64,000 bases of DNA from a virus. The stretch lies in the IMG/VR virus record IMGVR_UViG_3300045684_000013, positions 1 through 64,000 of that record; one strand, 5' to 3'. Both the position numbers and the translations under genes were made by a program. How positions within the stretch are numbered: the first letter of the stretch is position 1; the number at the start of each line of letters is the position of its first letter. Shown in pieces: positions 1 through 64,000 of this stretch. The notes under the pieces were generated by a model. That model worked only from the letters and a program-made list of their open reading frames with translations. It ran no database searches and was not told the DNA's origin.

Positions 1-2742
1 GGTTTTGCTGGCACACCCGACAGCATCAGCAGTGCATCAACAGTTGGCACACCAAGTCTTCAGGAAAATTACCAGCTGGCAGCAAACAGCATCAGCAGTG
101 CATCAACCGTTGGCAATCCTTCAACAGGTGGTGCATTAGGGCCAGACAGCATCAGCAGTGCATCAACCGTTGGGACGCCAACACTTGGCTTCACATCCCT
201 AGTGTTGCCACCAGTTTCAGGCAGAAAAAGCGATTTGCGGGTGACGGTAAATGGTGCTGACTATTCATTGCCAGACAATTGGCGCGAACTGTCCATCAAT
301 TATGATTTCAATGGGCTTGACTTGGTATCAAACAACCTGCCAAGTGAAATGGTGTATTGTGGAAAACAGCCCTATGCCGACCTGCAAACACGGGTAAATG
401 AAAATATATGTGGTGAAATAACCATCAATGTTGATGTCATTTGCTGGCCTGCCATTCCAGACTGGGAAAGCTTGTATGAAGCAAATGCAAAGCTGTCTGA
501 TGCAAGCTTCACATGTGGTGTGAATCCATCCTGTCAGGTGTCGATTGCTGCCACCAGATTCAATGCATTCACTGTGTTGGAGGCTGCAAGCACTGATGAA
601 ATATGCTTGCAGTGTTCTTCAGTATCAACACAAACAGACACGGTAAAAATCAGGCAGATTCAATCTGGCGGAAAGCATAAAGAAGTAGATGGCATTGCAG
701 ATGTCACGGCGTGTTTCCTGCCAATTGATGAACTTATTGCAGGGCTGGTTGATGAATTGGGCTTTACTTCAGGCAGTGGCATTCCACAGGGTGTGTGGGC
801 ATACGATTTTCACCACAATGTGAACAGGCTGACCATACCAGACACCAGTGACACCACCATCAGCGTCACGGTCACTTCCTTATGGGGAACACAGCACATT
901 GCCACAGTCAATTTCATTGGTGGTGAATCGCTTGATGACCGTGCTGAACTGGTTCAGAAATCCTTGCTGCTTCGTACCTATGGTGGCACATCTGCCCTTG
1001 GTTTCAGCCCTGTGATGAATCAGGTTTTTCATGATATATCTGCAATTTGGGCTGATTCTGGAAATAATAATATTTCACCAGCCATTGACAGTGTTGGTGT
1101 TGGCAATAGAGCATCAGGACAGCTTGACATCATCACTGATTGGCCTGTTGAATCAATCATTGCAATTGGTGATGTGAATGGCCTTTTTGCAGTCAGTGAA
1201 TTGCAGCCGTACAGGTATGGGCTTGGAAGAATGATGTTTTCAACCAATGGCCTGCTGTCTGATGCAACTTGTATGTCATGGGCAGAATTGAAGGGCTTTA
1301 TGACCTGTGTTCACCCAACTGTATTTGTGCCCACAGATAAAAATTTCACTTATGCTGGCTATGATGAATATTTCAACAGCCAGACATTGGCGGTCACACA
1401 GCCAGCATTGCAGCCAAGGTCAGTAAAGTGGAAAATAAGGGAAGATATTCAGCATGCAAAAGGCCTTTTCGGCCAGCGTTCCATTCTGGAAAATGTTGAA
1501 GAAGCAGACAGTGAATGGAAATGGTATGGGAATGAAGTGAACCTGCACACGGGCTTGACAGGCATTGCATCAGGGCCATATTTTGTTGCGGGCAATGGCC
1601 TGCCAGCAAATGATGTTGTTGTGCATACGGTTGGCGCAAGTGAAGCAGGGCCAGCCTTTTTGCGTGGTGCTGTAATAATCACAAACAATGCGGCCTGTGC
1701 AGCAGAAATCACATTTCAGTTGTACAGGAATACAGCAACAGCAGCAAACCTTCTTTACGACACATCCACAAAAGGTGATGTATCAGCAGGCCAGACGGTG
1801 AATTTGAATTTGGGTGCGGCTTTGGATAATAGTGTTATTCCCTCACTGAATCCATTGATGAAGACCAGCACGATTGTTGGCAATGAACCAGTTTGCTTGA
1901 ATGTTGGTGATCAGCTTATATTAAGGATTGAAGTGCTGAATCCAACTGGCTGCACAGACCTTGGCGTCACATTCAGTCCGGGACCAGTCACAAACCTAAA
2001 AAATCCTGATTGGAGGTATGAAACAACTGAAGCAGATGAGGGCTGGCCATTGATCACTGATGAAACAGCATTTGTTGACTTTGAACCATATTATGACTTC
2101 ACTGATTTTAGCAGTTGTGTTGGCATCAGGGATTGTGAATTATCAGAATCATTTTATACGGGTGTGGGCTATGCCTTTACACAGCAACTGGAAGCATTGA
2201 ATGACTATGGTGAAACTGTTTTCGTTACCTTCAGGGCACCAACTGGCCTGAATGATGGCACCATAAACAATGGCGATGATCAAACATGGATGTTTGAAAG
2301 GCAGTGGTATTTCAACACGCTTGGAACGCCACCAAACTGTTTTGATGAAAGGATTGTGAGCTATTATTACCACAACATGATAATTCAACACCCTTGGATT
2401 GCATCAGAATGGGCCAAATATGTGCCATCAAACTTTGCGGGTGACAGATGGGTTTACACCAATGAAATCACATCAACTGGTGGTGGAGGCTTGGAACCAA
2501 CTGTAAATTCAGCAGGCAGCAATTATTTGCCTGACACTGGCCTGATACCAAAGGCGCATTCAAGGGTGAAGCTGTATGAAATGGAAGACTGCCACACGCT
2601 TCTGAATTATGTTTTTCGTGGGCTTGAAAAGGCAGCACAATTTTCCAACTGTGGAAATGGCACAGTGGTTGGAATAATCCGTAAAATGTCAAAGCAGATT
2701 GATGGCCAAGGCCTGACAACATTCATAATTGAAGCAGAATGA
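1..2742 (+). CDS. Distal tail / baseplate-like structural protein (5' end outside window)
   Basis: The reading frame is open from base 1, so the true start lies upstream of the window. At least 913 codons are present. The N-terminal part has three copies of a Ser/Thr-rich motif, SISSASTVG(T/N)P, encoded by a 33-bp DNA repeat. The rest is beta-rich with many Asn, Thr and scattered Cys. The C-terminus ends in a compact segment with the pattern G-x-V-x-G-I-I-x-K with G-L-T-T-F near the end, a style common in phage tail hub or distal tail proteins. It is followed, with ATGA overlap, by another small gene and more structural genes. If the map is circular it lies just downstream of the tape measure at the other end, where baseplate genes are expected. 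No enzymatic domain was recognised, so the assignment rests on context. Confidence 0.6.
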   Translation, partial: GFAGTPDSISSASTVGTPSLQENYQLAANSISSASTVGNPSTGGALGPDSISSASTVGTPTLGFTSLVLPPVSGRKSDLRVTVNGADYSLPDNWRELSINYDFNGLDLVSNNLPSEMVYCGKQPYADLQTRVNENICGEITINVDVICWPAIPDWESLYEANAKLSDASFTCGVNPSCQVSIAATRFNAFTVLEAASTDEICLQCSSVSTQTDTVKIRQIQSGGKHKEVDGIADVTACFLPIDELIAGLVDELGFTSGSGIPQGVWAYDFHHNVNRLTIPDTSDTTISVTVTSLWGTQHIATVNFIGGESLDDRAELVQKSLLLRTYGGTSALGFSPVMNQVFHDISAIWADSGNNNISPAIDSVGVGNRASGQLDIITDWPVESIIAIGDVNGLFAVSELQPYRYGLGRMMFSTNGLLSDATCMSWAELKGFMTCVHPTVFVPTDKNFTYAGYDEYFNSQTLAVTQPALQPRSVKWKIREDIQHAKGLFGQRSILENVEEADSEWKWYGNEVNLHTGLTGIASGPYFVAGNGLPANDVVVHTVGASEAGPAFLRGAVIITNNAACAAEITFQLYRNTATAANLLYDTSTKGDVSAGQTVNLNLGAALDNSVIPSLNPLMKTSTIVGNEPVCLNVGDQLILRIEVLNPTGCTDLGVTFSPGPVTNLKNPDWRYETTEADEGWPLITDETAFVDFEPYYDFTDFSSCVGIRDCELSESFYTGVGYAFTQQLEALNDYGETVFVTFRAPTGLNDGTINNGDDQTWMFERQWYFNTLGTPPNCFDERIVSYYYHNMIIQHPWIASEWAKYVPSNFAGDRWVYTNEITSTGGGGLEPTVNSAGSNYLPDTGLIPKAHSRVKLYEMEDCHTLLNYVFRGLEKAAQFSNCGNGTVVGIIRKMSKQIDGQGLTTFIIEAE
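21..179 (+). repeat. Three 33-bp direct repeats inside tail gene
   Basis: Copies at 21-53, 87-119 and 147-179 encode SISSASTVGTP, SISSASTVGNP and SISSASTVGTP. Spacings are 66 and 60 bp, in frame. A 17-base piece (AGTGCATCAACCGTTGG) recurs inside an unrelated gene near 47110. Confidence 0.85.
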
Positions 2743-3062
2743 AGATGACAGAATCATACATTTGCCAGATACACTGCACAGAATGCATGCAGATGCTGAA
2801 GCAAAGCAACGTGCTTTCAGAGCATGAACTAAAACAGAAATGGCAGCACGTTTATCAGACAGCGCACAATGCAGGTGCCATGGTGCAGCGTGACAAGCAA
2901 TGCAAATGCTTTGATTCCGCTGTTGGTCGTGGTGCAGCTGTAAAAATTGCTGTATGGGCCTGCATTGGGCGTGTGTGGTGCGATGTGATCATGAAAGCAC
3001 CAGGAATAAAAGACTACACAGTCAGCAAAATTGTAAAAGGAATCCAGTTAATCAGAAAGTAA
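2739..3062 (+). CDS. Small Cys-rich protein, unknown
   Basis: 107 aa. The ATG overlaps the stop of the upstream tail gene (ATGA), and the TAA overlaps the next ATG (TAATG), so translation is probably coupled. Cysteines occur as C-x3-H-C-x2-C near the N-terminus (residues 9-17) and as CKC near residue 56, suggesting a small metal-binding fold. The C-terminal half is basic and hydrophobic. Position between two structural genes suggests an assembly or minor virion role, but no family is recognised. Confidence 0.6.
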   Translation: MKMTESYICQIHCTECMQMLKQSNVLSEHELKQKWQHVYQTAHNAGAMVQRDKQCKCFDSAVGRGAAVKIAVWACIGRVWCDVIMKAPGIKDYTVSKIVKGIQLIRK

Positions 3063-3880
3063 TGGCAACATTCACCACCAAAATAAACCCTTTGCATTTT
3101 CCCACATTGGTCACGGACTTTGGGACAAAGACAAATGCACAGGTTGCACACGAGTGCTTTCGTGACAGCGCACGTTGGATTCAAATGTGGTCTGATTCAG
3201 ATGTGCTGACAATGTACTTTTCTGATTCAGATGGATTCTTCCCACTTGAAGGCAGGCTGCTTGATGTGGTTTCAGGTGAAACTTTTCTGATTGCACCTGA
3301 TGCAAATATTGGTGATGATTATTGGTTTGAAATTGACCTTGCACCATACAATGGCAGGGAGCTTGTTTTCCAGGCAGGCAGATTCATTGCTGCACAGTTT
3401 ACAGTCAATCACGAAAGCGAACCATTCAAGGTCTTGCCACACACTGATTCAAGGGTGACTGAATGCTCAACAGTCATGCAATATTGGGGCTGTTCTGATG
3501 ATTTTGGCTGGAATTGGAATGTGGAGGAAACCAGCACAGTGCCTGTGTATGTGCCCACATTGCGAATATTTGACAGCATCAGGCAAAGGGCACCAGTGAT
3601 CAGGAAAACAGTTCGAGAAACTTACGACAAGTCATATTTCACGTGTGCTGCTGAAGCTGATTTCCTACTTGCTGTCAGGCTTGAATTTTCGCCTTTATGG
3701 TGGCATGAAAAATTGTCATTGGCAACAGTCCAGCGTGAAGTCAGAATTGATGGTGCCAGATTTGTGCAGGAACTGGAAGTGCAGCCGGGAGAACAGTATC
3801 AGAATTTGCCACTTTTCAAGGGTGAATTATTACTAAAAAAGGCAGATCAAGTGACCCTGATGCGTCACGGTTGTTGTTGA
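3062..3880 (+). CDS. Structural (tail-region) protein, unknown
   Basis: 272 aa from the ATG at 3062, which overlaps the previous TAA by one base; a longer frame from 2954 would overlap the upstream gene extensively and is not preferred. The protein is rich in aromatic residues and predicted beta strands, with a YWGCSDDFGWNWN-like patch in the middle and a Cys-Cys C-terminus. Tight coupling to tail genes suggests a baseplate or tail accessory protein. No enzyme motif was seen. Confidence 0.65.
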   Translation: MATFTTKINPLHFPTLVTDFGTKTNAQVAHECFRDSARWIQMWSDSDVLTMYFSDSDGFFPLEGRLLDVVSGETFLIAPDANIGDDYWFEIDLAPYNGRELVFQAGRFIAAQFTVNHESEPFKVLPHTDSRVTECSTVMQYWGCSDDFGWNWNVEETSTVPVYVPTLRIFDSIRQRAPVIRKTVRETYDKSYFTCAAEADFLLAVRLEFSPLWWHEKLSLATVQREVRIDGARFVQELEVQPGEQYQNLPLFKGELLLKKADQVTLMRHGCC

Positions 3881-3885
3881 TTGGT

Positions 3886-3901
3886 AAAAAAACTATATTT
3901 G
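3886..3901 (+). promoter_or_regulatory. Candidate promoter, A7 + TATATTTG class
   Basis: A run of seven A (3886-3892) is followed by C and TATATTTG (3894-3901), a perfect match to the Bacteroidota -7 consensus TAnnTTTG. A TTG at 3871-3873 lies 20 bases upstream as a possible -33 element. It would drive the 4008 gene and the portal. The same A7 arrangement recurs at 9851, 15601, 34766 and 43839. Confidence 0.5.
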
Positions 3902-4007
3902 GAAAAATCAGCACTTGTTTGGTGTGTCGAAATCCAGCCAGTGCCAGCAGGCAAGACGTAAAAGCCATTTACTTTATTCATTATTTTCATTTCAAACAAA
4001 AAAAATC

Positions 4008-4553
4008 ATGGCTGATTTCATTAGCGCAAACTGTCAGGACTGTTCAGATTTGGAATTCAGAAGCTATTCATTTTCCTGTGACGTGGCTGATGCTGACTTG
4101 CAGGCACTTGGCTTCAGTATTTGTGGCAGTTCTGTTGGCTGCCTGACACAGGAAGCTGACTATACTGCCCTGACTGCCCTGAACAAATTTGTGGCAATCA
4201 AGGGTGTGCAGGGCAGCAAAGCTGACCCAACACCAGTTGAAATTGACCTTTCATCTTATTCCTGCTATCCAAACCGATTGGTGAAGGAATACAATGAAGT
4301 TTTGAACTGGTCAACACCATTCCTCAAAGAAAACTGGCAGCTGTACAACCAATTCAGAAAGAACCCAACCATTGCCAGTCAGGGAATGTATGTCACCAAG
4401 GCAGGCATCAACTTTGAAATCCCGTCAACACCATCTGTGTTTGTTTCCATAGGTGCGGAAAATGGCATTCAGGCCATCATTGGCACCACTGAATGGACCA
4501 CAAACGCACTTGAAGAACCATTTGACGCACTGGCTTCAATTTGGGCCTGTTGA
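4008..4553 (+). CDS. Cys-rich virion protein, unknown
   Basis: 181 aa starting at ATG 4008, just after an A-rich leader (CAAACAAAAAAAATC). N-terminal pattern CQDC at residues 9-12, further cysteines near 24, 40 and 45. It lies 21 bp upstream of the portal gene and behind a candidate promoter. The size and Ala/Thr/Ser-rich beta character would suit a small tail or head accessory protein. It could be a tail tube or decoration protein, but nothing in the sequence decides this. Confidence 0.55.
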   Translation: MADFISANCQDCSDLEFRSYSFSCDVADADLQALGFSICGSSVGCLTQEADYTALTALNKFVAIKGVQGSKADPTPVEIDLSSYSCYPNRLVKEYNEVLNWSTPFLKENWQLYNQFRKNPTIASQGMYVTKAGINFEIPSTPSVFVSIGAENGIQAIIGTTEWTTNALEEPFDALASIWAC

Positions 4554-4574
4554 TCATTTGACAATTGATTTTTC

Positions 4575-6557
4575 ATGGCTGAATTATTTCAGACAGACGT
4601 TGAAGAAGAAGCCATTGGCCAGCTGGTGTCACAGGCAGAAACCTTTGCAAACGAATTTGCAACAGGTGCCCTTCCTGTGACACCACATTACTTGGCCAAT
4701 GTCTTTCACAGGAATGAACTTTCTGTGCATTTTCGTTGGAAATTTCCAGCAGGCCACCTGATTTCAAAGGTCAGGCCACACGAACCTTCTCAGATTCTGG
4801 AATACAGGCTGAACAATTATGAGCAGAACACCTTTCCAATTGGCTTCAGTGTGGTCAATGCGCTGAAGGGAACATTGGCAAATCCACAGGTTTTTTCTGT
4901 TCAGTTCTCTGATTCGCCACCAATTGAAATCAATGCTGATGAAGCAGAAGATTTTGGCACATACATGACAGCATGTGCAGCTGTGCCGGGAGAAAATTTT
5001 CTACATTATTTTTGGGACTTCATTGCAATTCAGTGCCTGTTGGATTCAAACGGCTATGTTGTAATAATCAACAGCAAGTCAGATTCTGAAGTTGCTGAAT
5101 TGTCAGGCAATCCTGACCCTGCAAAGCGTGCAAAGTGGAGGGAACCAAGGCCATTTTTCATACCTTCTTCACATGTGATGGAAGAAGGTCACGGCTGGAT
5201 GTTTGCCAAGGCCACAGAAATGAATGAAGTCAATATTGAAGACAATGAATTCATTGTTCCTTCATTTTGGTACTTCACAGAAGACATCACATTCAAGCTG
5301 GTGCCAGTTGGTGGCAGGAAAGTCAAGAATGATGATGGCAGAGAAGAAATCAGATTCACGTGGGATGTTGTAGTGTGGGACCAGCACGGATCAGGCATGG
5401 CAGCCAGAAAGCCACGGGGAATTGTTTCAGATGAAAGGGTTTGGCGCGACAAGGCAGGCAGCCTGAAAAGGCATGTCACTGTCATGGAAATGAATGATGT
5501 TGGTTTTTATCTGTCAATTCTTTCACTTGCTGTTCCAGACTTTAACAGGGCAGTCAAGATTCTTTCTGACCTTGAATCAGGCCTTGTGGCTAGTCTTTTT
5601 CCAATCAAAACCGTTGAATTGCAGCAGTGCCCAAGTTGCACAGGCAACGGGTGGGTGAAAGACACCAGAACAGATGCAGAAGACGGCGACACGCTGACCT
5701 GTACTGAATGCAATGGCCTTGGCAAGACATTCCCATCAGGTCCATTTGCAGGTGTTGCAAAGGCACCAAATGAAGCAGGCCTGATTTCACCTGCTGTTGT
5801 CTGGTCTGCACCATCAACTGAACCATTTGCCTTTGCTTGGAAGATGTACAATGAAGCCATTCTGTCAGGCCTGAAGGCCTTGGCACATGGATCATTGCGG
5901 GAACCACCAAGTAACACAAACAACACAGCACGTGCAAAGGAAATTGACATGCAGCAACAGCACATAATTGTGCGTGAAGTGGCTGCAATCATTTACCCTG
6001 TGCTTCAGTGGCTGTTGGACAAAGCTAATGTGCTAAGGTATGGCAAACTTTTAAATTCTGAAGGACTAAGGCAGAACAGGGCAACAGTAATGGTGCCAGC
6101 TAGTTTTGACATCAGCCTGATGTCAGACCTTTTTGAACAGCTGAAGCAGATGCAGGAAAATTCAATGCCAGTGCCAATCAAAAAGGCATGGGCAGAACGG
6201 GCCATTGTTCGCGACCTTGGCAGTCATTCACCAATGGGCAAGCTTGCAAAAGCATATCTGAATGTTGATAAATATGCCCTGATGTCTGAAGAAGAAATCA
6301 TGACAGCAAATGCCAGATACTTTGAAGCCAGTGAAGGCACGCGGCTTGAAGTGATGGTTGACATGTTTCTGCATGATCACTTGGAAACAATCATCAGCAA
6401 ACTTGTCAGGGATAATGCAGCCCTGAATCAGCCTGTTAATTTTCTTTCATTGCCTCCACACTTGCAGCGCACCATGGCCAGAATTGAAGCAAAGAAATTT
6501 GTTGAATTGCAGCAGTTGCCAGAAGCAGAAGTAAAGCGTGATGACAATGGCCAGTAG
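4575..6557 (+). CDS. Portal protein with inserted zinc ribbon
   Basis: 660 aa. The portal forms the dodecameric DNA entry ring at one capsid vertex. Length, central mixed alpha/beta region and the long helical C-terminal half (including TARAKEIDMQQQ followed by hydrophobic helices) resemble portal proteins of Bacteroidota siphophages. An unusual insertion at about residues 350-380 carries CPSC and CTEC pairs with the G-x-G spacing of a DnaJ-like zinc ribbon. Located directly after structural genes and before three tiny genes; it is about 50 kb from the terminase in the direct order but closer across the presumed circular junction. The call rests on overall pattern and on absence of a better candidate in the window. 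Confidence 0.7.
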   Translation: MAELFQTDVEEEAIGQLVSQAETFANEFATGALPVTPHYLANVFHRNELSVHFRWKFPAGHLISKVRPHEPSQILEYRLNNYEQNTFPIGFSVVNALKGTLANPQVFSVQFSDSPPIEINADEAEDFGTYMTACAAVPGENFLHYFWDFIAIQCLLDSNGYVVIINSKSDSEVAELSGNPDPAKRAKWREPRPFFIPSSHVMEEGHGWMFAKATEMNEVNIEDNEFIVPSFWYFTEDITFKLVPVGGRKVKNDDGREEIRFTWDVVVWDQHGSGMAARKPRGIVSDERVWRDKAGSLKRHVTVMEMNDVGFYLSILSLAVPDFNRAVKILSDLESGLVASLFPIKTVELQQCPSCTGNGWVKDTRTDAEDGDTLTCTECNGLGKTFPSGPFAGVAKAPNEAGLISPAVVWSAPSTEPFAFAWKMYNEAILSGLKALAHGSLREPPSNTNNTARAKEIDMQQQHIIVREVAAIIYPVLQWLLDKANVLRYGKLLNSEGLRQNRATVMVPASFDISLMSDLFEQLKQMQENSMPVPIKKAWAERAIVRDLGSHSPMGKLAKAYLNVDKYALMSEEEIMTANARYFEASEGTRLEVMVDMFLHDHLETIISKLVRDNAALNQPVNFLSLPPHLQRTMARIEAKKFVELQQLPEAEVKRDDNGQ

Positions 6558-6735
6558 GGTGGCACAGAATAAATGCCAGTTGTGCAGCAGGTCAGGCAAT
6601 GATGGTGGCCCACGTTGGAAATGGACAGCGTTCGGAAATTGTCGCTTCAAAAGCTGGCAAAAATGCAGGGATTTTGCAGAATACTTGGAAAATAAAGAAA
6701 GGCAAGCAAATGAAAGGAAGAAATTTAAACCGTGA
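6547..6735 (+). CDS. Small Cys-containing protein, unknown
   Basis: 62 aa from ATG 6547, overlapping the end of the portal gene by 11 bases (ATG at 6541 also possible). Has CQLC at residues 12-15 and two more cysteines further on (FGNC, WQKC), so it may bind zinc. The C-terminal third is highly charged and helical. Coding status is supported by tight packing and overlap with both neighbours. Confidence 0.5.
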   Translation: MASRVAQNKCQLCSRSGNDGGPRWKWTAFGNCRFKSWQKCRDFAEYLENKERQANERKKFKP

Positions 6736-6865
6736 CAGGAGAAAAAGAAATGCACACAACAGTGAATGTGTGAAGTGGGCACATGGTAAATGCCAGAAAT
6801 GGGTGATGAGAGATCAGATGAACTTCAAGAAAAGGGCCACTGATTTTGAAGATGGCCAGTCATAA
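6710..6865 (+). CDS. Very small basic Cys protein, unknown
   Basis: 51 aa. ATG 6710 overlaps the preceding gene by 26 bases. Highly basic N-terminus (MKGRNLNRDRRKR), then two cysteines eight residues apart (ECVKWAHGKC). It might be a nucleic-acid-binding or assembly peptide. No family recognised. Confidence 0.45.
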   Translation: MKGRNLNRDRRKRNAHNSECVKWAHGKCQKWVMRDQMNFKKRATDFEDGQS

Positions 6866-6956
6866 ACCATTAACTGAATCAATTATGAAAGGTTGCAACT
6901 GTGGAAAACCAAAGAAACCAAAGGTTAAGGCCAAAAAAATCAGCAATCCATTTTGA
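6852..6956 (+). CDS. 34-aa Cys/Lys peptide, unknown
   Basis: Starts at ATG 6852 inside the end of the previous gene and ends TGA at 6956. Contains GCNCGKPKKPK followed by a Lys-rich tail. A similar small protein beginning MACCGKTNK lies at 20626. Such short Cys/Lys peptides next to structural genes are common in this phage, so the frame is probably real although very short. Confidence 0.4.
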   Translation: MASHKPLTESIMKGCNCGKPKKPKVKAKKISNPF

Positions 6957-6989
6957 TGAATTGCTGAAGCCCCTTTTTCGTGGCTGGAA

Positions 6990-7268
6990 TTAATCAGTGT
7001 ACTTGAATCGACCTGACCACATTTTAAACCATTCAAATGCCAGTGTGTCAATGTGGCCTTCCATGTCTGATTGCATTTGTACATTCAGTTCATCATAAAG
7101 CCGTTCTGAAAGGGCTGTGAAGTCAAAGCAGCCAGCTGAATCAGCAAAGCCATTGACTTTTACTGCCTTGGTGCATGCAGCCTGCACGGATTTTTCAAGG
7201 GCTGTCAATCCCTTCTTTGTTTCAGGGATGGCAGAAAGCAGGACGGGTGAAGATGTCTGGTTTTTCAT
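6990..7268 (-). CDS. Hypothetical protein, last gene of minus-strand block
   Basis: 92 aa. Its ATG overlaps the stop of the upstream minus-strand gene (ATGA at 7265-7268). Mixed helical protein with an acidic aromatic C-terminus (HIDTLAFEWFKMW). It converges with the plus-strand gene ending at 6956, leaving 33 bases between them. No function recognised. Confidence 0.6.
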   Translation of the reverse strand: MKNQTSSPVLLSAIPETKKGLTALEKSVQAACTKAVKVNGFADSAGCFDFTALSERLYDELNVQMQSDMEGHIDTLAFEWFKMWSGRFKYTD

Positions 7269-7764
7269 GATTGGGATGCTTTGAAAATTTTGTATTCAAT
7301 GTTTGAAATCTGCCTGCTTATGCTGGCATGCATTGATACAGTGAAGCTGGTTTGAAGGCTTGTGTGGCACTGCCTTAGAAATCGAAGCGAAGATTTGAAG
7401 TGTTCTGAAGAAATGTTTGGGTCAAGCAGTATGGTCACGAAGAAGTCTTCTGAAAAATTAAAGCCTGAACGAATGGCAAATGATTTCAGCTTTTCCAAAA
7501 AACGCTGTCCATTCTTCCTTTTTGGAAGGTGGTGCAATGGGTACGGGCTTGTCGATATAAGGCACCAAAGGAAGAAGCCACACAAATGGCAGTGCCATCA
7601 GCTAGGCCAGCCACAAAATGTGTTTCTGGCAGCTGCCAGAAGGCCACACGAATGGCAGGCCAGTCAATGCCTCCAAAGAAGGTGGCCAGTTCAAAGCCTG
7701 AAGGCCTTGTGAAGCTTTCCATGGGCTGCTGTCTTTGAGCAAAAGAAAAGGTTGAAGCGGTCAT
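7265..7764 (-). pseudogene. Gene broken by two apparent homopolymer frameshifts
   Basis: The minus strand reads as three overlapping frame pieces that join into one coherent protein of about 165 aa if one base is removed from AAA at 7567-7569 and one from A6 at 7497-7502 (plus-strand coordinates). The start is ATG 7764, preceded by a typical TTCAACATCATCATC leader. The joined product runs from MTASTFSFAQ through VPYIDKPVPIAPPSKKEEW to the stop at 7265, which overlaps the next gene's ATG. Either the gene is decayed or the assembly has two homopolymer insertions. No family recognised. Confidence 0.55.
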
Positions 7765-7790
7765 GATGATGATGTTGAAGATGGAACGAA

Positions 7791-8114
7791 TTAACGGGAA
7801 AGGACACAATTGACAGTTCTGGCAGGGTGGTCATTGCCAAATGGCTTGTAGTCTTCAATGATTTCCATGGTGAAGCCCAATGCTGACACCTTGGCTGCAA
7901 ATGTTTTCCACAGTCTTTCACTGTTGTTAAAGCGGATATACACTACATCCTGTGCATTGATTGCAGCATACATTTCAGGTCTTGTCTTCAGCGTCTGTGG
8001 CATGAAGCCAGCCTGAAGAAGATCAGCAGCACGGTGAACGGAAACGGTTGTGCCAATTGCGTGTGCTTTTGCAAGTTGGGTGATGGTGGCTGATGTTCTT
8101 TCGGGTGAAGTCAT
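7791..8114 (-). CDS. Hypothetical protein behind repeat promoter
   Basis: 107 aa. The start ATG at 8114 follows the leader ACACAACAACATCAAA directly downstream of a minus-strand copy of the dispersed promoter repeat. Basic C-terminus, with an N-terminal Ser/Thr-rich helix and a segment AADLLQAGFMP that could be part of a helix-turn-helix, although this is weak. First gene of a three-gene unit running left to 6990. Confidence 0.6.
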   Translation of the reverse strand: MTSPERTSATITQLAKAHAIGTTVSVHRAADLLQAGFMPQTLKTRPEMYAAINAQDVVYIRFNNSERLWKTFAAKVSALGFTMEIIEDYKPFGNDHPARTVNCVLSR

Positions 8115-8127
8115 TTTGATGTTGTTG

Positions 8128-8210
8128 TGTCAAGCTTCATTGCCCAACACTTCAAAGATGCAAAAAGGTTTCAGACTTGCAAACATATTTGAAAATAGGT
8201 GCAAAAAAAA
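8128..8210 (-). promoter_or_regulatory. Dispersed promoter/5' UTR repeat, copy 1
   Basis: Minus-strand copy of the ~80-bp repeat. The -7-like box CATCTTTG is at 8153-8160 and is followed by the conserved UTR GTGTTGGGCAATGAAGCTTG. It drives the gene starting at 8114. Lies just downstream of the terminator at 8203-8234. Confidence 0.7.
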
Positions 8211-8234
8211 ATGAAGCACCAGTCAGATGCTTCA
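8203..8234 (-). terminator. Rho-independent terminator
   Basis: On the minus strand, TGAAGCA and TGCTTCA form a 7-bp stem with a 9-base loop, followed by a run of nine T. It ends the unit transcribed from the right through 8268. Confidence 0.75.
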
Positions 8235-8267
8235 TTCAGGCCTGATGTTGACCAGTGCTTGCAGGTG

Positions 8268-8600
8268 TCAGAATGATGGAAATGACTCATACTGGTTTTC
8301 ACTTGACCAGCGGTCAAAGGTGACAACCTGTGCTTCATCAAAGGCTTCAATGTATGCCTGAAGCACTTGCAGCAATTCATGGCCATCCTGCACGCGCAAT
8401 TCTTCACGCATAGTTGTCAGCACTGTTCTGGCATCCAAGTGACCACCTGATTGTGGGTGACTGGTCATTTTGTGGAGGCTGCCAAGGGCAGCTGCTGCCT
8501 TCTTCTTTACTGCAAGAATAACAATGGCAGCATCTTTCTTGGATGGCAGTGCCAATGGTTTCTGGCCAGCTGGCTGGCTGTTGTTGGTGTCTTCTTTCAT
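8268..8600 (-). CDS. Hypothetical protein
   Basis: 110 aa, ATG overlapping the stop of the upstream gene (ATGA at 8597-8600). Lys/Ala-rich N-terminal third, then a helical region rich in Glu and Gln (EELRVQDGHELLQVLQAYIEAFDEA). Followed by a rho-independent terminator. No family recognised. Confidence 0.6.
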   Translation of the reverse strand: MKEDTNNSQPAGQKPLALPSKKDAAIVILAVKKKAAAALGSLHKMTSHPQSGGHLDARTVLTTMREELRVQDGHELLQVLQAYIEAFDEAQVVTFDRWSSENQYESFPSF

Positions 8601-9157
8601 TTGCTTTTTGTTGTTGCATATAGCAGCCTTGCGGCTGCAAATACAGGGTGAATTTTGGACTTCATAGTGATATTTTCTGGAACCAAGGTGGCAAAGAATT
8701 CACCTTTGTCAGGACTTGGGCCAGTGATGATGATTTTTTGAAATGAACCTGATTTGTCAGGCGACTTGATGTGTGCCAAATGCAAATGCCAGATGCCTTC
8801 TTCAATAGGAATCAGGTCATATTGAATTTGATTGAAAATAAGACTTGGCACTGCATCATAAGATGGCCAACCAGATGTGCTGACAATCACAGGCAGCCAT
8901 TCAGAACCAAGATTCATGGTCACTGTGAATACATCTGGCAATGGTTCACCTTCTTCAATGGCCACCTTCACTGTTTCATTTCTGTCGGTATAAGTCCTGC
9001 CATTATCAAACAGGATTTCAATAGTCTTGCCAATCTTGGAAAGCCTGTCAATCCTTGCCACCTTTGAAATTGGCCAGCCATCGTCTTCTGTCAGATACAG
9101 GGCCATTTTGTCACCTACCTTCAGCGCGTCTGCTTTCTTGTGGAGGAATAAAGACAT
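8597..9157 (-). CDS. Hypothetical protein
   Basis: 186 aa. Predicted mostly beta with alternating hydrophobic residues; the opening part (KVGDKMALYLTEDDGWPISKVARIDRL) resembles a small SH3-like or Tudor-like barrel, which is only a guess. Preceded by a hairpin and the leader TATCACATCAATAAA. Translationally coupled to the next gene. Confidence 0.65.
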   Translation of the reverse strand: MSLFLHKKADALKVGDKMALYLTEDDGWPISKVARIDRLSKIGKTIEILFDNGRTYTDRNETVKVAIEEGEPLPDVFTVTMNLGSEWLPVIVSTSGWPSYDAVPSLIFNQIQYDLIPIEEGIWHLHLAHIKSPDKSGSFQKIIITGPSPDKGEFFATLVPENITMKSKIHPVFAAARLLYATTKSK

Positions 9158-9183
9158 AATTCATTTTATTGATGTGATACAAG

Positions 9184-9206
9184 GCCCACAGAAGCCTTCT
9201 GTGGGC
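9184..9206 (-). other. Intercistronic hairpin
   Basis: Perfect inverted repeat GCCCACAGAAG / CTTCTGTGGGC between the stop at 9217 and the start at 9157, not followed by a T-run. Similar hairpins upstream of A/C-rich leaders occur at 11043, 48603 and 49561, suggesting an RNA processing or stability role rather than termination. Confidence 0.55.
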
Positions 9207-9216
9207 ACGAATTTAT

Positions 9217-9471
9217 TTATGATGCTTGGTGCTGCCCTTTGCCATTCGTTACAATGGGCAGCCTGCCACCAGCCTGCTTCAGGGTCAAACGCTTTTCAAG
9301 GTCTGCCAGCTGACTGAACCAGTCACCTTTGACCTTCATTGCAATATTGTGAACCATAAAAGAAAGGATCAGCAACAGCATTGGTGGTGTGTTTGGTGGA
9401 CATTCTTCAATCACTCTATTCAGCGTGACTGCAAAGTTCGGATGCTTATCTGTGATCAGGTGCCAATTCAT
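9217..9471 (-). CDS. Hypothetical protein with hydrophobic segment
   Basis: 84 aa; ATG overlaps the preceding stop. A central hydrophobic stretch (PPMLLLILSFMVHNIAM) may be a membrane helix or a buried helix; the remainder is polar and basic. No function recognised. Confidence 0.55.
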   Translation of the reverse strand: MNWHLITDKHPNFAVTLNRVIEECPPNTPPMLLLILSFMVHNIAMKVKGDWFSQLADLEKRLTLKQAGGRLPIVTNGKGQHQAS

Positions 9472-9671
9472 GCTGCTTCAGTTTTGTGCTGATGCCTTCC
9501 AGCCTTCAGCAGGTCTTTGATGGTGATGTTGCATGCATACGGCTGGCCAGCTGCTTCAAATGTATTCAGCAGCCTGTTGCTGGCAATGTGTGACAGCTGA
9601 CACCAGTTGCAGTGTGCAACTGAATGTGTGCCAGCATCCAATAATTTTCTTCCTTCTTCTGATGGTGTCAT
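9468..9671 (-). CDS. Small hypothetical protein
   Basis: 67 aa with CNWC and a third cysteine downstream, and several histidines, so a metal-binding fold is possible. Coupled by ATGA to the following gene and only 2 bases from the preceding one. Confidence 0.55.
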   Translation of the reverse strand: MTPSEEGRKLLDAGTHSVAHCNWCQLSHIASNRLLNTFEAAGQPYACNITIKDLLKAGRHQHKTEAA

Positions 9672-9673
9672 GA

Positions 9674-9829
9674 TTATCTTTCAAGATTGTTCTTTTTCAA
9701 AAATCTGTCTATTGCCTTAATAATTCGCTGCCATTCAGTATCTGAATCACCACAGCCAATCATTGCTTCAAGGTTATTTGCGGCCTCTTTTATCATACGG
9801 ATTTGATATTTTGTGATTTCAACTTTCAT
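9674..9829 (-). CDS. 51-aa helical protein, unknown
   Basis: Start chosen at ATG 9829 because a longer frame would run into the upstream PAPS-reductase gene. Helical and charged (MKVEITKYQIRMIKEAANNL). Preceded by a class-2 promoter motif at 9851-9865. Confidence 0.55.
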   Translation of the reverse strand: MKVEITKYQIRMIKEAANNLEAMIGCGDSDTEWQRIIKAIDRFLKKNNLER

Positions 9830-9850
9830 GATGCAATGTTGTTTCAATTG

Positions 9851-9865
9851 ATATACGTTTTTTTT
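9851..9865 (-). promoter_or_regulatory. Candidate promoter, A-tract + CGTATAT class
   Basis: On the minus strand an A8 tract is followed by CGTATAT and then TGAAACA, closely matching the motif at 34766. It lies 22 bases upstream of the ATG at 9829, in the short gap after the PAPS-reductase gene. Confidence 0.45.
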
Positions 9866-9875
9866 CTGCCAGATG

Positions 9876-11006
9876 TTAAAGGGCACCACATGCCTGACCT
9901 TCTGCAAAGGCACCAACTGGCAGCTGCCAGACAGATGAAGGCACCAGCACAGGTGTTGTGAATTCTTCTGTGGCCTGTTTCCACCAAAAGGCATCCACAT
10001 TCATTGGTGTGCCCTTGGCTGCAAATTCAATGATGTCTGTTTTGCGTTTTAAGGTGAAGCCAAGTTTTTCTTCAGTCATGGCAATGTTCATAATCTTGGA
10101 TTCATCATATTTTGCAATGGTGGCAAATACATCAGGACCATTGAAAATGTAGGTCTGACAGCTGCAACGTGACCAGCCACAGAAATATGCAGGATGCGCC
10201 ACCACACCATGTGCCTTCATTTCATCCCACACCTGCTGTTCCGGCCAGTCAATGACAGCCCTGAACTGAATCACTTCACGGTTGAATTTTGGGCTGTCAG
10301 TGGCATGTAATTCAGCTTTCAGATATTTTGCACGGTTGGCTGATTCTTCACGTCTTTCACCAGTCAGCACCAGCACCTGTGCATCTTTGGCAAACATCTT
10401 TCTGATGACCGTTTTGCACACATCAATCTTCACCACACTGCTGCACCATCTTGATGCCAAGTCAGCTGCAATGGCTGGAAATTTGCCACGGGTGCTGCTG
10501 CCTGCATTGGCAGCCACTTTGATGAATTCGCCACCTTCTTCAGCCTGATAAAAGACATCCTGAAGGCCTTCATTTTTCCGGTTGATTTCACGCTGTATGC
10601 CACCAGCCCTGAAGGAATAAAGCAAGGGCAGGCCAAAGGCCTTGGCAAAGGCTTCACAATAGCTGTCTGTTCCTTTCCAATCCCAAATGTTGCCACCTTT
10701 GCCATCCACCAAATGGTGCATCAGAACAACACGTGACATATCAATGCCACGGTTGATCAAATCAAGCACCATGGCAACAGAATCCTTTCCACCACTGAAA
10801 CACACCACAATGGCAGCATCAGTCTGGTGCAGCAGGTATTCAGCACGATCAATTGTATCTGTGCCAATGGCTGCCTTCAGGTCATGAATTTTCTGAAGCG
10901 TTTCATTGGTTGCCGCCAAGTTGCCTGCTGTTGATTCTTCCTTTGCCTGCTTTCTTAGTGTGGCAAGCTGCTTGGTGTTGGTTCTGATGGTCTGAATTGA
11001 TGTCAT
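9876..11006 (-). CDS. PAPS reductase family (PP-loop) protein
   Basis: 376 aa. The PP-loop SGGKDS at residues 71-76 binds ATP or adenylyl-sulfate in this family. TGERREES at about 215-222 and HPAYFCGWSRCSC at about 271-283 match conserved motifs of PAPS reductase/DndC-like proteins; Cys188, 276, 281 and 283 could hold a 4Fe-4S cluster. An N-terminal helical extension of about 55 residues precedes the catalytic core. Phage members of this family have been linked to sulfur assimilation or to DNA phosphorothioation through DndC, but no other dnd gene is present here, so the substrate is unknown. The leader carries an intercistronic hairpin followed by ACAACATCAACATC. Confidence 0.85.
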   Translation of the reverse strand: MTSIQTIRTNTKQLATLRKQAKEESTAGNLAATNETLQKIHDLKAAIGTDTIDRAEYLLHQTDAAIVVCFSGGKDSVAMVLDLINRGIDMSRVVLMHHLVDGKGGNIWDWKGTDSYCEAFAKAFGLPLLYSFRAGGIQREINRKNEGLQDVFYQAEEGGEFIKVAANAGSSTRGKFPAIAADLASRWCSSVVKIDVCKTVIRKMFAKDAQVLVLTGERREESANRAKYLKAELHATDSPKFNREVIQFRAVIDWPEQQVWDEMKAHGVVAHPAYFCGWSRCSCQTYIFNGPDVFATIAKYDESKIMNIAMTEEKLGFTLKRKTDIIEFAAKGTPMNVDAFWWKQATEEFTTPVLVPSSVWQLPVGAFAEGQACGAL

Positions 11007-11042
11007 GATTTGTTGTTATTGATGTTGATGTTGTGGAGGAAT

Positions 11043-11066
11043 GCAGGCCACCTGAAGGCAGCCTGC
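11043..11066 (-). other. Intercistronic hairpin before PAPS-reductase gene
   Basis: On the minus strand GCAGGCTGCC and GGTGGCCTGC form a stem without a T-run, followed by ATTCCTCCACAACATCAAC. Almost the same hairpin plus leader occurs at 49561-49610 on the plus strand, so the unit is a duplicated module. Confidence 0.6.
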
Positions 11067-11077
11067 TGTGTGTTAGC

Positions 11078-11215
11078 TTATTTGCAAAGCTTAATGAAAG
11101 TCCAGCCCATTTCTTTTGCCAATGCTTTTGCTTCTTCAGTAGAACTGATATAGCTAACTTTGAATGTGCTGGTGAATCCGTTTGCATCTTTTTGTGAAAA
11201 TTTTGCCCTTGTCAT
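11078..11215 (-). CDS. 45-aa hypothetical protein behind repeat promoter
   Basis: MTRAKFSQKDANG to KLCK, then TAA. Start ATG 11215 follows the leader CAACATCAACATC immediately downstream of promoter-repeat copy 2. Its placement exactly where every other repeat copy has its gene supports real coding. First gene of the transcript containing the PAPS-reductase gene. Confidence 0.55.
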   Translation of the reverse strand: MTRAKFSQKDANGFTSTFKVSYISSTEEAKALAKEMGWTFIKLCK

Positions 11216-11231
11216 GATGTTGATGTTGTTT

Positions 11232-11315
11232 TGTCAAGCTTCATTGCCCAACACTTCAAAGATGCAAAAAAGGTTTCACACTTGCAAGCATATTTGAAAA
11301 TAAATGCAAAAAAAA
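11232..11315 (-). promoter_or_regulatory. Dispersed promoter/5' UTR repeat, copy 2
   Basis: Minus-strand copy with the CATCTTTG box and conserved GTGTTGGGCAATGAAGCTTG UTR. It sits directly next to the perfect terminator hairpin at 11316-11338 and leads into the 45-aa gene. Confidence 0.7.
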
Positions 11316-11343
11316 GTGGCCAGCACTGTGCTGGCCACTTTTT
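11308..11343 (-). terminator. Bidirectional rho-independent terminator
   Basis: GTGGCCAGCAC and GTGCTGGCCAC form a perfect 11-bp stem around one base. It is flanked by eight A on the left and five T on the right, so it can act in both directions. It ends the minus-strand lipoprotein transcript and insulates promoter copy 2. Confidence 0.85.
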
Positions 11344-11358
11344 CCAAGCCGGGATGTG

Positions 11359-11892
11359 TCAGGCAATGGATGGAATAAGCCTGTCTTTTCCGGTGTGGGC
11401 TAAAGCATCATTGTCACTGCCATCCACAATGCGCATCAGCCAATTGCCATGGAAAAAAGGCAGGGCGGAATTGGTGCTAAATTTGGTATATCCAGACAGG
11501 GCAAACAGGCTTTCTTTTCTTTCAAAATCAACAGCGTTGAATTGCATTTGATTTGGACTGATGGCCTTGTATATGATCTCAACTGCCCCTGACTGGTGTT
11601 GCATCAGCAGCCAGTTGCTTTCATAAGAAAGTACCTGGAATCTTTCTGAAATGGGCTTACTGTCTGGCTTGCTGGTTTCTGTCTTCCAGTCAAAATGATT
11701 GGCATTGAATGTCACAGTGCTGGTGAAAATGGTGCCATTCTGGTCAATGTGTTCAGATGTCCATTGGCCTTGCAGATATTCTTGCATCTGGCTTCCTGTT
11801 GCATTGGGTGGTGGCATTTCAGGCGGTGTGCATGCCGCTGTGGAAAACAGGGCAAACAGGCTGAAAATGGTGAAAAAAATCAGTTGTTTCAT
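11359..11892 (-). CDS. Predicted lipoprotein, lipocalin-like
   Basis: 177 aa from ATG 11892. The N-terminus MKQLIFFTIFSLFALFSTAA followed by Cys is a type II signal peptide with a loose lipobox, so the mature protein should be lipid-anchored. The body (QGQWTSEHID, FNANHFDWKTETSK, with alternating strands) resembles small lipocalin-like beta-barrel lipoproteins of Bacteroidota. An envelope protein made by a phage could alter the infected cell surface, for example in superinfection exclusion; that role is inference. A partner secreted gene lies immediately upstream. Confidence 0.7.
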   Translation of the reverse strand: MKQLIFFTIFSLFALFSTAACTPPEMPPPNATGSQMQEYLQGQWTSEHIDQNGTIFTSTVTFNANHFDWKTETSKPDSKPISERFQVLSYESNWLLMQHQSGAVEIIYKAISPNQMQFNAVDFERKESLFALSGYTKFSTNSALPFFHGNWLMRIVDGSDNDALAHTGKDRLIPSIA

Positions 11893-11942
11893 TGGGTGAA
11901 AATTAAATTGATTATGTAGAAAAGTGAATTTATTGAAATTAT

Positions 11943-12317
11943 TCAATCTTTGCAAAAAGTGAAGCATTTGCCATTTATGCCAGATGCGGTGAAACTGTCA
12001 ATGCTGTGCCATTCAATTTCCATGTCAAGGATGGCTGACCCAAATTCAATGCCAACCATTTTCAGGCTGGTGCCATTCAGTTCAAACAGAAAAAAGTCAT
12101 CTTGCTTGGCGTGACCATTGATCCAGATACGAACTTTGCAGGCCTTGTATCTTGAATCAAATTCAATCTGAATCAATTCATCTGGTGTTTCATTTGTGGT
12201 GCCTTCCCAAAAGCCATGAAGTGCATCAGCCTTCATGGCAGATTGGGCAGGCAGACCAACGGGAACTGCAAGAAAAAGAAAAAGCAAGGTGCTGAAAAAT
12301 AGATTCCTGTCTTTCAT
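11943..12317 (-). CDS. Secreted protein, lipocalin-like
   Basis: 124 aa. Hydrophobic N-terminus (LFFSTLLFLFLAVPVG) ending LPAQSA fits a type I signal peptide. The mature part begins LHGFWEGTTNE and contains paired strands and two C-terminal cysteines, similar in style to the neighbouring lipoprotein. Leader ACATCAATACAAAGACAAA. Probably co-transcribed with the lipoprotein gene. Confidence 0.65.
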   Translation of the reverse strand: MKDRNLFFSTLLFLFLAVPVGLPAQSAMKADALHGFWEGTTNETPDELIQIEFDSRYKACKVRIWINGHAKQDDFFLFELNGTSLKMVGIEFGSAILDMEIEWHSIDSFTASGINGKCFTFCKD

Positions 12318-12335
12318 TTTGTCTTTGTATTGATG

Positions 12336-12713
12336 TTATTTTTGGATCATGTTGAAGTATTCTGTCAGGCTGAAATTCACACCAACAATTGACGTGAAAA
12401 CTTCTGCCATGCTGGTGCATTTTCGCATAAACACGCCAGCTGAACGGGAAGAATTGCAGATCATTTTCATTGTCAGGATTGTCACGCTTTCTGATTCTTC
12501 AGGCATAACACCAGACATTTGAAAAAGCCTGCTGCTGACTTCATCAACCATGCCTGCCTGTGAATTTGTGCCACCAGAAACATTGATCAGGCTAATTTTC
12601 ATTTTTCTTGCAATCCTGTATATTTCCAGTTTCAGTGAAATCAGTTCATCTGGCTGCATGCCTTCCAGCTGAAAGCCAAGCGTCAACACAAAAGCATGTT
12701 TGTTTTTATTCAT
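12336..12713 (-). CDS. Hypothetical protein
   Basis: 125 aa, first gene of the lipoprotein unit, with leader AAGCAACATCAACATC. Helical with Met/Ser-rich stretches and no membrane segment. The segment KLEIYRIARKMKISLINVSGG suggests a small alpha/beta fold. No family recognised. Confidence 0.6.
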   Translation of the reverse strand: MNKNKHAFVLTLGFQLEGMQPDELISLKLEIYRIARKMKISLINVSGGTNSQAGMVDEVSSRLFQMSGVMPEESESVTILTMKMICNSSRSAGVFMRKCTSMAEVFTSIVGVNFSLTEYFNMIQK

Positions 12714-12791
12714 GATGTTGATGTTGCTTGAAATAAACGTATCATGCCTGAAATGGTTTTAGCTATGTAAGATTTTGTCTAATTTGTGGCC
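12714..12791 (+). promoter_or_regulatory. Divergent intergenic promoter region
   Basis: 78 bp between the leftward 12713 gene and the rightward minor-head gene. The plus strand has AAATAAACGTAT followed by CCTGAAATGG, a weak match to the class-2 promoter motif. The minus strand has TACGTTTA, 7 of 8 matches to TAnnTTTG. Both directions are presumably started here. Confidence 0.4.
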
Positions 12792-14999
12792 ATGGCAAAG
12801 CGTGAACAAATCACACCTGTTGGCACATCTGAAGCAATCCTGTCAATCATCTTGAATGCATCAGGCCAGCTAAATGATGCCCAACAGGCAGAGCAGCAAA
12901 GAATTTGGGAATGGGTGCAAAAAAAGCTGATGACTGGAAAGCTGGCATTGGACCTGAAAGAAAATGCAGATGGCACGCAAGGCATCAAGCCCACAGCTGC
13001 AAATGTAAAGAAAGTAAATGGCTTAATGAATCAGCTAAACATTGCGGCTGACCCTGACAGAATTAAGGATGCAGTCAAAACATACAATGAAGCAGCACAG
13101 CAAGCCAGCCAGACAAATCAAAAATACTACAAAAGCGAATTTGCAAGCTATGTTTTCAAGCCAGCTTTCAACATTCCAATTCAGAACCTGATTCAAACAA
13201 CACTGGATTCAACAACGCGCGGTCAATACACATCAGCCTTTGTCAATCCAATCAGGCAGACCATTTTCAAGCATGTTCAGACGGGTGCCAATTTTCAGAC
13301 ATTGGTTGATGGCCTTCAGTATCAGATTACAGGTATTTCACCAAACACGTCAAAAACTTGGGCCATTAGAAATGGCCTGCTTGAAAATTACCACCAGCTG
13401 AAAAGGCTGACACGTGACACCATGTTTCAGACATTGGCCAATGAAACAGATGCAGTGGCCAATGCACTTGGACCTGACACTGCATGGTATCAATACATTG
13501 GTGGACTTGTGGAAGATAGCCGGAAAGAATGTATCAGAAGGCACAAATTGCGCTACTTCAGCAGGAAGGAAGTTGACAGCTGGAAGAAGCTGACCAAAAA
13601 GCAATGGCCTGAACAAATCCCCAACATTGAACCAATTGTGCAGCGTGGTGGCTGGAATTGCCTGCATGACTTACGGATTATATCGGTCAGGAGGGTGCCA
13701 GAAGAACGGCTGAAGCAGTCATTGGCACAGGGCTTTATTGATCAGAAGCAATTTGATGAAGCCATGAAGGCCAAAGGATTTGACACCACGGCAAAGCCTG
13801 CACCACCTGTGGCAAAGCCTGCACCACCTGTGGCAAAGCCTGCACCACCTGTGGCAAAGCCTGCACCACCTGTGGCAAAGCCTGCACCACCTGTAAGTAA
13901 AGCCGCATCTGTGCCCGAAATTGACAGGGTGATTGACTTGAAATCTGAATTAGGTACAAAATCTAAAAATATACCAAAGGGTAGCAATGCTAAAATGGAA
14001 GCTTTATTTAAAAAGCATGGAATTGCTTCTGAATTTGGTGAAGTGAGAAAGGGAAGGAGGGTTGAAAAAGACAGCTTTGATGGACTGCCAATATCTTCAA
14101 TTGAGAAAATGATCAATACTGCCATATATGTTCAGAAAAAGTATGGCTATGTTGTCAGGATTGATCCAAGCGACATTGACAAAATAAAAAAGGCAGGAAA
14201 CGGAACAGCAAGCATTGCCCAATTTGATGGTTCATCAACTCAAAAACGTTTTACCTTTGGCAGAAGCACACACAGGAATGCAAACATGTCAGCGAATGGT
14301 GCAGGTGTCTTCATTTCTTCAAAATATGCGAAAGGCAGTTTTATTGAACAGATTGGCAGGAATAATTTTGAAGATGCAAGAAAACTGGCAGCAGTGGAGG
14401 CAAAGAAGGCAATGGTTACATGGCAGGAACTTCAGGACGAATTGACAAAAAGAAAAGAAAATGGTGAAAAACTTGCAGTTTGGGAGCGTAAAAATTTATT
14501 CAATTCAAAGGGTGCCATCAGGCAGCTTCAGAAAACCATTGACAACGCGAACAAACCAATAGAAGCGGGTGATTTTCAGCAATGGTCATTGTCAAGGGAT
14601 TCAAGAGTGCTTAATGAAGATGCAACAAATGCAATCAGAAACACAACATTGCACGAATTTGGCCACGTGTTACATTATCAAGCGTTCGGAATGAGTGGAA
14701 GAAATGTGAATGAACAGCCATACAGGACAACTGCTGCTGTGCTTTCTGATTCAGATGCTTACAGGATGCGTAGAAGGTGGACAGATTTATATTCAAAATA
14801 TGGAGATAGCGAATGGACACGCACTTATTCAAAGTATGCATCAAAAATGGAAGTCGAATTGTTTGCAGAAACATTTTTGATGTATGACAGAAGGCCTGAT
14901 TTGTTGCCAGCTGAAATCAGGGATTTTATGGATGAATTGTTTGAAATTCAGAGAAAAAGCATTCAATATTTCAAAGAAAATGAAATCAAATACAACTAA
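12792..14999 (+). CDS. Minor head protein fused to a zincin metallopeptidase domain
   Basis: 735 aa from ATG 12792. The N-terminal half is a Mu gpF/SPP1 gp7-type head morphogenesis protein; the diagnostic part is GLVEDSRKECIRRHKLRYFSR followed by RGGWNCLHDLR. A linker of five AKPAPPV repeats (residues 334-368) connects to a C-terminal domain. That domain carries HEFGH at about 621-625 and a downstream Glu in VELFAETF, the pattern of gluzincin-type metallopeptidases. Minor head proteins often carry C-terminal effector domains that may be injected with DNA. Peptidase activity is predicted, target unknown. Confidence 0.8.
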   Translation: MAKREQITPVGTSEAILSIILNASGQLNDAQQAEQQRIWEWVQKKLMTGKLALDLKENADGTQGIKPTAANVKKVNGLMNQLNIAADPDRIKDAVKTYNEAAQQASQTNQKYYKSEFASYVFKPAFNIPIQNLIQTTLDSTTRGQYTSAFVNPIRQTIFKHVQTGANFQTLVDGLQYQITGISPNTSKTWAIRNGLLENYHQLKRLTRDTMFQTLANETDAVANALGPDTAWYQYIGGLVEDSRKECIRRHKLRYFSRKEVDSWKKLTKKQWPEQIPNIEPIVQRGGWNCLHDLRIISVRRVPEERLKQSLAQGFIDQKQFDEAMKAKGFDTTAKPAPPVAKPAPPVAKPAPPVAKPAPPVAKPAPPVSKAASVPEIDRVIDLKSELGTKSKNIPKGSNAKMEALFKKHGIASEFGEVRKGRRVEKDSFDGLPISSIEKMINTAIYVQKKYGYVVRIDPSDIDKIKKAGNGTASIAQFDGSSTQKRFTFGRSTHRNANMSANGAGVFISSKYAKGSFIEQIGRNNFEDARKLAAVEAKKAMVTWQELQDELTKRKENGEKLAVWERKNLFNSKGAIRQLQKTIDNANKPIEAGDFQQWSLSRDSRVLNEDATNAIRNTTLHEFGHVLHYQAFGMSGRNVNEQPYRTTAAVLSDSDAYRMRRRWTDLYSKYGDSEWTRTYSKYASKMEVELFAETFLMYDRRPDLLPAEIRDFMDELFEIQRKSIQYFKENEIKYN
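13791..13895 (+). repeat. Five tandem 21-bp repeats (AKPAPPV linker)
   Basis: Unit GCAAAGCCTGCACCACCTGT plus one variable base, repeated five times in frame and almost identical. Encodes a Pro/Ala-rich flexible linker between the head and peptidase domains. Near-identity suggests recent expansion by slippage or unequal recombination. Confidence 0.95.
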
Positions 15000-15288
15000 C
15001 AACAACACTGGCTCACAATGTGAAAGTTGCTGGTATTTTCAGGTGACTGATTTCAGTTGTAGGGCTTTCCCTTTAGGCATTCCAGATGACATCCTGTTGA
15101 ATGCAAGGCCACATGATGCCATTCAGCAAGATCAGATCAACACTGGTGATGATGTTGAAGCAGAAGGACCAGCTGTTGTGCAGACATCAATTGAAGATGC
15201 AGAAAAAAGAAGACTGAAACTGATTCACAGGTTTGTCACTGAAAATGATATATATATTGCTGAAATACTGAAAAATACAGCATCTTAG
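14980..15288 (+). CDS. Small Cys protein of the head-morphogenesis neighbourhood
   Basis: 102 aa from ATG 14980, overlapping the minor head gene by 20 bases. N-terminal CESC, a third Cys 12 residues later, then RAFPLGIPDDIL. This matches a recurring small phage protein with the pattern CxxC...C.AFP.GIP..I usually found beside portal/minor head genes; it probably binds zinc. The function is not established. Confidence 0.65.
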   Translation: MKSNTTNNNTGSQCESCWYFQVTDFSCRAFPLGIPDDILLNARPHDAIQQDQINTGDDVEAEGPAVVQTSIEDAEKRRLKLIHRFVTENDIYIAEILKNTAS

Positions 15289-15578
15289 CCATACGCATTC
15301 AATAAGACTTCAACAGCCTGATTCACATTGCCTTTGCAACACCTGTCAGCAAAGTGCAGCAGCCTGCCTTTATTGGCTGGTGAATACCGTGGCACATCCA
15401 CAATGAATGCATTCACTGCAACCTGAATCAGGTATTTCACAGAACCATGATTCAGGATGCCATCAGAAAAGAACTGTGCAGCCTGTTCCTTCCAACGGTT
15501 TCTTTGTTCTGGTGGCACCATCAGTTGGACTGGCACCAGCTTTCTGCTTTCTTTTGCAGCTTCTTTCATTTTTGTCAT
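15285..15578 (-). CDS. Putative ribbon-helix-helix-like regulator
   Basis: 97 aa on the minus strand inside the head operon. The segment PVQLMVPPEQRNRWKEQAAQF followed by a second helix has the strand-helix-helix layout of RHH DNA-binding proteins, but the match is weak. Its 3' end overlaps the plus-strand gene by 4 bases. A perfect TATATTTG box lies 23 bases upstream. It could be a late-gene repressor or an independently expressed accessory gene. Confidence 0.55.
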   Translation of the reverse strand: MTKMKEAAKESRKLVPVQLMVPPEQRNRWKEQAAQFFSDGILNHGSVKYLIQVAVNAFIVDVPRYSPANKGRLLHFADRCCKGNVNQAVEVLLNAYG

Positions 15579-15600
15579 GACATTCACAGCATTTTGAATT

Positions 15601-15617
15601 CAAATATACATTTTTTT
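15601..15617 (-). promoter_or_regulatory. Candidate minus-strand promoter, A7 + TATATTTG
   Basis: Minus strand: A7, then TG, then TATATTTG (15608-15601), a perfect -7 consensus of Bacteroidota. It points at the gene starting at 15578. No clear -33 TTTG at ideal spacing. Confidence 0.5.
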
Positions 15618-15666
15618 GTGAATTTTGATGGTGACGCAAAATAGCCGTTAACAAAAGACGCAAAAA

Positions 15667-16659
15667 ATGGCCAAAATCGAAGAAATCAAAGAACTGGTTG
15701 CACCTACCTTGGCAAAAGCTGGTGTATCTGAAGAAACCCTGTCAGCAATTTTTGGTGAAGCTGGCATCAGTGATGATGTCAGGCAGGAAGTGAGCCAGAA
15801 AACAGCTGCCCTGACAACTTTGCAGGCTGCTGAAGCTGATGTGAATTTACGAAACAGTGTCATCAGGCAGACCATGGAAGCAATTGAAGCCAAGGTGCTT
15901 GAAAAGGCCAAGGGCTTGAAAAACAAAAAGCTGCCTGAATCCAAGCTTGAAGAAATCTGGAAGCAGAAGCATGCATCAGAAAAAGTCATCAGCCTGCTTG
16001 ATATGCTTGATTCTGCTGATGTGCCTGCTGACATGGTTTCAAAGTCAGAATTTGAAGCCACACTGCACAAGCTGAAGGAAGCAGAAGGCAAGGCAAAGGC
16101 AGGCAGTCAGGCATGGCAAGACATCATCAGCCAGAAAGACAATGCATTGACGGAATTGCAAAAGCAGCATCAGAAGACAATTGCAGAGCATCAGGCAAGG
16201 GTGCAGGAAATGGAAAATCAAAGGATCAATGATGACCTTCTTTCTTTTGTCCGTGGAAAGATTGCAGGTGAAGGCTGGTTTATCAAATCCACTGAACAAG
16301 AAATTGTAAACCGTGCCAGACAGACAGCAGCTTTCATCAGGGAAAATGGCCAGCTTCAGGCCAGAAATCCAGACAATGCAGAAGTGCCAATCTTTGGTGA
16401 AAACAAATCTGTGCCCTTGACACCTGAACAACTGGTGCTGAAGATTGCCAATGAAATGAAGGTGCTTGACAAGCAGGGTGCTGGTGCATCTGGTGCGAAT
16501 CAACCACGGGTGCCAGCTGGTGGCCAGAATGGATCAGCACAGCAGGGCAAGACGTACAGACGTGGACCGGGAACCAGTGGAGGCCAGAAGCTTGATGCCA
16601 CCACACAGAAACGGGTGTCAGCAAATGATGACCAGTTTGCAAAAATGGGCCTGACCTAA
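15667..16659 (+). CDS. Scaffold-like protein
   Basis: 330 aa, highly charged and helical, with long coiled-coil stretches between about residues 120 and 200 (HKLKEAEGKAKAG, LTELQKQHQKTIAEHQARVQ). The Gly/Gln-rich C-terminus ends with a basic segment, as in many capsid scaffolds. It is directly upstream of the probable major capsid gene. These features fit a scaffolding protein; a protease fusion is not apparent. Confidence 0.65.
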   Translation: MAKIEEIKELVAPTLAKAGVSEETLSAIFGEAGISDDVRQEVSQKTAALTTLQAAEADVNLRNSVIRQTMEAIEAKVLEKAKGLKNKKLPESKLEEIWKQKHASEKVISLLDMLDSADVPADMVSKSEFEATLHKLKEAEGKAKAGSQAWQDIISQKDNALTELQKQHQKTIAEHQARVQEMENQRINDDLLSFVRGKIAGEGWFIKSTEQEIVNRARQTAAFIRENGQLQARNPDNAEVPIFGENKSVPLTPEQLVLKIANEMKVLDKQGAGASGANQPRVPAGGQNGSAQQGKTYRRGPGTSGGQKLDATTQKRVSANDDQFAKMGLT

Positions 16660-16732
16660 AAAAGTTTTTTTTCAATAGGGGTGACGTTTTCCCTTCAACC
16701 ATATTTTTATAACCCTTAATTAACAATTAATC

Positions 16733-17911
16733 ATGGCAGCAGCCGGACAAGACGTGGCAAGAACCCTTGGGCATCAGTGCATGGGATTTCTTGACAGTCT
16801 CAAAGATTTTTTGTGTGGTGGAGGTGAAACCAAACGCACACAATTGGCAATGTTAGGTGCCTATCCTAACGAAAACGGATTATCAGCCGGATTTTTCCGG
16901 TCTGGATTCAGTGACCCTTTCGTTGACAAGAATGTTGCCTTGCAGGAAGGCGGAAAAGTACACAGCATTGTGCTTTCTTACCTGCAACGCGCCCTGCCTT
17001 CAAGCGTGACGCAGGCAGCCACAGACCTTGACAGCACGCAGGATTGTACACCATGTACAGCGGGAACAGTTCAGGAATACAATGAAGTATTGATTGATGC
17101 CAGTAGCCTGAACACATTTTGCCGTAAAGTGACCTTTCAAAACAGCCAGTGGATTGAACGCTGTGAAAACCCTGAAGTGGGCATGATGCGCAGATTTCAG
17201 GCACAGATTGATGCCATCCTGAATACAGCTGATGTTTTCCTGATTGAGCAGGCAATTGCACAGGCAGGTGCCAACAACAACCATGTCACTTTGGCGGCTG
17301 GAACGGTGCCTGATGAAACCTTGATTGCAGAGTATCAGCAGCTTGACATTGTTGATGCAAACAGGCTTCCAATTTGGGCCACAGTTGATCAGCTTTTTGA
17401 GGATTTGGATGTCAATGAATTGAATGATTGCCCTTCTGCAATCCTGTTCAGTCAAAAGGGTGGCTTTGCCACTTATTCACGGGCAGAAGCTTTCAGCTGC
17501 TGCAATGATGCAGGTGCCAATCTTTCTGCTGTTGCAGATGCGCTTGGTTTTGCACCTTTCAAGTCACGAAATGTTGAAACGGCTTTTTTCAATTCGCTTC
17601 AAGTTGATGACCAAGGCAGCGCACCTGATGCAGCCTTAATTCTTCATCCCGGCACAGTCCACCTGTTGGAAATCTGGAAGTACGAACACCATCCTTTTGC
17701 ACACGGTCAATCAATGGGAATGGTTTACACTGACCCACAATCAGGTGAAAAGTTTGACATGAAGGTCTATTTTGATGATTGTAATGAAATCACAACGTTC
17801 ACCCTGTCAAAACATGTTGGCGTGTTTGTCGCACCTACTGACCAGTATGCCACTGGTGATGCACTGGAATCTGTGAATGGTGTCATGCTGTATGAATTCA
17901 GCCGTGCATAA
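16733..17911 (+). CDS. Probable major capsid protein
   Basis: 392 aa, preceded by a scaffold-like gene and followed by a PKD-domain decoration protein, the usual order around a major capsid gene. Contains CTPC and an E-Y-N-E-V strand followed by a long helical region and a conserved-looking C-terminal beta section (HPGTVHLLEIWKYEHHPF). Codon choice has more CGC and ACG than its neighbours, consistent with high expression. The 73-base upstream leader contains TATTTTTA and an AT-rich stretch. HK97 fold is expected but not proven. Confidence 0.65.
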   Translation: MAAAGQDVARTLGHQCMGFLDSLKDFLCGGGETKRTQLAMLGAYPNENGLSAGFFRSGFSDPFVDKNVALQEGGKVHSIVLSYLQRALPSSVTQAATDLDSTQDCTPCTAGTVQEYNEVLIDASSLNTFCRKVTFQNSQWIERCENPEVGMMRRFQAQIDAILNTADVFLIEQAIAQAGANNNHVTLAAGTVPDETLIAEYQQLDIVDANRLPIWATVDQLFEDLDVNELNDCPSAILFSQKGGFATYSRAEAFSCCNDAGANLSAVADALGFAPFKSRNVETAFFNSLQVDDQGSAPDAALILHPGTVHLLEIWKYEHHPFAHGQSMGMVYTDPQSGEKFDMKVYFDDCNEITTFTLSKHVGVFVAPTDQYATGDALESVNGVMLYEFSRA

Positions 17912-17956
17912 ATTGCCTGATTTTTTCATCTTTTAATCCTCAAAAAAACAAAAATC

Positions 17957-18265
17957 ATGGCAATTAGAAATCATTTTAGTGAAGGTGACATTGGCTGCAT
18001 TGTGGTAGATAATTTTTCACCCACTTCAGCTGATGCAACCGTGCTGGTGCCCTTCAGTTTTGATGTCAACATTGTTGGTGGCACGGCTTCATCAGTGGAA
18101 GTTTCATGGGGAGATGGATCAAGTGACCCTGCTGTGGCAGGCGTGTCACCTTCCTACTCTGTGAGTCACACTTATGCAACGGCTGGAAGCTACCTGATGA
18201 AGGTGGTGACCGTCCTGACCACTGGTGAAACAGATGAAACGTGGCAAATCATTACTGTTGTTTAA
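17957..18265 (+). CDS. PKD-domain capsid decoration protein
   Basis: 102 aa. Residues about 45-102 form a PKD/Ig-like fold with the hallmark WGDGS and HTYATAGSYLMKV. Such domains decorate capsids and tails and may bind glycans. The first 14 residues (RNHFSEGDIGC) resemble the N-terminus of the fibre at 21922 (RNHFTEIDIAC), suggesting a shared attachment peptide. Followed by a terminator. Confidence 0.75.
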   Translation: MAIRNHFSEGDIGCIVVDNFSPTSADATVLVPFSFDVNIVGGTASSVEVSWGDGSSDPAVAGVSPSYSVSHTYATAGSYLMKVVTVLTTGETDETWQIITVV

Positions 18266-18296
18266 TCAGCAGTCTGAATCATTAACCCAAACAAAA

Positions 18297-18326
18297 AGGC
18301 TGGTCAATTTCTGGCCAGCCTTTTTT
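18297..18326 (+). terminator. Rho-independent terminator
   Basis: GGCTGGTC and GGCCAGCC form an 8-bp stem with one G-T pair, followed by six T. It ends the capsid/decoration transcript and separates it from the 18347 gene. Confidence 0.8.
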
Positions 18327-18346
18327 AATATTGATAAAAAAAACAA

Positions 18347-18892
18347 ATGCGTAATACAACATGGTCACCCGGACTTTTGCCAGCTGATTCAGGTGCAGAA
18401 ACCATTTCAGGATTCAATGAATCTGCACCACTGACAGAATTCCTGAAGAATACTGGCAGCCGCGATGCCAACGGCAATTATGCAGCAGGTGCAGTTGACT
18501 TCACCTACACTGTGCCAGCTGGAAAAAGGCTGTGGATTTCCAGAATGATTGTGGCTGTGGGTGATGTTGGCAGCTTTGATGCAGATTTGTATGGAAATGG
18601 TGTGGCATTGACAAATGGCATCAGAATCAGTATCACAAAATCAGCTGTGCAAACATTTTTGGATGCAGGCTTTGCGGTTTTTTCCAATTTTGATTGGGCT
18701 GAACTTTGCTTTGATGCAGATGTCAAAGACTGGGGAACAGGGCCAAACTTTTTGGTTGTGCGTTGGACCTTTTCAAGGTACACAACCATCCTGCTGGAAG
18801 CTGGCGACACCTTTGATGTGAATCTGAATGATGATTTCACTGGCCTGACTGCACACAGGTTTCTGATTGAAGGCAGCCTGCTGAATCTATAA
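18347..18892 (+). CDS. Structural protein, unknown
   Basis: 181 aa, beta-rich with Gly/Asp turns and repeated aromatic-rich strands (FTYTVPAGKRLWISRM, DWGTGPNFLVVRWTFSRY). The layout resembles small capsid or tail-spike head domains. Starts at ATG 18347 right after the terminator and an A-run. Late structural position is the main support. Confidence 0.6.
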   Translation: MRNTTWSPGLLPADSGAETISGFNESAPLTEFLKNTGSRDANGNYAAGAVDFTYTVPAGKRLWISRMIVAVGDVGSFDADLYGNGVALTNGIRISITKSAVQTFLDAGFAVFSNFDWAELCFDADVKDWGTGPNFLVVRWTFSRYTTILLEAGDTFDVNLNDDFTGLTAHRFLIEGSLLNL

Positions 18893-18927
18893 CTTTTTTT
18901 TCGTAAATTGGCAAAAACAGAAAGAAT

Positions 18928-19587
18928 ATGATACAAGTTAGTAACTCAGAATCAGTCATTGGTAATTTTAGGGACATCAACCACCTGAAAACACATTTAG
19001 TGCAAAATCCTGCCATTGATATTGATGGACTGGTTTACACTGAAATCCATGCAGTGCCAATTGATTTGGTTGCATCTGTCCATCAAAGCAGACTGGTTGA
19101 AAAGGCATTTGGAAATGCCAAGAAATCAGGCCAGCGAAATGTGACCGTTGCCAATCAGATCAGCCAAAGACGGTTGAAGATTGAAATGAGAAAGCAGCAG
19201 CAGGCTGGCAAGCTGCCAGCTGGCATGAACATCAATGCTGTGCCTTCGCACATGCTGAATGCAGCGCAAATCAACACAGCTGTTGAAACCCAATCAAAGA
19301 AGGCCACAGGGAGCCAAAGAAAGAAGGCTGCTGCCCTGAAGGCTTCAGCAAGGATTGGCACCACTGCTGAAGAAGAAGGCCAGCAGGGTGCTTCAGACGC
19401 GGTCACAGACATCATCAACATTGCAGTGAATGCACCATCTGCTGATGATGAAGCCACCATTGAAGAACTGGTGAAAGCTTTCACAGCCAGTCAGCTGAAG
19501 GAAGCGTTGGGCCTTGATGAAAAAACACGCGCATCAAAGGAAGAATTGGCCACAAAGATCATTGAAAAGCTTCAGCCTGTTTCATAG
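18928..19587 (+). CDS. Hypothetical structural-region protein
   Basis: 219 aa. The N-terminal part is mixed; the middle is basic and Gln/Lys-rich (RRLKIEMRKQQQAGKLP). The acidic C-terminal tail (ATIEELVKAFTASQLKEAL followed by KEELATKIIEKLQ) resembles a HeH/SAP-like or E3-binding helical hairpin, a domain seen at the end of many phage head proteins. Preceded by CGTAAATT (18902-18909), a weak class-2 promoter-like sequence. Confidence 0.6.
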   Translation: MIQVSNSESVIGNFRDINHLKTHLVQNPAIDIDGLVYTEIHAVPIDLVASVHQSRLVEKAFGNAKKSGQRNVTVANQISQRRLKIEMRKQQQAGKLPAGMNINAVPSHMLNAAQINTAVETQSKKATGSQRKKAAALKASARIGTTAEEEGQQGASDAVTDIINIAVNAPSADDEATIEELVKAFTASQLKEALGLDEKTRASKEELATKIIEKLQPVS

Positions 19588-19600
19588 GTAAACAAAAAGA

Positions 19601-20614
19601 ATGATGGTAAGCAAAATTTGTGAATGCATTGGTGACACCATAGCACTGAAAGGCCTTTGTGAAAGCAGGGCTGATTGCACTGTGTATCTGAATGATGTGC
19701 GTGGTGTCACCAATCAGATGCTTGAATTGCTGGTGTCAGATGACCAGCCAACTGCATCAGATGTGCTGGCCAGCCTGATTGCAGAAGCTGCACCAGCATT
19801 TGTGCAGCTGGTCAAGAACTCAATTGGTGCCAGCAAGAAAGAAAAGACAATCATCAGTACCATCAACACTGCCAGATGGAGAACGCCACACACGCCAATC
19901 CCCGTGGAGGCTGACAAATTGCGTGGCACCATCATCAGGCTTGAAAAAAGTCCCTACCTATACGCAAACATTGCAGATGTTGAATTGTATTCTGATGGCA
20001 GCGGTGCAGCATCTGAAAACCTGTTTGTGTATGACCTTGACACGGGTGAACTTCTTGACACATTCGCCTTTGACAATGCCACAGTTGGCTTCAAATCAAT
20101 CAGAATTGGCACAAAGTATTTTGGCATCAGGAAAATTTTAGTGGCTTATGATGCATCTGTGACAGCCACACTGGAAATTGATCAGCATGGTGCAGGGTAC
20201 TATGAAAATTTGTGCAAGTCCTGTGCCTGTACTGCCACCTTTGCCACCTGTGCAGAATTTGACAGCACTGGCCCAATTCTGTATTCAGCCAGAACAGATG
20301 CAATAAATTGTGGCATGCGCATTCAGTATTCAATTGGATGTAGCATTGAACCATTCATCTGCATCAATCGTGAAGAATTTGGCCATGGCTTCAAGTATGC
20401 AGTTGCCATGGAATTGTTCAGCGAAGTGGAGGCAAGTAGCAGAATAAATGAAGCCACCTTGACAGATTCTGAAGAAAGGTCACGGCTTTTTGAAAGGGCA
20501 GGAACAAAATTGAATATATTCATGGACAACATCAGCAAAAATGTGATGCCAGACTGTTCAATCTGTTTTCCATGCGCTGAAAGCCTGACGCGCGAATTTT
20601 ACACAATCCCCTAA
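19601..20614 (+). CDS. Cys-rich virion protein, unknown
   Basis: 337 aa (ATG at 19601; a second ATG follows at once). Cysteine clusters at the N-terminus (CECIG), middle (CKSCACTATFATC) and C-terminus (CSICFPC). The central part is beta-rich with alternating strands. It lies in the neck region between capsid and tail genes. A structural role is likely; specific identity is not recognised. Confidence 0.6.
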   Translation: MMVSKICECIGDTIALKGLCESRADCTVYLNDVRGVTNQMLELLVSDDQPTASDVLASLIAEAAPAFVQLVKNSIGASKKEKTIISTINTARWRTPHTPIPVEADKLRGTIIRLEKSPYLYANIADVELYSDGSGAASENLFVYDLDTGELLDTFAFDNATVGFKSIRIGTKYFGIRKILVAYDASVTATLEIDQHGAGYYENLCKSCACTATFATCAEFDSTGPILYSARTDAINCGMRIQYSIGCSIEPFICINREEFGHGFKYAVAMELFSEVEASSRINEATLTDSEERSRLFERAGTKLNIFMDNISKNVMPDCSICFPCAESLTREFYTIP

Positions 20615-20625
20615 AAAAAATAGTT

Positions 20626-20802
20626 ATGGCCTGTTGCGGAAAAACAAACAAAACAACTGAAAGCAAAATTCTTCAGCAATTCAAGGCTGCACAAACCAGT
20701 GGCACCAAGACCAGAAGCATGCTGCAAACCAGCCAGAACAGGTTTGCAGCATCAACATCAACTGATTTGATGCTTGCAAGGCGCAAAAAGCGTTCATCAT
20801 GA
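20626..20802 (+). CDS. 58-aa basic Cys protein, unknown
   Basis: MACCGKTNKTTESK to RRKKRSS, then TGA. Its stop overlaps the next ATG (ATGA at 20799-20802), good evidence of translational coupling. The adjacent CC near the N-terminus and the Arg/Lys-rich C-terminus recall the 34-aa peptide at 6852. Possibly a small virion or assembly component. Confidence 0.6.
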   Translation: MACCGKTNKTTESKILQQFKAAQTSGTKTRSMLQTSQNRFAASTSTDLMLARRKKRSS

Positions 20803-21347
20803 TTGCTGGCCTTGATGGTGTCAGGCAATACATTCAAGACACGCTTAATGTATTGGATCAGGCAATAATAATTGCAGGTGAAGGCCTTGCAGGTGATATG
20901 GCCAACAGGGTGCATGTGCAAGGGCATGACAGCAATGACAGCCCAATTGGAAACGGTTATTCAACAAAGCCCTATTTTGCTTTGATCAGGAATTTTGCAA
21001 GTGTTGGACGCATACCAGCAAACCTGATTTCATCAACTGGTGTGTCAGTGCAGCTGCCTGCTGGCTATTCAGATTTCAGGGCTTTCAGCGGTAGGCAAAC
21101 CAAAAAAGTTGACTTGAAATATAGTGGCCACCTTCAAACATCTTACAGATTTGTAAGGAATGACCTTGGTGCATACAGAATTGGGTTTCTTGGAGAACAA
21201 ACACCAGACAAGCAAGGTGCATCAGCTGCTGAAAAAGCAGCACACCTTGAATCACTGTATCAGAAAGAAATATTTTCACCAACAAAAAAAGAAACTGACA
21301 ACTTCTTTGCTGATGTATCTTTTGAATGGGCGAACAGAAGCAAATAG
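20799..21347 (+). CDS. Neck / tail-completion-like protein
   Basis: 182 aa. The pattern of an N-terminal helix, a Gly-rich part (GNGYSTKPYFALIRNF), and then KVDLKYSGHLQTSYRF resembles phage virion-morphogenesis and tail-completion proteins, where L-x-x-S/T-G-x-L-x-x-S is typical. Position after capsid and connector genes fits. Overlaps both neighbours. Confidence 0.5.
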   Translation: MIAGLDGVRQYIQDTLNVLDQAIIIAGEGLAGDMANRVHVQGHDSNDSPIGNGYSTKPYFALIRNFASVGRIPANLISSTGVSVQLPAGYSDFRAFSGRQTKKVDLKYSGHLQTSYRFVRNDLGAYRIGFLGEQTPDKQGASAAEKAAHLESLYQKEIFSPTKKETDNFFADVSFEWANRSK

Positions 21348-21922
21348 ACTTGCCATTTATGGCCATACTGCTGAAATCTGTGGCAACACAGTTTCAGACA
21401 GCCACCTGCATTGATATTGACAATCATGATTTTGGCACACTTTTTCAGGTTGTTGAAAACGGTGTCACAAAGTCAAGGTATCAGGCTAACGATGGAAGCC
21501 AGCTGCATTTAAATGATGCCAATTTGATGCAAACATTTGGCATTGTTCATTCATTGAAGACAGTGCAGGGCAGAGTCAGTCACCCTGCATACGGTGTCAC
21601 GTTCTCTGCAAAATGTTCATTTGTGGCCATGGGCTTCAGCGGTTTTGATCCTTTGATGTTTTGGCGTGGTATGTCCATTTTTAGACCAGCTGACACCTTT
21701 ATTGGCTGTGGGCTTGACACGTCTGGTGTTCAGGTCAATTTGTCTGGAATGATCACAAATTCTGGTGCAAATATTGACATGAATGCCATGGCCATCACAA
21801 AAAAATATTTTCCTGAACAGCTTGAAAAAATACAAAAGAATCAATTGAATATATTTGCCATAGAAGCCAGTTTTGAAATGCTGGTTGAGAATGTGTGCAA
21901 CATGTGCCTGAAGTTAGAGTAA
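21326..21922 (+). CDS. Neck or tail-terminator-like protein, unknown
   Basis: 198 aa from ATG 21326, overlapping the previous gene by 22 bases. Alternating strands and a CNMC motif near the C-terminus. It ends with TAATG overlap to the fibre gene, so the two are translationally coupled. Assigned to the tail/neck module only by context. Confidence 0.5.
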   Translation: MGEQKQIDLPFMAILLKSVATQFQTATCIDIDNHDFGTLFQVVENGVTKSRYQANDGSQLHLNDANLMQTFGIVHSLKTVQGRVSHPAYGVTFSAKCSFVAMGFSGFDPLMFWRGMSIFRPADTFIGCGLDTSGVQVNLSGMITNSGANIDMNAMAITKKYFPEQLEKIQKNQLNIFAIEASFEMLVENVCNMCLKLE

Positions 21923-23979
21923 TGGGAACAAGAAACCATTTTACTGAAATTGATATTGCCTGTCCACCTGAACAGGATTGCAGTATAACAGCGTCATTGA
22001 TTGCTGTGAACAATGTATCTGTTGTCACCTTTTATGGCACAGCCATCACCACCTGTGTCACTGGATTTGTTACAGATGGCATCAGCTGGACTTTCTACAT
22101 TGGAACTGAAACATTTGGCCCAATTGTTCAGTCAACCATTGGCAGCCTGCCAACAATGACCATTACACAGGGTGCTGCTGCTGGTTCAATATTAGCCATT
22201 GATTGGACTAATTTTTTTAGCCCTGTAATTACACAGCAGAATGACTTGGTTGCATCCTTGGTCATTTATGGGACAATGAAGGCTGAAGATGACTGCGGAT
22301 GCACAAAGGCAGTTTCTGCATCAGCTGGAATGGCTGATGATGTCTTAATACCTGCACCACTTCTGATTGTGAAGTTTGATGGTGATGTGTCTGCACCAAA
22401 TGTGGCAGGTGTGGGCACGGATTCAACCACAGATGTCAATGGTGATGTCACTTTTTCCGGCCAAGTGTATGACTTTGCCACGGGTGCTGTGCCAACAGGG
22501 CCAACAGCTGGCTGTTCATTGGTGTTTTCTTTTGTTGATTCGATTTCAGGCCAGATCATAAACAGATTTACGTTTGATTATTCTGTTGCCATTGACTTCA
22601 CAACCGATTTGCCAACCGCTTCACTTGATCCTGTGTTTGTTCGGACTGATGGCACAAGTGGCATCATTTCTTGGGCAGATTTTCAGCCATATTTTGACGT
22701 ATTTTCAGCAGTTGGGCTGACTGGTGCCATTGATATTTTCTTTCTGAAAGCAAACTTTTGTGAAGCAAACAGGCTGACTGGTTGCCTGCCTACCACAGAT
22801 GAAGGCAACAGCACACTTCTGGCTGTGGAGGCATACACAACCTGTGCTGCTGTTTCCAATAGCCCAAAATCAACCACAAACAATCCAAGGGCACAGGTTG
22901 AAGCACGTGTTGTGCAACCAATTCCATTGACAGTTGATTCACAAACGGGTGAAATTCTTTTTTGTGCAGCTGGTGGCAGTTCTGCTGTTCAGGATTTGAT
23001 GGCAGTTGACATTGCAACAGGGTGTGTAAAAAAATATCCAGAAGTCAGGGCATTCACAGATGCTTCAGCAACTGGAACCCTTGGCTATACAGGGCTGCTG
23101 GCAGACACAACAAGGCAATCAGGAGGCAGGGACATTTTATATCTATCAAATCAGGACAGCACAGGCAGCAATCATTCACTTCTTCAGCTTTCATGGAATA
23201 CTGGCACGGCTGAATGGGATATTGTGGAAATGTTGGTGACCGTGTCGCTGCCACCAGTGATTGTGCTTGACACATTCAGGATATACAATGGCAGACCAAC
23301 GTTAGGTGGTGGCTGGTTTGGAAGCTACATGTTTATTTACTACACTGGTGTTGGTGATACATATGCAATGCTCGAAGTGACAGGCGCACAAATGGGCACC
23401 ACGAATGGTGCAGGTGCTGGCTCGCTTGATCCATTCACAGGTGAAATTTATCTTTTTGCCGGTTCTGCTGCTGCTGGCCTTCAGCGAATGTTCAGAATTA
23501 AAACAACTGGTGACCCAACCATCCTTGCCAATTGGAGTGGCACGCGGCTTGGCATGTTTGATTTTTCCATTGATGCTGATGGACCTTTGCCAACATCTGC
23601 GCCAGCTGTTGGCTTTGTTACATCTGAAAGCATGCACACTGGCTTCCAATTTAATGCAAAAACTGAAATACTTCTGACAGACAGATCGAATAACAAAATA
23701 AAAAAAATTACATCAATCACAGGTGGTGGTGGTAATGGTGATTGGCGTATTGACACCATTGCTGGTGATGGTGTGGCTGCAACGACTGATGGCAATGGCC
23801 TTTCTGCTCAATTCAACGTACCACGTGGAATAATTGAATGGCCTGCCCTTTCTGATGTATATTACATCACAGAACGGTTTGGCCATGTCATCAGGAAGTA
23901 TGACAGAAGCACAGGTGATGTGACAACCGTTTACACAGTTGATTTGGTTTCTGCCAACCGTGGCAGCTTATATTTTTGA
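21922..23979 (+). CDS. Tail fibre / adhesin with NHL-like propeller
   Basis: 685 aa from ATG 21922 (TAATG). The N-terminal peptide RNHFTEIDIAC matches the decoration protein at 17957 and may anchor it to the virion. The middle contains Ig-like, Thr/Ala/Gly-rich repeats. The C-terminal part has the NHL-type pattern: DTIAGDGVA, GLSAQFNVPRGI and YYITERFGHVIRKYD. NHL/beta-propeller modules usually bind proteins or glycans, so this is a good candidate for host recognition. Confidence 0.7.
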   Translation: MGTRNHFTEIDIACPPEQDCSITASLIAVNNVSVVTFYGTAITTCVTGFVTDGISWTFYIGTETFGPIVQSTIGSLPTMTITQGAAAGSILAIDWTNFFSPVITQQNDLVASLVIYGTMKAEDDCGCTKAVSASAGMADDVLIPAPLLIVKFDGDVSAPNVAGVGTDSTTDVNGDVTFSGQVYDFATGAVPTGPTAGCSLVFSFVDSISGQIINRFTFDYSVAIDFTTDLPTASLDPVFVRTDGTSGIISWADFQPYFDVFSAVGLTGAIDIFFLKANFCEANRLTGCLPTTDEGNSTLLAVEAYTTCAAVSNSPKSTTNNPRAQVEARVVQPIPLTVDSQTGEILFCAAGGSSAVQDLMAVDIATGCVKKYPEVRAFTDASATGTLGYTGLLADTTRQSGGRDILYLSNQDSTGSNHSLLQLSWNTGTAEWDIVEMLVTVSLPPVIVLDTFRIYNGRPTLGGGWFGSYMFIYYTGVGDTYAMLEVTGAQMGTTNGAGAGSLDPFTGEIYLFAGSAAAGLQRMFRIKTTGDPTILANWSGTRLGMFDFSIDADGPLPTSAPAVGFVTSESMHTGFQFNAKTEILLTDRSNNKIKKITSITGGGGNGDWRIDTIAGDGVAATTDGNGLSAQFNVPRGIIEWPALSDVYYITERFGHVIRKYDRSTGDVTTVYTVDLVSANRGSLYF

Positions 23980-23980
23980 T

Positions 23981-24850
23981 ATGTCAATAATAATTGGTAA
24001 TAATAGGGCACTGACTGCAACCGTTCTGAAAGATCACATCTTTTGGAAAATTGATGCATCAGGCAGCCTTGAACCATTCACATTGGCAACTTCTGTCATT
24101 CATGGGCTGGAAGAAGAAAGCCAGAATGAAAACCCTGATTTGCCTGTGATTGGAAATAGGCATTTTCAAGGCGAATCAGTACCAGCACCAAGGCTGATAC
24201 CATACATTGGCAGTGACATACCATTACCTGATTCACCTGAATTCAGGGCACTTCTGAAGCTGACACGTTCTAACTTCCCTACTGACTATCCAAGCATACA
24301 AGCAGCAGCAGCAGAAGTTTTTGGCCTATACTCTGCAATTGATTCTGAAATATACCTGACCACCAAAAAAAAGCCAGAATTTTATGCAAGGTCAAAAAAT
24401 GCAAAATACAGGGATGATGGCAAGGCTGTATTCAGTACACGCGGATCAAAAAGGGCTGGACAGTCAATTGCCAATGATAACGGGTACAGATTTTCTATTG
24501 AAATTTACATAGGCACCAGCCTTGATGTGCCATTTGCTTATGTGGGCAGATATGTCAAAAATGGTGGCAATTCAATTGCAAATGATGACCTGAATTTTGG
24601 CAATGGTATTCTTGATTTTTCAAGCATTGTGAATGGTGCCAGCAACAAAGCTGCCATTGAAACCGCACTGTCACCATCTGGCAGCATGAATTCAAATGGC
24701 TTTACTGTAAATGCAGATTCAATGTTTGACAGGCTGGAAGAATTGGGCATCATTCCAGCAGGAACAGCACGCGCATTGTCAATTGTTTCAATAGCAATGG
24801 ACAGGACAGACAATAAACTTTCAATCTGGACGATAAGGGAAAATATATGA
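23981..24850 (+). CDS. Fibre-associated structural protein, unknown
   Basis: 289 aa from ATG 23981, one base after the fibre stop. Mixed alpha/beta protein with the motifs VPAPRLIPYIGSDIPLPDS and RFSIEIYIGTSLDVPFAYVG. The C-terminus overlaps the next gene by ATGA. Possibly a tail fibre attachment or chaperone protein; not recognised. Confidence 0.55.
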   Translation: MSIIIGNNRALTATVLKDHIFWKIDASGSLEPFTLATSVIHGLEEESQNENPDLPVIGNRHFQGESVPAPRLIPYIGSDIPLPDSPEFRALLKLTRSNFPTDYPSIQAAAAEVFGLYSAIDSEIYLTTKKKPEFYARSKNAKYRDDGKAVFSTRGSKRAGQSIANDNGYRFSIEIYIGTSLDVPFAYVGRYVKNGGNSIANDDLNFGNGILDFSSIVNGASNKAAIETALSPSGSMNSNGFTVNADSMFDRLEELGIIPAGTARALSIVSIAMDRTDNKLSIWTIRENI

Positions 24851-25134
24851 AAGGTACAAAACAGGCTTTTTTATCCATTGTTGACCTAACGAAGCACACA
24901 ACTGAAGAAGGGCCAAAAAGAGTGCTGAACAATTTCTATATTGTGCAGAAATACCGTGGAAGAAGGTTTCTTGCACAAAATTGGCAGGAAGATCAGGCAG
25001 GGAAATTGGAAATGAAAGAAGTTGTTGAAGTACCAATCAGGCATGTCAGGGAATTGGTTCAAAAAAGTACAAACATAAAAAAATGGTATTTGGCATTGAA
25101 AGCAAAAAACATTCATTTACTGATTCAAAAGTGA
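24847..25134 (+). CDS. Small basic protein, unknown
   Basis: 95 aa, coupled by ATGA to the previous gene. Highly basic (KRVLNNFYIVQKYRGRRF, VRELVQKSTNIKKWYLALKAK). No domain recognised. Confidence 0.55.
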   Translation: MKGTKQAFLSIVDLTKHTTEEGPKRVLNNFYIVQKYRGRRFLAQNWQEDQAGKLEMKEVVEVPIRHVRELVQKSTNIKKWYLALKAKNIHLLIQK

Positions 25135-25142
25135 TAAAAAAA

Positions 25143-25409
25143 ATGCCACAAACCACATCGGGCGACCTTGGCGGATTGTTAGGAACATTCGCCACAATAC
25201 TTGCTGCAATTTTCAGTTTCTTAACTGAAAATTGGGTGCAAATTCTTACCCTTGCTTTCTCTGCTGTTGCTCTTACTTATACAATCAAAAATTCACGTGC
25301 TGCCTTTGCTTTGAAACGGCTTGAAATAGAGCATGCAAAAATCAAGATAAATATTGATAAAATGGCTTGGAAAAAAGCATCAAGCCAGACTGAAGAACCA
25401 GAACAGTAA
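25143..25409 (+). CDS. Holin-like small membrane protein
   Basis: 88 aa. A predicted membrane helix at about residues 11-28 (GLLGTFATILAAIFSF) and a second at about 31-50 (WVQILTLAFSAVALTYTI), followed by a charged C-terminal tail. Two short helices plus a charged tail is holin architecture, and it lies at the end of the structural block. No endolysin was recognised beside it, so the call is tentative. Confidence 0.45.
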   Translation: MPQTTSGDLGGLLGTFATILAAIFSFLTENWVQILTLAFSAVALTYTIKNSRAAFALKRLEIEHAKIKINIDKMAWKKASSQTEEPEQ

Positions 25410-25434
25410 AATCAGCAACAATCAAACAAAAATC

Positions 25435-27234
25435 ATGACTGAGCAGCTTATTTTATCAGATGGAATTGGCAAAGGGTGGCAAACAATTGACTTTGGTGGC
25501 CTGCTGGATTGGCAAAGAAATGACATCAGCCCTGTTGTCATTTCGGGTGGTGGCAAATTCAGGTTTCTGAATTTCGATGCATCCACTTTTGGTGGGCCTG
25601 CTTTGTTTGAAATCATGTTGCCACGGAAGCGGTCACGGCTTCCTGCCAATTGGGAACTTGAAATTGAATTTGAAAATATTAATGCAAAGTATGCTGAAGG
25701 TGTGGCACCAGCTGACTTTGATACCGTGCCAAGATTCTTCCAGTCAAACCACATTGGCCACACCACTGGCTTCAGGGTGAAAAATGTGAAAACATTTGGC
25801 CTGTCTGGTCTGATGATCAAGGGCGGATATGCAGGAAGGGCGCAAGATGGGAAAAAGGCCATTCATATTGATGGCTTGATTGAATACGACCCAAACCCTG
25901 ACATCTATGAAGCAGGTCAAATCATCACCTTTGAACAGGCTGTTGCAGGTGGAGGTGACGCAAATGGGCATGCAATTACACAATATGCTGCACTAAAAAA
26001 ATGGAATGATATTAAGCGAAGCAATGAATTTAGCAGGCATGCACTTGGTGTCAGAAATCTTCAGAACATCATCACGACACAGGAAGACGTGCTGATTGAA
26101 AATGTCATCATCAACACCATGCAGGGCAAGGCTGGTGATGAATTGCGTCAAAGGATCAGAATTTTTCACGATATGATGAACACTGTCTTGGCATCCATGC
26201 CAGAACTGGTCAAGCGTGATGCAGATGGCATTGTGCAGTCATCTGGCGCCGTGGTCAGGAATGTGGCTGTTGTTGGGCACGCAACACCTGAAGTGAGGCA
26301 AGACGGATGCCCTTTCCTGACAGATGCACTGTCATATCAGTGGGATGGTCAATATGTTGAATCAGGAGATGGCCAAGTGCTAAAATACGCGGCCAACACG
26401 CTTTTCAAAAATGTGCTGTCTATCAATGGGATGAATGTGACATTGCAGACTGCATCAAAAAATGCAAATTTTTACACTGATTCAAAGACGGTAGCTGGTG
26501 AAGATTTTTTTGGCACAGGTGTCAGAAGTCCATGGAATGGCACAGGTGCAGCACAGCAGTCAAAGCCAGTCAATGGCAGTGAAGGCTATTTGTCAGAATT
26601 CAGTAAATGCGAAGCATTTTACTTTAATACGCGGAAATATCCAGGAATTTATAATTTTGTGGATTGGGTGAATGGAAGGCAAACCAGAATAACACCTGAA
26701 GAATTTCCAGATGGCACGGGTGTTTGGCCATACAAGGGCGCAAGGGCCAATGTATGGAGAACTGGCACACCTGAAGACGTGCCAGCAGTCAGGGAAGAAT
26801 TTGCCAACTGGTTTGCTGAAATGCTGCCTGAAAATATGCGGGAATTTATGCCTTTTTCAAAATTCTTTGGAGTGGCAACAGGTGGAGGCACTGACCCTGA
26901 CCCTGACTGTGACTGTGACTGTGACTGTGACAAGCTGGCTGCTGAAGTCAAGGTTGTCACTGGTATGCTTGAAGCAGCAACAGAACATGTGAACACGCTG
27001 AAGGCCACAAATGCTGAACTGGCTGCTAAGAATGCAACCTTGGTGGCTGAAGTGAATGCAGCAGCAGTTGAAGCCAAGGCACTTCAGGCTAGTATCAATG
27101 CGCTAAAAATTGACAAAAAAGACCTGACATTGAAATTGGAAGCCATGACAGCCACTTATGAAAAACTGAAAGCAGGTGTACTGGCTTCACGTGATGAATT
27201 GAAACGATTATTGAATAATTTGCCCATTTCTTAG
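25435..27234 (+). CDS. Large fibre/spike-like protein with CDCDCDCD linker and coiled coil
   Basis: 599 aa from ATG 25435. The first ~480 residues are a beta-rich body with parallel-beta-helix flavour (repeated N/V/I strands: LIENVIINTM, AVVRNVAVVG, LFKNVLSING). Then a low-complexity linker DPDPDCDCDCDCDK encoded by a GACTGT repeat, followed by a C-terminal heptad coiled coil of about 90 residues that could trimerise it. Alternating Asp-Cys is very unusual and could form disulfide or metal cross-links. Likely an appendage or spike. Confidence 0.6.
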   Translation: MTEQLILSDGIGKGWQTIDFGGLLDWQRNDISPVVISGGGKFRFLNFDASTFGGPALFEIMLPRKRSRLPANWELEIEFENINAKYAEGVAPADFDTVPRFFQSNHIGHTTGFRVKNVKTFGLSGLMIKGGYAGRAQDGKKAIHIDGLIEYDPNPDIYEAGQIITFEQAVAGGGDANGHAITQYAALKKWNDIKRSNEFSRHALGVRNLQNIITTQEDVLIENVIINTMQGKAGDELRQRIRIFHDMMNTVLASMPELVKRDADGIVQSSGAVVRNVAVVGHATPEVRQDGCPFLTDALSYQWDGQYVESGDGQVLKYAANTLFKNVLSINGMNVTLQTASKNANFYTDSKTVAGEDFFGTGVRSPWNGTGAAQQSKPVNGSEGYLSEFSKCEAFYFNTRKYPGIYNFVDWVNGRQTRITPEEFPDGTGVWPYKGARANVWRTGTPEDVPAVREEFANWFAEMLPENMREFMPFSKFFGVATGGGTDPDPDCDCDCDCDKLAAEVKVVTGMLEAATEHVNTLKATNAELAAKNATLVAEVNAAAVEAKALQASINALKIDKKDLTLKLEAMTATYEKLKAGVLASRDELKRLLNNLPIS

Positions 27235-27259
27235 GGCAACTGCATCCACGTTCTTTTTT

Positions 27260-27289
27260 GGCTGGTCAGCGATGATCAGCCTTTTTTTT
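27260..27289 (+). terminator. Rho-independent terminator
   Basis: GGCTGGTCA and TGATCAGCC pair with one G-T wobble, followed by eight T that merge with the start of promoter repeat copy 3. It ends the fibre operon. Confidence 0.75.
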
Positions 27290-27362
27290 GCATTTATTTT
27301 CAAATATGTTTGCAAGCCTGAAACCTTTTTTGCATCTTTGAAGTGTTGGGCAATGAAGCTTG
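27282..27362 (+). promoter_or_regulatory. Dispersed promoter/5' UTR repeat, copy 3
   Basis: Plus-strand copy. TTTG at 27309-27312 lies 20 bases before CATCTTTG at 27333-27340, the spacing of Bacteroidota -33/-7 elements. It leads through the conserved UTR to the gene at 27394. Confidence 0.7.
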
Positions 27363-27393
27363 GCAGTTCATTCACATCAAATACATCAAAAAA

Positions 27394-27684
27394 ATGGAAA
27401 TCATTTTACAAATTATCATCAATGCCCTGCCTTGGATGCAAGCCAATTTTGAAAAAGAAAAAGCATCGTTCATGAAAAAGGAATTGGACGAAATGAAAAA
27501 GCTGTTCATTGATATTTCAGCCCTTGACAGTGAAGAAAAAGCCATCAAGTGGCTGGAATCAGAAGAAGCAAAAGAGATGAAAGCAGGTGGAAACCTTAGC
27601 CGGAAAATTCAAATCAGCTTCATTCTTGTGAAATACAAGATTGCACAAAAAAAAGTCAGCCAATTGGTTGACTTTTTTTTGTGA
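27394..27684 (+). CDS. Small helical protein behind promoter repeat
   Basis: 96 aa, start at ATG 27394 after the ATACATCAAAAAA leader of promoter copy 3. Helical and charged, with a short hydrophobic N-terminus (MEIILQIIINALPW). The last codons lie inside a terminator hairpin at 27655-27680. No function recognised. Confidence 0.6.
   Translation: MEIILQIIINALPWMQANFEKEKASFMKKELDEMKKLFIDISALDSEEKAIKWLESEEAKEMKAGGNLSRKIQISFILVKYKIAQKKVSQLVDFFL
27655..27680 (+). terminator. Terminator overlapping gene end
   Basis: GTCAGCC and GGTTGAC form a stem around AATT (one wobble pair), followed by eight T. The stem and T-run encode the last residues of the 27394 gene. Confidence 0.7.
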
Positions 27685-27702
27685 ACTGGTTTTTGCAATT
27701 TT

Positions 27703-27710
27703 CGTATATT
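27703..27710 (+). promoter_or_regulatory. Candidate promoter, CGTATATT class
   Basis: CGTATATTGG followed by GAAAC and CAACATCAATAT, matching the downstream layout of the motifs at 34766 and 43839. It precedes the membrane-protein gene at 27750. The A-tract is replaced by a T-tract here. Confidence 0.4.
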
Positions 27711-27749
27711 GGAAGAAACTTTTTTCTCGTCAACATCAATATCATTCAA

Positions 27750-28649
27750 ATGAATCAAAAAACACTTCTTTCTGCATTCATTGCTGCCCTGTCAGCGGCT
27801 GCAATTGTGTCTGCCCTTCTTTATGTTGTGCCACTGATTGATGGCCAAGGTGGCCAGCAGACAGCATCAACATCAAAGATTGTGGCTTCATTCTTCTTCA
27901 TTATGGTTGTGGAGGCATTGAGGGCCATTTTTGTGATTTCAAACACATATATCAGAAGAATCAGCAAAACATGGGGAATTGCCATGATTTTCATGTCATT
28001 ACTTGTCACGGCTGGTTTTGCCGTGGCCATCTGGCACGCTTATGGCAAAAATCCACAAAATGAATTCTTTTTCTGGATTGGCCAGATATACAATGTTTTG
28101 ATTTTGGCTTCTGAATGGTCAGTTGGAACTGTTGTGACTGGTCTGGCCATCAAGTGGAAAGACCTTGAAGAAGATTTCAAGAATGTTGATTCATTGAAAT
28201 ATGACATTTACGCTGAAACAGGTGGCACGGCTGGCCTGATTGATTGGCAGAAAATGCCTGAAATTCTTTGGCCATTGCAGGATGTCATGAAGGGTGTGCA
28301 TTCATTTATAGACGTTTTACAAAAAGGCAGTCAGGGCCATTCAGAACAGGCAGCCAGCTGGCAAAAAAAGTTTGAAAATCTTCAGGTCTCCACGTCTGGC
28401 AAGGTCAAAATATTTGAATTTGCAGCAAACATGTGGGCATTGTCTGGCAACAGTAGGCGTGACTATGTGGTGTTTTGTGGAGGCATAGACAATTCAGGTG
28501 ATTGCAAGCCATTTGAAACTTCAAGAAATAACAAACAGGCCACCTGCCCGGGCTGTGGCAAGCATCATGACCGGGAAAGGGCACAGGAAGCCTTTCAGCA
28601 GATCACTGGTGCCATGTATTCAGATGGTGGTGCAAGTGTGTCAAAATAG
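27750..28649 (+). CDS. Multi-pass membrane protein with zinc ribbon
   Basis: 299 aa from ATG 27750. Four hydrophobic segments are visible in the first ~155 residues. The C-terminal cytoplasmic-type domain ends with a Cys-rich zinc-binding motif (CGGIDNSGDC...CPGCGKHH). Followed by two more membrane-protein genes, so the operon 27750-30112 may build a membrane complex. Function unknown; possible roles include superinfection exclusion or lysis control. Confidence 0.6.
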   Translation: MNQKTLLSAFIAALSAAAIVSALLYVVPLIDGQGGQQTASTSKIVASFFFIMVVEALRAIFVISNTYIRRISKTWGIAMIFMSLLVTAGFAVAIWHAYGKNPQNEFFFWIGQIYNVLILASEWSVGTVVTGLAIKWKDLEEDFKNVDSLKYDIYAETGGTAGLIDWQKMPEILWPLQDVMKGVHSFIDVLQKGSQGHSEQAASWQKKFENLQVSTSGKVKIFEFAANMWALSGNSRRDYVVFCGGIDNSGDCKPFETSRNNKQATCPGCGKHHDRERAQEAFQQITGAMYSDGGASVSK

Positions 28650-28717
28650 GAAACAATTCAACACGGGCCTTTTGTGGGCCTTATATAGCAAGTCAAACAT
28701 TTTAAAACAGAAGCAAA

Positions 28718-29425
28718 ATGGAAGAATCAAGTTTGTTTAGGCATGAAGCAGATGATTGTGGCAATCATCATTTTTGGTTGAAGGAAGAACATGTCAGTGG
28801 TGGCACCAACTGGCTTGGTCTGATTAAGGCTTTTTTTGCTGTTGGTGTCATTGCCATGGTGCTTCGTGCCACCAATGGAATATGGGCAAAGCCACCAGCT
28901 GCTGACATGGGCTTCAGGGTGGTCAGGCCATCCATCTGGCCACAGGTGTTTGCTGTTGTGGCTGGTGTGGTATTGACTGTCATTGCCCTGATGTTTGTGG
29001 GATGGCAGATATATCTACTGACAAGGGATGGCAAAAAATATTGGGCCTTCAGGGTAGCCAAGTGGTCAGCAAAAAAACTGTCAGTCATACTGGCATTTGG
29101 CTGGTCAGGTGTTAGTCATGTTGGTGCAAAGCTTAGTCAGGGCACTGTCATTGCTGGTCAGGTGTCAGTCAAGGTCAGTCAGGTGTTGGTCATGGTGGTT
29201 AGCAAGGCTGCTTCAAGGCTTGTGGAGGTGATCAAAACCAGCACAGCGCATAAAAGCCAACCAATGCCAAAAAAACCTGCCAGTCATGTTCAGTCATCTG
29301 GTGTGGCATTGATCAATGGTGAAGTCATACCAAAAGAATTGACACAGCTGGCCATGATGCTTCAGGATGTGAAAGCCACGGGGAACAAGGTCAGAATTGA
29401 TGCAAGCAGGATCAATGAAAACTGA
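28718..29425 (+). CDS. Membrane protein, unknown
   Basis: 235 aa. Two strong membrane helices (GLIKAFFAVGVIAMVL at about 34-49 and QVFAVVAGVVLTVIALMFV at about 77-95), then a long Ser/Val-rich region with many GTCAGT-type DNA repeats and a polar C-terminus. Overlaps the next small gene by 11 bases. Confidence 0.6.
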   Translation: MEESSLFRHEADDCGNHHFWLKEEHVSGGTNWLGLIKAFFAVGVIAMVLRATNGIWAKPPAADMGFRVVRPSIWPQVFAVVAGVVLTVIALMFVGWQIYLLTRDGKKYWAFRVAKWSAKKLSVILAFGWSGVSHVGAKLSQGTVIAGQVSVKVSQVLVMVVSKAASRLVEVIKTSTAHKSQPMPKKPASHVQSSGVALINGEVIPKELTQLAMMLQDVKATGNKVRIDASRINEN

Positions 29426-29543
29426 AACAAAAATCAGCAGCAGGCTGGCCAGATTGGTGGCCATCCTGCTGCTGCCATTGATGGCTGTGTGCCTGATGGT
29501 AATTGTCATCGTTACGAAGTGGGATGAACGCGAAAAGGAATAA
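29415..29543 (+). CDS. 42-aa single-pass membrane protein
   Basis: Starts at ATG 29415 inside the end of the previous gene and ends TAA at 29543, six bases before the next ATG. One long hydrophobic helix (LVAILLLPLMAVCLMVIVIV) followed by a charged tail KWDEREKE. Its coding sequence contains an unusually long inverted repeat at 29435-29474. Tight packing supports it as real. Confidence 0.55.
   Translation: MKTETKISSRLARLVAILLLPLMAVCLMVIVIVTKWDEREKE
29435..29474 (+). other. 17-bp inverted repeat inside small membrane gene
   Basis: Left arm CAGCAGCAGGCTGGCCA and right arm TGGCCATCCTGCTGCTG pair with one mismatch around a 6-base loop. No T-run follows, so it is not a simple terminator; it could control expression of the downstream membrane genes. 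Confidence 0.6.
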
Positions 29544-29548
29544 AAAAA

Positions 29549-30112
29549 ATGCCTTATAAAGTATCAATAACAGAAGCAATTGGCAGGGAAAAGTCACGGG
29601 CACTGAAAAAGGCTGTGGCTTATGTATTGACATTCTGTGGCCTGTATGCATTGGCAGGAACTGTCTTTTTATCATGGGCACTTTTCAAAAATTATTTCTG
29701 TCTTGAATGTCAGGGCCAGTTTGAAAGCAGGATTTCAATTTGGTATCTGGTTGCAGTTGGCCTTGGTGTCATATTGGCACGAATGGGCTATAAATACATA
29801 AAGAGAACAGAAGCATACAAGGCGGCCATTGAAGCCTTGAAGCGTGCTGGAAGCCCTGAAGCCTTTGGTGATGAATCAGGGTTTGGCTCTGATGATGAAG
29901 TTGAAAGAATGCTGATGCAAATGGGCATTGACAATGTGAGGCCACCAAGAGCAGAAAAAATTCAAAAAGTTGTTGATGAAGGCAAGCTGTCATCATTTGA
30001 AGTTGCAATGCATGAAACAATGGAAGTGCAGCAGCGTGAAATCAAGATTCTGAAGGAAATGATTAACAGGATGCGCGGCTTGAATGCTGATGGAACTGAA
30101 AAAGAAGATTGA
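29549..30112 (+). CDS. Two-helix membrane protein, unknown
   Basis: 187 aa. Two membrane segments (about residues 21-45 and 63-80) separated by a short loop with CLEC, then a long helical cytoplasmic tail ending NRMRGLNADG. The third membrane protein in this operon. No family recognised. Confidence 0.6.
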   Translation: MPYKVSITEAIGREKSRALKKAVAYVLTFCGLYALAGTVFLSWALFKNYFCLECQGQFESRISIWYLVAVGLGVILARMGYKYIKRTEAYKAAIEALKRAGSPEAFGDESGFGSDDEVERMLMQMGIDNVRPPRAEKIQKVVDEGKLSSFEVAMHETMEVQQREIKILKEMINRMRGLNADGTEKED

Positions 30113-30194
30113 CAGAACACGTGCTATTGTTCGGAGAACATCAACACAGAACATGGTCAGAATGATCAGATTTGCAGTAAAATGCCAGCAGTGA
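30090..30194 (+). CDS. 34-aa very basic peptide
   Basis: MELKKKIDRTRAIVRRT continuing to TGA 30194. ATG 30090 overlaps the previous gene. Strong positive charge suggests nucleic-acid or membrane contact. Kept because it fills the only gap in a tightly packed operon; otherwise weak. Confidence 0.35.
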   Translation: MELKKKIDRTRAIVRRTSTQNMVRMIRFAVKCQQ

Positions 30195-30511
30195 GCAGGC
30201 AGCATCAAAGCCAAGCGAACATGCAGAACAAACAGAACACTGATTTTTTCCTTATTTTTTTACAGAATGACAGAATGTGCAGAATCACAGTGTCACAGAT
30301 GCCTGATGACATGCCTGATGCTGAATTTGTGATTGGGCCAAGGGTGCCATTTTCCAGCAGGGCAGCAGCACAAAGGAAACGTGAAAGGGCATACAAATTG
30401 GCACTGGATGAAGGTGTGACAGGTGGCTGGTTTGAAATGTCAAAACAGGCATTTTCCAGCTTGATTGCATTGACCGTGGAGGACTGCCAGACGGTGACAG
30501 AACTGAATTAA
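30182..30511 (+). CDS. Hypothetical protein
   Basis: Up to 109 aa; the start could be ATG 30182 (overlapping), 30221 or 30275. The last 75 residues are the convincing part: an acidic stretch (MPDDMPDAEFVIGPRVPF) then a basic helix (RAAAQRKRERAYKLALDEG). No function recognised. Confidence 0.5.
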   Translation: MPAVSRQHQSQANMQNKQNTDFFLIFLQNDRMCRITVSQMPDDMPDAEFVIGPRVPFSSRAAAQRKRERAYKLALDEGVTGGWFEMSKQAFSSLIALTVEDCQTVTELN

Positions 30512-30531
30512 ATTTTTGCCGTATTTTAGGC

Positions 30532-31161
30532 ATGGCATCAACTAAAAACATAGTTCAGAAAGGTTGGGTATATTTCATGGTTGATGAACCTTGGCTGATG
30601 ATCATTGCCCGAACTATTTTTCAGGGTGCCTTCAAGGTCAAAATTGGATATACAACCAGCCTGCTTGACAGACGTGGCCAGCATCAGACTGGCAACAGCA
30701 GGCGAATTTGGGACATCATCAGGCCACTGAAATTCAGAAGGGCATCAGCAGCCAAGAAATTTGAAACAGTGTGTCACAGGATAGTTGGGCAGGCCAGCAG
30801 GGTGCATGAAGCTGGCAATGGGCAAGAATGGTATTGGTGCAGCTGGCTGATGCTTTTCAGGCTTCAAGTCATTCACGGTAAAATGCACAGAAGAAGTGGG
30901 CCATTGTTGATTGCGTTCATTGCTGCATTTTTCAGGTTTGTCAGAAGAATTCTGGCCTTTATGATAAACATTCCTTTATGGTTTATCGTTTTTGTACTGT
31001 TGGGTATAAAAAATGCACTTCATTTTGGGGGAATGCTTTCAGATTTCATTTATAAGCCATTCCAGCCATACAACAGGAAATTCCTGCAATGGGTTGCAGG
31101 CGAAAGTAAAAAAGAAAATTCAGGCCTGTGTGTGCAGGCATCCCGCGTTTGCACTGCCTGA
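30532..31161 (+). CDS. T5orf172 / GIY-YIG-like domain fused to membrane anchor
   Basis: 209 aa. Residues about 10-105 match the T5orf172 variant of the GIY-YIG nuclease fold: WVYFMVDE, KVKIGYT at 35-41, R47/R48, HQTGN, E78 and the terminal NGQEWYW. Residues about 123-165 add two hydrophobic helices (PLLIAFIAAFFRFV, IPLWFIVFVLLGI). The predicted result is a DNA-binding or nuclease domain held at the membrane. It is preceded by CGTATTTT (30520-30527) and followed by a strong terminator. Activity is unproven; the membrane anchor would suit action on incoming DNA. Confidence 0.7.
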   Translation: MASTKNIVQKGWVYFMVDEPWLMIIARTIFQGAFKVKIGYTTSLLDRRGQHQTGNSRRIWDIIRPLKFRRASAAKKFETVCHRIVGQASRVHEAGNGQEWYWCSWLMLFRLQVIHGKMHRRSGPLLIAFIAAFFRFVRRILAFMINIPLWFIVFVLLGIKNALHFGGMLSDFIYKPFQPYNRKFLQWVAGESKKENSGLCVQASRVCTA

Positions 31162-31182
31162 TTCTGATGTTGATGTTTTTGA

Positions 31183-31220
31183 AAAACAGGTTGCATTTAT
31201 GCAACCTGTTTTGTTTTTTG
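31183..31220 (+). terminator. Strong rho-independent terminator
   Basis: AAAACAGGTTGCA and TGCAACCTGTTTT form a perfect 13-bp stem with a 4-base loop, followed by a T-rich run. Confidence 0.85.
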
Positions 31221-31260
31221 CCGTTCAGTTTATTATCATCAATGAAACTAAAAAAAACAA

Positions 31261-31617
31261 ATGGGATTGACTAAGACAGACAAGCAGCCAAGCATTCATG
31301 CATTCTTCAAAGACCTTCAAAAATTCAATGAAGAAATTGGCATCAGTTCACACAAGCAAATGATTTTGCTTTCTTATGTTTATGAAAATGACCTTGAATC
31401 ATTCACACCTTCTGACCTGATTTATTGGACAGGCATGCCAAAGGTGACCACATACAGATTCTGTCAGAATTTCTGTGACAATGGGCTTTTTACAGACCTT
31501 GGCAAAAAGGTCAGCAAGCCTGTCACCACTGGTATTGACAACAGAAGCAGGCTGCTAAGGGTGGACAAGAAAAGCAAGGTTTGGAAAAGTTTCAAAGCAC
31601 TTGCATTGTCAATGTAG
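31261..31617 (+). CDS. Winged-helix DNA-binding protein
   Basis: 118 aa. The segment HKQMILLSYVYENDLESFTPSDLIYWTGMPKV... followed by a basic wing (RSRLLRVDKKSKVW) is a MarR/initiator-type winged helix. It has its own transcript start after a terminator and lies upstream of the nuclease and replication genes, so it may be the main phage regulator. Target unknown. Confidence 0.65.
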   Translation: MGLTKTDKQPSIHAFFKDLQKFNEEIGISSHKQMILLSYVYENDLESFTPSDLIYWTGMPKVTTYRFCQNFCDNGLFTDLGKKVSKPVTTGIDNRSRLLRVDKKSKVWKSFKALALSM

Positions 31618-31639
31618 TATCAACATCAGCATCACATCA

Positions 31640-32245
31640 ATGGTTTATTTATTTCACTTTGATTCAAAGCTGTCACATGCACAGCATTACTGTGGATATA
31701 CAGAATCCTTCAGGGCTGATGACAGGCTTGAACAGCACATGAATGGCACTGGTGCAAAGATCATGAAGGCAGTGGCTGAAGCCAGCATCAGTTGGCTGAT
31801 TGCACGTATCTGGCCACATGGTGACAGGGATTTTGAAAGACATCTAAAGAACAGTAAAAATCTGAAAAGGGTTTGCCCTGTTTGCAATCCTAATGGATGG
31901 CGCACCAGCCAAGAAAAATCATATCAATCCTGTTTGCAAAGACGTGCAGAACGTCTTCAGATTGGGCTAAAAAGGCAGCCAATTACAAAAAACAGCAGGC
32001 TTGCAATTGGCTGGTTTGGCATTCCTGCCATGCCCGCCAGTAAATCAACAAAGACACACATTGTTGATTCAAAAGGAAGGCCACTGTGTGGATGCAGAAT
32101 CAGTGTTGCCAAGTCCTTCCAGTGGTGCCAAACATTTCTAATGAAGGATGTGGCCAGCAGAACCATTGCAGCTGAATGCAGGAAATGTGAACAATCATTG
32201 TCAAAACTTAGAAAAATCAACAACATCCGATCATGGGAAGATTAA
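31640..32245 (+). CDS. GIY-YIG nuclease-family protein
   Basis: 201 aa from ATG 31640 after a leader with repeated ATCAACATCAGCATCACATC. Motifs: VYLFHF at 2-7, HYCGYT at 16-21, R29, GTGAKIM at 37-43, E66 in FERHLK, and CPVC at 79-82. These match a phage/actinobacterial GIY-YIG family that reads HYxGWT..RL..H..G.GA. The C-terminal half is basic with more Cys pairs. It may cut DNA at junctions or be an anti-host nuclease. Overlaps the next gene. Confidence 0.75.
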   Translation: MVYLFHFDSKLSHAQHYCGYTESFRADDRLEQHMNGTGAKIMKAVAEASISWLIARIWPHGDRDFERHLKNSKNLKRVCPVCNPNGWRTSQEKSYQSCLQRRAERLQIGLKRQPITKNSRLAIGWFGIPAMPASKSTKTHIVDSKGRPLCGCRISVAKSFQWCQTFLMKDVASRTIAAECRKCEQSLSKLRKINNIRSWED

Positions 32246-33051
32246 AAACTGAAACAATAGTCAGACACAGTGCTGACATGAAGGAATTTATGAAAGTCAG
32301 TTTCACTGTGAACGTCACCACGGAAGGCCAGTTCAGCACAACGCTGAAGCCAGAAGATGTGGACACCATTGAAGCTGCTGGTGTCAGCCTTGAACACCAC
32401 AGAAACAGAATGAACAACAAAGGATTCTTTGATGCGCCAACACTGTCAGCTTTGAATTTACAGGTGGCTGAAGTGCTGGATGAATGTTTGTCACGTGTGC
32501 TGGAATCAGAAGTCATCATCATCAGGTATGCCATCAGATCCACATGCAGTTTTGGCCTGACAGTTGATGGTGAAATAATACCCAATTTGAACTGGGAGAC
32601 TGATGGTGAAGTTGATCAGCAGAAAGGCTGGCAGGACGGAAGCCACAGCACACATTCTGCCAGTCCTGCTGCAACTGGTGTTCTGTTTTATGCAAAGCCA
32701 TTTGTAAAAAGATCATTCAGATATAAGTCTGGTGACGTTCGTGTGGAATATGGCAATATTGAAGAATGGGATCATCACGGAAACACAGAAACACCAACAG
32801 ATGAAACCAATTACAATCTTCGCTATTTGGACACCATTGCAGCCACTGTTCCACCTTCTGGATATAAGGTCAGAACCGTTGAAATGGACTACAACGAAGA
32901 CCGTGCAGCCTTCTTTGTCAAGCTTTACAAAGGCCTGTGCAAATTGGCTTTCATGCTTGGAACCTTGCATGATAAAGACAAGATGATACAGATGATTGAA
33001 TCTGGTGGCCAGTTATTTTTGACAGCACCTCCAAATCAAATCGAAGAATGA
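32233..33051 (+). CDS. Hypothetical protein coupled to helicase
   Basis: 272 aa. Soluble, beta-rich and acidic, with a Ser/His/Gly stretch (DGSHSTHSASPAATG). It overlaps the upstream nuclease gene by 13 bases and the helicase gene by ATGA, so it probably works with the recombination/replication genes. Not recognised. Confidence 0.6.
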   Translation: MGRLKTETIVRHSADMKEFMKVSFTVNVTTEGQFSTTLKPEDVDTIEAAGVSLEHHRNRMNNKGFFDAPTLSALNLQVAEVLDECLSRVLESEVIIIRYAIRSTCSFGLTVDGEIIPNLNWETDGEVDQQKGWQDGSHSTHSASPAATGVLFYAKPFVKRSFRYKSGDVRVEYGNIEEWDHHGNTETPTDETNYNLRYLDTIAATVPPSGYKVRTVEMDYNEDRAAFFVKLYKGLCKLAFMLGTLHDKDKMIQMIESGGQLFLTAPPNQIEE

Positions 33052-34763
33052 GCAACATACAACCAAGATGGTACCAGATGCCATCAATCAGCAGTCTGCT
33101 GGATGGCTGGAATCTGCAACAGCCTGAAGCATCTGCATACAAAAGGCAGTTGCTTCAGGCACCAACTGGTGCAGGTAAGACATTCATTTTCAATTATATT
33201 GCTGATTGTCTGATTGAATCAGGTCATGCACCAGTTCTGGTGTTGTGCCATAGGGTGGAACTGGTCAAGCAGGCTGCACAAAAATTCTGGCAATGGTTTG
33301 GCGGTCACGCTGATATTATAAAAAGTGGTATGGGCAGGTCACGTTCATTCCCTTTCAAGGTGGCCAGCATCCAAACACTGCATGCCAGACTGAAGAAAAA
33401 AACGGTTGAAGAAATATTTGGCATTGTGCCCACTTTGGTCATTGTTGATGAATGCCACCACCTGAAAGCCAAAAGCTGGCTGGAAGTAATAAACGCATTC
33501 CCTGATTCGCTTTTGCTTGGTGTGTCAGCAACGCCAATCAGAATGGACGGCACAGGTTTCAGTGAATGTTTTGACAGGCTTGTGCCATTCATACAGGTCA
33601 GGCAGCTTGAAGACATCTGGAAGGCTGACAGCAGCAGGCTGACAGGGCTGGTGCCTGACTTGATTCATCAGGTGAAATTGATACCAGATGCCAGAAAGCT
33701 GAAGGTCAAGGCTGGTGAATATGACATGAAACCACTGAATGAAATTCTGAACACAGATGAAACGTGTCAGACCGTTGTTAACTTCTGGAAAGCGCACGGT
33801 GGAGGTGATGAACAAACCATTGCATTTTGCATCAAGGGTGGCAAGGGAATTGAAAAAGGCCATCATCAAAGGTTGGCAGAAACCTTCATCAAAAATGGTG
33901 TCACTGCTGCATATTTGGATGGCAAAACAGATGACATTTTGCGTGACCAGATTTTGAAGGGCTTTGAAAGAAAAGAAATTCAGGTTTTGTGCAACATTGA
34001 AATTGCAACAGAAGGCTTTGATGTGCCCAACATTGGCTGCACCTTGATGTGCAGGCCAACAAAGTCGCTGGCATTGCATATTCAGATGGCAGGACGCGGC
34101 AAGAGGCCATCAGCAGGCAAAAACGTCCACATTATGATGGATTTCGTGGGCAATTGCCTGCTTCATGGCAGGCCAAATGAAGAAAGAAGCTGGACGCTTG
34201 AAGGCATTAAGAAAAAGAAGAAGAAAAAGACACTTGTTGATGTGGATGGCCAATTGATGGACATTGATGATTTTGAAAACATGGATGTTGACACCACTGG
34301 CATTCCAATGACTTATGAAATAATTGAAATTGAATCTGATGACTTCAGGTTTGCAGGATTCAAAGAAATCCTTTTCAATGTCAGGGAAAATTACAGAAAT
34401 CCAGATGATGCAATAAAGGCTGCATTGGCACAATGGTACGCTGAAGTGAACCACAGCCCTGACATCATTGAACTGACAGCAATTGCACGTCACGTTTTTC
34501 CAGATCAAAACAAAGCAAATTGTGAGCGTTGGGCATGGTCAAGATATGAGAAATTCAAGCTAATTAATCAAATGATTGACACCTGTCAGAATGTCAGGCA
34601 GGCAGGCGACATCATTGATGCCATTGATGCTGTATTTGTTCAGCAGGGAGATGTACAAATAAAGGTGCCATTGGCTGGCCATTTTGGATTGAAGACCAAG
34701 GTCACAAATATGATCAGAAGCAGATGGCTGCCTGATTATGTTCCAAGTGCAGCAACTAGATAA
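33048..34763 (+). CDS. SF2 DNA helicase (DEAD/DEAH-like)
   Basis: 571 aa. Walker A APTGAGKT at 38-45, Walker B DECHH at 134-138, motif III SATP at 160-163, and motif VI QMAGRGKR. It has the two RecA domains expected of a phage helicase of the UvsW/RecG-like SF2 type. A Lys-rich run of eight residues follows the helicase core, then a long C-terminal extension with an acidic part. Would unwind branched or recombining DNA during replication. Confidence 0.85.
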   Translation: MSNIQPRWYQMPSISSLLDGWNLQQPEASAYKRQLLQAPTGAGKTFIFNYIADCLIESGHAPVLVLCHRVELVKQAAQKFWQWFGGHADIIKSGMGRSRSFPFKVASIQTLHARLKKKTVEEIFGIVPTLVIVDECHHLKAKSWLEVINAFPDSLLLGVSATPIRMDGTGFSECFDRLVPFIQVRQLEDIWKADSSRLTGLVPDLIHQVKLIPDARKLKVKAGEYDMKPLNEILNTDETCQTVVNFWKAHGGGDEQTIAFCIKGGKGIEKGHHQRLAETFIKNGVTAAYLDGKTDDILRDQILKGFERKEIQVLCNIEIATEGFDVPNIGCTLMCRPTKSLALHIQMAGRGKRPSAGKNVHIMMDFVGNCLLHGRPNEERSWTLEGIKKKKKKKTLVDVDGQLMDIDDFENMDVDTTGIPMTYEIIEIESDDFRFAGFKEILFNVRENYRNPDDAIKAALAQWYAEVNHSPDIIELTAIARHVFPDQNKANCERWAWSRYEKFKLINQMIDTCQNVRQAGDIIDAIDAVFVQQGDVQIKVPLAGHFGLKTKVTNMIRSRWLPDYVPSAATR

Positions 34764-34765
34764 AT

Positions 34766-34780
34766 AAAAAAACGTATATT
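34766..34780 (+). promoter_or_regulatory. Candidate promoter, A7 + CGTATATT class
   Basis: A7 (34766-34772), then CGTATATT (34773-34780), then CTGAAACATTTTTTTCAA and a CAACATCAATATT leader to ATG 34817. Nearly the same 50-bp region occurs before 43902. Confidence 0.5.
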
Positions 34781-34816
34781 AGCTGAAACATTTTTTTCAA
34801 CATCAATATTGAAATC

Positions 34817-36550
34817 ATGACAGAAAAACAAACCAGTGGCCAGCTTTACAATGGCCTAAAACTGGAAGTAGTAACACAGCAGGGCGATTTGCCACAGAAG
34901 CCACCAATTTTGCTGATATATGGTGCAGCAGGCATTGGCCTGACAACCTTGGCAGTCACTGCCAGCGAAAATGCATTATTGATTGACTTTGATGACAGTG
35001 CAAGACGTGCTGCCTTTCAGGCCAAAGAAACCATCATTTTTCAGAAGTACGAACACATTGTTGAAGCCATTCACAAAGGCTGGTTTCTGGCAATGCGTTC
35101 AAGGTTTGACACCATCATTCTGAATGGCCTGAATGAACTGGTGTCTGATTCAATTATACCTGCTATTCAGCGGAATTTTCCAATGACACAGCAGCCTGAA
35201 CACTTTCTTGAAATGTACAGGCTAGTTGGTGAAGCCTTTCAGGAATTATTTGCCACCATCACTGACGCAGGGTTTGCCGTTGTGATCACAGCAGACAGGG
35301 CAGAGCAGAAGACATTGGCAGGCACTGACCATGCAAGATGGCAGCCTGCTGTGATTGGGAACAAAGTTTTGAATATTGTCATGAATCGTGCTGACATGGT
35401 TGGTTTCCTCCACATGGTCGGTGGTGACATCAGGTATCTTTCATGGAATCCTTCAGCCAGCTATGAAGCCAAAAACAGTGCGGGCCTGCCCACACTGAAA
35501 GTTGAATCAGGTGGCAATGATGATTTCAGAAGCCTGCTTGCAAATCATGTCATCAAGCCACTGGCAGAAATGCAGAAAAACATGCTGTCTGGCAGCCGTG
35601 CCACTTTGATCAATTCATTTGAATCCAGCCTGCTTCAGGCACCAAATCAGCAAGCTATCAACACGCTGAAGACGCAAATTAACAGCCTTGCAGCTGACCT
35701 TCAATTCGTACTGGCTGGCTCTGTGGAGGCAGCAGAAAAAAGGGTGAAGCCTTTAGGTGCTGTGGATATGGAAGCAATCAAAAGCATTGTCAGAAGTAGC
35801 CCAAAATTTGCAAACAAGTTTCCAGAAAGCATGCAGGTGGCTGACCCTTCTGACCACAGTGAAATGCTGGCAAAGTTGGCAGGACAAAAGGATTTGTCAC
35901 TTGACAATCCTGCCAATGCTACCTTTCTTGGGTATAATGAAGACGATGTGAACATGGCCATTGATGCAATGCAGCCAACTGGCATCAACCCTGCTGATGT
36001 TATGGTTGCTGGCCAGAAGTTTTCTTTTGTGCAGCAGGAAGCCCACACAGCCACAGAAGAAGAACTGAAGCTGATGGCGCAAACCATATCAGCTGCACAG
36101 AAAATTCAACAGCAGGCTAGTCAGTCAGATGATGTGGTGCCAACTGATTTCATTCACATTCCAGATGCTGAATTGAAAGCCATTGACACACTTTCATCAA
36201 ACGTGCAGAAAATTGCCTCCACTTTTGGTGCAATTGTTGACATTCCCACTGCCAGCCAGCACAACAGCAATGAAATGGTTGCACAGGCAGTGTTGGCATT
36301 GACTGGTGTGGCAGAACTGCTGAAAAGAAAGGATGCCATCAATATTGAAACCGTCAAAACATGGGCCTTGGTTCCAAGGCTTCAGAAAATGTACAACTTC
36401 ACACCCGAAATGGTTTCTGCCTTCAGCGCAGAACAATGGCAGCACATCATCATGGAAGCAAATAACAGTATAAAGGCCAAAATTGCACTGAATGAATCTG
36501 AAATGCCTGATGGCAGTGATGAATCAGACGACCTTGATTTGCCATTCTGA
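34817..36550 (+). CDS. Sak4/AAA_24-like ATPase with degenerate Walker motifs and SSB-like tip
   Basis: 577 aa. The N-terminal ~210 residues have the AAA_24/Sak4 layout: IYGAAGIGLTTLA at 35-47, LIDFDD, and RFDTIILNGLNEL. In this family the first motif is normally GxxGxGKT; here the catalytic Lys is replaced by Leu42, and the Walker B Asp position reads Asn103. The C-terminal half is helical with no known domain. The last residues DDLDLPF resemble the acidic tip of SSB that recruits repair proteins. Probably a recombination or annealing partner without normal ATP hydrolysis. Sits between helicase and nuclease genes. Confidence 0.7.
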   Translation: MTEKQTSGQLYNGLKLEVVTQQGDLPQKPPILLIYGAAGIGLTTLAVTASENALLIDFDDSARRAAFQAKETIIFQKYEHIVEAIHKGWFLAMRSRFDTIILNGLNELVSDSIIPAIQRNFPMTQQPEHFLEMYRLVGEAFQELFATITDAGFAVVITADRAEQKTLAGTDHARWQPAVIGNKVLNIVMNRADMVGFLHMVGGDIRYLSWNPSASYEAKNSAGLPTLKVESGGNDDFRSLLANHVIKPLAEMQKNMLSGSRATLINSFESSLLQAPNQQAINTLKTQINSLAADLQFVLAGSVEAAEKRVKPLGAVDMEAIKSIVRSSPKFANKFPESMQVADPSDHSEMLAKLAGQKDLSLDNPANATFLGYNEDDVNMAIDAMQPTGINPADVMVAGQKFSFVQQEAHTATEEELKLMAQTISAAQKIQQQASQSDDVVPTDFIHIPDAELKAIDTLSSNVQKIASTFGAIVDIPTASQHNSNEMVAQAVLALTGVAELLKRKDAINIETVKTWALVPRLQKMYNFTPEMVSAFSAEQWQHIIMEANNSIKAKIALNESEMPDGSDESDDLDLPF

Positions 36551-36633
36551 AGCAGACAAAAAAAAATAAACATTGATAATAGGCTGAAGGCCACCAAAGG
36601 TGGTTGGGTGTGATGGTTGATTTCAAAAGAATT

Positions 36634-37503
36634 ATGAGCAATAAAAAAATTCAAATATCAGTCAGCAAGTTGAATCAGTATCAGCAGTATTTATTGAAAA
36701 CTGAAATGCCTGCCAAGAATGAAGATGGCACCACATACCGTGACGAAAATGGCAAAGTGAAAATGACCGTGCTGTTTCCAGACCTTGAAACACTTTTCAG
36801 CAGCTGGCTGGAAAAATCACAGGCTTCACAGGCCATGGCTGTTGGCACAGCTGTTCACCTGTTTATTGAAACGGGTGGTGAATGCAATGTTGGCCAATAT
36901 GGTGCTTGGCATGGCTTTCAGGCACCACATGACCAAGGATTTGATATATTCATTCCAGACTATCAATTGACTGAAGTGAAGCAGTTTGTGGAGGCCACAA
37001 AGCATGCAAGGGAAGCTGAAGTGACGGTTGTGCCATGGGAATTTGAAATTGATGGTTTTCAGGTTGTCATCAGTGGCAAGATTGATGGCAAGCTGAATGG
37101 TGGCCAGCTGCTGGAAGATCACAAAGTATCAACATCAAAATGGAATCCAGCTAAAGATTGGGATGGCGGCAAGTCACCAAATGAAAAACTGTTTGCCAAA
37201 TTTGATGAAACCGTGCAGCATGATTTTTACATGTGCATGGCTGGTGCTGAAAAATTTGCTTACAATCAGTTTTGGTTCAGGCCTGCCAACCGTGGTGAAT
37301 TGTGGTCACCTACAACTGAAGGTTGTTTTATTTTGGCTGGTCAGGCCATGTTTGAAAGAAAACCTGCCTTGGTGCCAACCATGAAGGAATATTTTGAAGC
37401 AGTCATGCATGATTTGATTCAGACGGGATTTGCTGACAAGCTGGCTAAAAAGCAGGCATTCTGGATTGAAAAAAGATGGCCTGAAAAAACGTGGAAAGTA
37501 TGA
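36634..37503 (+). CDS. PD-(D/E)XK nuclease, Cas4/RecB-like
   Basis: 289 aa from ATG 36634 (an upstream ATG at 36613 is possible). VSKLNQYQQ at the N-terminus, AVGTAVHLFIE with H75, SGKIDGKL with D151, and LLEDHKVS with D162 and K164 are the RecB-family core. Family members act as 5'-3' exonucleases. Coupled with the Sak4-like gene upstream, it could form a phage recombination pair. Stop overlaps a small ORF by ATGA. Confidence 0.8.
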   Translation: MSNKKIQISVSKLNQYQQYLLKTEMPAKNEDGTTYRDENGKVKMTVLFPDLETLFSSWLEKSQASQAMAVGTAVHLFIETGGECNVGQYGAWHGFQAPHDQGFDIFIPDYQLTEVKQFVEATKHAREAEVTVVPWEFEIDGFQVVISGKIDGKLNGGQLLEDHKVSTSKWNPAKDWDGGKSPNEKLFAKFDETVQHDFYMCMAGAEKFAYNQFWFRPANRGELWSPTTEGCFILAGQAMFERKPALVPTMKEYFEAVMHDLIQTGFADKLAKKQAFWIEKRWPEKTWKV

Positions 37504-37589
37504 AAATTGAAGTAGGGAAGCCGCATGAAATGAGTTTCGCTAATTTCCATGGCAAGACTCATCCATCATTAAATTACTCATTAAAATGA
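37500..37589 (+). CDS. 29-aa peptide, unknown
   Basis: MKIEVGKPHEMSF to LNYSLK, coupled by ATGA to the nuclease gene and ending 7 bases before the next ATG. No motif; kept because of coupling and tight packing. Confidence 0.35.
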   Translation: MKIEVGKPHEMSFANFHGKTHPSLNYSLK

Positions 37590-37596
37590 AAAAATA

Positions 37597-37878
37597 ATGC
37601 CAAATTATAAAGGAAGCAACAGAACGGCAAAAGGGCTTGAACTGGAAAAGAAGCACCAGCAAAGATATGAAAAATGGTTATTAGGCAAGACCAGCACAAG
37701 CACAGAGCTTGTGAACGGCCTGCCAGTAGCTGGCAAAATCATAAAAGTGGAATACATAGGTAATTCAGTTTATGGAATTGTAAGGCTTGACATTGAAACT
37801 GGTGCATACACGCTTATCGGTTCGATGGAAGGCCACAGGCCAACAAAGGCAGATTTTCACTTTGTTGAAGACCTTTAA
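37597..37878 (+). CDS. Hypothetical protein
   Basis: 93 aa. Basic N-terminus then beta strands (GKIIKVEYIGNSVYGIVRLD). Possibly an OB-fold-like or SH3-like small protein; not recognised. Separated from the next gene by 14 bases. Confidence 0.55.
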   Translation: MPNYKGSNRTAKGLELEKKHQQRYEKWLLGKTSTSTELVNGLPVAGKIIKVEYIGNSVYGIVRLDIETGAYTLIGSMEGHRPTKADFHFVEDL

Positions 37879-37892
37879 AAACAAGAATCAAA

Positions 37893-38288
37893 ATGGAATA
37901 TAACCCAACAGAACAAGGCAAGCTGCTGAAGCAGATGGTGGAGGCATGCACACCACTGGAAAAAGTCATCATCAAGGAAGCAGCTGGTGACAAGATTGTT
38001 GCACTGTGGCTTGATGGTGAATCAACAAAGGAATCAAAGCCACATTTTGACATCACTTTTGTTTGGTATTTGGTCAATGACCACACAGCAGAAGCATCAG
38101 CCACCATCTTTCAGTCCGAAATTGAAGCAAAAGGAATGAACAGGCTGATTGAAGTGGCCATCATGTCAACTTTTGCCTATATTGAAAAAACAATTGAATT
38201 GGTTGCACAAAACCATCAACAGCAAAGTTTTGCCACAGAAGGCCACCAGAAGCCACAGGTTGATTCAGAATCAATCAAAATCAAATAA
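37893..38288 (+). CDS. Hypothetical protein
   Basis: 131 aa. Acidic alpha/beta protein with Gln/Ser-rich C-terminus. Leader CAAGAATCAAA. Lies in the replication module; role unknown. Confidence 0.55.
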   Translation: MEYNPTEQGKLLKQMVEACTPLEKVIIKEAAGDKIVALWLDGESTKESKPHFDITFVWYLVNDHTAEASATIFQSEIEAKGMNRLIEVAIMSTFAYIEKTIELVAQNHQQQSFATEGHQKPQVDSESIKIK

Positions 38289-38333
38289 GCATACAAACAC
38301 ACGTCAAAAATTCAACATCAATACAGGTCAAAT

Positions 38334-38762
38334 ATGAAGCCACAGAAGAAGCAGTCATTGGCAGACTGGAAAATCATTGGCAACCGTGCAAGAATTGCTG
38401 CCAGCGTATGTCAAAAGTATGGCATCAGTTTTCAGCAGCTGGACAATGCCAGCCCACACCCAATTGCACCACCATGCAGGATGGTCAATGCTGGCATGAC
38501 AGATGCCCAACAGGCACAATGGGACAGCGAAGGCGCAAACTTGTCAGCAGCCTTCAGTGAATATGTCCAGCGTTGCAAGGATGCGCACTACATAAGCAGC
38601 CACCAAGCCAAACCAAAGACTGAAAAAGCAATTGGGAAAACAGCTGTAAGGGATTGCACAACATGCAATTCATTCATTCATGGCCAGTGTGGCCACGGTG
38701 CCAACTTTGGTGCCAGATGCATTGCAGAAGAAAAATATAAATTTTGGAAAAAGCAGAAATAA
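38334..38762 (+). CDS. Zinc-binding protein, unknown
   Basis: 142 aa with leader CAACATCAATACAGGTCAAAT. The C-terminal 35 residues contain CTTC, CGHG and a further Cys, a probable zinc finger. Basic at both ends. Stop overlaps the next ATG (TAATG). Confidence 0.55.
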   Translation: MKPQKKQSLADWKIIGNRARIAASVCQKYGISFQQLDNASPHPIAPPCRMVNAGMTDAQQAQWDSEGANLSAAFSEYVQRCKDAHYISSHQAKPKTEKAIGKTAVRDCTTCNSFIHGQCGHGANFGARCIAEEKYKFWKKQK

Positions 38763-39199
38763 TGGAAGCAGTAAAAATTGAACATCAGCAATCAGAAGTG
38801 GGTGGCACTTATACTCCACATGAAGCCACGGTAAATGGCACCAACTACCCTGCACAACTGCCTGACAATGACAGGGCAGTGCTGGCCTTGGTTCGTGGTA
38901 AGTTTTATACATTGCCACTGGTTGTCAGGCACGCAGACCGTAGCTGGCAATTTCATAGTTATGGACGATGGAAGTGTATAGAAAATGGCACCAACTACCC
39001 TGCACAACTGCCCGACAATGACAGGGCAGTGCTGGCCTTGGTTCGTGGTAAGTTTTATACATTGCCACTGGTTGTCAGGCACGCAGACCGTAGCTGGCAA
39101 TTTCATAGTTATGGACGATGGAAGTGTATAGAAATTACAGAAAATGTGCTGTCATGGGCTGAATTGCCTAATGAATGGGCTGAAGAAATGAACATCTAA
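38762..39199 (+). CDS. DUF551-like protein with tandem-duplicated module
   Basis: 145 aa from ATG 38762. Two consecutive 50-residue copies of a module (NGTNYPAQLPDNDRAVLALV to SYGRWKCIE) are followed by a short SWAELPNEW tail. The module plus tail resembles the phage DUF551 family, which normally has one copy. The DNA repeats are nearly identical, so duplication is recent. The protein's role is unknown. Confidence 0.6.
   Translation: MEAVKIEHQQSEVGGTYTPHEATVNGTNYPAQLPDNDRAVLALVRGKFYTLPLVVRHADRSWQFHSYGRWKCIENGTNYPAQLPDNDRAVLALVRGKFYTLPLVVRHADRSWQFHSYGRWKCIEITENVLSWAELPNEWAEEMNI
38834..39133 (+). repeat. 150-bp near-identical tandem duplication
   Basis: Copies 38834-38983 and 38984-39133 differ at one visible position, CTGCCTGAC versus CTGCCCGAC, which is silent. 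In-frame duplication inside the DUF551-like gene. Confidence 0.9.
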
Positions 39200-39209
39200 T
39201 CAGGATAAA

Positions 39210-39470
39210 ATGACAGAACCAGTTGACTTGAATGAATTGATTCAGTGCTTGGAAGTGCAGATCAGGGCTGGCAAAAATGAAGACCAGTACAAAGCTAGCT
39301 AGCGTGGCCAGCAGGGTGCAATTATCACACTTTCTGAAGCTGGTTTCTTGCTTGAAATGTTAAAGCATATTTCTGAAGGCAGAAATTTACTTGCAGTAAA
39401 GTGTAAAGCAATTGCACAAGCTGCATTGATAATTGAAAATTTTAACGCAAAAAAACAAATACAGCGAACA
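39210..39470 (+). pseudogene. Small gene interrupted by in-frame amber codon
   Basis: From ATG 39210 the frame gives 30 aa to TAG at 39300-39302, inside GCTAGCTAGC. The same frame then stays open and continues in the same coherent style (RGQQGAIITLSEAGFLLEML) until it runs into the methyltransferase ATG at 39471. Removing one A from the A7 run just before 39460 would end the product in CAATGA, overlapping that ATG. Either a nonsense-disrupted gene or two small features; not recognised. Confidence 0.4.
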
Positions 39471-40136
39471 ATGAAGGGACCAACAAAACCAAACAAGACC
39501 ACCAGTGCCACGGCTGCTGATATGGTCATGACAAATCCAAGCACAGCAAAGTTCATCATGGATTTCTTTTGGCCATCTGGCAGGGTGCTTGATCCATGCA
39601 AGGGCAGTGGTGCATTTTATGATGCCATTCCTGCACATTGTCTGCCTTCATGGTGTGAAATCACAAAGGGTGTTGACTTCTTTGAACATCTGGAAGCTGT
39701 TGATTGGATTGTGACAAATCCACCTTACAGCATTTTTGATCATTTTCTAAAACACAGCCTGAAGTTGGCACAAAATGTTGTCTTTTTTTGCCCACTGGCA
39801 AAAGCATTCAAGTCAAAGTCAATCATGGACATTGTTGAATCATCTGGCTTTCAGCTGGCAACGGTGATTGATATGGGTGGAGGTGGTCACCATGGCTTCA
39901 ACTTTGGCTTTCCAGTTGGTGCCCTGCACTGGATGAAAGTGCCACAAAGCAGGCCACAGCACCTGAAGGCAGCCTGCAATGATATTCAGTTCAGAAGGAT
40001 TCAACCAGCCGTTGTGAAGTCTTATGGCAGCCTGTGTGGCCTGTGCAGCCTGTGGAATACTGATGAATTTACATGTCAAGAATCAAGGATGCCAGATAGC
40101 AAAGGAAAATGCAGCAGATTTGGTGAATATATTTGA
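39471..40136 (+). CDS. DNA adenine methyltransferase-like protein
   Basis: 221 aa from ATG 39471. SAM-binding motif I is DPCKGSGAF at 41-49 and catalytic motif IV is TNPPYS at 82-87, as in N6-adenine or N4-cytosine methyltransferases. The C-terminal 35 residues hold a Cys cluster (CGLCSLWNTDEFTC). No target-recognition domain is visible and no matching endonuclease is adjacent. Likely protects phage DNA against restriction or regulates replication from the neighbouring origin. Confidence 0.75.
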   Translation: MKGPTKPNKTTSATAADMVMTNPSTAKFIMDFFWPSGRVLDPCKGSGAFYDAIPAHCLPSWCEITKGVDFFEHLEAVDWIVTNPPYSIFDHFLKHSLKLAQNVVFFCPLAKAFKSKSIMDIVESSGFQLATVIDMGGGGHHGFNFGFPVGALHWMKVPQSRPQHLKAACNDIQFRRIQPAVVKSYGSLCGLCSLWNTDEFTCQESRMPDSKGKCSRFGEYI

Positions 40137-40223
40137 AATCAGGTTGCCTTGATTTTGGACATATTTCTGCACACATTTGTGACCCTTGCTTTTTTTTGAT
40201 TCTGTCAGCAAGCTGCGCAAAAA

Positions 40224-40254
40224 AAAAGTGGCCAGCTTGCAACCGTCCACTTTT
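40224..40254 (+). terminator. Possible terminator upstream of initiator gene
   Basis: AAAAGTGG and CCACTTTT can pair around a 15-base loop and end in TTTTG. The loop is long, so confidence is modest. The rest of 40137-40276 holds no convincing gene. Confidence 0.4.
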
Positions 40255-40276
40255 GTTCACTTTCAACCTTAACCTT

Positions 40277-41698
40277 ATGAATTCGCCAAGTAACAAAAAA
40301 AACAACGGAAATGCAAACACTTGTGACCATGCAATTTCAGGCAAAATTGAACACCTGCCACAGCTGCCAAGTCAGTTTGACGCCCTGATTTCCTCCACAT
40401 TTTACGTTGAAATTCATCTGCCAATTGTGCTGAAGGCACAGTTGAAGTGTGTTGGTGTGTCTGAAAAGGCCATCAGGATGCTTGAACTGATTGTCAAATT
40501 AATGGGCAAAGATGGTTTCATTTGGTATGGTTCGCGCATGGTTGGCAAGTTGGTTGGCATCAGCCACAGCAATGTGCAGCAGGCCTTCAATGAACTGGTT
40601 GACCGTGGGCTGATTATTGAAAAGCCAATGTCTGATGAATGGATTCTGCACCAGATTGAAACCTATGCACTGACAATTGGGATGGAACATCCACGGGTGG
40701 TCAGTCTTCAGGCCTTTTCCGTGATGGAATTCAGCAGAAGGCCTTTTGTGAGAAGATTGAATCAAAAGATTGTCAAAACCGTGCAAAGTGGTGGCAATTC
40801 ACACGTGTTTCAGCAGCTGTATGAATTTATGAAATCACTGCCAGCTGACAAGCGAGATGAAAGGCTTTTGTCAATATTGTGCGAAAATTCAGATGTGCCT
40901 GAAAACAGGCACGTGCCTGAAAACAGGCACGTCAACATGTGCCTGAAATCAGACCTAAACTATATAAGTCTTAAAGACTTATATTCTTATTCTTTGGAGA
41001 ATGAAGAAAAGAAGGTTTCTGAAGCAAAAGATGCGGGACATGTGGAGGTGAAAAATGTGAAGCATGTGACAGGCGATCAATGTTTAAACATTGAACCTGA
41101 TGAACAGGTATCTTCAACTAAAAACTTAGTTAGTAGTCATATTTACACACAGCTGCTTCACCCTGACCTGATGGCATATCTGCCAAGCCATGTGAAGGAT
41201 GCGGTTTTTTGCTCTGATGATTTTCTTGATTCAATTTCATCAAGAAAGGGCATTGAAGGCATGCAGAAAGCACGTGGTGGAAAAATGCAGCCTTGGACGC
41301 CAAAGGAAGCATTCAGGGCATCAATGGTGCTGTCAGGGCTGTCAGGTGATGGCAGACAGCCAAGCATGCAGGCAGCTGTCAGAAATTGGGTGGCAAGTTA
41401 TGTCAGGCAGGAAGTCGAAAGAAGCACAAACCCTGCATTTCAAAAATCAATTCAAGCCTGTGGAGGCATCAGGGCAATTTCTTCAGAAGACTTTGCAGGA
41501 CATCTGAAATGGCTGGCTAATGTTTATTTCTTTCAGTGCTATTCAAGAATTTATGACATTGAGCAGGAAGGAAATGAAGTTATTGAAGCTGCATGCCTTA
41601 TGTCATTGATTTCAATGCCAGCTTTACAAATTGTCAGAATGTATCAGAACAAGGTGCAGCGAGCAGCAGCAACAAAAATGAATAAACAGCCGTACTAA
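40277..41698 (+). CDS. Replication initiator protein with internal origin
   Basis: 473 aa from ATG 40277; a longer frame from 40133 is rejected because it passes through the putative terminator. The N-terminal region (about 55-120: KAIRMLELIVKLMG, GKLVGISHSNVQQAFNELVD) is a winged helix-turn-helix, as in phage initiators and primosomal loaders. The middle (residues about 205-220) encodes VPENRHVPENRHV directly over two 18-bp DNA repeats, followed by an AT-rich section, suggesting the replication origin lies inside this gene as in lambda O. The C-terminal part is helical, possibly a helicase-loader contact. Primase/helicase follows. Confidence 0.65.
   Translation: MNSPSNKKNNGNANTCDHAISGKIEHLPQLPSQFDALISSTFYVEIHLPIVLKAQLKCVGVSEKAIRMLELIVKLMGKDGFIWYGSRMVGKLVGISHSNVQQAFNELVDRGLIIEKPMSDEWILHQIETYALTIGMEHPRVVSLQAFSVMEFSRRPFVRRLNQKIVKTVQSGGNSHVFQQLYEFMKSLPADKRDERLLSILCENSDVPENRHVPENRHVNMCLKSDLNYISLKDLYSYSLENEEKKVSEAKDAGHVEVKNVKHVTGDQCLNIEPDEQVSSTKNLVSSHIYTQLLHPDLMAYLPSHVKDAVFCSDDFLDSISSRKGIEGMQKARGGKMQPWTPKEAFRASMVLSGLSGDGRQPSMQAAVRNWVASYVRQEVERSTNPAFQKSIQACGGIRAISSEDFAGHLKWLANVYFFQCYSRIYDIEQEGNEVIEAACLMSLISMPALQIVRMYQNKVQRAAATKMNKQPY
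40895..40982 (+). other. Candidate replication origin (iterons plus AT-rich region)
   Basis: Two head-to-tail copies of GTGCCTGAAAACAGGCAC (40895-40912, 40913-40930), each with 7-bp palindromic arms, then a degenerate third (40939-40954). Downstream lies AT-rich DNA with the 19-bp palindrome at 40964-40982 (ATAAGTCTT A AAGACTTAT). Confidence 0.6.
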
Positions 41699-41725
41699 TT
41701 CAGCATCAACATCAACATCAACCAA

Positions 41726-43840
41726 ATGAATGTATCTTTTTTCAACAATTCAATCAGGAACAGTCAAGTCACTGCACAGGTGCCATTGAAGCGGATTTTG
41801 GATGGAATCAAAGAAGGGCAATGGAAAGCACACGTTGAAGCAGTCAGGCAGGCCAGAACTGAACACGGCAAGAATTCAGCCCAATTCAAGCAAGCAAAAG
41901 AAAATTCACCCAATTTCACCACGTCTGGAACATTTGACAGGGTAAGAAGAAAAGACACCCTTTTGAATCATTCAGGATTTATTGACATTGACATTGATGG
42001 CATTGATGCCAGCCAGCTTGATGACCTGAAAGCAAAAATAATTACTTTTCCGTTTGTGGCAGCTGTTTACACATCCATCAGTGGTCATGGGCTGTGTGCT
42101 GTGTGTTGCGTGCAGCCAAATGCAGAACTTCATGAAACATTTTGCAACACATTGATTGCATATTTCATTGGCAAGGGTGTCAATGGTGTTGATTATTTGA
42201 AAGACTGGTCAAGGGCGCGTTTTATCAGCTTTGACCCTGACTTGATTTTTGCTGAAAATTACAGGCAGTTGCAGCCAGATGACTTGTCAATTGTGGCACC
42301 AGAAATTGACAAAATGCCAGTCAAGGGCAATGGTGACAGGGTGGAATATTACACAGCAGATGAATGCATTGACCATGCATGGCAGTCAGTTGGCAAAAAA
42401 AAGACATGGGAGAAAGGTCACCATTTTGAATATGCTGTTGACTTTATTTTGTACTGCAATGACATGGGTGTGCCAGAAAGTGACGTGCTTTCTCATTTCA
42501 AATCAATTGCACCTGATTATGAAGACGGGCCAAAACTGGTTAAAAGTTATTACAGAAACGCTTCATCAAAGCATGGCAGCAGAAGGCCAGTGAAGAATGA
42601 ATACAAGGGCAATGGTTTCCTGTTCAGTGGGCAGGGTGGTCACACGTCTTTCATCCCCAAAATGTATGATGGCCATGTTGTGGAGGACTTAAAACAATAT
42701 GATCCTGTTTTAGATAAACACAGGATCACGCAGGGCACGCGAATCAGGCCTTTTCCAAGGCTTGTGCAGTATGGCAGTGGTGTTGTTGCGCGTGCTGGTG
42801 ACCATGTTGTAGTAAGCGCACAATCAAAGGCGGGAAAAGGCTATCTATTCAGGAAGCTTATGGCTGGCTTGCTTATGCCATACACTGTCAACAATGGCCA
42901 GCCAATTGAACACCTTTTTGGCTTCACTTTTGGCATCAATCCAAACAATTATGCAATTATTGCTGCTGATACTGAACAAAGTGATGATGATGTGCAGGAC
43001 GTTTTGGATGAAGTGATTGAAGACAGTGGCAGGACATCTGAACCTGATTTTTTTTACATGCTGGCTATAAAAGAAATCCCAAAAAAGGAAAGGGCAGCCA
43101 TGATTGTCAGGGCTGTTCAGCGTGCTGTTGAAAAGCATGGTGGTGTGCATGCACTTTTCATTGATGGCACGGCTGACCTCATTCCTGATGTCAATGATGC
43201 AGAAAAGGTTTCTGAATTATATGATTTACTTTCTGGCATTGCTGGCAGGTATAATTTCCCAATTTTCCATGTCATTCACATGAATCCATCAGCATACGGC
43301 AAAGAACGTGGTCACCTTGGTTCAGAAATGCGCAGAAAATGCGCCACATTGATACGGCTGGAATATGATGAAGAAAACAGGTGTAGTTGGGTTGTTTTCA
43401 AGCTTATGCGAAAGGCAGAACGGGGCATGCAGTTTCTAATTCGTTGGGACATAGAGAAGGGCACATTTGTCAGGGATGATCAGAAAATGCAGCAAATCAT
43501 GTTAGAAAAGGGTAAATTTTCTTATTTGCCAAGACCAGATGACAGTGGAAAATTCATAGATTTGTACAGGCAGGCACTTAACAGAGTTTTTTTACAGAAG
43601 CCATCTGCTTCAATTGATGAAATTTCAGCAGCCATTCTTGAAGACTTGCAAAAAAGCACATGGATTTCTGGAAGCATTTCTGAAAGGGAAAAAAGGGAAC
43701 ATCTGACCAGAATAAGAACAATGAACCTGATTGAGCCAGACAAAGAAAATGATGAAAATTTTGTTTCTGGTTTGCTACTGAATGATGACAGGCAGGATGC
43801 AGATGGTGCAAAATATGTCTGGAATAAACCAACACCATAA
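41726..43840 (+). CDS. Primase/helicase: BT4734-like PrimPol plus RecA-fold ATPase
   Basis: 704 aa, after a CAACATCAACATCAAC leader. Residues 1-200 match the BT4734/VirE N-terminal domain common in Bacteroidota phages and mobile elements: TTSGTFDRVRR, HSGFIDIDIDGID with acidic metal ligands, and WSRARFISFDPD. Residues about 355-560 are a RepA/DnaB-like ATPase with SAQSKAGKGYL as Walker A (Gly instead of the usual Thr/Ser after Lys), FIDGTADL as Walker B near 478, and HVIHMNP. The C-terminus is helical with a winged-helix flavour. Probably primes and drives replication from the nearby origin. Confidence 0.8.
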   Translation: MNVSFFNNSIRNSQVTAQVPLKRILDGIKEGQWKAHVEAVRQARTEHGKNSAQFKQAKENSPNFTTSGTFDRVRRKDTLLNHSGFIDIDIDGIDASQLDDLKAKIITFPFVAAVYTSISGHGLCAVCCVQPNAELHETFCNTLIAYFIGKGVNGVDYLKDWSRARFISFDPDLIFAENYRQLQPDDLSIVAPEIDKMPVKGNGDRVEYYTADECIDHAWQSVGKKKTWEKGHHFEYAVDFILYCNDMGVPESDVLSHFKSIAPDYEDGPKLVKSYYRNASSKHGSRRPVKNEYKGNGFLFSGQGGHTSFIPKMYDGHVVEDLKQYDPVLDKHRITQGTRIRPFPRLVQYGSGVVARAGDHVVVSAQSKAGKGYLFRKLMAGLLMPYTVNNGQPIEHLFGFTFGINPNNYAIIAADTEQSDDDVQDVLDEVIEDSGRTSEPDFFYMLAIKEIPKKERAAMIVRAVQRAVEKHGGVHALFIDGTADLIPDVNDAEKVSELYDLLSGIAGRYNFPIFHVIHMNPSAYGKERGHLGSEMRRKCATLIRLEYDEENRCSWVVFKLMRKAERGMQFLIRWDIEKGTFVRDDQKMQQIMLEKGKFSYLPRPDDSGKFIDLYRQALNRVFLQKPSASIDEISAAILEDLQKSTWISGSISEREKREHLTRIRTMNLIEPDKENDENFVSGLLLNDDRQDADGAKYVWNKPTP

Positions 43841-43854
43841 AAAAACCGTATATT
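43839..43854 (+). promoter_or_regulatory. Candidate promoter, A7 + CGTATATT class
   Basis: A7, CC, GTATATTT, then CTGAAATCATTTTTTTCAA and a CCAACATCAAAT leader to ATG 43902. Closely parallels 34766. Confidence 0.5.
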
Positions 43855-43901
43855 TACTGAAATCATTTTTTTCAATATCCAACATCAAATAAAAAAACAG
43901 A

Positions 43902-44492
43902 ATGAATTGGAATCAGAACCAGCAGCCACCAGCTGCACAGCCACCAGCTGCACAGTCACCACAGGGCCAATGGAACCAGCCACCAGCACCCGTACAGCCA
44001 CCACAGGGCCAATGGAACCAGCCACCAGCTGCACAGTCACCACAGGGCCAATGGAACCAGCCACCAGCACCCGTACAGCCACCACAGGGCCAATGGACCG
44101 GAAACCAGCAGGCCAACAACAGTGGCGGCGGTTATGATGGCCAAAATAAAAAAACGCATATCGGCAAGGGAAAGCCAGCCAATAGCCAATGGGTTTTGGC
44201 AAACCTGTTTTTCAACATTGCCCAAATTCCTTTGCAATGGATCAGGATGAAGAACAGCACAAACAATCCAAATGTTGAGGCTGCCTTTCAGGCATTCATG
44301 CAGGCACTTCAAAACCTTCAGCAGGTGATCAGTCAGCAAGGTGGTCAATGGGATGGCCCACAGGTCAGGGTGTCAGTGAAGAACATGCGCCAAGCTGACA
44401 GGGCTGGCAACACATTGACCATGTATATCAATGAATTCATTCCACAGCCACAGGGTCAACGCAATCAGGCACAGGGCCAGTGGAACCAGTAG
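43902..44492 (+). CDS. Gln/Pro-rich repeat protein, unknown
   Basis: 196 aa. The first 70 residues repeat the units QPPAPVQPPQGQW and QPPAAQSPQGQW, encoded by tandem ~39-bp DNA units, and look intrinsically disordered. Residues about 82-175 form a compact helical/strand part (KGKPANSQWVLANLFFNIAQ to AGNTLTMYINEF). The tail returns to GQ repeats. Its own promoter and the large terminator after it suggest high-level independent expression. It may be a single-strand DNA-binding or condensate-forming replication protein; unproven. Confidence 0.6.
   Translation: MNWNQNQQPPAAQPPAAQSPQGQWNQPPAPVQPPQGQWNQPPAAQSPQGQWNQPPAPVQPPQGQWTGNQQANNSGGGYDGQNKKTHIGKGKPANSQWVLANLFFNIAQIPLQWIRMKNSTNNPNVEAAFQAFMQALQNLQQVISQQGGQWDGPQVRVSVKNMRQADRAGNTLTMYINEFIPQPQGQRNQAQGQWNQ
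43918..44100 (+). repeat. Tandem Pro/Gln-coding repeats
   Basis: Alternating ~39-bp units built around CACCACAGGGCCAATGGAAC, present four times, encode the Q/P-rich N-terminus of the 43902 protein. Near-identity indicates slippage or recombination. Confidence 0.8.
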
Positions 44493-44493
44493 T

Positions 44494-44538
44494 AAAGCTT
44501 GGCATCTGGCATGCATGCCAGATGCCAAGCTTTTTTAA
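44494..44538 (+). terminator. Terminator with perfect 40-bp palindrome
   Basis: 44494-44533 is a perfect palindrome centred on CATG|CATG (arms of 20 bp), followed by T's. Exceptionally long for a terminator; it ends the 43902 transcript. Confidence 0.8.
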
Positions 44539-44544
44539 AAGAAT

Positions 44545-45045
44545 ATGAGCAAAAAAGAAAAAGACATTGATGGCACTGCTGATGGAATGGAAACAGCAAT
44601 GAAGGGCTTCCAGATGATGGCCAGCCATGAAGCAGAATTTGAAGCAGTCAGGCATGCCATTTCTGAGGAAGTTGCAGCAGTGGCAAAAATTTGCAAGCCA
44701 GATTTAAATGCTGAAGGGCAGGATGAATTTGTTGAAGATTTTTGGAAGGTCTTGAAAGCTTTTATTGAATCCAAGTCAAGTGAAAGTGAAAGTGTTCAGG
44801 AAGCTGCAAAAAAGGAACTTCAGCACATGTTTAAAAATGTCATCAGAATTGAACCATTTGCACAAACTGTCATGACTGTTTATTCACGTGTCAGGCAAAA
44901 CAGTATGCAGATGGCTAGGGTGTTTGAGATGGCAAGACAGGGTGAAGCCGGGAATGTGCCAATTGAAACTGATGCAGAAAAGAATGCTGTTGACATTTGG
45001 GCTGGTGACGGTATTGATCCAAGGGAAGAAAAAAAGGAATCATGA
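44545..45045 (+). CDS. Hypothetical acidic helical protein
   Basis: 166 aa, strongly acidic and helical, with no membrane segments. Ser/Glu-rich section (ESKSSESESVQEAAKKEL). Starts 7 bases after the terminator, so its promoter may overlap the hairpin region. Coupled by ATGA to the next gene. Unknown. Confidence 0.55.
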   Translation: MSKKEKDIDGTADGMETAMKGFQMMASHEAEFEAVRHAISEEVAAVAKICKPDLNAEGQDEFVEDFWKVLKAFIESKSSESESVQEAAKKELQHMFKNVIRIEPFAQTVMTVYSRVRQNSMQMARVFEMARQGEAGNVPIETDAEKNAVDIWAGDGIDPREEKKES

Positions 45046-45296
45046 CAAAGGCGGAATATCAAAAACTAACAAACAGAAAGATCAGAACAGGCATAGTGCT
45101 TGGTACTGAAAAATTCTTTGTGAAAGCATTGAATCAACTGTCAAATGATTGTGCAACTGTGCCAGCTGGCACAGTTCTGCAATTAACCGGAAAGGGAAAA
45201 GGCCTGACAGCTGAAGGGCAGGAATGCAAGAACTGTGGCACGCGGCAAATTTTTACAGGCCTGATGGCTGAACATATTGAATTGATCAGTCAGTAA
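45042..45296 (+). CDS. Small zinc-ribbon-like protein
   Basis: 84 aa. CKNC in the C-terminal half and basic N-terminus; the segment TVLQLTGKGKGLTAEGQECKNCG suggests a beta-barrel with a metal site. Function unknown. Confidence 0.5.
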   Translation: MTKAEYQKLTNRKIRTGIVLGTEKFFVKALNQLSNDCATVPAGTVLQLTGKGKGLTAEGQECKNCGTRQIFTGLMAEHIELISQ

Positions 45297-45333
45297 ATTG
45301 AATTTTTCGTAAAATTTCAACTAAATTGTGAAC

Positions 45334-46047
45334 ATGGCATCATTTATTATTGCAACCTTGTTTTATCTGGCACTTGCTGCACTTGGCAAATCTGTTTCAG
45401 ATGTTATTTCATTCAGGTACAGTTCATCAATATTTTCAAATCTGCCTGAACGATGGCAAAAGTGGACAAATCCAGAAATAAGCTGGAAAAACAAACACAC
45501 TGGCTTCATTGTTACGGATTGGATTTTTTCAACAGTCTTGGTGGCAGTCACTGACCTGTGGCATTTTTCGCAAATGCTTTACGCTTTCGGATTGATCATG
45601 GCTGGCTGGTTTGGCAATGGGCTTGCAGATCACTTTGAATGGAGTTTGCAGGCAAAATTCTTGCTATTTATTGCAATGTATGCATATAAAGGTGCAATTC
45701 ATGAAGCCACCTTTGGCAGCCTTTTTCTGAAGAAAGACAAGTCAAAATCTGGCAGAAGGGTTTCAGGTGAAGCCCTGAAGCCAATTGGCAGTAATTTTTC
45801 AAACTGGATTGGCCTTGGTAATACAATTTTAAAATCAATCGGGTCCATGTCTGCAATTTTTATTGTCTTTCTTGGTCAGCTATGGGTGTTCAGGCTGATT
45901 GACGGAAGGTATGAAAGCATTCACCAAATACCAGACAGGCTGCAATGGCCGGAAATGACAATTGTGATTGAATTCTTTATTTTATTTCTGGCTGCCTTAA
46001 TTGGGTGGATTATCAGTATCAGGGTGGAAAACAAAGCAAAGCATTGA
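45334..46047 (+). CDS. Multi-pass membrane protein
   Basis: 237 aa. About four to five hydrophobic segments (N-terminal FIIATLFYLALAAL, IFSTVLVAVTDL, FLLFIAMYAY, AIFIVFLGQLWVF, FFILFLAALIGWII). Preceded by CGTAAAATT. Stop overlaps the next ATG (TGATG). Function unknown. Confidence 0.6.
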   Translation: MASFIIATLFYLALAALGKSVSDVISFRYSSSIFSNLPERWQKWTNPEISWKNKHTGFIVTDWIFSTVLVAVTDLWHFSQMLYAFGLIMAGWFGNGLADHFEWSLQAKFLLFIAMYAYKGAIHEATFGSLFLKKDKSKSGRRVSGEALKPIGSNFSNWIGLGNTILKSIGSMSAIFIVFLGQLWVFRLIDGRYESIHQIPDRLQWPEMTIVIEFFILFLAALIGWIISIRVENKAKH

Positions 46048-46604
46048 TGACCGATTCAGCAGAATGGAAAAAAGCAATTGATGGCCTGTTGAAAAGTGGA
46101 CGCGCAAAGATTTCATCTGTGCAGCCAGCTGGCAAAAAAAAGCCATCAGCAGTTAAGCACAAATATGGTGCAAAGCCAATCAGTGCAGATGACGTAAGAA
46201 ATCCACATGATATAAATTTTCCATCAACAGTTGAATTCAAAATGTATGACAGCCTGAAAAGGCATGGCATTGATTTTGAATATCAGAAAGGGTTTGAAAT
46301 ACTACCTGCCATTGATGTGGCTGGAAAACATTACAAGCCACTGAACGCAAAGATTGACTTTTGGCTGCCAGCTGCATCAATATTGATGGATACCAAAGGG
46401 AAGGTCACAGAAGCCTTCAGGTACAGGGCACGGCTGGTCATGCAACATCTTTATGATGTAAGGACAGACCTTGGCAAGACTGAACCACTGCCACCAATAT
46501 TGTTGGTCAAATCTGGTCAGGTGGAATCATTTATTCAACTTTTGAAATTATATGGTCACCATTCAATGTGGCCTGAAAATATCTTGAAACGCTTTCAAAT
46601 GTAA
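46047..46604 (+). CDS. DUF1064-type PD-(D/E)XK nuclease, resolvase-like
   Basis: 185 aa. KYGAK at the start of the domain, a Glu in STVEFKMYDSL, AKIDF and MDTKGKVTEAFRYRARL match DUF1064, phage proteins thought to be Holliday-junction or branched-DNA endonucleases. Lies at the end of the replication module, a usual place for a resolvase. Overlaps the membrane gene by one base. Confidence 0.75.
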   Translation: MTDSAEWKKAIDGLLKSGRAKISSVQPAGKKKPSAVKHKYGAKPISADDVRNPHDINFPSTVEFKMYDSLKRHGIDFEYQKGFEILPAIDVAGKHYKPLNAKIDFWLPAASILMDTKGKVTEAFRYRARLVMQHLYDVRTDLGKTEPLPPILLVKSGQVESFIQLLKLYGHHSMWPENILKRFQM

Positions 46605-46611
46605 AGAAATC

Positions 46612-47217
46612 ATGACATCAAGTTTTCCACTGATACAAGAAAAAGAATTCAAAGGCCGTGTCACATCCAATGGCCTTTTTGGAACCAGCCTGAATGCACC
46701 AGTTGCAGCAATTTTTCATGGTGAAAGAATGTCACTTGCCATTGAAGTCATTTTTGTGCCAGCTGGCTGGCTGGCAAAATACAATCTTTCAATTTTCAAT
46801 GATGGCAGCAGGCCATCAACCAGTTCTGAGCCATTTTTTTTGATCGCAGACAGCAAGCCAAGCAAAGATGAATCAATGATTGATGCTGCAAAGCGTGCAT
46901 TGGATTTTGTTGCTGCTTCATCAAGGCCAGATGCAAATGAAGTTCGTGATGAAATCGGTGAAGCCATCGGCATCATTCTGAAGCCAATGGTGAAGCCAAT
47001 GGTGAAGGCTGGTGATGATGAATCATTTGAAGACTTCCTGAAGGCATCTGCAAGCATTCCAGATGATTCAGGAGCCAATCAGGAGAAAAAAAACAAAATG
47101 GATGTCACCAGTGCATCAACCGTTGGCACACCAGCACTGACCTTTGAGCCAGAAACAAAGCCGGAAAAGAAAACAATCAGGCAGTCAGGCAGGAAGAAGG
47201 GCAGCGAAAAAAAATAG
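46612..47217 (+). CDS. Hypothetical protein sharing tail motif
   Basis: 201 aa. The N-terminal half looks like a small single-stranded DNA/RNA-binding or ssb-like fold (GRVTSNGLFGTSLNAPVAAIF), not recognised. Near the C-terminus it carries TSASTVGTPAL, encoded by a 17-base match to the tail-gene repeats at 1-180, and then a very basic end. Followed by a terminator. Confidence 0.55.
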   Translation: MTSSFPLIQEKEFKGRVTSNGLFGTSLNAPVAAIFHGERMSLAIEVIFVPAGWLAKYNLSIFNDGSRPSTSSEPFFLIADSKPSKDESMIDAAKRALDFVAASSRPDANEVRDEIGEAIGIILKPMVKPMVKAGDDESFEDFLKASASIPDDSGANQEKKNKMDVTSASTVGTPALTFEPETKPEKKTIRQSGRKKGSEKK

Positions 47218-47244
47218 ATGATCCTTTTTTGATGTGATGTTGTT

Positions 47245-47280
47245 GGCCACAGGGTGATGCCTGTGGCCTTTTTCATTTTT
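47245..47280 (+). terminator. Terminator of cassette A
   Basis: GGCCACAGG and CCTGTGGCC form a perfect 9-bp stem with loop GTGATG, followed by TTTTTCATTTTTT. The same hairpin occurs at 49118 and 50478. Confidence 0.85.
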
Positions 47281-47356
47281 TTGCATTTATTTTCAAATAT
47301 GCTTGCAAGTATGAAACCTTTTTTGCATCTTTGAAGTGTTGGGCAATGAAGCTTGA
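47274..47356 (+). promoter_or_regulatory. Dispersed promoter/5' UTR repeat, copy 4
   Basis: CATCTTTG at 47326-47333; CTTG 20 bases upstream. The conserved UTR ends GAAGCTTGAC, then CAACAACATCAACATC to ATG 47375. Confidence 0.75.
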
Positions 47357-47374
47357 CGCAACAACATCAACATC

Positions 47375-48592
47375 ATGAAATCTTTTAGCCAAACATCAGA
47401 AATCACTAAGCAGTATTATATCAGCACAGGCATGAAACATTGCTTTTATACGCTGTGGTACTGGATGGTCACACCAGTAAAATCAAGCGAAGTGTATATC
47501 AAAAACATTTCGCTTGACCGTGAAAGCACGCTTGAATGGATTATTGAAACATTTGAAGACATCAGCAATAGAGAAGAAGCAGAAGCCATGATTGACATGG
47601 ATGCACCATGCAAGCCAGCTGACAGAATGTACACAATTGAAGGGCATGAAGCCATCTGGTTTGGCAAGCACAAGGGCACAGCTATTGTTGATTTTCCTGA
47701 AGATGAAACCACATACCTTTGCTGGCTGGTCAATGAAGCTGCCAAAGGTGGATATTGGAAGACATTGTCACCTGAAAAAGAATATATAAATTTTCGTGGC
47801 CAGCGAATCACAGAAGAATATTGCGACATAGCTGACAAGCCATGGAAGAAAAAAATTGTCAGGGCTGCTGAACTGGAAGCCATCAGACGTGGTGCGGTTT
47901 ATGTTTCTGGCAATCCTTGGAAGTTGGAAGATGAAAGCACTGTTTTGCTTTATGGCAGCCAGCTTGAAAAGCACATTGAAAAGGTGAACAAAGCACGTGA
48001 AATCAGAATGACCAGCAAGCATGTTGGTACAGTTGGTGAATCAGCTGACCTTGTTCTAACTGTCAACAATATCATCACAGGTGAAGGTGAATTTGGCACA
48101 TGGAACCTGTATGTGATGCAGGATGGCATTGGTAATGTATTCACCAAATTTGGCACCATTGGGTGGAAATTTGTTACCAATTGGGCTGAAAATGACTGGT
48201 CATTTGAAGTGAAAAAAGGCCACGTGCTAAAGCTGAATGCAGACATCAAAAATCATGACATTCGTGAAGGTGTGGCACAGACGCAAATTGGCAGAGTCAG
48301 GAAGCAAAAAGCTGACAAATCTTTTGCAGCACGTGCCAAGGCACATGATGCAGCATTTGAGGCATCAAAAAATGACAGGAAGATTGCAGCTATTGTTGAA
48401 AAAATAAAGGGCACCGGCATCAGCCATGATGAATTGGCTGTTGTGCTTGATGCTGCTGGCAATCCTGAAAAAGTGTATAAATTGGATGCAGTTGAAAAGG
48501 CCAATGAAAACAGGCTTGCTTTTCCTAGGTCAAACAGCCAGCCAATCAACTTTTTACTTGCCAGCAAATGGCTGAAGATAATTGGCAAATGA
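47375..48592 (+). CDS. DUF3820/ExoX-C-like and OB-like domain protein
   Basis: 405 aa, first and longest accessory gene behind a promoter repeat. Residues about 90-125 (IWFGKHKGTAIVDFP, TYLCWLV) match the ExoX C-terminal/DUF3820 module, GKxKG...P..YL.W. Residues about 215-305 (HVGTVGESADLVLTV to AQTQIGRVRK) have an OB-fold-like strand pattern. The protein may bind or process DNA. The remainder is helical. Confidence 0.6.
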   Translation: MKSFSQTSEITKQYYISTGMKHCFYTLWYWMVTPVKSSEVYIKNISLDRESTLEWIIETFEDISNREEAEAMIDMDAPCKPADRMYTIEGHEAIWFGKHKGTAIVDFPEDETTYLCWLVNEAAKGGYWKTLSPEKEYINFRGQRITEEYCDIADKPWKKKIVRAAELEAIRRGAVYVSGNPWKLEDESTVLLYGSQLEKHIEKVNKAREIRMTSKHVGTVGESADLVLTVNNIITGEGEFGTWNLYVMQDGIGNVFTKFGTIGWKFVTNWAENDWSFEVKKGHVLKLNADIKNHDIREGVAQTQIGRVRKQKADKSFAARAKAHDAAFEASKNDRKIAAIVEKIKGTGISHDELAVVLDAAGNPEKVYKLDAVEKANENRLAFPRSNSQPINFLLASKWLKIIGK

Positions 48593-48602
48593 TTAATAAC
48601 AG

Positions 48603-48629
48603 GGCAGGCCAGCATTCATCTGGCCTGCC
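48603..48629 (+). other. Intercistronic hairpin
   Basis: GGCAGGCCAG and CTGGCCTGCC pair perfectly around a 7-base loop, not followed by a T-run, and lead into ACAACATCAGATAAGA before ATG 48646. It supports that start over earlier ATGs. Confidence 0.6.
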
Positions 48630-48645
48630 ACAACATCAGATAAGA

Positions 48646-49095
48646 ATGGTATCTCAAAAGACGATCACACAAGTCACATTTAATGCCACAAAAGGTGAAT
48701 TCAGGGCCACTGATTTTGCTGGAAGGCAAACAGAAAAGCTTTTCATTTTCCACAGAAAAAGATTGCGTTTGTCAGCTGTTGGCCAAATTGAAAGGTTTGG
48801 CAAACAAGGTTTTCTTTGGCAGTCTTTTTGCTGGCCCGAACAAATCGAAACTGTCAGGGCAGGAATGATTGAACTTGCAGCCGCAAACCTTGCCAGCCAA
48901 ATGCTCACTGTTCACAGGCTTTCAGAAGGCCTAAAGAAGCACGCTGTTGACACTTCAGGTGATTTGGTGTCTGACATCATGTTTGCCATTAAGGATTGCG
49001 GAGAATGCAAGCATGAAGGTGTCAGCTGGAATGATGGTGAATTGTCAGAATTGGTGGCAGACGTGATTGCAGGCAATGTGAAAAAATATCAATAA
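48646..49095 (+). CDS. Hypothetical protein
   Basis: 149 aa, start at ATG 48646 after the hairpin/leader. Helical, with CGEC in the C-terminal third. Same transcript as the 47375 gene. Unknown function. Confidence 0.6.
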   Translation: MVSQKTITQVTFNATKGEFRATDFAGRQTEKLFIFHRKRLRLSAVGQIERFGKQGFLWQSFCWPEQIETVRAGMIELAAANLASQMLTVHRLSEGLKKHAVDTSGDLVSDIMFAIKDCGECKHEGVSWNDGELSELVADVIAGNVKKYQ

Positions 49096-49117
49096 TATAT
49101 TTTTGATGTATGTTGTT

Positions 49118-49155
49118 GGCCACAGGGTGATGCCTGTGGCCTTTTTCATTTTTTT
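49118..49155 (+). terminator. Terminator of cassette B
   Basis: Identical hairpin to the one at 47245 (9-bp GGCCACAGG / CCTGTGGCC stem) followed by TTTTTCATTTTTTT. Confidence 0.85.
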
Positions 49156-49230
49156 GCATTTATTTTCAAATATGCTTGCAAGTGTGAAACCTTTTTTGCA
49201 TCTTTGAAGTGTTGGGCAATGAAGCTTGAC
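49149..49230 (+). promoter_or_regulatory. Dispersed promoter/5' UTR repeat, copy 5
   Basis: Almost identical to copy 4, with CATCTTTG and the GAAGCTTGACACAACAAC leader to ATG 49248. Confidence 0.75.
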
Positions 49231-49247
49231 ACAACAACATCAACATC

Positions 49248-49547
49248 ATGACAAAATCAGAATTCAAAGCACTGCAAAAAGACATCAATATCAGCCTGGA
49301 TGGAAAGAAAAACATCCAGCCATACAGGAAGGCAAAAACCAGAATTGAAGAAGCGCAGCAGACACACAATGCGCTGAAAATGCAGTATATCAAAGAAGGC
49401 AAATTCATCAACAGGCTGAATGCCATGCATGATACAGAATATGACTTGGAAAGCCTTTGGCACCATGTTGACAGCAGGGAAGGGCAAAGAAGCTTCACAG
49501 GTGCAGACTACAACACCCTTGCACTGATGATGCTGAACATTGACTAA
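49248..49547 (+). CDS. Hypothetical protein
   Basis: 99 aa. Helical, basic N-terminal half and a Tyr/Asp-rich middle. Behind promoter copy 5; accessory-gene position suggests a host-takeover or immunity role, but no motif was seen. Confidence 0.55.
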   Translation: MTKSEFKALQKDINISLDGKKNIQPYRKAKTRIEEAQQTHNALKMQYIKEGKFINRLNAMHDTEYDLESLWHHVDSREGQRSFTGADYNTLALMMLNID

Positions 49548-49560
49548 CCATTGACACACA

Positions 49561-49584
49561 GCAGGCTGCCTTCAGGCGGCCTGC
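49561..49584 (+). other. Intercistronic hairpin (duplicate of 11043)
   Basis: GCAGGCTGCC and GGCGGCCTGC, followed by ATTCCTCCACAACATCAAC before ATG 49613. Nearly identical to the minus-strand hairpin at 11043. Confidence 0.65.
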
Positions 49585-49612
49585 ATTCCTCCACAACATC
49601 AACATCAATCAA

Positions 49613-50107
49613 ATGAAAGTCAGAATTCAGAAAAGAAACGGGAAGAAGGCCCAAAAGCAGGTGAAGCAAATCTGCATCAACACAGTCATCAATGGCAACC
49701 AGTATTTCAAGGCCACATCAGCCAACCTGACACTTTTGCTGGCCATGGCAGATGCCATTGCAGGTGAATGGCTTCAGCTGCAAATTGATGGCACACTGAC
49801 AGCCAGTGGCAAAAAGATTGGCACCACTGTCATTGAAGTCATGGTTGATGGTGTGTGGCATGATGTCAGCCCTGTGCAGCTTGAATTGCATGCACTGGTG
49901 GCCAGCAAGCTGGCCAGCCTGTCTGACACCATCATTGAAGGATTTGTGCAGTCAGGGCCAATTGCAGGCTTCACAATGCCTTCAATGTCTGGTCATGTGC
50001 TTGGCCTTGAATCAGTAAGCTGGTTTGATAGGCAATACAACACCACAGAACACAAGAATTTGATGGAAGCCAATATGCACCTGAATGAAATGTTGGTGCC
50101 AGATTAA
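49613..50107 (+). CDS. Hypothetical protein
   Basis: 164 aa. Basic N-terminus, then beta strands alternating with Ala/Leu-rich helices (LTLLLAMADAIAGEWLQL). Ends near VPD. Same transcript as 49248. Unknown. Confidence 0.55.
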   Translation: MKVRIQKRNGKKAQKQVKQICINTVINGNQYFKATSANLTLLLAMADAIAGEWLQLQIDGTLTASGKKIGTTVIEVMVDGVWHDVSPVQLELHALVASKLASLSDTIIEGFVQSGPIAGFTMPSMSGHVLGLESVSWFDRQYNTTEHKNLMEANMHLNEMLVPD

Positions 50108-50145
50108 TCAGTCATTTTTTGCAAAAACGCAAAACATTCAAGATC

Positions 50146-50454
50146 ATGACATTTGAAGAATACCAGAAAGAAGAAGAAGCAATTGAGGCTGAAGCATTAA
50201 GAGCAAAAAGAAAGCTGCTTCATTCGTTTGCCATCAAAAACCAGAAGTATAAAGTGGGTGACATACTGATGTGGAAAATGGCAAACATTGTCATCAGGGT
50301 AGAAAAAGTGACGTTTGGTGCTTGGAGGCTAAGGAATGGCATACCTTCAACAGCTTTTTACCATGGTACGCGATTAAGGAAAGACCTGAAAACATACACA
50401 AAGAAGACAGTAGGCCATATTGCACAGCCAAACGTGTCAGCAAAGTTGAACTAA
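50146..50454 (+). CDS. Hypothetical protein
   Basis: 102 aa from ATG 50146 with leader AAAACATTCAAGATC. Acidic N-terminal helix then a basic SH3/OB-like strand region (YKVGDILMWKMANIVIRVEKV). Unknown. Confidence 0.55.
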   Translation: MTFEEYQKEEEAIEAEALRAKRKLLHSFAIKNQKYKVGDILMWKMANIVIRVEKVTFGAWRLRNGIPSTAFYHGTRLRKDLKTYTKKTVGHIAQPNVSAKLN

Positions 50455-50477
50455 AATATATCTTGATGTATGTTGTT

Positions 50478-50515
50478 GGCCACAGGGTGATGCCTGTGGC
50501 CTTTTTCATTTTTTT
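50478..50515 (+). terminator. Terminator of cassette C
   Basis: Third copy of the GGCCACAGG / CCTGTGGCC hairpin followed by TTTTTCATTTTTT. Confidence 0.85.
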
Positions 50516-50593
50516 TTTGCATTTATTTTCAAATATGTTTGCAAGTCTGAAACCTTTTTTGCATCTTTGAAGTGTTGGGCAACGATGCCTGAC
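50511..50593 (+). promoter_or_regulatory. Dispersed promoter/5' UTR repeat, copy 6
   Basis: TTTGC and CATCTTTG elements as in copy 3; the UTR variant ends GATGCCTGAC instead of GAAGCTTGAC. Leads to ATG 50610. Confidence 0.7.
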
Positions 50594-50609
50594 AAACAAC
50601 ATCATCAAA

Positions 50610-50813
50610 ATGGAATCCATCAGCAATAAAAAACTTGAAGTAGGAATGATTGTCAATACTTTTGACCTGCATGCAGGTGCCTACGTCAACACCACAATCA
50701 CAAAGATTGGATCACAGCGGAAAAGAAATGGTATCTGGTGCGTTGAAATATTTTTTCATGAAATCGGTCAATCAGCTTGGCTGATGACATCAGGAAAGAC
50801 AATGGCGCTATAA
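50610..50813 (+). CDS. 67-aa hypothetical protein
   Basis: Start ATG 50610 after AACATCATCAAA. Beta-rich small protein. Behind promoter copy 6 and before a terminator, so it is an isolated single-gene cassette. Unknown. Confidence 0.55.
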   Translation: MESISNKKLEVGMIVNTFDLHAGAYVNTTITKIGSQRKRNGIWCVEIFFHEIGQSAWLMTSGKTMAL

Positions 50814-50837
50814 CAGCCCACCAGAAGACCCCAGGAA

Positions 50838-50866
50838 GCCACTGATTGAACATCAGTGGCTTTTTT
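50838..50866 (+). terminator. Rho-independent terminator
   Basis: GCCACTGAT and ATCAGTGGC form a perfect 9-bp stem, followed by six T. The adjacent GGTATATTGG (50867-50876) may be the -7 element of the next gene. Confidence 0.85.
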
Positions 50867-50881
50867 GGTATATTGGCACCA

Positions 50882-51559
50882 ATGAAGATTGAATCAAGAA
50901 ACGGTGCCACAGTACGTCTGCCATGGAAGGAACTGCAATGGTTGCAACATCCTGACTTGAAAGATTTCACGGTCACTGACTTTGAACGGCTGAAGGCAGC
51001 TGTGAAAAAGTATGGTTTGATTCGCGGCCTGAATGGTTGGAAGGCACCAGATGGCACCTTCTTCATTTTGGATGGCTGCCATTTGCAAGTGGTTTTGCTG
51101 GCCTTGGAAAAAGAAGGCCACCAGCTGCCACAGGAAGTGGATGTGCATTTAAAGCTGTGCAAAGACAGACAGGAAGCAGCAGAATTTGTGCTGTTGTATT
51201 CCTCTATTTATGCACGCATGACCTACGAAGGCCTTGAAAGCCACATGCATGAATTCACCCTGACACCTGTTGATGTTGATGAAGTAACTGACATTCCCTT
51301 CCTTTCCATGGACTATTGGAAAGACCTGACACCTGAAGACACTGGCCAGACATCTGGCCAGATGGATGCAGAAGCAGCGGTGAAATATGACAAGCCAGAA
51401 AGAATCACATTCACCTTCAGTGGCGTTGAACGGTCACTGTATTATGATTCTTTGCAGAAGATTAAGACAAAGTATAATTTCACCACCTTGACACAGGTGC
51501 TGAAACACCTGATAAAATTGGAAACTGATGCTGACACTGATGCACCAGTTGCTGTGTAA
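50882..51559 (+). CDS. ParB-like domain protein
   Basis: 225 aa from ATG 50882, only a few bases after a promoter-like GGTATATT, so the mRNA may be nearly leaderless. Residues about 35-115 show the ParB/sulfiredoxin fold (FERLKAAVKKYGLIRGLNGW, FILDGCHLQVVLLAL, then the EAAEFVLLYSS helix). Such proteins are often encoded just before phage terminase genes. Possible NTPase/nuclease or DNA-modification partner. Confidence 0.7.
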   Translation: MKIESRNGATVRLPWKELQWLQHPDLKDFTVTDFERLKAAVKKYGLIRGLNGWKAPDGTFFILDGCHLQVVLLALEKEGHQLPQEVDVHLKLCKDRQEAAEFVLLYSSIYARMTYEGLESHMHEFTLTPVDVDEVTDIPFLSMDYWKDLTPEDTGQTSGQMDAEAAVKYDKPERITFTFSGVERSLYYDSLQKIKTKYNFTTLTQVLKHLIKLETDADTDAPVAV

Positions 51560-51582
51560 TCTCAACTAGTAATCAATTTAAT

Positions 51583-52302
51583 ATGGCTAAGACGAAAGGC
51601 CAGCAGCCAAACCAGAAGCCCACTGGCCCAAAAAAAGTGAGGCTGAAAAGGAACAAAATGCAGATTGACCATGACAGGCTACTGATTTCCAGATACAGGC
51701 TGGAAGGCCTGCCAATGTATGAAATTGCCATCAGGCTGAATGCAAGGCCAGACGTGGAATATCAGTTGAATGTGGCAAATATTGAACGTGACATCAATGC
51801 TGTCAGGCAGGTGTGGAATAAAGAAGTGATGCCAAACATGGGTGCATTCCTGAATGAAAGGATTGCAGTGCAGCAGCATGCCAAATCAGAACTGTTTGCG
51901 ATGTACCACAGATCATTTCAGAAGGGCTTCACCATGACCACGCAACAGCGCGCCATTGTCAACATGGTTGAAGATGCTGACAAGCCGTCAATTGTGACTG
52001 CCAGTGGCATACAGCCAGCAATGAAGCAGGTGGCACAGCCGTATGAAGTAGTCACCAAGAATGACACTGAAGAATTCAGGCTGAAGGTACTGAATGCAAT
52101 TTCTGTTGTTGACATGCGAATCATGCAAATCATGGGCAAATCTGTTGATATGTACCATCAGCAAAGGCAACAGGAAGCAGAAATACAGGCACAGGCTGAA
52201 AAGGGTGGCAATCCATACACAGTGAATATTGTTGTGCAGGATTTTGATGCCAGCCAGCTGCAATCAACTGAAATGCAGTTCAGTGATATTGAAGAAGTCT
52301 GA
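51583..52302 (+). CDS. terS: Small terminase subunit
   Basis: 239 aa directly upstream of the large terminase with TGATG overlap. N-terminal basic region with a helix-turn-helix-like part (YRLEGLPMYEIAIRLNARPD), then helices for oligomerisation. The position is the strongest evidence. It should bind phage DNA and start packaging. Confidence 0.65.
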   Translation: MAKTKGQQPNQKPTGPKKVRLKRNKMQIDHDRLLISRYRLEGLPMYEIAIRLNARPDVEYQLNVANIERDINAVRQVWNKEVMPNMGAFLNERIAVQQHAKSELFAMYHRSFQKGFTMTTQQRAIVNMVEDADKPSIVTASGIQPAMKQVAQPYEVVTKNDTEEFRLKVLNAISVVDMRIMQIMGKSVDMYHQQRQQEAEIQAQAEKGGNPYTVNIVVQDFDASQLQSTEMQFSDIEEV

Positions 52303-53666
52303 TGCCTGACATCAACATTCTGCCAGCTTATGCAGAAATGCATACAACTGCAATGAAATATATCAGGTTGCAGGGCAGTGCTGGTTCTGGAAAGTCAGAA
52401 GCCTGCACCAGATTTGTGATTGCAGCGGCACTTCAGCATGAAAGAAGGAAGGTTCTGGTTATGCGTAAGGTGGCCAGAACATTACGAACATCAGTTTTTG
52501 CCACTTTTCTTGATGTGCTGGAAGAATTGGGCCTGTCAAGTCATTTTTATGTGACCACATCACCAATGGAAATGACAAACAAATTCAATGGCAGCAAAAT
52601 ATTATTCATGGGTGTTGATGACCCTGAAAAATTGAAGTCTATACGTGGTATCAGTCTTGTTTTTCTGGAAGAATTTACAGAATTCACAAAAAAGGATTTC
52701 AGGCAAATCAGGCTAAGACTAAGGACGCCAGACAATGCGCCGTTTCATGATCAGGTACTGATGGCCTACAATCCAATCAGCAAAAAAACTTTTGTCTATA
52801 AAGATATTCATGAAGGTGGCATGCTGGAAGGGCATGAATTATTCATCAAGACCACATATAAAGACAACCCATACCTTCCTGCCACATACAGGCAGGAATT
52901 GAATGAATTGGCTGAATCAAGTGACCCTGCATACGCCAAAATATATGCTGATGGTGAATTTGCTGACCTGATTGAAGGGCTGATATACAAGCAATACAAT
53001 GTGACACCTGATTTCAAGTTTTTCAGGGCACCAGTTTATGGCCTTGACTTTGGATTCAGCAGTGACCAGACAGCTTTGGTGAAGGTTGGTGAAGTGCCAC
53101 AGGCTGGCAGGAAGCCTGACAAGCTGTTTGCAGATGAAGTGTTTTATGAATTGAACCTGACAGCCAATGACATCACAGCCCTGATGCATGAATACAGGGT
53201 GCCCAAAAACGCAAAAATATATGCTGACCACAGGCCTGAAATCATTGAAGAAATTCAGCGTGCTGGCTGGTCAGGCTGCGTGAAGGCGGTAAAAGGTGCA
53301 GGCAGTATCAATTCAGGCATCATGTTGGTGCAGGGTTATGAATTGAACTTTACAGAAAACAGTGTGAACCTTCAGCGTGAAGCAGAATTATATAAATGGA
53401 AGGAAGACAGGGATGGCGAACCATTGCCAGAACCAATTGATAAATTCAATCATGGGCTTGATGCCATCAGAATGGCAGTGACATCAATGAAGGGAAAGAA
53501 GAACAGAAAGCCAGCGTCACAGCCAATTCCACAGGCAAGGGCTGGCCAGCCAGCCAGCAGCAGTGCAGCCAGCCAGCAGCAGGCCAGCAGGGCAGCAGGC
53601 AGGCAGCCTGATGTGTCAGGGATTGAAGCAGAAATTGAAGCACTGAAAAAGCGTTTATTGTCATGA
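52302..53666 (+). CDS. terL: Large terminase subunit
   Basis: 454 aa. Walker A GSAGSGKS at 25-32, Walker B around LVFLEEF near 116, and a nuclease domain with YGLDFGFSSD at about 245-254, YADHRPEI near 305 and FNHGLDAIRM near 382, the three acidic sites of terminase RNase-H nucleases. Drives ATP-dependent packaging and cuts DNA. An Ala/Gln/Ser-rich C-terminal tail is followed by a short helix. Confidence 0.92.
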   Translation: MPDINILPAYAEMHTTAMKYIRLQGSAGSGKSEACTRFVIAAALQHERRKVLVMRKVARTLRTSVFATFLDVLEELGLSSHFYVTTSPMEMTNKFNGSKILFMGVDDPEKLKSIRGISLVFLEEFTEFTKKDFRQIRLRLRTPDNAPFHDQVLMAYNPISKKTFVYKDIHEGGMLEGHELFIKTTYKDNPYLPATYRQELNELAESSDPAYAKIYADGEFADLIEGLIYKQYNVTPDFKFFRAPVYGLDFGFSSDQTALVKVGEVPQAGRKPDKLFADEVFYELNLTANDITALMHEYRVPKNAKIYADHRPEIIEEIQRAGWSGCVKAVKGAGSINSGIMLVQGYELNFTENSVNLQREAELYKWKEDRDGEPLPEPIDKFNHGLDAIRMAVTSMKGKKNRKPASQPIPQARAGQPASSSAASQQQASRAAGRQPDVSGIEAEIEALKKRLLS

Positions 53667-53920
53667 AGTTTGGCCAAAAATTCCACAGGCACCAGCCATC
53701 AAAGTTTGTTTCTTTGCCTCCACCAAAAGACAGGCACAGGCCAACCAAGTCAGTTGATGAAAACAAGCTGATAAAAAACAGAATCAGGCAGCTTGAAAGG
53801 CAGAAAAGGCAAATTCAAAAGGGTGTCTTTGTGCCAGTGGCAAAAAGAAGCGTGCAGCATGTGCCAACAGGCAGGAAAAATGATGTTATCATCAGCACTT
53901 TCAGGATGAATGAAAAATGA
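53663..53920 (+). CDS. Small basic coiled protein
   Basis: 85 aa coupled by ATGA to the terminase. Basic and Gln/Arg-rich (NRIRQLERQKRQIQKGV). Possible packaging accessory protein; unknown. Confidence 0.55.
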   Translation: MKFGQKFHRHQPSKFVSLPPPKDRHRPTKSVDENKLIKNRIRQLERQKRQIQKGVFVPVAKRSVQHVPTGRKNDVIISTFRMNEK

Positions 53921-53937
53921 TTTCATAAATTGGCAGC

Positions 53938-54396
53938 ATGAATGCACTGACAATGAAACCATCAGAAGCCTGTTGCCTGAAATTGCAACCACTTCAGGAA
54001 GGCTTTGCAGGCACCATCAGCCTGCCTTTAACAGATCAGGCAACAGTGGCACCAGTGGCAGCCAATCTGTATGTTTACAGGGCAGGTGTGTCAACACCAG
54101 CAGCCGTGACCGGAACCATTGCCGTGCCAGTGCTGCCAGCCACAACAGGTGTGCTGACCTTTACGCCAACAGTCATGCAGCAGAAATATTTCAGCAGGTA
54201 CAGCAGGAAACTGGTCATTGAAGCATTCTTGTCAGATGGCACACGTGTTCAGTTTCAAGATGCTGATACAGTGCTGCATCCTTCCCTGTGCTTTGCATGC
54301 CAGCCATGTGCAGATGGCATCAGTGATTCTGCCAGCAAAGAAATGGCAGAACACATTGACCTTTGCCCTGACTGTGACTGCACTGTGGGCTGCTAA
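53938..54396 (+). CDS. Cys-rich structural-type protein
   Basis: 152 aa. Ig-like Thr/Val strands in the middle and a C-terminus with CFACQPC and CPDCDCTVGC, resembling the Cys/Asp linker of the fibre at 25435. Could be a virion fibre or decoration protein, although it sits after the terminase. Confidence 0.5.
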   Translation: MNALTMKPSEACCLKLQPLQEGFAGTISLPLTDQATVAPVAANLYVYRAGVSTPAAVTGTIAVPVLPATTGVLTFTPTVMQQKYFSRYSRKLVIEAFLSDGTRVQFQDADTVLHPSLCFACQPCADGISDSASKEMAEHIDLCPDCDCTVGC

Positions 54397-54438
54397 AAAA
54401 AATTCTTTCCTGTTTGTTTCTTCATTTTGCTTGCTAAG

Positions 54439-54466
54439 GTGGTCACTGAATGGTGGCCACTTTTTT
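54439..54466 (+). terminator. Rho-independent terminator
   Basis: GTGGTCAC and GTGGCCAC form an 8-bp stem (one G-T), followed by six T. It lies in the 257-bp gap 54397-54653, which holds no convincing gene and ends with promoter copy 7. Confidence 0.8.
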
Positions 54467-54553
54467 GCATGTTGCATTGGCTTCATGGCCAGCCTTTCTG
54501 CAAAAGTTGCTGGTTCGCTCATTACTGAACAAACGCAATGGATGGTGAAAGGC

Positions 54554-54636
54554 TTTTTTTACGCTTATTTTCAAATGTGCTTGCAAGTATGAAACTTTTT
54601 TTTGCATCTTTGAAGTGTTGGGCAATGAAGCTTGAC
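54554..54636 (+). promoter_or_regulatory. Dispersed promoter/5' UTR repeat, copy 7
   Basis: Slightly diverged start (ACGCTTATTTTC) but intact CATCTTTG and GAAGCTTGAC elements; leads to ATG 54654. Confidence 0.7.
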
Positions 54637-54653
54637 ACAACAACATCATCAAA

Positions 54654-55091
54654 ATGAAAAATTCACAGACCAGCAACAGCATTGAAGACATTTTTGGCAG
54701 CGTTATTCATGAAGATTCTTTCAACACGCGCATTCAGTCAGGTGAATACATGGATGTCATTGATACCATCAGCCTGAACCAGCTGGCCAAAGAAGCAGGC
54801 ATCAAGTTTGCAGTTGCTGTTGATGCTGGCATGTTCAGTGCCATCAAAAACTTCAGCCCTGCATTATGCCAGTCAGTTTCAGGGCGCGTTTGGGATTTGT
54901 TCACCATGTTCACCAATGCAGCCAAAGGCAGGATCAGTGCAAAGGTTGAACAGCTTGAATGTGGTCAGGCAATGACTTTTGATTTTATCATGACACAAGG
55001 CAGATCAAAATGGGTTACAGTTAAGGCTATTGTTGGCCCCAAAGGGCCACATGATGCTGCACCATGCATCAGCTTTCATTTTGTACGCTAA
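54654..55091 (+). CDS. DUF6573-like protein
   Basis: 145 aa behind promoter copy 7. The N-terminal half (DIFGSVIHEDSFNTRIQSGE, LAKEAGIKFAVAVDAGMFSAI) resembles the phage/plasmid DUF6573 family. C-terminal part is a beta-sheet region. Function unknown. Confidence 0.6.
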   Translation: MKNSQTSNSIEDIFGSVIHEDSFNTRIQSGEYMDVIDTISLNQLAKEAGIKFAVAVDAGMFSAIKNFSPALCQSVSGRVWDLFTMFTNAAKGRISAKVEQLECGQAMTFDFIMTQGRSKWVTVKAIVGPKGPHDAAPCISFHFVR

Positions 55092-55113
55092 TCATCAGGC
55101 AGGCTGTTAATCA

Positions 55114-55144
55114 GGCAGGCTGTTAATCAGGCAGCCTGCCTTTT
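55114..55144 (+). terminator. Terminator embedded in small tandem repeats
   Basis: GGCAGGCTG and CAGCCTGCC pair and are followed by TTTT. The upstream bases repeat TAATCAGGCAGGCTGT two to three times, so slippage could make or remove the hairpin. Confidence 0.7.
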
Positions 55145-55164
55145 CATATATTACATCAATCATC

Positions 55165-55332
55165 ATGTCACAGAAGAAAAGAAAAACCAGCAAGGGAATG
55201 GCAGCACTGATGGAAAATTTCAGGTCTGCCAAAAATAATGGCATGCCTGAAATGGCTGAAGGCTGGCTGACAGTCACTTCATTTATGGAACGTGAAAAAG
55301 ATTTTCAGCTTTCCTTTCAGGAAGACTTGTGA
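55165..55332 (+). CDS. 55-aa hypothetical protein
   Basis: MSQKKRKTSKG, then Met-rich, and a FQLSFQEDL end before TGA 55332. Leader TTACATCAATCATC is typical of real genes here. Basic N-terminus. Unknown. Confidence 0.55.
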   Translation: MSQKKRKTSKGMAALMENFRSAKNNGMPEMAEGWLTVTSFMEREKDFQLSFQEDL

Positions 55333-55353
55333 AAAAGAATATTGCAGCACAAG

Positions 55354-55385
55354 CACCCTGTCAGTCATCTGGCAGGGTGTTTGTC
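55354..55385 (+). terminator. Rho-independent terminator
   Basis: CACCCTGTCA and TGGCAGGGTG form a stem with one wobble; a T-rich sequence follows. Confidence 0.75.
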
Positions 55386-55429
55386 TTTTGTGGAAAAATG
55401 CTGATATTGCCAGTATAAAAATATGAAAA

Positions 55430-56161
55430 ATGGGAATTGATATAGTTATTCTTGCATTGTCCATGGTTGGCTTCACATTGCTTGTTTCTTTTTCGTTTGA
55501 AGATGGCAACATTTTCAGTTGGGCCATTTCGTCACTGAAGGAATGGCAAGGAAAAGCAGAAAGCAGGTTTGAGGCAATTCTGAAGGTGATCAGTAATGAA
55601 AGGAAGCAGGCTGAATGGCTTGAAGCTGCCATTGTTCCACCGCATCAGCCACCAATTGATGAACTGCAAAGGCTTGATTGGCATGTTGCATTTGCCGTGG
55701 CCACACATAGAGAACCAACTATGCAGGAAAGGGCAGAATATAAGACAGTCAATCACAGGAAAATGGCCAGTGACACACAAATTGTTCAATATCATCTTTT
55801 CCCATTTGAAATTGGTGAAGGGCTGGAAGAACTTCAGTCAAAGTTGAAAGACAATCAGCGGCTTCACTGCATCACAAATGATGTGGAGGCATGCAAGGCA
55901 AGGGCTGAAGCCATTAAAATAAACCACAAAATCAGGGCGGTCACTGATGAATTGAAAGCACAAAAAAAGGTTGACTTTATTGAATACATAATTAAGCCAA
56001 TTTATGGCTGTCCAATTTGCATGCTTTTTTGGTATGGTACAGCCTTTTTTGCTGCCATGTGGCTGACAGGTGTTGCAGGCTGGCTGTCATGGATGCCAGC
56101 AATGGCCTGTGCCTATGGCATTTTGCTGGCACCTGCTTTCATTAAGTCTTTTTCAGAATAA
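55430..56161 (+). CDS. Membrane protein with long helical middle
   Basis: 243 aa. An N-terminal hydrophobic helix (about 3-20), a long soluble charged part, and one or two C-terminal membrane segments (CMLFWYGTAFFAAMW, LSWMPAMACAYGILLAPAF). Unknown; membrane topology suggests a cell-envelope role. Confidence 0.55.
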   Translation: MGIDIVILALSMVGFTLLVSFSFEDGNIFSWAISSLKEWQGKAESRFEAILKVISNERKQAEWLEAAIVPPHQPPIDELQRLDWHVAFAVATHREPTMQERAEYKTVNHRKMASDTQIVQYHLFPFEIGEGLEELQSKLKDNQRLHCITNDVEACKARAEAIKINHKIRAVTDELKAQKKVDFIEYIIKPIYGCPICMLFWYGTAFFAAMWLTGVAGWLSWMPAMACAYGILLAPAFIKSFSE

Positions 56162-56174
56162 AACACAAACTGAC

Positions 56175-56399
56175 ATGAAAAAAATTACTTTACATGGTCC
56201 AGAAGGCCAAGGCACAAAAGATGATCAGTATTTTTTCAGCATTGTTGATGCTGATGGTGAACTGCTGGCACAGTCTGTTCCATTTTCAAGCCTGAATGAA
56301 TTGCTGAATGCAGTTCAGGTGAATTTCAGTGGTGTGGCACTTGATTCATCTGACCTTGGCACTGAAGCACCACCAGAAAGAATCATTGGCCATGTATAA
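56175..56399 (+). CDS. Small hypothetical protein
   Basis: 74 aa from ATG 56175 (earlier frame extension rejected). Acidic and beta-rich. Overlaps the next ATG by 8 bases. Unknown. Confidence 0.5.
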   Translation: MKKITLHGPEGQGTKDDQYFFSIVDADGELLAQSVPFSSLNELLNAVQVNFSGVALDSSDLGTEAPPERIIGHV

Positions 56400-56802
56400 G
56401 CCAGCCACATTCTTTTGGTTATTTGCAACAATCATGGCAGTTGTGTTCAGTGGCTGGCTTTCAACAGGACTGGCAATTGAATTTGACAACTGGTTTTTTT
56501 GGTTTTGTGTTGTTCAGTCTGCTTCTGTGGCTGCTTTATGGGCTAATGATTATTGCAAGATGATTGTCTGTCAGAAGCCCACAGAAGCCACAGGCTGCAA
56601 TGCATCCACTGCTGGTGTGTTTGTGTCATGCAGGCCATCAGAAGTCAGCTGGCACCAGTATGTGGCACCACAGGCCACAGTGCTTGGCGGAATTGATGCA
56701 GCAGCTTTTGCAGTTGCAGTTGATATGCTGGCGCATGCTGCCAGAAAGGCAAATCAGGAATATACAAATCAAACAAAAAGCACACATGAAGGCAATAATT
56801 GA
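56392..56802 (+). CDS. Two-helix membrane protein
   Basis: 136 aa from ATG 56392. Two hydrophobic helices (FFWLFATIMAVVFSGWL and WFFWFCVVQSASVAALW), then a soluble Ala/Cys-containing tail. Overlaps both neighbours. Unknown. Confidence 0.55.
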   Translation: MYKPATFFWLFATIMAVVFSGWLSTGLAIEFDNWFFWFCVVQSASVAALWANDYCKMIVCQKPTEATGCNASTAGVFVSCRPSEVSWHQYVAPQATVLGGIDAAAFAVAVDMLAHAARKANQEYTNQTKSTHEGNN

Positions 56803-57211
56803 AGGCAGTGCGCAATATTTCAGCTGGAAGCTTCAGCATGCTAATGGCTTTTCATTGAAGGCAAGTGACATATTTAACACAGAAATGGCAGCTATTGAGC
56901 AAGCAGCTGGCTGGCTGATTGACTTGCATCTGCATGAAGTAATTCCATTGCTGAATGCTTCAGGCATACAAATTGACGTCAGGGTGCCACACAGTCAACC
57001 TGAACAACCTGAACAGCCTGAACAGCAGACTACACCAGAAGAAAAATGCAATGCACTAAGAACAGCCACACTGCTGGCAGGGCTTGACATTCCTGAAGAA
57101 GTGCTGAAATATATGACAGGCATCATTCAGCTTTACATGAAAAAAGGTGATGACATGAACCTGAAAGAAGTGAAAAAAATATTCAAAGAATCATTTGATG
57201 CAGCTGGCTGA
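56786..57211 (+). CDS. Hypothetical protein
   Basis: 141 aa. Helical, with a short Gln/Pro-rich stretch (SQPEQPEQPEQQ). Overlaps the upstream membrane gene by 17 bases. Unknown. Confidence 0.55.
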   Translation: MKAIIEGSAQYFSWKLQHANGFSLKASDIFNTEMAAIEQAAGWLIDLHLHEVIPLLNASGIQIDVRVPHSQPEQPEQPEQQTTPEEKCNALRTATLLAGLDIPEEVLKYMTGIIQLYMKKGDDMNLKEVKKIFKESFDAAG

Positions 57212-57386
57212 TTTGATAGTAAATTGCTTGGCAGTTGTTTTGATTGTCAACAGTGCAGAAAAAATGGCACATTGGGATGATGCACAGCAAATTGGTGTCA
57301 TTCTTCCTTTTCCGTGGCTGGCATTGCTTGAATTGCTGATTGGTACTGCACTTGTTGTCATTTCTGCAATAAATACAAAATATTGA
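57198..57386 (+). CDS. Small two-helix membrane protein
   Basis: 62 aa from ATG 57198. Two hydrophobic segments (LIVNCLAVVLIV, PWLALLELLIGTALVVISAI). Ends 3 bases before the tail-chaperone gene. Could be a holin or a membrane accessory; no proof. Confidence 0.5.
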   Translation: MQLADLIVNCLAVVLIVNSAEKMAHWDDAQQIGVILPFPWLALLELLIGTALVVISAINTKY

Positions 57387-57389
57387 ATT

Positions 57390-58232
57390 ATGTTTGATGC
57401 ACTTGCAATGATTGTTTCAAAAGTGCCTTTCAGGTCAAAGGAAAGAAAGGCACTTGATGAAGCACTAAAAGAATTTCCATACCATGTGGCATTCATGATT
57501 GGCAGACAAAAATGGTACTGTTATGATGAACTGTCGCACATGTCTGTTGGCAGGTCTGGCCAAGTCAATGCAATTGCAGCGCAGGCACAGTTGAATATCA
57601 CACCAGATGACCTGAAGTATCTTTCTGGCATCATTCGTGACATGCTGGATTTGCCACACACTGAAATGAAGTCAATGCAGGCAGAAGCTGGCAGAATACT
57701 TCAGGCAGGATTGCAGGCAACGCCACCAGACCAGCTGAAGACACTGTTGAAAAGGATGGCCACGGTTGACATGAAACCTGCAAGGGTGGCTGAAAGTCTG
57801 CTGACAGAACTTTCAAAAAGAATGGAACTGTTGGCACATGAAGAATTTTTGTACAGGCTGGCAGCTGTCATGTTTTGGTGTGACGGGGAAAATCCACGGC
57901 TGATGTTGGAGCCAGAACAGATCAACAAAAAAGTTGAATTTTTAAAAAAAAAGGGGGAAAATATACTCTTACGGCTGCTGATGACACCAGTGGCAAACAT
58001 ACTGTATCATCTCAATCAATCAGATCAAGATTCAGTCACATCATTGATGATGGCACTGACCATTCAGAAGCCCTTCCAAAAGTTTTCAGATATGATACTA
58101 ACACAGGAAAATCTGAAATCTTCAGTATCTGGCACCACACCCAAAGACACCTTGACAGAAGCAACATGGCCACATTCAGACAAGCAGGAAGAAGTCAGGC
58201 AGAATTTGAAAGGTGGAACATCAGACCTTTGA
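57390..58232 (+). CDS. Tail-assembly chaperone, zero-frame form (gpG-like)
   Basis: 280 aa upstream of the tape measure gene, the usual site of the tail-assembly chaperone. Helical protein with conserved-looking central part (CDGENPRLMLEPEQINKKV). It contains the slippery sequence A-AAA-AAG at 57947-57953 in the right phase for a -1 shift. Zero-frame translation continues to TGA 58232 (LKGGTSDL). Chaperones of this kind usually recruit the tape measure. Assignment is by position plus frameshift. Confidence 0.65.
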   Translation: MFDALAMIVSKVPFRSKERKALDEALKEFPYHVAFMIGRQKWYCYDELSHMSVGRSGQVNAIAAQAQLNITPDDLKYLSGIIRDMLDLPHTEMKSMQAEAGRILQAGLQATPPDQLKTLLKRMATVDMKPARVAESLLTELSKRMELLAHEEFLYRLAAVMFWCDGENPRLMLEPEQINKKVEFLKKKGENILLRLLMTPVANILYHLNQSDQDSVTSLMMALTIQKPFQKFSDMILTQENLKSSVSGTTPKDTLTEATWPHSDKQEEVRQNLKGGTSDL

Positions 58233-58342
58233 TTTCATTTTATGAATTCTTGGCCAAGCTGAAACAGCTGAATGACAATGACAGTGCCAGAAAGAAAATG
58301 GAAAGTGATTTGAAGCAGCAAAGGAAGCAGGCAAAAGGCTGA
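57390..58342 (+). CDS. Tail-assembly chaperone, -1 frameshift form (gpGT-like)
   Basis: Predicted 317-aa fusion: 188 codons in frame 0, then -1 at 57953, then 129 codons to TGA 58342. The -1 frame opens after a stop at 57935-57937, just before the slippery run of nine A, and stays open for 390 bases with a coherent protein sequence (GKYTLTAADD to QQRKQAKG). Alternatively the last 58 residues could be a separate gene starting at ATG 58166. Confidence 0.6.
57944..57957 (+). promoter_or_regulatory. Slippery site for programmed -1 frameshift
   Basis: Nine A followed by five G, read as AAA AAA AAG GGG in the zero frame, contains the classical A-AAA-AAG heptamer. A purine-rich downstream section follows; a stimulatory stem-loop was not verified. 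Confidence 0.6.
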
Positions 58343-58362
58343 CCAGCAATGGCCAGCTTTTT
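58338..58362 (+). terminator. Possible terminator
   Basis: GCTGACC and GGCCAGC can pair with one mismatch and are followed by five T. It ends the chaperone transcript before promoter copy 8. Confidence 0.5.
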
Positions 58363-58446
58363 CATTTATTTTCAACTTTTTTCAAATATGCTTGCAAGTC
58401 TGAAACCTTTTTTGCATCTTTGGAGTGTTGGGCAATGATGCCTGAC
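58359..58446 (+). promoter_or_regulatory. Dispersed promoter/5' UTR repeat, copy 8
   Basis: Carries a small internal insertion near its start and reads CATCTTTGGAGTG; UTR ends GATGCCTGAC, as in copy 6. Leads through CAACATCAACATCAA to ATG 58465. Confidence 0.7.
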
Positions 58447-58464
58447 AAACAACATCAACATCAA

Positions 58465-58995
58465 ATGAAGGCCATCAACAATTTTTCCAGCGATTTTCTG
58501 ACAAGCATGTTTGACAATGCGCGGCATGACATCAGCCTTGCCATTGAAAATGCACCATTCAATAATGGCATTGGCGGTGTGTTCGTCACTGACACAATTT
58601 TTGGACTGCTTGACATTGAATTCACTGAAGCAACTGGTGTGTTTGTCTTCAGAATCAACAATGATGGCAAGGATTTTTTTACCACTGGCAGCCATTATGC
58701 AGCAATTGTTTTCCTGATGGCTGCTTATGACTATACATCAGAAGGTGATTTGACAGAAGAAGAAAAGCAGGATGTGGCCTATTTGGCAGGCATGGCAGCG
58801 AATTACAAAGGGCAGAAGCTTGTGCCACACCACTGCAAGCAGTTTGGCATGTTGATTGATGGTCAGGTTGGCGGGAACACTGTGAAGCTTGCCACATCGT
58901 GGCACAATGGCTTTCACAGGGTGAACCATTTGGCAGGTGATGCACTGCTGCGAAAGTGGGCAGAAGAAGACAGCCAGCCACATCAGGCAGGCTGA
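58465..58995 (+). CDS. Hypothetical protein
   Basis: 176 aa, between the tail chaperone and tape measure but on its own promoter copy, so likely an inserted accessory gene rather than a tail gene. Alpha/beta, with acidic patches and His-rich middle. Followed by a terminator. Unknown. Confidence 0.6.
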   Translation: MKAINNFSSDFLTSMFDNARHDISLAIENAPFNNGIGGVFVTDTIFGLLDIEFTEATGVFVFRINNDGKDFFTTGSHYAAIVFLMAAYDYTSEGDLTEEEKQDVAYLAGMAANYKGQKLVPHHCKQFGMLIDGQVGGNTVKLATSWHNGFHRVNHLAGDALLRKWAEEDSQPHQAG

Positions 58996-59020
58996 CTAGC
59001 AACGGGAAACCAGAATTGAA

Positions 59021-59052
59021 AACAGCTGACATGATTTGTCAGCTGTTTTTTT
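59021..59052 (+). terminator. Rho-independent terminator
   Basis: AACAGCTGAC and GTCAGCTGTT form a perfect 10-bp stem with a 7-base loop and a T-run. The adjoining TATATATTG may be the promoter for the tape measure gene. Confidence 0.85.
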
Positions 59053-59134
59053 ATATATTGCAATTGGATGTGGTTGCCAGCACCTTCAAAAAAGCTGGAC
59101 TTTGGAAACAAGGGAACTTTTATTATTGATAAAT

Positions 59135-62100
59135 GTGGTTGATGATCAGCTGAAGGAAGCTGAAGCCACCATTGCAGGCCTTGGCAAAGGTGCTGGTGTT
59201 TCTGCTGACCAGCTGAAGAAGGTTGACAGTGCCCTGAAAAGTTCAGCAAAGTCATTCAGCACGCTTTCAACTGAAGCGCAGGCAGTACAGCAAAGAATCA
59301 CTGTACTTCAGAACAAAAGCCAAGGCCTTCAAAAGGCTTTGAAGGGTGCCACAAATCCAAATGACATCAAAGGCCTTTCAGCAGCATTAAAGCAGGTTGA
59401 AAAAGACCTTGAAGCTGCCATAAAGGATGCCATCAGGCTTGACAAGGCCACTGATGGTGTTGGAAGCACGGCAAAGAAAACTGGTGGCCTGTTTGGTGGC
59501 ATTGGCAAAGGGCTTGACTTGGGTGGCCTGTATTCAAAATTAGGTGGCCTGTCAGGTGGTCTGGCTAACTTGGGACTTGCCACAGGTGGTGCAACTGGTG
59601 GCCTGCTGTCCATGGCTGCCAGTGCAGGGCCAGTTGGCGCGGCAATTGCTGGCACATTGGGTGTTGTGCTGGCATTGGGCAAAGGGCTTTCAGCATCAGT
59701 TGACATTGCAAAGGAATATGAAAGCAGCCTTGCATCATTGTCAGCCATCACAGGGCTTTCAGGCAACAGCCTTGATGACCTTTCTGACAGGGCACAGAAT
59801 TTCACAATCAGGATCACAGATGCAGGTGGAGGCCTTCAGATGATCACGCTGAACGCTTCACAGGCTGCACAGGCCTTTGAAGTGGTTGGCTCAAAGGCGC
59901 CAGAATTGTTGAAGGTGCCGTCTGCATTGGATGCAGTAACAAAACAAGCATTGGTGCTGTCTGAAACGTCACGGTCACTTGGCTTTGATGAAGCTGTTGC
60001 AGGCCTGACCACATCAATCAACCAGTTCCTTCCTGTTGCTGATGAGCAGGCCACGGCACAGGAACGGGCAAACCAGATTGTGAAGCAAGGTGCTATCTTG
60101 ACAAATCAACTGGCAGCTGCACAGCAGCTTGGTGCAGTGCCTGTCACTGGCCTTGCACAGTCCCTTGAAAAATTTGGTGCAGTAGCAACAGCCAACAACA
60201 TCAGCAGTGCAGAATCAATTGCACTGGCTGAAACATTGGGCCAAAAATTTAGTGATCAGGCCACGGTTGGAACAAACCTAAGGAATATTATCAGCATTCT
60301 GGCAGCTGACACCACCAGCCTTGGTGTGTCATTCAAGGGTGCCGATGGTGAAGCACAGGGCATTCAGGGAAGCATTGAAGCCCTACGGGCAAAGCTGGAA
60401 GGCATCACCGACCCTGCTGAACGTGCAGCATTTTTGACAAAACAGTTTGGCCGGGAAAATGCAGCAGCTGCACAGATACTGGTGACCAATGTGGAACAAA
60501 CAGCCAAGCTGACAGCAGAACTGGAAAAACAGGCTGAAAGAACCCTTGCCAATGGTGCTGCTGCACAGCAGGCTGCCATCAATGCTGACACATACGAAAA
60601 ATCACAGGAAAGACTAAGAAACACACTGACACAGGTTGGCAATAAAATTGGTCAATCGCTGCTGCCAATTTTGAAAAGCCTGACAGACTTCATAAACGAT
60701 GTCATCAGAAGGGCTGATGAATTGGGTGAAGGGCTGAAGCCACTGAAAGATGCATTTGGCGTGCTGATTGATACCATCAGCAGCCTGATTGGTGAATTGG
60801 GGCTTGCTGGTGGTGAAACTGATTTTTTAGGTATTGCTTTTGCCATATTGCGCGAAGTGCTGGAAGCTGTAACAGCTGGCATGACCATTGCCGTAAAGGC
60901 TGTGACGGGTTTGGTGAATTGGTACAGGATTTTGGCAACAGTGGTCAGGGCTGGCATTGCTGTCATTGGTGAATTTTCAGATACAGTCAAACGTGCATTT
61001 GATGGTGATTTCACTGCATTTGTTGGCCTTGGTGACAGGTTAAAAGGTGCATTCCTGAAAGAAATGGAAGATGTTGATAAAATATTAGCACCAACTGTGA
61101 ATGAAGTCACAAACAAGCTAGAAAACATTATTACAGACAAATTCAACAGCATTCAATTTGGTGGTGATGCCACTGGCCTTGCCAGTCAGATTGAAGGGAC
61201 AATAAAAGCTGCCATTGATGGTGTTGACCCTGAAAAAGCAGCTGAAGCAATGGCCAGATTAGGGCCAACAATCCGTGCAAAAATTGATGATGCACTTGAC
61301 AGGAAAAACATCAACCTTGAACAGGCTGCACAGTTGCAGGCAGAATTGGAAAAAGTCATTGGTGGCCTTGTTCCTGATGCAGTTGACCCAAACAACACAC
61401 CTGAAAAAAGGGCAGCAGCTGAAGCAGAAGCAGCAAAGGCAGCAGCAGAAGCAGCAAGGGCAGCAGCTGATGCCAAGTCAAAAGCAGACAGGGCAGCAGC
61501 TGAAACATTGAATGGCTTGCAACAGCAGCTGATTGAATTGAAAAAAGAAAGGCTTGAATTGCCAATTGGTACAGCTGCATTCAACAAAGTTAATGCAGAA
61601 ATTCAGGCCATTGAAACAAAGGTGAAAACCCTGAAGGGTGAAGTGAAGGTGCAGTTGACACCAGATGAAAAGAAGCTGAATGAATTATTGGAACAGATTC
61701 AAAGCACTGAAGCACAGGTGAAGGTGGCTGTTGCTGAAGGTGATGATAAAAAGGTGTCAAAGCTTCAGAGTGACTTGAAGATACTTTCTTCACTGGAAGC
61801 TGAAGCAAGGGTGAAGATTCAGTCAGGGCCATTCACTGATGAGTTGAAGAAGATCACTGATGAATTGAATGACTTCAAGGCACAGGCAGAAGCAAAAATA
61901 TTGCAGGTCAGCTTGGGTGTGGCCATTGATGCAGGTGATTCAGCCACAGCCATCAGGATTCAGACGCAATTGATTGAGGCAGAAGCACAGAAGGAAATTG
62001 ACCAGATTTCAGAAAACACCACACTGAAACGGCTGGCCATTGTTGATCCTGGAGCAGCAGCAGACCTTGAAAAACAGTTGCTTAATGCAATAGAGAAGAC

Positions 62101-63928
62101 AAAAACAGACAGGATTGATGAAGCCACAAAGAAAATTGGCCAGCAGGTGTCATCTGACTTTGTTGAAAACATTCTGACAGCTTATTCAGAAAAGATTGCA
62201 GGCAGTTCAAGTGAATTTCAGGCCTTGGCTGATTCATTGCGTGGCCAGATTGTGGCATTAGGTCAGTCACTTGATGTGGTACAATCCACACAAGACGTGG
62301 CAGAAGCCAGAAGCATTCTGGCAGCATTGGGCCTTGATGCCTCCACCATTCCAGCAGATGTTGCAACCGTGGAGGCTGCCACAGAAGCCATACAAAGCCA
62401 AATCAAAGCCATACAAGGCCAACTGCTGTCAGAAAATCAGACCTTTGCCAGCAGCTTTATTGGCCAAACACAGGCCACCATTGCTGAAATTGGGCAAGAA
62501 ATTGCAAAGCTGGAAGCCTTGCAGGCAGATGGCAGCTTGTCAGATGAAGATGCACAAAAGCTGGAAGGGCTGAGAACGCTATACCAAAGGCTTTCAGCAG
62601 ACGTTGGCAGCGCACGTGAAGAAGTTGTGCAGCTGGCTGAAGAAGTCAACAGCCTGAATTTGTCTGCCTTTGAAGAAGCTTTCAAGGGTGCTTCAAGTGA
62701 AGTCAAAAATTTGGGTGAAGAAATCATTGCAGCTGGTGCAGCACTTGGCAAAGAAATTGATCCTGAACTGGCAAGAAAGTTGGGTCAGGGCTTTTTGAAT
62801 ACAGCAAAAATCATCAATGGCGTTCAGGAAACATCAGCTGCATTTTTTGAATTCAGGCTGCAAAAGGCAGAGCAAACCAATGCTGAAGAATTGAAAGGCA
62901 TTGATGAACAGATTGCAGAAGCAGAAACAAGGCAAAGGAAGGGTGCAGCTGGTCAGGAAAAAATATTAGAAAGCCTGAAAAACAAAAGGATTGAACTTGA
63001 AGAAGAGCAGGAACGGGAAATAAGAAAGGTGAAAGAAAAACAGTTCAAGGTTGACAAGGCATTCAATTTGGTCACTGCTGTCATGAATGGTGCATTGGCC
63101 TTCACAAAAGCCCTGTCATCCGCTGCACCACCAGTCAACTTCATTCTTGCTGGCCTGTCAGCAGCCGCAACAGCAGCCCAAATTGCAACAATTGTCAGTG
63201 CAAAGCCTTCATTTTTTGAAGGAACACCATTTGTGTCAGCTGCTGTTGGCAAGGGCGGAAAAGATTCAGTTGATGCACGGCTGCATCATGGTGAACGGGT
63301 GGTCACTGCCAGCCAAAACAAAAAGCACTTCAATGACTTCACGGCAATTGATGGTGGTGGACTGGTGCCAGATGCAGCAGCTGCCTTGGCCAACATGCCA
63401 GCAAAGGTGCAAAGGATGCTGATGAAGCAGCCAGATGCATTCATCAGGCTGGCCATGGGTGGTGATGATCAATTTACGCAGGTTTCATCTGGCAATGTGG
63501 CAAAGGCTGGCATCAGAAAGCAACTGATTCAGGCCATTACCAGCCATACAGAATTGACAACCAGATTGAATGTGGAGGCTGAACGGCTACTGACAGGCCA
63601 CAGGGTGCCACGTGCTGAAATAAAAGGCAGGCTGAAGGGTATTGGCATCAATGACACACAAAGCCCTGTGGTGCCACGTTTACGGCTGACGCAGCAGGCT
63701 GAAGATGCAATCAGAAGTCAGCACATGGACATGGCAGGCATGTCATCAATAAATTATGGGAAATTGGCAGGCATGGTGGCAGAAAAGATTTCAGAACGGC
63801 TGCCAGATGCAATGTATAAAATGCAGCATCGTGACAGTAGTGTTGATAAATACCAGCTTGATACATTGCGTCACGGGCTGTCAGTCATTGCAGAAAAGCT
63901 GGAAGACCTAAACAAAAAACAGAAATGA
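59135..63928 (+). CDS. Tail tape measure protein
   Basis: About 1,597 aa if started at GTG 59135. The frame upstream to 59036 is open but crosses the terminator. Long helical and Ala/Gln-rich coiled-coil body, a hydrophobic patch (about residues 160-195 of the frame: GAAIAGTLGVVLALG), and a C-terminal part with LHHGERVVTA, as in many tape measures. It sets tail length; by the usual 0.15 nm per residue rule the tail would be about 240 nm. The real start may be ATG 59068 in another frame (see findings). Confidence 0.88.
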   Translation: MVDDQLKEAEATIAGLGKGAGVSADQLKKVDSALKSSAKSFSTLSTEAQAVQQRITVLQNKSQGLQKALKGATNPNDIKGLSAALKQVEKDLEAAIKDAIRLDKATDGVGSTAKKTGGLFGGIGKGLDLGGLYSKLGGLSGGLANLGLATGGATGGLLSMAASAGPVGAAIAGTLGVVLALGKGLSASVDIAKEYESSLASLSAITGLSGNSLDDLSDRAQNFTIRITDAGGGLQMITLNASQAAQAFEVVGSKAPELLKVPSALDAVTKQALVLSETSRSLGFDEAVAGLTTSINQFLPVADEQATAQERANQIVKQGAILTNQLAAAQQLGAVPVTGLAQSLEKFGAVATANNISSAESIALAETLGQKFSDQATVGTNLRNIISILAADTTSLGVSFKGADGEAQGIQGSIEALRAKLEGITDPAERAAFLTKQFGRENAAAAQILVTNVEQTAKLTAELEKQAERTLANGAAAQQAAINADTYEKSQERLRNTLTQVGNKIGQSLLPILKSLTDFINDVIRRADELGEGLKPLKDAFGVLIDTISSLIGELGLAGGETDFLGIAFAILREVLEAVTAGMTIAVKAVTGLVNWYRILATVVRAGIAVIGEFSDTVKRAFDGDFTAFVGLGDRLKGAFLKEMEDVDKILAPTVNEVTNKLENIITDKFNSIQFGGDATGLASQIEGTIKAAIDGVDPEKAAEAMARLGPTIRAKIDDALDRKNINLEQAAQLQAELEKVIGGLVPDAVDPNNTPEKRAAAEAEAAKAAAEAARAAADAKSKADRAAAETLNGLQQQLIELKKERLELPIGTAAFNKVNAEIQAIETKVKTLKGEVKVQLTPDEKKLNELLEQIQSTEAQVKVAVAEGDDKKVSKLQSDLKILSSLEAEARVKIQSGPFTDELKKITDELNDFKAQAEAKILQVSLGVAIDAGDSATAIRIQTQLIEAEAQKEIDQISENTTLKRLAIVDPGAAADLEKQLLNAIEKTKTDRIDEATKKIGQQVSSDFVENILTAYSEKIAGSSSEFQALADSLRGQIVALGQSLDVVQSTQDVAEARSILAALGLDASTIPADVATVEAATEAIQSQIKAIQGQLLSENQTFASSFIGQTQATIAEIGQEIAKLEALQADGSLSDEDAQKLEGLRTLYQRLSADVGSAREEVVQLAEEVNSLNLSAFEEAFKGASSEVKNLGEEIIAAGAALGKEIDPELARKLGQGFLNTAKIINGVQETSAAFFEFRLQKAEQTNAEELKGIDEQIAEAETRQRKGAAGQEKILESLKNKRIELEEEQEREIRKVKEKQFKVDKAFNLVTAVMNGALAFTKALSSAAPPVNFILAGLSAAATAAQIATIVSAKPSFFEGTPFVSAAVGKGGKDSVDARLHHGERVVTASQNKKHFNDFTAIDGGGLVPDAAAALANMPAKVQRMLMKQPDAFIRLAMGGDDQFTQVSSGNVAKAGIRKQLIQAITSHTELTTRLNVEAERLLTGHRVPRAEIKGRLKGIGINDTQSPVVPRLRLTQQAEDAIRSQHMDMAGMSSINYGKLAGMVAEKISERLPDAMYKMQHRDSSVDKYQLDTLRHGLSVIAEKLEDLNKKQK

Positions 63929-63929
63929 A

Positions 63930-64000
63930 ATGGCAATTGAACTGACAGAAGCAATTGAAGACAGCGAAGTGCAAAGGTTTCAGAGAAGATTGAAGCGTTT
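63930..64000 (+). CDS. Tail gene cut by right edge
   Basis: Begins at ATG 63930, one base after the tape measure stop, with MAIELTEAIEDSEVQRFQRR, and runs off the window. Expected to be a distal tail protein by position. Confidence 0.5.
   Translation, partial: MAIELTEAIEDSEVQRFQRRLKR

Follow-up and report, generated by a model that had tools for sequence, protein, structure and literature searches.

The gene at positions 34817-36550 raises the question of what a Sak4-like phage protein may still do when the lysine of its Walker A motif is replaced and when it ends in a tip of the SSB type. The need of Sak4 for the ATP site is itself unsettled. For HK620 Sak4, ATP was strictly required for ssDNA binding and annealing (PMC5928155). 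In contrast, the Walker A variant K30A of PA73 Sak4 was partly active, reaching 2-fold above background compared to 4-fold for the wild type, a 1.7-fold loss (PMC5499656, PMC5928155). This result was first read as ATP-independence, a reading which the authors later doubted (PMC5928155). A natural Sak4 without the lysine and with an SSB tip in cis allows both the ATP need and the role of the tip to be tested in a single polypeptide.

The stretch of DNA analyzed here, called the window, comprises 64000 bases of a virus record of 66406 bases, which may be a fragment. Judged by its terminase and tape-measure genes the source virus is a tailed phage. The phage is isolated, since its terminase showed at best ~38% identity over the full length to known terminases; a DNA-level match to any phage record was not found. 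The host is likely a member of the Bacteroidota. This is suggested by the BT4734-like domain of the primase, by Flavobacterium and Cellulophaga phages among the nearest phage relatives and by the Sak4 relatives found in genome contigs, which were mostly from Bacteroidota. Among the minus-strand ORFs of the window a PAPS-reductase-type gene was found (9876-11006, minus strand; phrog_424, 6.2e-26), a metabolic gene in a phage.

A Sak4-like core with a long C-terminal extension

The gene and the parts of its product were assigned as follows.

34817-36550, plus strand: Sak4-like gene, 577 aa, ATG start (PHROG_124, PF13479 and coding statistics)
34904-35533, plus strand: RecA-like core, residues 30-239 (AF2 pLDDT mostly >90; best PDB match 8rc5)
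35534-36511, plus strand: helical C-terminal part, residues 240-565 (AF2; low confidence beyond about residue 300)
36527-36547, plus strand: SSB-type acidic tip DDLDLPF, predicted to be disordered (pLDDT ~38)

The reading frame, the two motif changes and the tip described in the earlier note were all found in the sequence at the positions given there. The coding signal revealed a mean codon log-odds of +0.45 for the N-terminal and +0.56 for the C-terminal part, compared to -0.23 and -0.64 for the other two frames of the same strand.

Profile searches identified the protein as a member of the Sak4 family. PHROG_124, the Sak4-like annealing proteins, matched residues 23-253 (3.9e-23), and Pfam AAA_24 (PF13479) matched residues 31-220 with 62.9 bits, compared to a cut-off of 27. 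An AlphaFold (AF2) model was built with an alignment of 43 sequences. Its core corresponded best to the solved Sak4 of the Stl2 complex, 8rc5 (VIA Z 18.4, rmsd 3.2 over 194 residues; Foldseek 2.3e-7), which was also retrieved when the family alignment was used as a profile (1.2e-8). The next-best solved fold reached Z 14.2; RAD51 and RAD51-paralogue complexes scored ~14, and RecA also ranked behind 8rc5. Thus, the Sak4-like identity put forward in the earlier note was borne out by the profiles as well as by the structure comparison that it had proposed. The phmmer matches of the whole protein in the PDB were chance matches (kinases, E >0.5). The solved Sak4 differs from the phage protein in its length of 279 aa, in its P-loop GKFGTGKT with the lysine kept and in having no long extension; the identity is 16%.

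A sample of 171 distinct Sak4 relatives was collected by alignment-based scanning, twice of viral contigs and once of genome contigs. The lysine was not the only basis of selection, as the pattern of the first scan ended before it and some of the later patterns were placed outside the P-loop. All relatives are remote, with an identity of at most ~31% in the best segment. They are also shorter, mostly ~311-315 aa and at most 387 aa, compared to 577 aa here. No close relative was found in viral contigs by a protein-only scan, and tblastn against phages and plasmids yielded identities of at most 28% or nothing. Among 395 genomes from the phylum of the genome carrying the Millionella locus L114 (G001), four contained matches, all of them remote. 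A DNA pattern for the leucine-bearing P-loop gave 16 matches in viral contigs, none of which was a Sak4 by inspection. In locus L201 a 66-base unit is repeated ~4.5 times near the end of the record (2182-2478, record end).

Within the C-terminal part, residues 240-313 are helical and align with the C-terminal helices of Sak4. The extension proper, residues ~314-565, had no match in Pfam or in the other searches and no detectable relative; in the AF2 model it is helical with low confidence. A hidden SSB in this extension was considered and found no support, as no profile matched and the models, including a single-sequence model whose mean pLDDT of 46 is too poor for fold comparison, contained only helices. 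An OB fold was likewise not detected; the protein matched no SSB profile, and the models showed helices only, at low confidence in the extension.

Replacements at the nucleotide site

The motifs of the nucleotide site were located in the gene, and residue conservation was counted over 42 non-redundant relatives aligned with its product.

34922-34948, plus strand: P-loop GAAGIGLTT, Leu42 replacing the Walker A lysine (Lys in 42/42 aligned and in all 171 inspected relatives)
35111-35125, plus strand: Walker B strand TIILN, Asn103 replacing aspartate (Asp in 42/42 aligned relatives)
34985-34993, plus strand: retained DFD motif, Asp57 and Asp59 (invariant in the relatives)

Both replacements had been described in the earlier note and are real features of the sequence: Leu42 is encoded by CTG at 34940-34942 and Asn103 by AAT at 35123-35125. 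Even in loci L120 and L255, where the P-loop reads GQPGVRKT, the lysine is kept. Two further positions near complete conservation are changed in the phage protein, namely Thr104 (42/42 aligned relatives; T104G) and His160 (41/42; H160D). These two residues are not universal in Sak4, as the protein of Shewanella phage S0112 differs at both, and the solved Sak4 8rc5 carries glutamate at the Walker B position. Consequently, the strong statements are the loss of Lys42 and the loss of an acidic residue at position 103.

Other invariant residues were retained. Asp57, Asp59, Arg64, Asp193 and Lys219 occur in 42/42 aligned relatives, Asn220 in 41/42 and Arg206 in 40/42, and all of them are kept here. 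The DFD motif was placed at the DAE/E96 region of RecA, and we infer that it is equivalent to RecA E96. Further conserved positions are altered, for example G61S, K153F and G135R. Judged from the sequence, residue loss is thus concentrated at the nucleotide site and not confined to it, and the protein may have lost ATP use and ATPase activity.

The earlier note had taken a lysine kept in the relatives as a sign of a sequencing error. The first half of this proposition stood, because all relatives indeed keep the lysine. They are however so remote that the phage protein appears as an exception and is not shown to be a sequencing error. A one-base error is excluded, since two or more substitutions separate the lysine codons AAA/AAG from the leucine codon CTG. 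Leu42, Asn103 and the tip are known from a single sequence, with relatives at no more than ~31% identity, and may or may not be fixed in a lineage.

One of the closest comparisons is with the Sak4 proteins of Bacteroidota phages and prophages (for example L202, L206, L009 and Bacteroides phage BS-TP2), which reach ~31% identity in the core as a maximum. They share DFD, R64, D193 and K219 with the phage protein. In contrast to it they all keep the Walker A lysine and none of them carries an SSB tip, and many have a tip-bearing ORF of SSB size nearby. A working Sak4 is defined by features of its ATP motifs, and these were looked for and found replaced. We therefore assign the protein as a Sak4 homologue by descent and do not file it as an ATP-dependent annealase of the Sak4 type.

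The SSB-type tip and the neighbouring genes

The protein terminates in ...GSDESDDLDLPF. As in bacterial SSB (DDDIPF), a disordered tail closes with an acidic run followed by a hydrophobic residue, proline and phenylalanine; unlike in bacterial SSB, the tip is attached to a RecA-like core with a helical extension. A composition estimate gave P ~6e-6 per protein for the chance occurrence of such a tip (at least three acidic residues in five, then [LIVM]PF). Among the 2802 ORFs with a length of 90 aa or more in the window and in part of the surveyed loci, acidic ..PF tips occurred on the 577-aa protein, counted twice as window and as locus L001, and on 35 SSB-sized ORFs (95-227 aa), which were called SSB-like by size, place and tip and were not each confirmed by a profile. 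Several of these, for example in L003 and L007, have an evident SSB-type N-terminus. No acidic PF tip was found among the 171 Sak4 relatives (0/171). The SSB-like nature of the tip, as recognized in the earlier note, is therefore confirmed. DDLDLPF is similar to the tips of DDLPF type that end SSB-like ORFs of related loci, most of them from Bacteroidota.

In many other Sak4 loci such tips lie on separate genes. Where enough downstream sequence was available (107 loci), an acidic ..PF ORF of SSB type followed within 6 kb in 35/107, at a median distance of 870 bases; under a looser rule an SSB-type ORF was near Sak4 in 61/107. The genes for Sak4 commonly adjoin ssb or DUF669 and helicase genes (PMC8093625). 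Here neither ssb nor DUF669 was detected near the gene, the DUF669 search being without a match in control genomes as well. PF00436 had no match in the whole 66406-base record, profiles built from the SSB-like tip ORFs had none either (E >= 0.15), and reading of the last 2.4 kb of the record revealed no SSB-like ORF. The record may encode an SSB of an unrecognized type, or the phage may use the SSB of its host.

Two neighbours are probable partners of the protein.

33048-34763, plus strand: SF2 helicase, probable partner (nearest curated model RadD, below cut-off)
36604-37503, plus strand: RecB/Cas4-like nuclease, probable partner (PDDEXK_1 E 0.017, below cut-off)

The helicase lies directly upstream and was identified, in agreement with the earlier note, by ResIII (2e-27) and phrog_16 (6.7e-75). 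With the curated RadD model it scored 104 bits compared to a cut-off of 720. The SSB-tip pocket of RadD includes Arg49 and Arg145 (PMC10238739). In the alignment of the helicase to the RadD chain neither of these positions is arginine, and Arg21 lies outside the aligned part. Docking of the tip on the adjacent helicase via a RadD pocket is thus not supported, two of three arginines being absent. The other neighbour is a likely nuclease, in line with the earlier note; the motifs GTAVH, GKIDG, EDHK and QHDFY were recognized by eye in its sequence, and the profile match stayed below the cut-off. The ATG at 36634 is the likelier start of the nuclease gene.

On a Porphyrobacter contig (L175, 999-5013) a Sak4 gene stands in a row with ORFs for a small protein, for a nuclease-like protein and for a helicase like that of the window, a module similar to that of the window in another gene order. 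Upstream of the recombination genes of the window a weak GIY-YIG match was noted at 31601-32245 (E 0.0092, below cut-off).

Possible modes of action

As the best explanation we propose, tentatively and with a chance that we put somewhat below even for the whole, a divergent pseudo-ATPase Sak4 that acts on ssDNA free of an ATP switch and carries its own SSB-type recruiting tail. The nucleotide site would be disabled and the RecA-like core would persist. This core would bind ssDNA, and perhaps anneal strands, constitutively, whereas ordinary Sak4 is switched by ATP. The DDLDLPF tip would do the job that usually falls to a separate phage SSB and would dock into the SSB-tip pockets of DNA-repair proteins of host or phage. 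The docked proteins would then be brought to the ssDNA on which the adjacent helicase and nuclease have acted. Loss of ATP use, ssDNA binding, tip docking and this division of labour are all inferred.

HK620 Sak4 belongs to the same profile family, is likewise linked to an SSB tip and is part of a phage recombination module. Loading of HK620 Sak4 on SSB-coated DNA, and good annealing, required the six C-terminal residues of the partner SSB (PMC5928155). Since HK620 Sak4 needs the tip of its partner SSB, a tip on Sak4 itself is functionally plausible. In HK620 the tip sits on a separate SSB ending in NDYPPF, whereas here it is found on the Sak4-like protein. A second difference concerns ATP: HK620 Sak4 possesses Walker A and B and needs the nucleotide, whereas the site residues are replaced here. 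As HK620 Sak4 is strictly ATP-dependent, the loss of the site could simply mean a loss of function. The earlier note saw in the phage protein a possible recombination mediator of an unusual kind; HK620 Sak4, the only Sak4 studied in depth, is an ATP-dependent annealase and according to its authors not a recombination mediator (PMC5928155).

Several points stand against the proposed pseudo-ATPase Sak4 with a recruiting tail. No close relative shows the changes conserved, the extension is without a homologue and its model is of low confidence. The RadD-like helicase is devoid of two pocket arginines, an SSB may have escaped detection, and the record is possibly incomplete. The stronger claim of a fused, ATP-independent annealing factor of RecA fold, which dispenses with nucleotide switch and separate SSB and organizes repair partners by its own tip, is possible and rather doubtful.

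In an unlikely alternative the tip fills an SSB-tip site on a Sak4 core, either its own or that of the neighbouring subunit, so that no external partner is involved and the tip replaces ATP as a switch of assembly or regulation. To our knowledge an SSB-tip pocket has not been mapped on Sak4. In the model the tip is undocked as well as disordered, monomer prediction being a weak test. The placement of the tip on a long, partly disordered extension would nevertheless suit such docking, and for HK620 Sak4 a response to the SSB tip was seen on ssDNA (PMC5928155).

Slightly less likely still is a structural pseudo-enzyme whose sole role would be to scaffold another recombinase and whose tip would be a secondary adaptor. 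Degenerate Walker motifs are known from eukaryotic Rad51 paralogues, namely RIP-1 and the Shu complex proteins Psy3/Csm2, which have a retained RecA-type fold and lost nucleotide motifs (PMC4518479), just as the core fold is intact here while the nucleotide site is lost. These paralogues differ from the phage protein in being eukaryotic, remote in sequence, heteromeric with Rad51 and devoid of an SSB-type tip. The record contains no second AAA_24/Sak4 protein, which would leave host RecA as the partner; for HK620 Sak4 and E. coli RecA, however, a functional interaction was not found (PMC5928155).

It is improbable that the gene is decaying as selection relaxes or that a normal Sak4 was altered by chimeric assembly. 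The single record and the missing close relatives would fit, but the gene has 577 uninterrupted codons with a uniform coding signal, the two or more base changes at the lysine codon are joined by changes at D103, T104 and H160, and an SSB tip is a positive feature and not a product of decay. Least probable of all is that the tip competes with host SSB for partner proteins and blunts host repair, as its likeness to the tips of mostly Bacteroidota loci might suggest, because the gene lies within a replication and recombination cluster, its recombinase core is kept and nothing points to inhibition.

Apart from the recombination genes, repeats were observed in the window. A near-perfect tandem duplication of 2 x 150 bases (99%) lies at 38833-39134 inside ORF 38744-39199 and repeats a protein segment of ~50 residues; it is either recent or an assembly effect. 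At 43938-44097, near the start of ORF 43902-44492, an exact 2 x 81-base repeat is rich in Pro, Gln and Ala codons. A 21-base unit is present in five exact copies at 13790-13894 within ORF 12786-14999.

Follow-up and report, generated by a model that had tools for sequence, protein, structure and literature searches.

The gene for a likely replication initiator in this phage appears to carry the phage's own origin of replication. Roughly 100 bp in the middle of the gene (40895–40994) hold two identical, abutting repeats with inverted arms, a worn third copy and a stretch of easily melted AT-rich DNA, and a primase/helicase gene follows close behind. We take this stretch to be a theta-replication origin of the lambda O kind, embedded in the initiator gene, and put the probability of that reading at about 0.8. 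An earlier note on this DNA had pointed to the resemblance to lambda, and the layout it described stood up: iteron dyads, then AT-rich DNA, within a likely initiator gene and next to a primase/helicase, with the position of the array recurring in 19 of 25 other initiator genes that we scanned.

The phage and its probable host

The window, meaning the whole stretch of DNA analysed here, comprises bases 1–64,000 of a virus record of 66,406 bases. Comparison of the ends of the record (L009) showed that its last 144 bases match window positions 1–144 with one mismatch, so the genome is probably complete and circularly mapping, at about 66.3 kb. A search with the window primase returned distant relatives only, and those with named hosts all came from phages of Flavobacterium, Nonlabens (Persicivirga), Olleya and Cellulophaga; this makes a member of the Bacteroidota the probable host.

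The window holds other repeats. At 38833–39134 a 150-bp tandem duplication (99% matches) within a small ORF doubles a 50-residue unit. Three identical 24-bp hairpins (GGCCACAGGGTGATGCCTGTGGCC) lie at 47245–47268, 49118–49141 and 50478–50501, each followed by T runs and about 50 bp of near-identical sequence; they are probably copies of an intergenic terminator-plus-promoter cassette.

Table 1. Coordinates of the candidate origin, its gene and the gene that follows (window positions)
Feature	Position	Strand	Remarks
Likely replication initiator gene	40277..41698	+	473 aa; phrog_345 and phrog_19658 profile matches
Putative winged helix-turn-helix	40487..40624	+	aa 71–116; weak profile matches only
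Iteron 1	40895..40912	+	7-bp inverted arms around AAAA
Iteron 2	40913..40930	+	same sequence as iteron 1, abutting
Iteron 3, degenerate	40939..40956	+	14/18
Candidate DNA unwinding element	40945..40994	.	second weakest 50-bp duplex of the window (nearest-neighbour energy)
23-bp dyad ATATAAGTCTT-A-AAGACTTATAT	40962..40984	.	11-bp arms, 1 centre base
Primase (BT4734-like N domain) fused to AAA_25 ATPase/helicase-like domain	41726..43840	+	PF08800, AAA_25, phrog_18375

Iterons in the reading frame

The iteron sequence, GTGCCTGAAAACAGGCAC, occurs in two exact copies in tandem (Table 1). The earlier note had called them two perfect 18-bp palindromes; the two 18-mers are indeed identical, but each palindrome is interrupted by its A-rich centre. 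The partial third copy that it reported is there as well, and keeps the left half-site and most of the centre, the right arm being mostly lost. The first iteron begins 618 bp into the initiator gene and the array lies within its reading frame, where translation gives VPENRHVPENRHV, as had been claimed. Both copies of VPENRH use identical codons, which has a probability of 0.010 if codons are drawn independently and would agree with the copies having duplicated not long ago or with selection acting on the DNA itself. The exact 18-mer turned up in one other viral contig, where it is a single copy in GC-rich DNA with no recognised replication gene; we took this to be chance. The sequence TTATNCACA, which we take to be the DnaA box consensus, is absent from the window.

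The iterons run into AT-rich DNA (78% AT at 40957–41010, against 56% window-wide), one of the weakest duplexes in the window and directly adjoining the array. Within it, what had been described as a 19-bp palindrome at 40964–40982 is a dyad that extends further, to 23 bp. It might serve as a further binding site, or it might extrude as a cruciform. About 80 bp past the AT-rich stretch, still in the initiator gene, lies a second 18-bp palindrome, this one uninterrupted (TCAATGTTTAAACATTGA, 41077–41094), for which we have no explanation.

The repeats are not chance. Dyads with 7-bp arms are common enough in the window (113, where 30 third-order Markov simulations averaged 95.7), but among the 113 only the iteron dyad recurs nearby, counted as a second dyad within 200 bp that has identical 7-bp arms and spacing, and none of the 30 simulations gave any repeated dyad. 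Allowing up to three mismatches, the 18-mer has two matches in the window where 0.18 would be expected. The array reaches a dyad-array score of 32, the maximum possible, and ranks first in the 66,406-base record; the next best scores 28 and lies in simple tandem repeats.

The likely initiator and its neighbours

The reading frame called mechanically begins at TTG 40133, and our start at ATG 40277 is an inferred choice. The 473-residue product matches phrog_345 ("replication initiation O-like", E 4e-4) weakly and over its N-terminal part only (residues 41–164), and phrog_19658 ("replication initiation protein", E 1e-3) over residues 71–116; DnaD-like and other initiator profiles follow with weaker values. 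For comparison, lambda O itself matches phrog_345 at E 5e-17 and the Pfam family Phage_rep_O (PF04492) at E 5.7e-36, a family absent among the matches of the window protein at E ≤ 1. The gene had been presented as that of a winged-helix initiator: the likely initiator and the in-frame iterons hold, while the winged-helix and O-like calls come from marginal profile matches (MarR_2 at E 0.015, besides phrog_345 at 4e-4). Two single-sequence AlphaFold models had mean pLDDT of 36 and 44 and were unusable, and a sequence search of the PDB brought up nothing beyond a designed repeat protein that is no winged helix-turn-helix (E 5e-4) and one regulator at E 0.7.

Relatives proved elusive. In the collections searched, no relative was found for the whole protein, for its N-terminal winged-helix part (one of these searches returned nothing below E 2) or for its C-terminal part. 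Nor did one appear in 21 of the 28 records or loci with a related terminase, or in viral contigs reached through primase and Sak4 queries. There is therefore no covariation across relatives to draw on. By context, then, the protein is likely to be an initiator of O type in its role, rather than a demonstrated member of the lambda O family.

That context is given by the next gene, which begins 27 bp past the initiator stop at 41698 and encodes a protein of 704 residues with matches to PF08800 (E 8e-13), phrog_18375 primase/helicase (E 3e-15) and AAA_25 (E 3e-4, below the curated cut-off for that family). A gene of the helicase, loader or primase class thus adjoins the candidate origin, and its product is the likely partner recruited there. 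The gene after it starts with proline/glutamine-rich repeats (43923–44097; perfect, with a unit of up to 81 bp).

How the origin might work

The most likely scheme, by analogy with lambda, is that a dimer of the initiator would sit on each 18-bp iteron through its N-terminal winged helix, one protomer to each 7-bp arm. The two perfect abutting iterons and the decayed third would seed a wrapped complex of the lambda O-some kind, and this complex might then melt the adjoining 50 bp of AT-rich DNA. The primase/helicase would be recruited to the opened DNA, in the role played in lambda by P and host DnaB, and replication would start here.

A switch in GC skew had been suggested as a check. We found none at 41 kb; the skew rises monotonically, with a detrended minimum at about 25.5 kb. 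As nearly all long genes lie on one strand, the missing switch is weak evidence either way.

Other readings of the repeats

Repeated dyads to which winged-helix proteins bind are typically operators. The iterons might accordingly not belong to an origin at all but be sites at which a phage repressor, or the initiator itself, controls transcription through the replication operon, and autoregulation would suit a site within the regulator's own gene. Yet the sites lie in mid-gene, far from its start (618 bp), there is no plus-strand promoter-like site between 39800 and 42000 (judged by the sigma-70 consensus alone, which may not suit this host), and the weak duplex alongside would be unexpected for an operator. 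We consider this improbable.

Each iteron copy could also fold as a hairpin in RNA, making the pair an attenuator, a processing site or an intrinsic terminator, and the minus strand has a predicted terminator-like site at 40932–40911. That site is on the strand opposite the neighbouring replication genes and has a poor T run; the 2 such sites found do not exceed the 2.4 expected from shuffles, and there was no Rfam match at the gathering threshold, all of which leaves RNA hairpins very improbable.

Lastly, and with just as little credence from us, the repeats might be a neutral in-frame duplication in a variable linker, their dyads arising by chance: the copies abut and do not differ, and under random synonymous codons one copy's peptide yields a 7-bp dyad in 2,823 of 200,000 recodings (1.4%, moderately unlikely), a duplication then supplying the second for free, but this dyad would have to fall together, midway through a replication gene, with a diverged third copy, the window's second weakest duplex and an 11-bp-arm dyad that is very unlikely to arise locally (6 of 200,000 recodings) and appeared anywhere in the gene in only 1 of 2,000 whole-gene recodings.

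Comparison with known origins

If the repeats do form an origin, as we favour, the design is a known one, shared with lambda, the Stx phages and SPP1, and what is new is the iteron sequence. The claim of novelty therefore holds for the sequence, which differs from the lambda iterons, and not for the design. The lambda iterons, annotated at 39034–39118 inside O, are likewise a tandem array of 18-bp repeats with inverted arms and A-rich centres; by hand count the window iteron agrees with lambda iteron 4 at 12 of 18 positions and with iteron 1 at 10. The array starts 39% of the way into O and 44% into the window gene, and in both phages an AT-rich stretch and then a gene of helicase function follow. 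The differences are as plain. Lambda has four iterons spaced 20–24 bp apart, whereas the window has two perfect copies and one decayed, abutting at 18 bp. The window protein differs in having 473 residues and no Phage_rep_O match, the downstream gene is a primase/helicase in place of P, and the AT-rich part carries a strong dyad that lambda's does not. The putative winged helix ends some 90 residues before the iterons, whereas the lambda O domain ends at residue 115, next to them.

By published accounts, both lambda and the Stx phages have origins within their initiator genes, two lambda iterons with the AT-rich region make the minimal unwinding fragment, and the additional iterons of the Stx phages P27 and 933W show up in the protein as additional residues (PMC7466680). 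Those two phages differ from the window in having six iterons of nearly lambda's sequence. That repeat number can be read in the protein, as the earlier note remarked, is true here too, though for the O proteins of Stx phages this has been published before (PMC7466680). SPP1 has oriL in gene 38, the gene for its origin-binding protein, with direct repeats and an AT-rich unwinding element (PMC6316719), and so resembles the window in carrying both inside the initiator gene. SPP1 differs in that it has oriR as a further origin and encodes its loader and helicase in genes of their own; in the 66,406-base record we saw no other array that scored comparably.

Another comparison is Flavobacterium phage elemoE (MT497078), whose replication gene contains iterons with dyads (three of about 22 bp, the third found by eye), followed by AT-rich DNA and a BT4734-type primase/helicase. 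Its iteron sequence is different and its protein is unrelated to ours by BLASTP (best E 0.84). We recognised no report of an origin inside an initiator gene in Bacteroidota phages in the portions of the literature searched, PMC9144972 among them, which mostly excluded subscription papers; we claim no absence.

One could go further. An initiator lineage with no detectable relatives may have arrived at the lambda layout independently, even to the detail of an AAAA(C) centre in an 18-bp dyad, with a recent in-frame iteron duplication setting origin strength and linker length jointly. We think this unlikely.

In-gene arrays in other phages

How far the layout recurs can be judged with a score that requires no known iteron sequence, only two mutually similar dyads 16–32 bp apart. 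The same array score recovers the annotated lambda iterons. We scanned 27 loci with an initiator gene: the window, lambda and 25 others. Of 19 viral loci, 14 were included; L039 was left out as its protein is 100% identical to that of elemoE (represented by L005), and L045, L046, L050 and L054 equal L044, L044, L041 and L053, respectively, in identity and coverage. Nine phage records were taken among 60 listed of 177, chosen for taxonomic spread before any repeats were inspected, and the Harreka locus entered through the primase search.

In 21 of the 27 (19 of 25 without the window and lambda) the top-scoring array of the locus lay within the initiator gene, although that gene makes up only about 15% of most loci. 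It beat every equal-length control tile of its own locus in 20 of 27 cases, or 18 of the 25, where random tiles would give about 4 (reckoned by hand); just 15 of 156 control tiles reached the score of their gene. Many of the genes are related to one another, so these are not 25 independent cases. The seven that failed to beat their tiles include elemoE and, clearly, Harreka. In five (L008, L041, L043, L058 and L066), at least 9 of 200 shuffles equalled the score, the shuffles being first-order Markov samples rather than exact dinucleotide shuffles. Arrays usually lie at 34–46% of the gene, many with 22-bp spacing; exceptions are L053 (1%, the 5' end of the frame as read), L052 (83%) and L066 (62%). 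The cleanest comparison array (score 30) is in the replication gene of Pseudoalteromonas phage vB_PspP-H6/1, where two identical 18-bp dyads stand 22 bp apart (L062:2789–2828).

The proteins behind these arrays are another matter. Aligned by hhalign with the elemoE-type initiators, the N terminus of the window protein gave 5% probability (E 0.007), a weak result, and the layout can therefore be said to recur among phage initiators at large but not among demonstrated homologues.

What the candidate origin offers

This candidate is very clean and compact, at about 100 bp, and belongs to a phage whose primase has its relatives in phages of marine Bacteroidota. The scan locates candidate origins inside genes without knowing the iteron sequence, and it succeeded with most phage initiators that we tried, across several bacterial host phyla. 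A large-scale study of how initiators and the iterons within their genes change together would become possible.

Follow-up and report, generated by a model that had tools for sequence, protein, structure and literature searches.

Promoter-early stem-loop (PeSL) cassettes have reportedly been described for T4-type phages, and lambdoid morons are genes that bring a promoter and a terminator of their own and are set between other genes. We know of no single repeated regulatory sequence shared by the classical morons. Shuffling of the PeSL type is documented for T4-type phages and has been suggested for one archaeal virus: the PeSL papers (Arbiol 2010; Comeau 2014) are cited in PMC4503421, and PMC3950731 reports for the haloarchaeal virus HGTV-1 a repeated TATA-box region with an inverted repeat, proposing PeSL-like shuffling. 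For Cluster K mycobacteriophages, the 13-bp element SAS is thought to act in translation (PMC3203893). Here, we analysed a window of 64,000 nucleotides, i.e. positions 1 to 64,000 of the IMG/VR record IMGVR_UViG_3300045684_000013, which represents a phage encoding a terminase, a tape-measure protein, a helicase and a Sak4-like protein.

A terminator-promoter-leader unit is repeated in eight intergenic regions

The terminator GGCCACAGGGTGATGCCTGTGGCC starts exactly at positions 47245, 49118 and 50478 and leads each time into a T-run and then a promoter core, reproducing the positions given in the original prediction. Over the full 66,406 bases of the record, this core, consisting of promoter and leader and spanning ~95-105 bp, is present in eight copies with identities of 80-99%; the plus strand carries six of them and the minus strand two. 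The 28-mer TTTTTTGCATCTTTGAAGTGTTGGGCAA occurs eight times at a maximum of three mismatches (minus strand: 8140, 11244; plus strand: 27326, 47319, 49192, 50555, 54598, 58408), shuffled sequences giving an expectation of zero. The closest pair of cores is formed by the copies at 49.15 kb (plus) and 11.3 kb (minus), being 99% identical over 106 nt, while the copies at 47 kb and 49 kb are 99% identical across 142 nt. Conservation sets in sharply at the T-run. The sequence 5' of it is 98-100% identical among the copies at 47, 49 and 50 kb and unrelated in the other five, and a terminator-like hairpin lies 5' of all eight cores, strong in six and weaker at 54.5 and 58.3 kb. As the copies at 47.2, 49.1 and 50.5 kb have the terminator in common, the entire intergenic region (152-157 bp) constitutes one repeated unit, which fills stop-to-start gaps of 157, 152 and 155 bp and is longer than the ~115 bp assumed before. 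All copies are placed between genes, none inside a gene. We regard the repeated terminator-promoter unit as confirmed.

The three copies with the common terminator are U4 (47224..47374, plus strand; terminator hairpin 47245-47268, promoter core 47276-47378, with the 5' hairpin and the CAACATCAACATC leader), U5 (49097..49247, plus strand; terminator 49118-49141, core 49149-49254) and U6 (50456..50609, plus strand; terminator 50478-50501, core 50512-50607, leader type B). Also on the plus strand are U3 (27260..27365; hairpin 27260-27281, then the core), U7 (54491..54660; a long, weaker hairpin at 54491-54553 with a z of -1.9, then the core) and U8 (58337..58463; hairpin ~58337-58357, core with leader type B), while U1 (8113..8237; hairpin ~8210-8237, core 8113-8209) and U2 (11209..11344; hairpin ~11315-11344, core 11209-11314) are encoded on the minus strand.

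Each unit shows the same order of parts, namely hairpin, T-run, an A/T-rich stretch, TTTG or CTTG, 19-20 nt, CATCTTTG, leader and ATG, with the T-run of the preceding hairpin being part of the core. Bacteroidota promoters recognized by sigmaABfr have the consensus TTTG at -33 and TAnnTTTG at -7 (PMC7366714, PMC6847099), and the -33 and -7 elements of the units with their spacing of 19-20 nt fit this consensus, save for position -12, where all eight copies have C; F. johnsoniae promoters almost invariably have T there (PMC6847099). By the numbering of PMC6847099 the predicted +1 is the G of GTTGGGC, and from there an RNA stem of 7-8 bp is predicted to be possible in all copies. Both leader types arrive at the same energy with different pairs (-11.3 and -11.2 kcal/mol); covariation in the stem is weak, with zero two-sided changes and three one-sided changes that keep the pairing, and an Rfam search gave no match. 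The leader is of the GTGTTGGGC... type and carries a CAACATC-type sequence before the ATG, its end being diverged in the 27.3-kb copy. The predicted make-up of terminator, promoter and leader is supported by these data; promoter activity, expression strength and hairpin function of the units we infer from the sequence.

Two further motifs were observed in the window. The sequence CAACATCA(ACATCA) is found shortly 5' of the start codon of many genes, whether a promoter unit is present or not (e.g. 27731, 34798, 38313, 41707 and 43880 on the plus and 12726 on the minus strand), and likely represents a translation leader free of a Shine-Dalgarno (SD) sequence. A second promoter-like class, GTATATT[TGA][GA], is located at 27704, 34774, 43848 and 50868 on the plus and at 15609 on the minus strand, in each case directly before an ORF, the ORFs encoding 299, 577 (Sak4-like), 196, 225 (ParB-like, before the terminase) and 97 aa.

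Unrelated genes follow the units

U1 is predicted to drive a 107-aa ORF (7791-8114), U2 a 45-aa ORF (11215-11078) and then a PAPS-reductase-like gene (11006-9876), U4 two ORFs of 405 aa (47375-48592) and 149 aa (48646-49095), and U5 three ORFs of 99, 164 and 102 aa. Four units form predicted monocistronic promoter-ORF-terminator cassettes at 27.3, 50.5, 54.6 and 58.4 kb: U3 with a 96-aa ORF (27394-27684), the 3' end of which overlaps the terminator hairpin, U6 with a 67-aa ORF (50610-50813; terminator ~50838-50866), U7 with a 145-aa ORF (54654-55091; terminator 55113-55141) and U8 with a 176-aa ORF (58465-58995; terminator 59018-59050). The U6 cassette lies 5' of the genes for the ParB-like protein and the terminase, whose own promoter-like site is GTATATTGG, and the U8 cassette stands directly before the tape-measure gene.

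The 14 ORFs located between a unit and the terminator that follows it were compared with each other, revealing no significant mutual similarity. The genes had been expected to be small and unrelated; they are mutually unrelated, but not all are small, one encoding 405 aa. Nearly all are ORFans, and a clear Pfam match was obtained for only one of the 14, namely the 376-aa gene at 9876-11006 (minus strand). It contains a PAPS reductase domain, its product showing partial similarity to DndC and BrxP and having sporadic phage relatives, the best with 40% identity in Pseudoalteromonas phage KB12-38; for the 405-aa protein, the matches are to PHROGs of unknown function. The genes with any annotation match are few and too sparse for a statistical claim of enrichment in accessory genes.

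The units resemble PeSLs but differ in promoter and genome type

As a control, the same self-comparison was applied to 50 kb of phage RB49, yielding repeated GCCGATCCGAAAGGGTCGGC-TTTTT...TTGACA...TATAAT...leader-ATG units of 77-82%, for example at 34420-34519 and 47670-47768 of locus L132. The units described here share with PeSLs the succession of terminator hairpin, T-run, promoter, short leader and ATG within ~100 bp, the direct joining of terminator hairpin and promoter (in all eight units here), the presence of several similar copies per genome before small hypothetical genes, and the unrelated, non-core nature of the genes behind them, as seen in the 14 genes compared. They differ in having a Bacteroidota promoter of the TTTG / nAnnTTTG type instead of the strong sigma-70-like early promoter of PeSLs, in carrying a stem-loop at the 5' end of the mRNA, where the +1 is predicted, and in copies being 80-99% alike compared to about 77-82% in the RB49 stretch. 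Furthermore, PeSLs are found in T4-type myoviruses, whereas the phage analysed here has a genome of 66 kb with no T4-type phage among the best terminase matches listed. From this comparison the units would work like PeSLs, yet they are not T4-type PeSLs, both the sigma-70 promoter and the T4-type genome being missing.

The other described systems resemble the units in part. HGTV-1, likened here to the units by description, likewise has a repeated promoter-like motif and an inverted repeat before many genes, but its promoter is archaeal. SAS/ESAS elements, as far as described in the accessible part of PMC3203893, are repeated intergenic elements before the start codons of differing gene families, some with inverted repeats, and a terminator-promoter unit is absent from that description; the 13-bp SAS element GGGATAGGAGCCC was found in none of the aligned units, which have CAACATCAACATC as leader. 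The genes behind U3, U6, U7 and U8 are comparable to morons, each having its own predicted promoter and terminator-like hairpin, which in part bears out the prediction of moron-like cassettes; here, in contrast to classical morons, the units are one repeated regulatory sequence. A limited literature search returned no account of units of this kind for Bacteroidota phages.

A duplicated regulatory frame suggests exchange of genes

A second repeated element of 56 nt, consisting of the hairpin GCAGGCTGCC/GGCGGCCTGC and the CAACATCAACATC leader, separates the 99-aa from the 164-aa ORF in U5 (49554-49609, plus strand) and, with 55/56 nt identical, the 45-aa ORF from the PAPS-reductase-like gene in U2 (11018-11073, minus strand). 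The cores of U2 and U5 are the most similar pair of all. The order core-ORF-element-ORF is found twice, 38 kb apart, with different genes, i.e. ORFs of 45 + 376 aa behind U2 and 99 + 164 aa behind U5. We regard this two-element frame, occurring twice around unrelated genes, as the best evidence for exchange; in its simplest reading the regulatory frame descends from one ancestor, the genes in it having been replaced. The 50.5-kb unit looks like a mosaic, having the terminator of the copies at 47 and 49 kb and a leader hairpin like that at 58.4 kb.

Four-gamete counts in the core revealed incompatible sites. Simulations lacking recombination gave a count at least as high in 168 of 1000 cases, which is not significant, and a tree uniting the three terminator-sharing copies was not rejected on the core sequence (AU p = 0.134). 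We infer recombination between the units and, these core tests not being significant, grade it as likely and no higher; gene shuffling between units is suggested rather than proven. The original prediction of a platform for gene exchange is partly supported, namely by the terminator/promoter/leader units, the unrelated genes, the monocistronic cassettes and the frame common to U2 and U5, and not by the core-only recombination tests.

Composite cassettes compared with alternative explanations

The phage has multiple copies of a unit with one architecture, unrelated genes behind them and a two-element frame that is present twice, enclosing different genes. We consider it reasonably probable that the units serve a Bacteroidota phage as composite transcription cassettes which have been duplicated, and whose shared sequence let genes swap or insert by homologous recombination. 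According to this model, the terminator would end the upstream transcript and its T-run would at the same time open a conserved promoter for the host RNA polymerase, composed of TTTG/CTTG at -33 and CATCTTTG at -7. The mRNA would start with a short stem-loop and continue into an unstructured CAACATC leader, from which translation would proceed without an SD sequence, so that any gene behind a unit would become an insulated, separately expressed cistron. Copies would arise by duplication, genes would be exchanged or inserted between copies by homologous recombination because of the homology of the units, and the Sak4-like annealing protein of the phage would probably aid this recombination.

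Long conserved promoters can be kept alike by selection as well, which counts against this explanation, as do the lack of a T at -12 and the non-significant core tests. The units might constitute an ordinary co-regulated promoter class, comparable to the sets of T7 or SPO1, having no role in gene gain; selection for a common regulator or time of expression would keep the copies alike, and the terminators would be routine operon ends. The unusual C at -12 common to all eight copies fits such a class, as do the non-significant recombination tests, and class-specific timing is made plausible by the GTATATTDG class, which precedes other genes, among them the Sak4-like gene and, in the terminase cluster, the ParB-like gene. 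However, spacer, T-run and the whole leader are conserved too, three copies have a non-promoter terminator and flank in common, and the second element of U2 and U5 is located 0.15-0.35 kb downstream, past an unrelated ORF, and is thereby not explained by selection on the promoter. We regard an ordinary promoter class as rather unlikely. Sharp boundaries, both orientations and a length of ~150 bp in three copies would also suit a small mobile, MITE-like repeat transposed into intergenic sites and carrying promoter and terminator by chance, and the ends of the 47-kb copy are complementary (TGATGTTGTTG left vs CAACAACATCA right). Yet the left arm is missing from five of the eight copies, the right arm corresponds to the general CAACATC leader, which also precedes many genes that have no unit, all copies are intergenic with none lying within a gene, and other viruses, plasmids and 395 Bacteroidota genomes yielded no match to the unit beyond short chance-like ones (21-36 nt in the Bacteroidota genomes), making a mobile repeat very improbable.

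If the composite-cassette explanation holds, finding the same architecture built on a Bacteroidota promoter in a 66-kb phage unrelated to T4 would imply that this route of gene gain has evolved more than once; the units would mark the locations of accessory genes in such phages and could be used as ready-made parts for gene expression in Bacteroidota. More tentatively, and with considerable doubt, some Bacteroidota phages may keep dedicated self-contained expression adaptors as docking sites for gaining and swapping accessory genes, an adaptor comprising terminator, promoter, mRNA 5' stem-loop and SD-free leader and forming a class separate from the core-gene promoters.

Genome, host and relatives of the phage

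A BT4734-like_N primase domain and terminase relatives in genome contigs, all from genomes titled as Bacteroidota members, point to a probable host within the Bacteroidota. The first and last 144 nt of the record are identical in 143/144 nt, suggesting a probably complete, circularly permuted genome of ~66.26 kb, listed as linear in IMG/VR, with the caveat that the overlap lies in a repeat-containing gene. The large protein spanning the record ends (window 1-186 and the end of the record) contains the peptide repeat SSASTVGTP, a related copy of which is found at 47095-47139 within a 201-aa protein (46612-47217). A tandem duplication of 150 nt, 99% identical, lies inside an ORF at 38833-39132.

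Relatives were searched with blastn against phage records (using 5 kb and the unit alone) and plasmids, with exact patterns of core and second element in viral and genome contigs, and with the terminase, 405-aa, Sak4-like and PAPS-reductase-like proteins as well as a terminase profile. These protein, DNA and pattern searches, which very near records may escape, found no relative close enough for comparing the genes between units in phage records, viral contigs, plasmids or genomes, the best terminase identities being 36% in viral/genome contigs and 38% in phage records. None of the 122 loci compared has a comparable multi-copy family, and besides the terminase only a ParB-like and one other protein gave matches there. 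The repeats of L045 and L046 were inspected and are not such units. At locus L009 a related terminase gene (10001-11167) contains six in-frame TAG codons reading through as Q, suggesting that the phage of L009 is probably stop-recoded.

Follow-up and report, generated by a model that had tools for sequence, protein, structure and literature searches.

Does a phage gene that runs into nine consecutive adenines, with an open -1 frame behind them, yield one protein or two, and if two, what moves the frame? We interrogated such a locus in the window, by which we mean the whole stretch of 64,000 bases analysed here out of a 66,406-base virus record. The preliminary description had proposed at this place a probable programmed -1 frameshift in a tail assembly chaperone gene. 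Frameshifting in chaperone genes is common in long-tailed phages and is described as ribosomal. The features of the site are:

57390..58232, + strand: zero-frame open reading frame (ORF) of 280 aa, predicted short (G-like) product; from the ORF and the profile of homologous zero-frame ORFs
57935..57937, + strand: TGA closing the -1 frame 6 nt upstream of the run; from the sequence
57944..57952, + strand: run of nine As, candidate slip site, with G5 directly after it; from the sequence
57953..58342, + strand: predicted -1 frame extension (T-like domain), 129 codons and a stop; from the homologous -1 profile
57954..58232, + strand: both frames open and both scoring as coding (dual coding); from codon and Markov scores

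The heptamer A AAA AAG at 57947-57953 lies, as originally noted, in phase with ORF 57390-58232 and within the A9 run, which also holds the registers A AAA AAA and A AAG GGG. Since the -1 frame is closed by the TGA at 57935-57937, which the preliminary description had placed correctly, a switch must fall at or after the run. From 57938 the -1 frame is open to the TGA at 58340-58342, and the 390-base open stretch reported earlier is recovered exactly as 57953-58342, including the stop. Zero-frame residues 1-188 stop at the slip site and 92 further codons follow the run, a length that is unusual for lambda G/GT and on which the earlier account was silent. The locus consists of two overlapping ORFs, the second in the -1 frame and without a start of its own near the overlap; its first ATG, GTG or TTG is the ATG at 58166, 214 nt beyond the run. 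The count of nine As is that given by the assembly. It had been claimed that a corrected run of either eight or ten As would put the two frames together. A10 does join them (as would the loss of two bases), whereas with A8 reading would pass to the +1 frame, and this is closed after eight codons.

We consider it very probable, from the sequences compared below, that a frame switch at the nine-base run is real. Normal reading would give the 280 aa G-like protein. In a minority of cases the frame would move back by one at the A9 run, giving a fused GT-like product of about 317 aa whose C-terminal part differs; this longer protein would connect the tape measure with tail tube subunits. The slippage would be due either to the ribosome, at A AAA AAG, or to RNA polymerase, through insertion of an extra A in the mRNA. 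We infer the two products, their ratio, the agent and the chaperone role from a site, open frames, a gene family and a neighbourhood that were computed.

Relatives of the gene proved difficult to find by direct comparison. Peptide-pattern searches of viral contigs with the N part, the C part, capsid, portal, tape measure and gene 36604-37503 gave no match, nor did a search of genome contigs with the N part, and tblastn against phage records returned nothing relevant, either with parts of the gene or with two homologues. The gene matches no chaperone family in PHROG or Pfam. Tail chaperone genes diverge strongly and a match to a named family is not a defining feature of them, so we did not take this absence as an exclusion. 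The way in was one weak match (E=8e-4) in a Candidatus Azobacteroides genome, among six genomes reached via the terminase, at a locus that sits between a terminase fragment and a tape-measure-like ORF. Using a 62%-identical copy in another genome, we built a profile that led to seven more loci in genomes of the class Bacteroidia. The resulting nine homologues, all from Bacteroidia genomes, have pairwise identities of 14-60%, and a profile of their zero-frame ORFs places the window ORF at rank 1 of 531 window ORFs (E=1.2e-12). The result also explains the failure of the direct searches. Two leads were discarded: a helicase-like ORF was a false match (L067), and PHROG 17272, weakly matched by one homologue, led to nothing in 395 genomes.

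In all nine homologues a -1 ORF overlaps and outlasts the zero-frame ORF, and eight of the nine carry, at a single aligned site, an in-phase run of exactly nine Ts. Seven of them read T TTT TTT TTG after differing codons (GAT, GCT, AGT, GGT), and the codon phase of the run is the same in the window and these seven; one other (L066/L076) has its nine Ts as TTT TTT TTT, in another phase. The ninth homologue (L063/L071) has T TTT TTC and no nine-run. In the alignment the A9 run of the window precedes the T9 position by about seven codons. Within every run, in the window and in the homologues, an in-phase X XXY YYZ slippery heptamer falls in the overlap. After the run the homologues continue for 17-70 codons in the zero frame and 61-102 in the -1 frame, compared with 92 and 129 in the window, which on this comparison is the long extreme of the same two-frame design. 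Two homologues (L071, L072) have no start codon of the -1 frame near the run. In L075, a relative whose GC content is 65% and in which TTT makes up 6% of the Phe codons, 9 kb of sequence contain no A/T run of at least eight bases other than the T9. With proteins fixed and the codon usage of each locus applied, the joint chance of a run of at least nine anywhere in each gene is about 10^-10.6 for the eight homologues and the window, a value that treats the sequences as independent and is overstated for the close pair. The nine-base run looks selected rather than like a sequencing slip.

Conservation across the family is strong for the N part (the E=1.2e-12 given above) and marginal for the -1 part of the window alone. 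In leave-one-out tests, profiles of the -1 extensions rank seven of the nine members first among 532, and tails beyond the zero-frame stop alone rank four of the nine first; the overlap with the zero frame may supply part of the signal of the extension profiles. Against the full extension profile the window -1 ORF takes rank 1 of 531 with E=0.38, so its homology rests on rank and place rather than on score alone. The extensions have a short motif in common, FYEFL in the window and IYEFF, WYDFL or WYDYL in relatives. Past the A9 run the zero-frame homology of the window is weak (42.9 versus 40.9 bits, with 35 of 300 shuffled tails scoring as high), and its zero-frame tail therefore rests on coding statistics and family layout. 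Selection in the overlap, examined in two close pairs, received weak support from third-position identity (60% versus 49%, one-sided p=0.04), and codon identity at conserved residues gave no significant result in these pairs (p=0.34). No conserved RNA structure was found downstream of the run among the homologues. An absence of the extension from homologues had been named as evidence against the frameshift; all nine carry an aligned -1 extension with a slippery run.

We next consider the surroundings of the gene, which bear on its role. The features concerned are:

52302-53666: terminase large subunit, assigned within the window
58338..58361, + strand: probable intrinsic terminator (GCTGACCAGCAATGGCCAGC and a T run); from the sequence
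58350..58460, + strand: repeat copy, promoter-like TTTG-N20-CATCTTTG and leader; from eight intergenic copies
58465..58995, + strand: gene of unknown function, 176 aa, between the putative chaperone gene and the tape measure
59036-63928, + strand: tail length tape measure protein; from PHROG tape measure families (best E=1.8e-25) and Pfam PF10145
8137 and 11241, - strand: copies of TTTGCATCTTTGAAGTGTTGGGCAATGA
27329, 47322, 49195, 50558, 54601 and 58411, + strand: copies of TTTGCATCTTTGAAGTGTTGGGCAATGA

A tape-measure-like ORF adjoins the pair of frames or is one gene away in eight of the nine homologues, and several of these ORFs match PHROG tape-measure families with E below 1e-4. This makes it likely that the gene is a tail assembly chaperone, a role assigned from position. 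The proposal of a -1 frameshift in such a gene gains support from the homologues. The gene had also been described as lying upstream of the tape measure exactly where lambda G/GT-type frameshifts occur. It does lie upstream, although not directly, since the gene at 58465-58995 and a terminator/promoter module intervene; two homologous loci likewise have one extra gene before the tape measure. The stop of the -1 frame, at the end of its ORF, falls in the stem of the probable terminator. TTTGCATCTTTGAAGTGTTGGGCAATGA occurs in eight near-perfect copies in the window, inside an intergenic repeat of about 110 nt whose leader ends at the next start codon and which in some copies is preceded by a terminator. 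The repeat looks like a modular terminator-promoter set of this phage, and a search for it in viral contigs gave chance matches only.

The closest relatives of the terminase among genome contigs are from Bacteroidota, and the intergenic repeat resembles the promoter consensus of that phylum. Together these point to a host that is probably a member of Bacteroidota. Terminase relatives in viral contigs have the terminase alone in common with the window, bar one ParB-like match, and in the two that we inspected (L003, L024) an unrelated chaperone-like pair of their own precedes the tape measure.

Some observations lie to the side of the frame question. Small membrane proteins with a C-x-x-C-M motif, seen by eye, are encoded at 55430-56161 between terminase and chaperone gene, and two prophages (L049, L052) also have such genes, again by eye, upstream of the chaperone. 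The ORF at 38744-39199 contains an internal duplication of about 50 residues, with NGTNYPAQLPDNDRAVLALVRGKFYTLPLVVRHADRSWQFHSYGRWKCIE present twice, which would be either a true tandem duplication or an assembly fault. At one homologous locus (L073) an ORF at 7580-8176, between chaperone and tape measure, resembles the N part of the chaperone (VRKAFSFDGVDYYVPVNLFDLPTGR) and is perhaps a duplicate of it. Another of the homologues (L070 7735-8463, G1013:C17) has T9 and a -1 extension beside an opposite-strand gyrB-like gene with no tape measure nearby, and would be either a remnant or a mixed contig. In Flavobacterium phage FCV-1 the gap that precedes the tape measure is taken up by an unannotated -1 frame ORF (L047 5578-6240), which overlaps gp29; the record of this phage probably lacks annotation of a chaperone frameshift.

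If the frame is switched, which agent switches it? Classical programmed -1 ribosomal frameshifting alone, similar to lambda G/GT and with the length of nine incidental, is a serious contender to which we give somewhat less than an even chance; as regards the products it is a sub-case of the frame switch proposed here. Ribosomes slip at A AAA AAG and at T TTT TTT, and the known phage precedent is ribosomal (PMC5009743). The in-phase heptamer in every run agrees with this, and the homologue with T TTT TTC and no nine-run favours the ribosome. However, seven bases suffice for the ribosome, yet the run is exactly nine bases long in eight of the nine homologues, and the Leu codon that completes T9 is always TTG, though TTG makes up only 14-72% of the Leu codons at those loci. 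Nine As or Ts is the length at which selection against slippage of bacterial RNA polymerase becomes evident in many genomes (Baranov 2005, PMC1088944), and some bacterial genes exploit RNA polymerase slippage at such runs (PMC1088944; Atkins 2016, PMC5009743). A length held at nine while the base changes, with TTG always completing the run, favours a contribution of the polymerase. The lack of a stimulatory structure also speaks against the ribosome acting alone, though the lambda frameshift is not known to need such a structure, so the missing conserved structure does not discriminate. On balance the chance that RNA polymerase contributes materially to the switch seems to us about even. We found no description of transcriptional slippage in a phage tail chaperone in the open-access literature searched, which is no proof of novelty.

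The remaining alternatives dispense with a frame switch, and coding statistics bear on both. The open -1 frame exceeds what chance would give. When the codons of the zero-frame protein are replaced by synonyms, 0.25% of draws leave all 92 codons past the run without a stop in the -1 frame. The converse redrawing, which preserves the -1 protein, leaves the zero frame open across 71 codons in about 12%. Among 1056 -1 shadow runs from 32 other genes of the window, all confident genes of this phage, the longest from stop to stop is 83 codons, versus 134 here. After the run the zero and -1 frames score within 10 bits of each other over 213 nt in all four models (codon and 3-periodic Markov), and the third frame falls more than 75 bits short. 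In 161 segments of real genes the smallest margin of the true frame under the order-2 model is 22.6 bits over the -1 frame and 9.8 bits over the +1 frame. Given openness, the scores are compatible with the zero frame after the run being real, and codon and Markov scores clearly mark the -1 frame as coding beyond the stop of the zero frame. These results suggest that both frames after the run are in use. Structures predicted with AlphaFold without an alignment had mean pLDDT of 37 and 50 and were not used.

The 280-aa gene could be complete without any frameshift, followed by a separate small overlapping gene that starts at ATG 58166 (58 aa) or at TTG 58229 (37 aa), which overlaps the stop of the zero frame. 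Such a gene fits the codon scores, which put the best single switch point at 58196-58229, and the observation that the -1 frame is clearly coding by score only from about 58170. We regard it as very unlikely, because 76-98 codons upstream of these starts would be open by chance, beyond nearly all or all of the 1056 shadow runs, and an in-phase slippery nine-run at the beginning of the open stretch would be a coincidence. The homologues, moreover, share the layout, including the two without a start codon near the run.

About as remote is the possibility that A9 is a sequencing or assembly error for a true A10, or a fresh mutation, and that the locus is a single ordinary ORF, about 318 codons long. 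Errors are frequent in homopolymers, a single base would unite the frames, and the count of nine rests on the assembly. However, nine homologous loci also split into two frames at a slippery run, and both frames are open past the run in every homologue, which makes a miscounted A run unlikely. We reject the -1 frame as the sole coding frame after A9 on family layout and coding statistics, since the zero frame past the run looks coding and the log-odds for the -1 frame alone would be below those of all 68 comparable open +1 shadow runs in this phage.

The frame switch at the nine-base run can be set beside known systems. The marks of lambda G/GT-type chaperones are binding to the tape measure, a long product made at a few percent and absence from the virion, and in lambda the zero frame ends near the slip site. 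Similar to lambda, the locus is predicted to give two products with a common N-terminal part, the -1 extension has no start of its own, the slippery heptamer is in phase, and the site in relatives lies just upstream of the tape measure. In contrast to lambda, the zero frame runs on for 17-92 codons beyond the slip site, slippage would occur on a homopolymer of nine bases, the tape measure of the window is set apart by a gene and a terminator/promoter module, and no similarity to PHROG or Pfam chaperone families was found. In lambda, the chaperone bound to the tape measure is connected with tail tube subunits through the -1 T part (PMC5009743). Genes with transcriptional slippage at A9 or T9 (Thermus thermophilus dnaX, IS element transposases, Shigella mxiE) likewise have a conserved coding nine-run and use it to reach another frame, whereas slippage at the mRNA level is a prediction here and one relative has no nine-run. 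In dnaX the ribosome in E. coli and RNA polymerase in Thermus reach the same outcome (PMC5009743). This pairing of A AAA AAG with A9, and of two agents in homologues, is a precedent for a mixed family, although the second product of dnaX is shorter and here it would be a fusion with a new domain.

The nine-base run is kept among relatives at as little as 14-35% protein identity, with A replacing T in the window phage, and this makes transcriptional setting of the chaperone ratio in phage tails a directly askable question. Tentatively, and somewhat against our expectation, a family of tail chaperones of Bacteroidota phages and prophages may reach the -1 extension mainly by RNA-polymerase slippage at the kept nine-run, with a long dual-translated stretch. 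If that reading were true, the chaperone ratio would be set at the mRNA level and not by the ribosome. The design can also serve as a pattern in searches of Bacteroidota prophages for unannotated chaperones, which PHROGs do not recognise.
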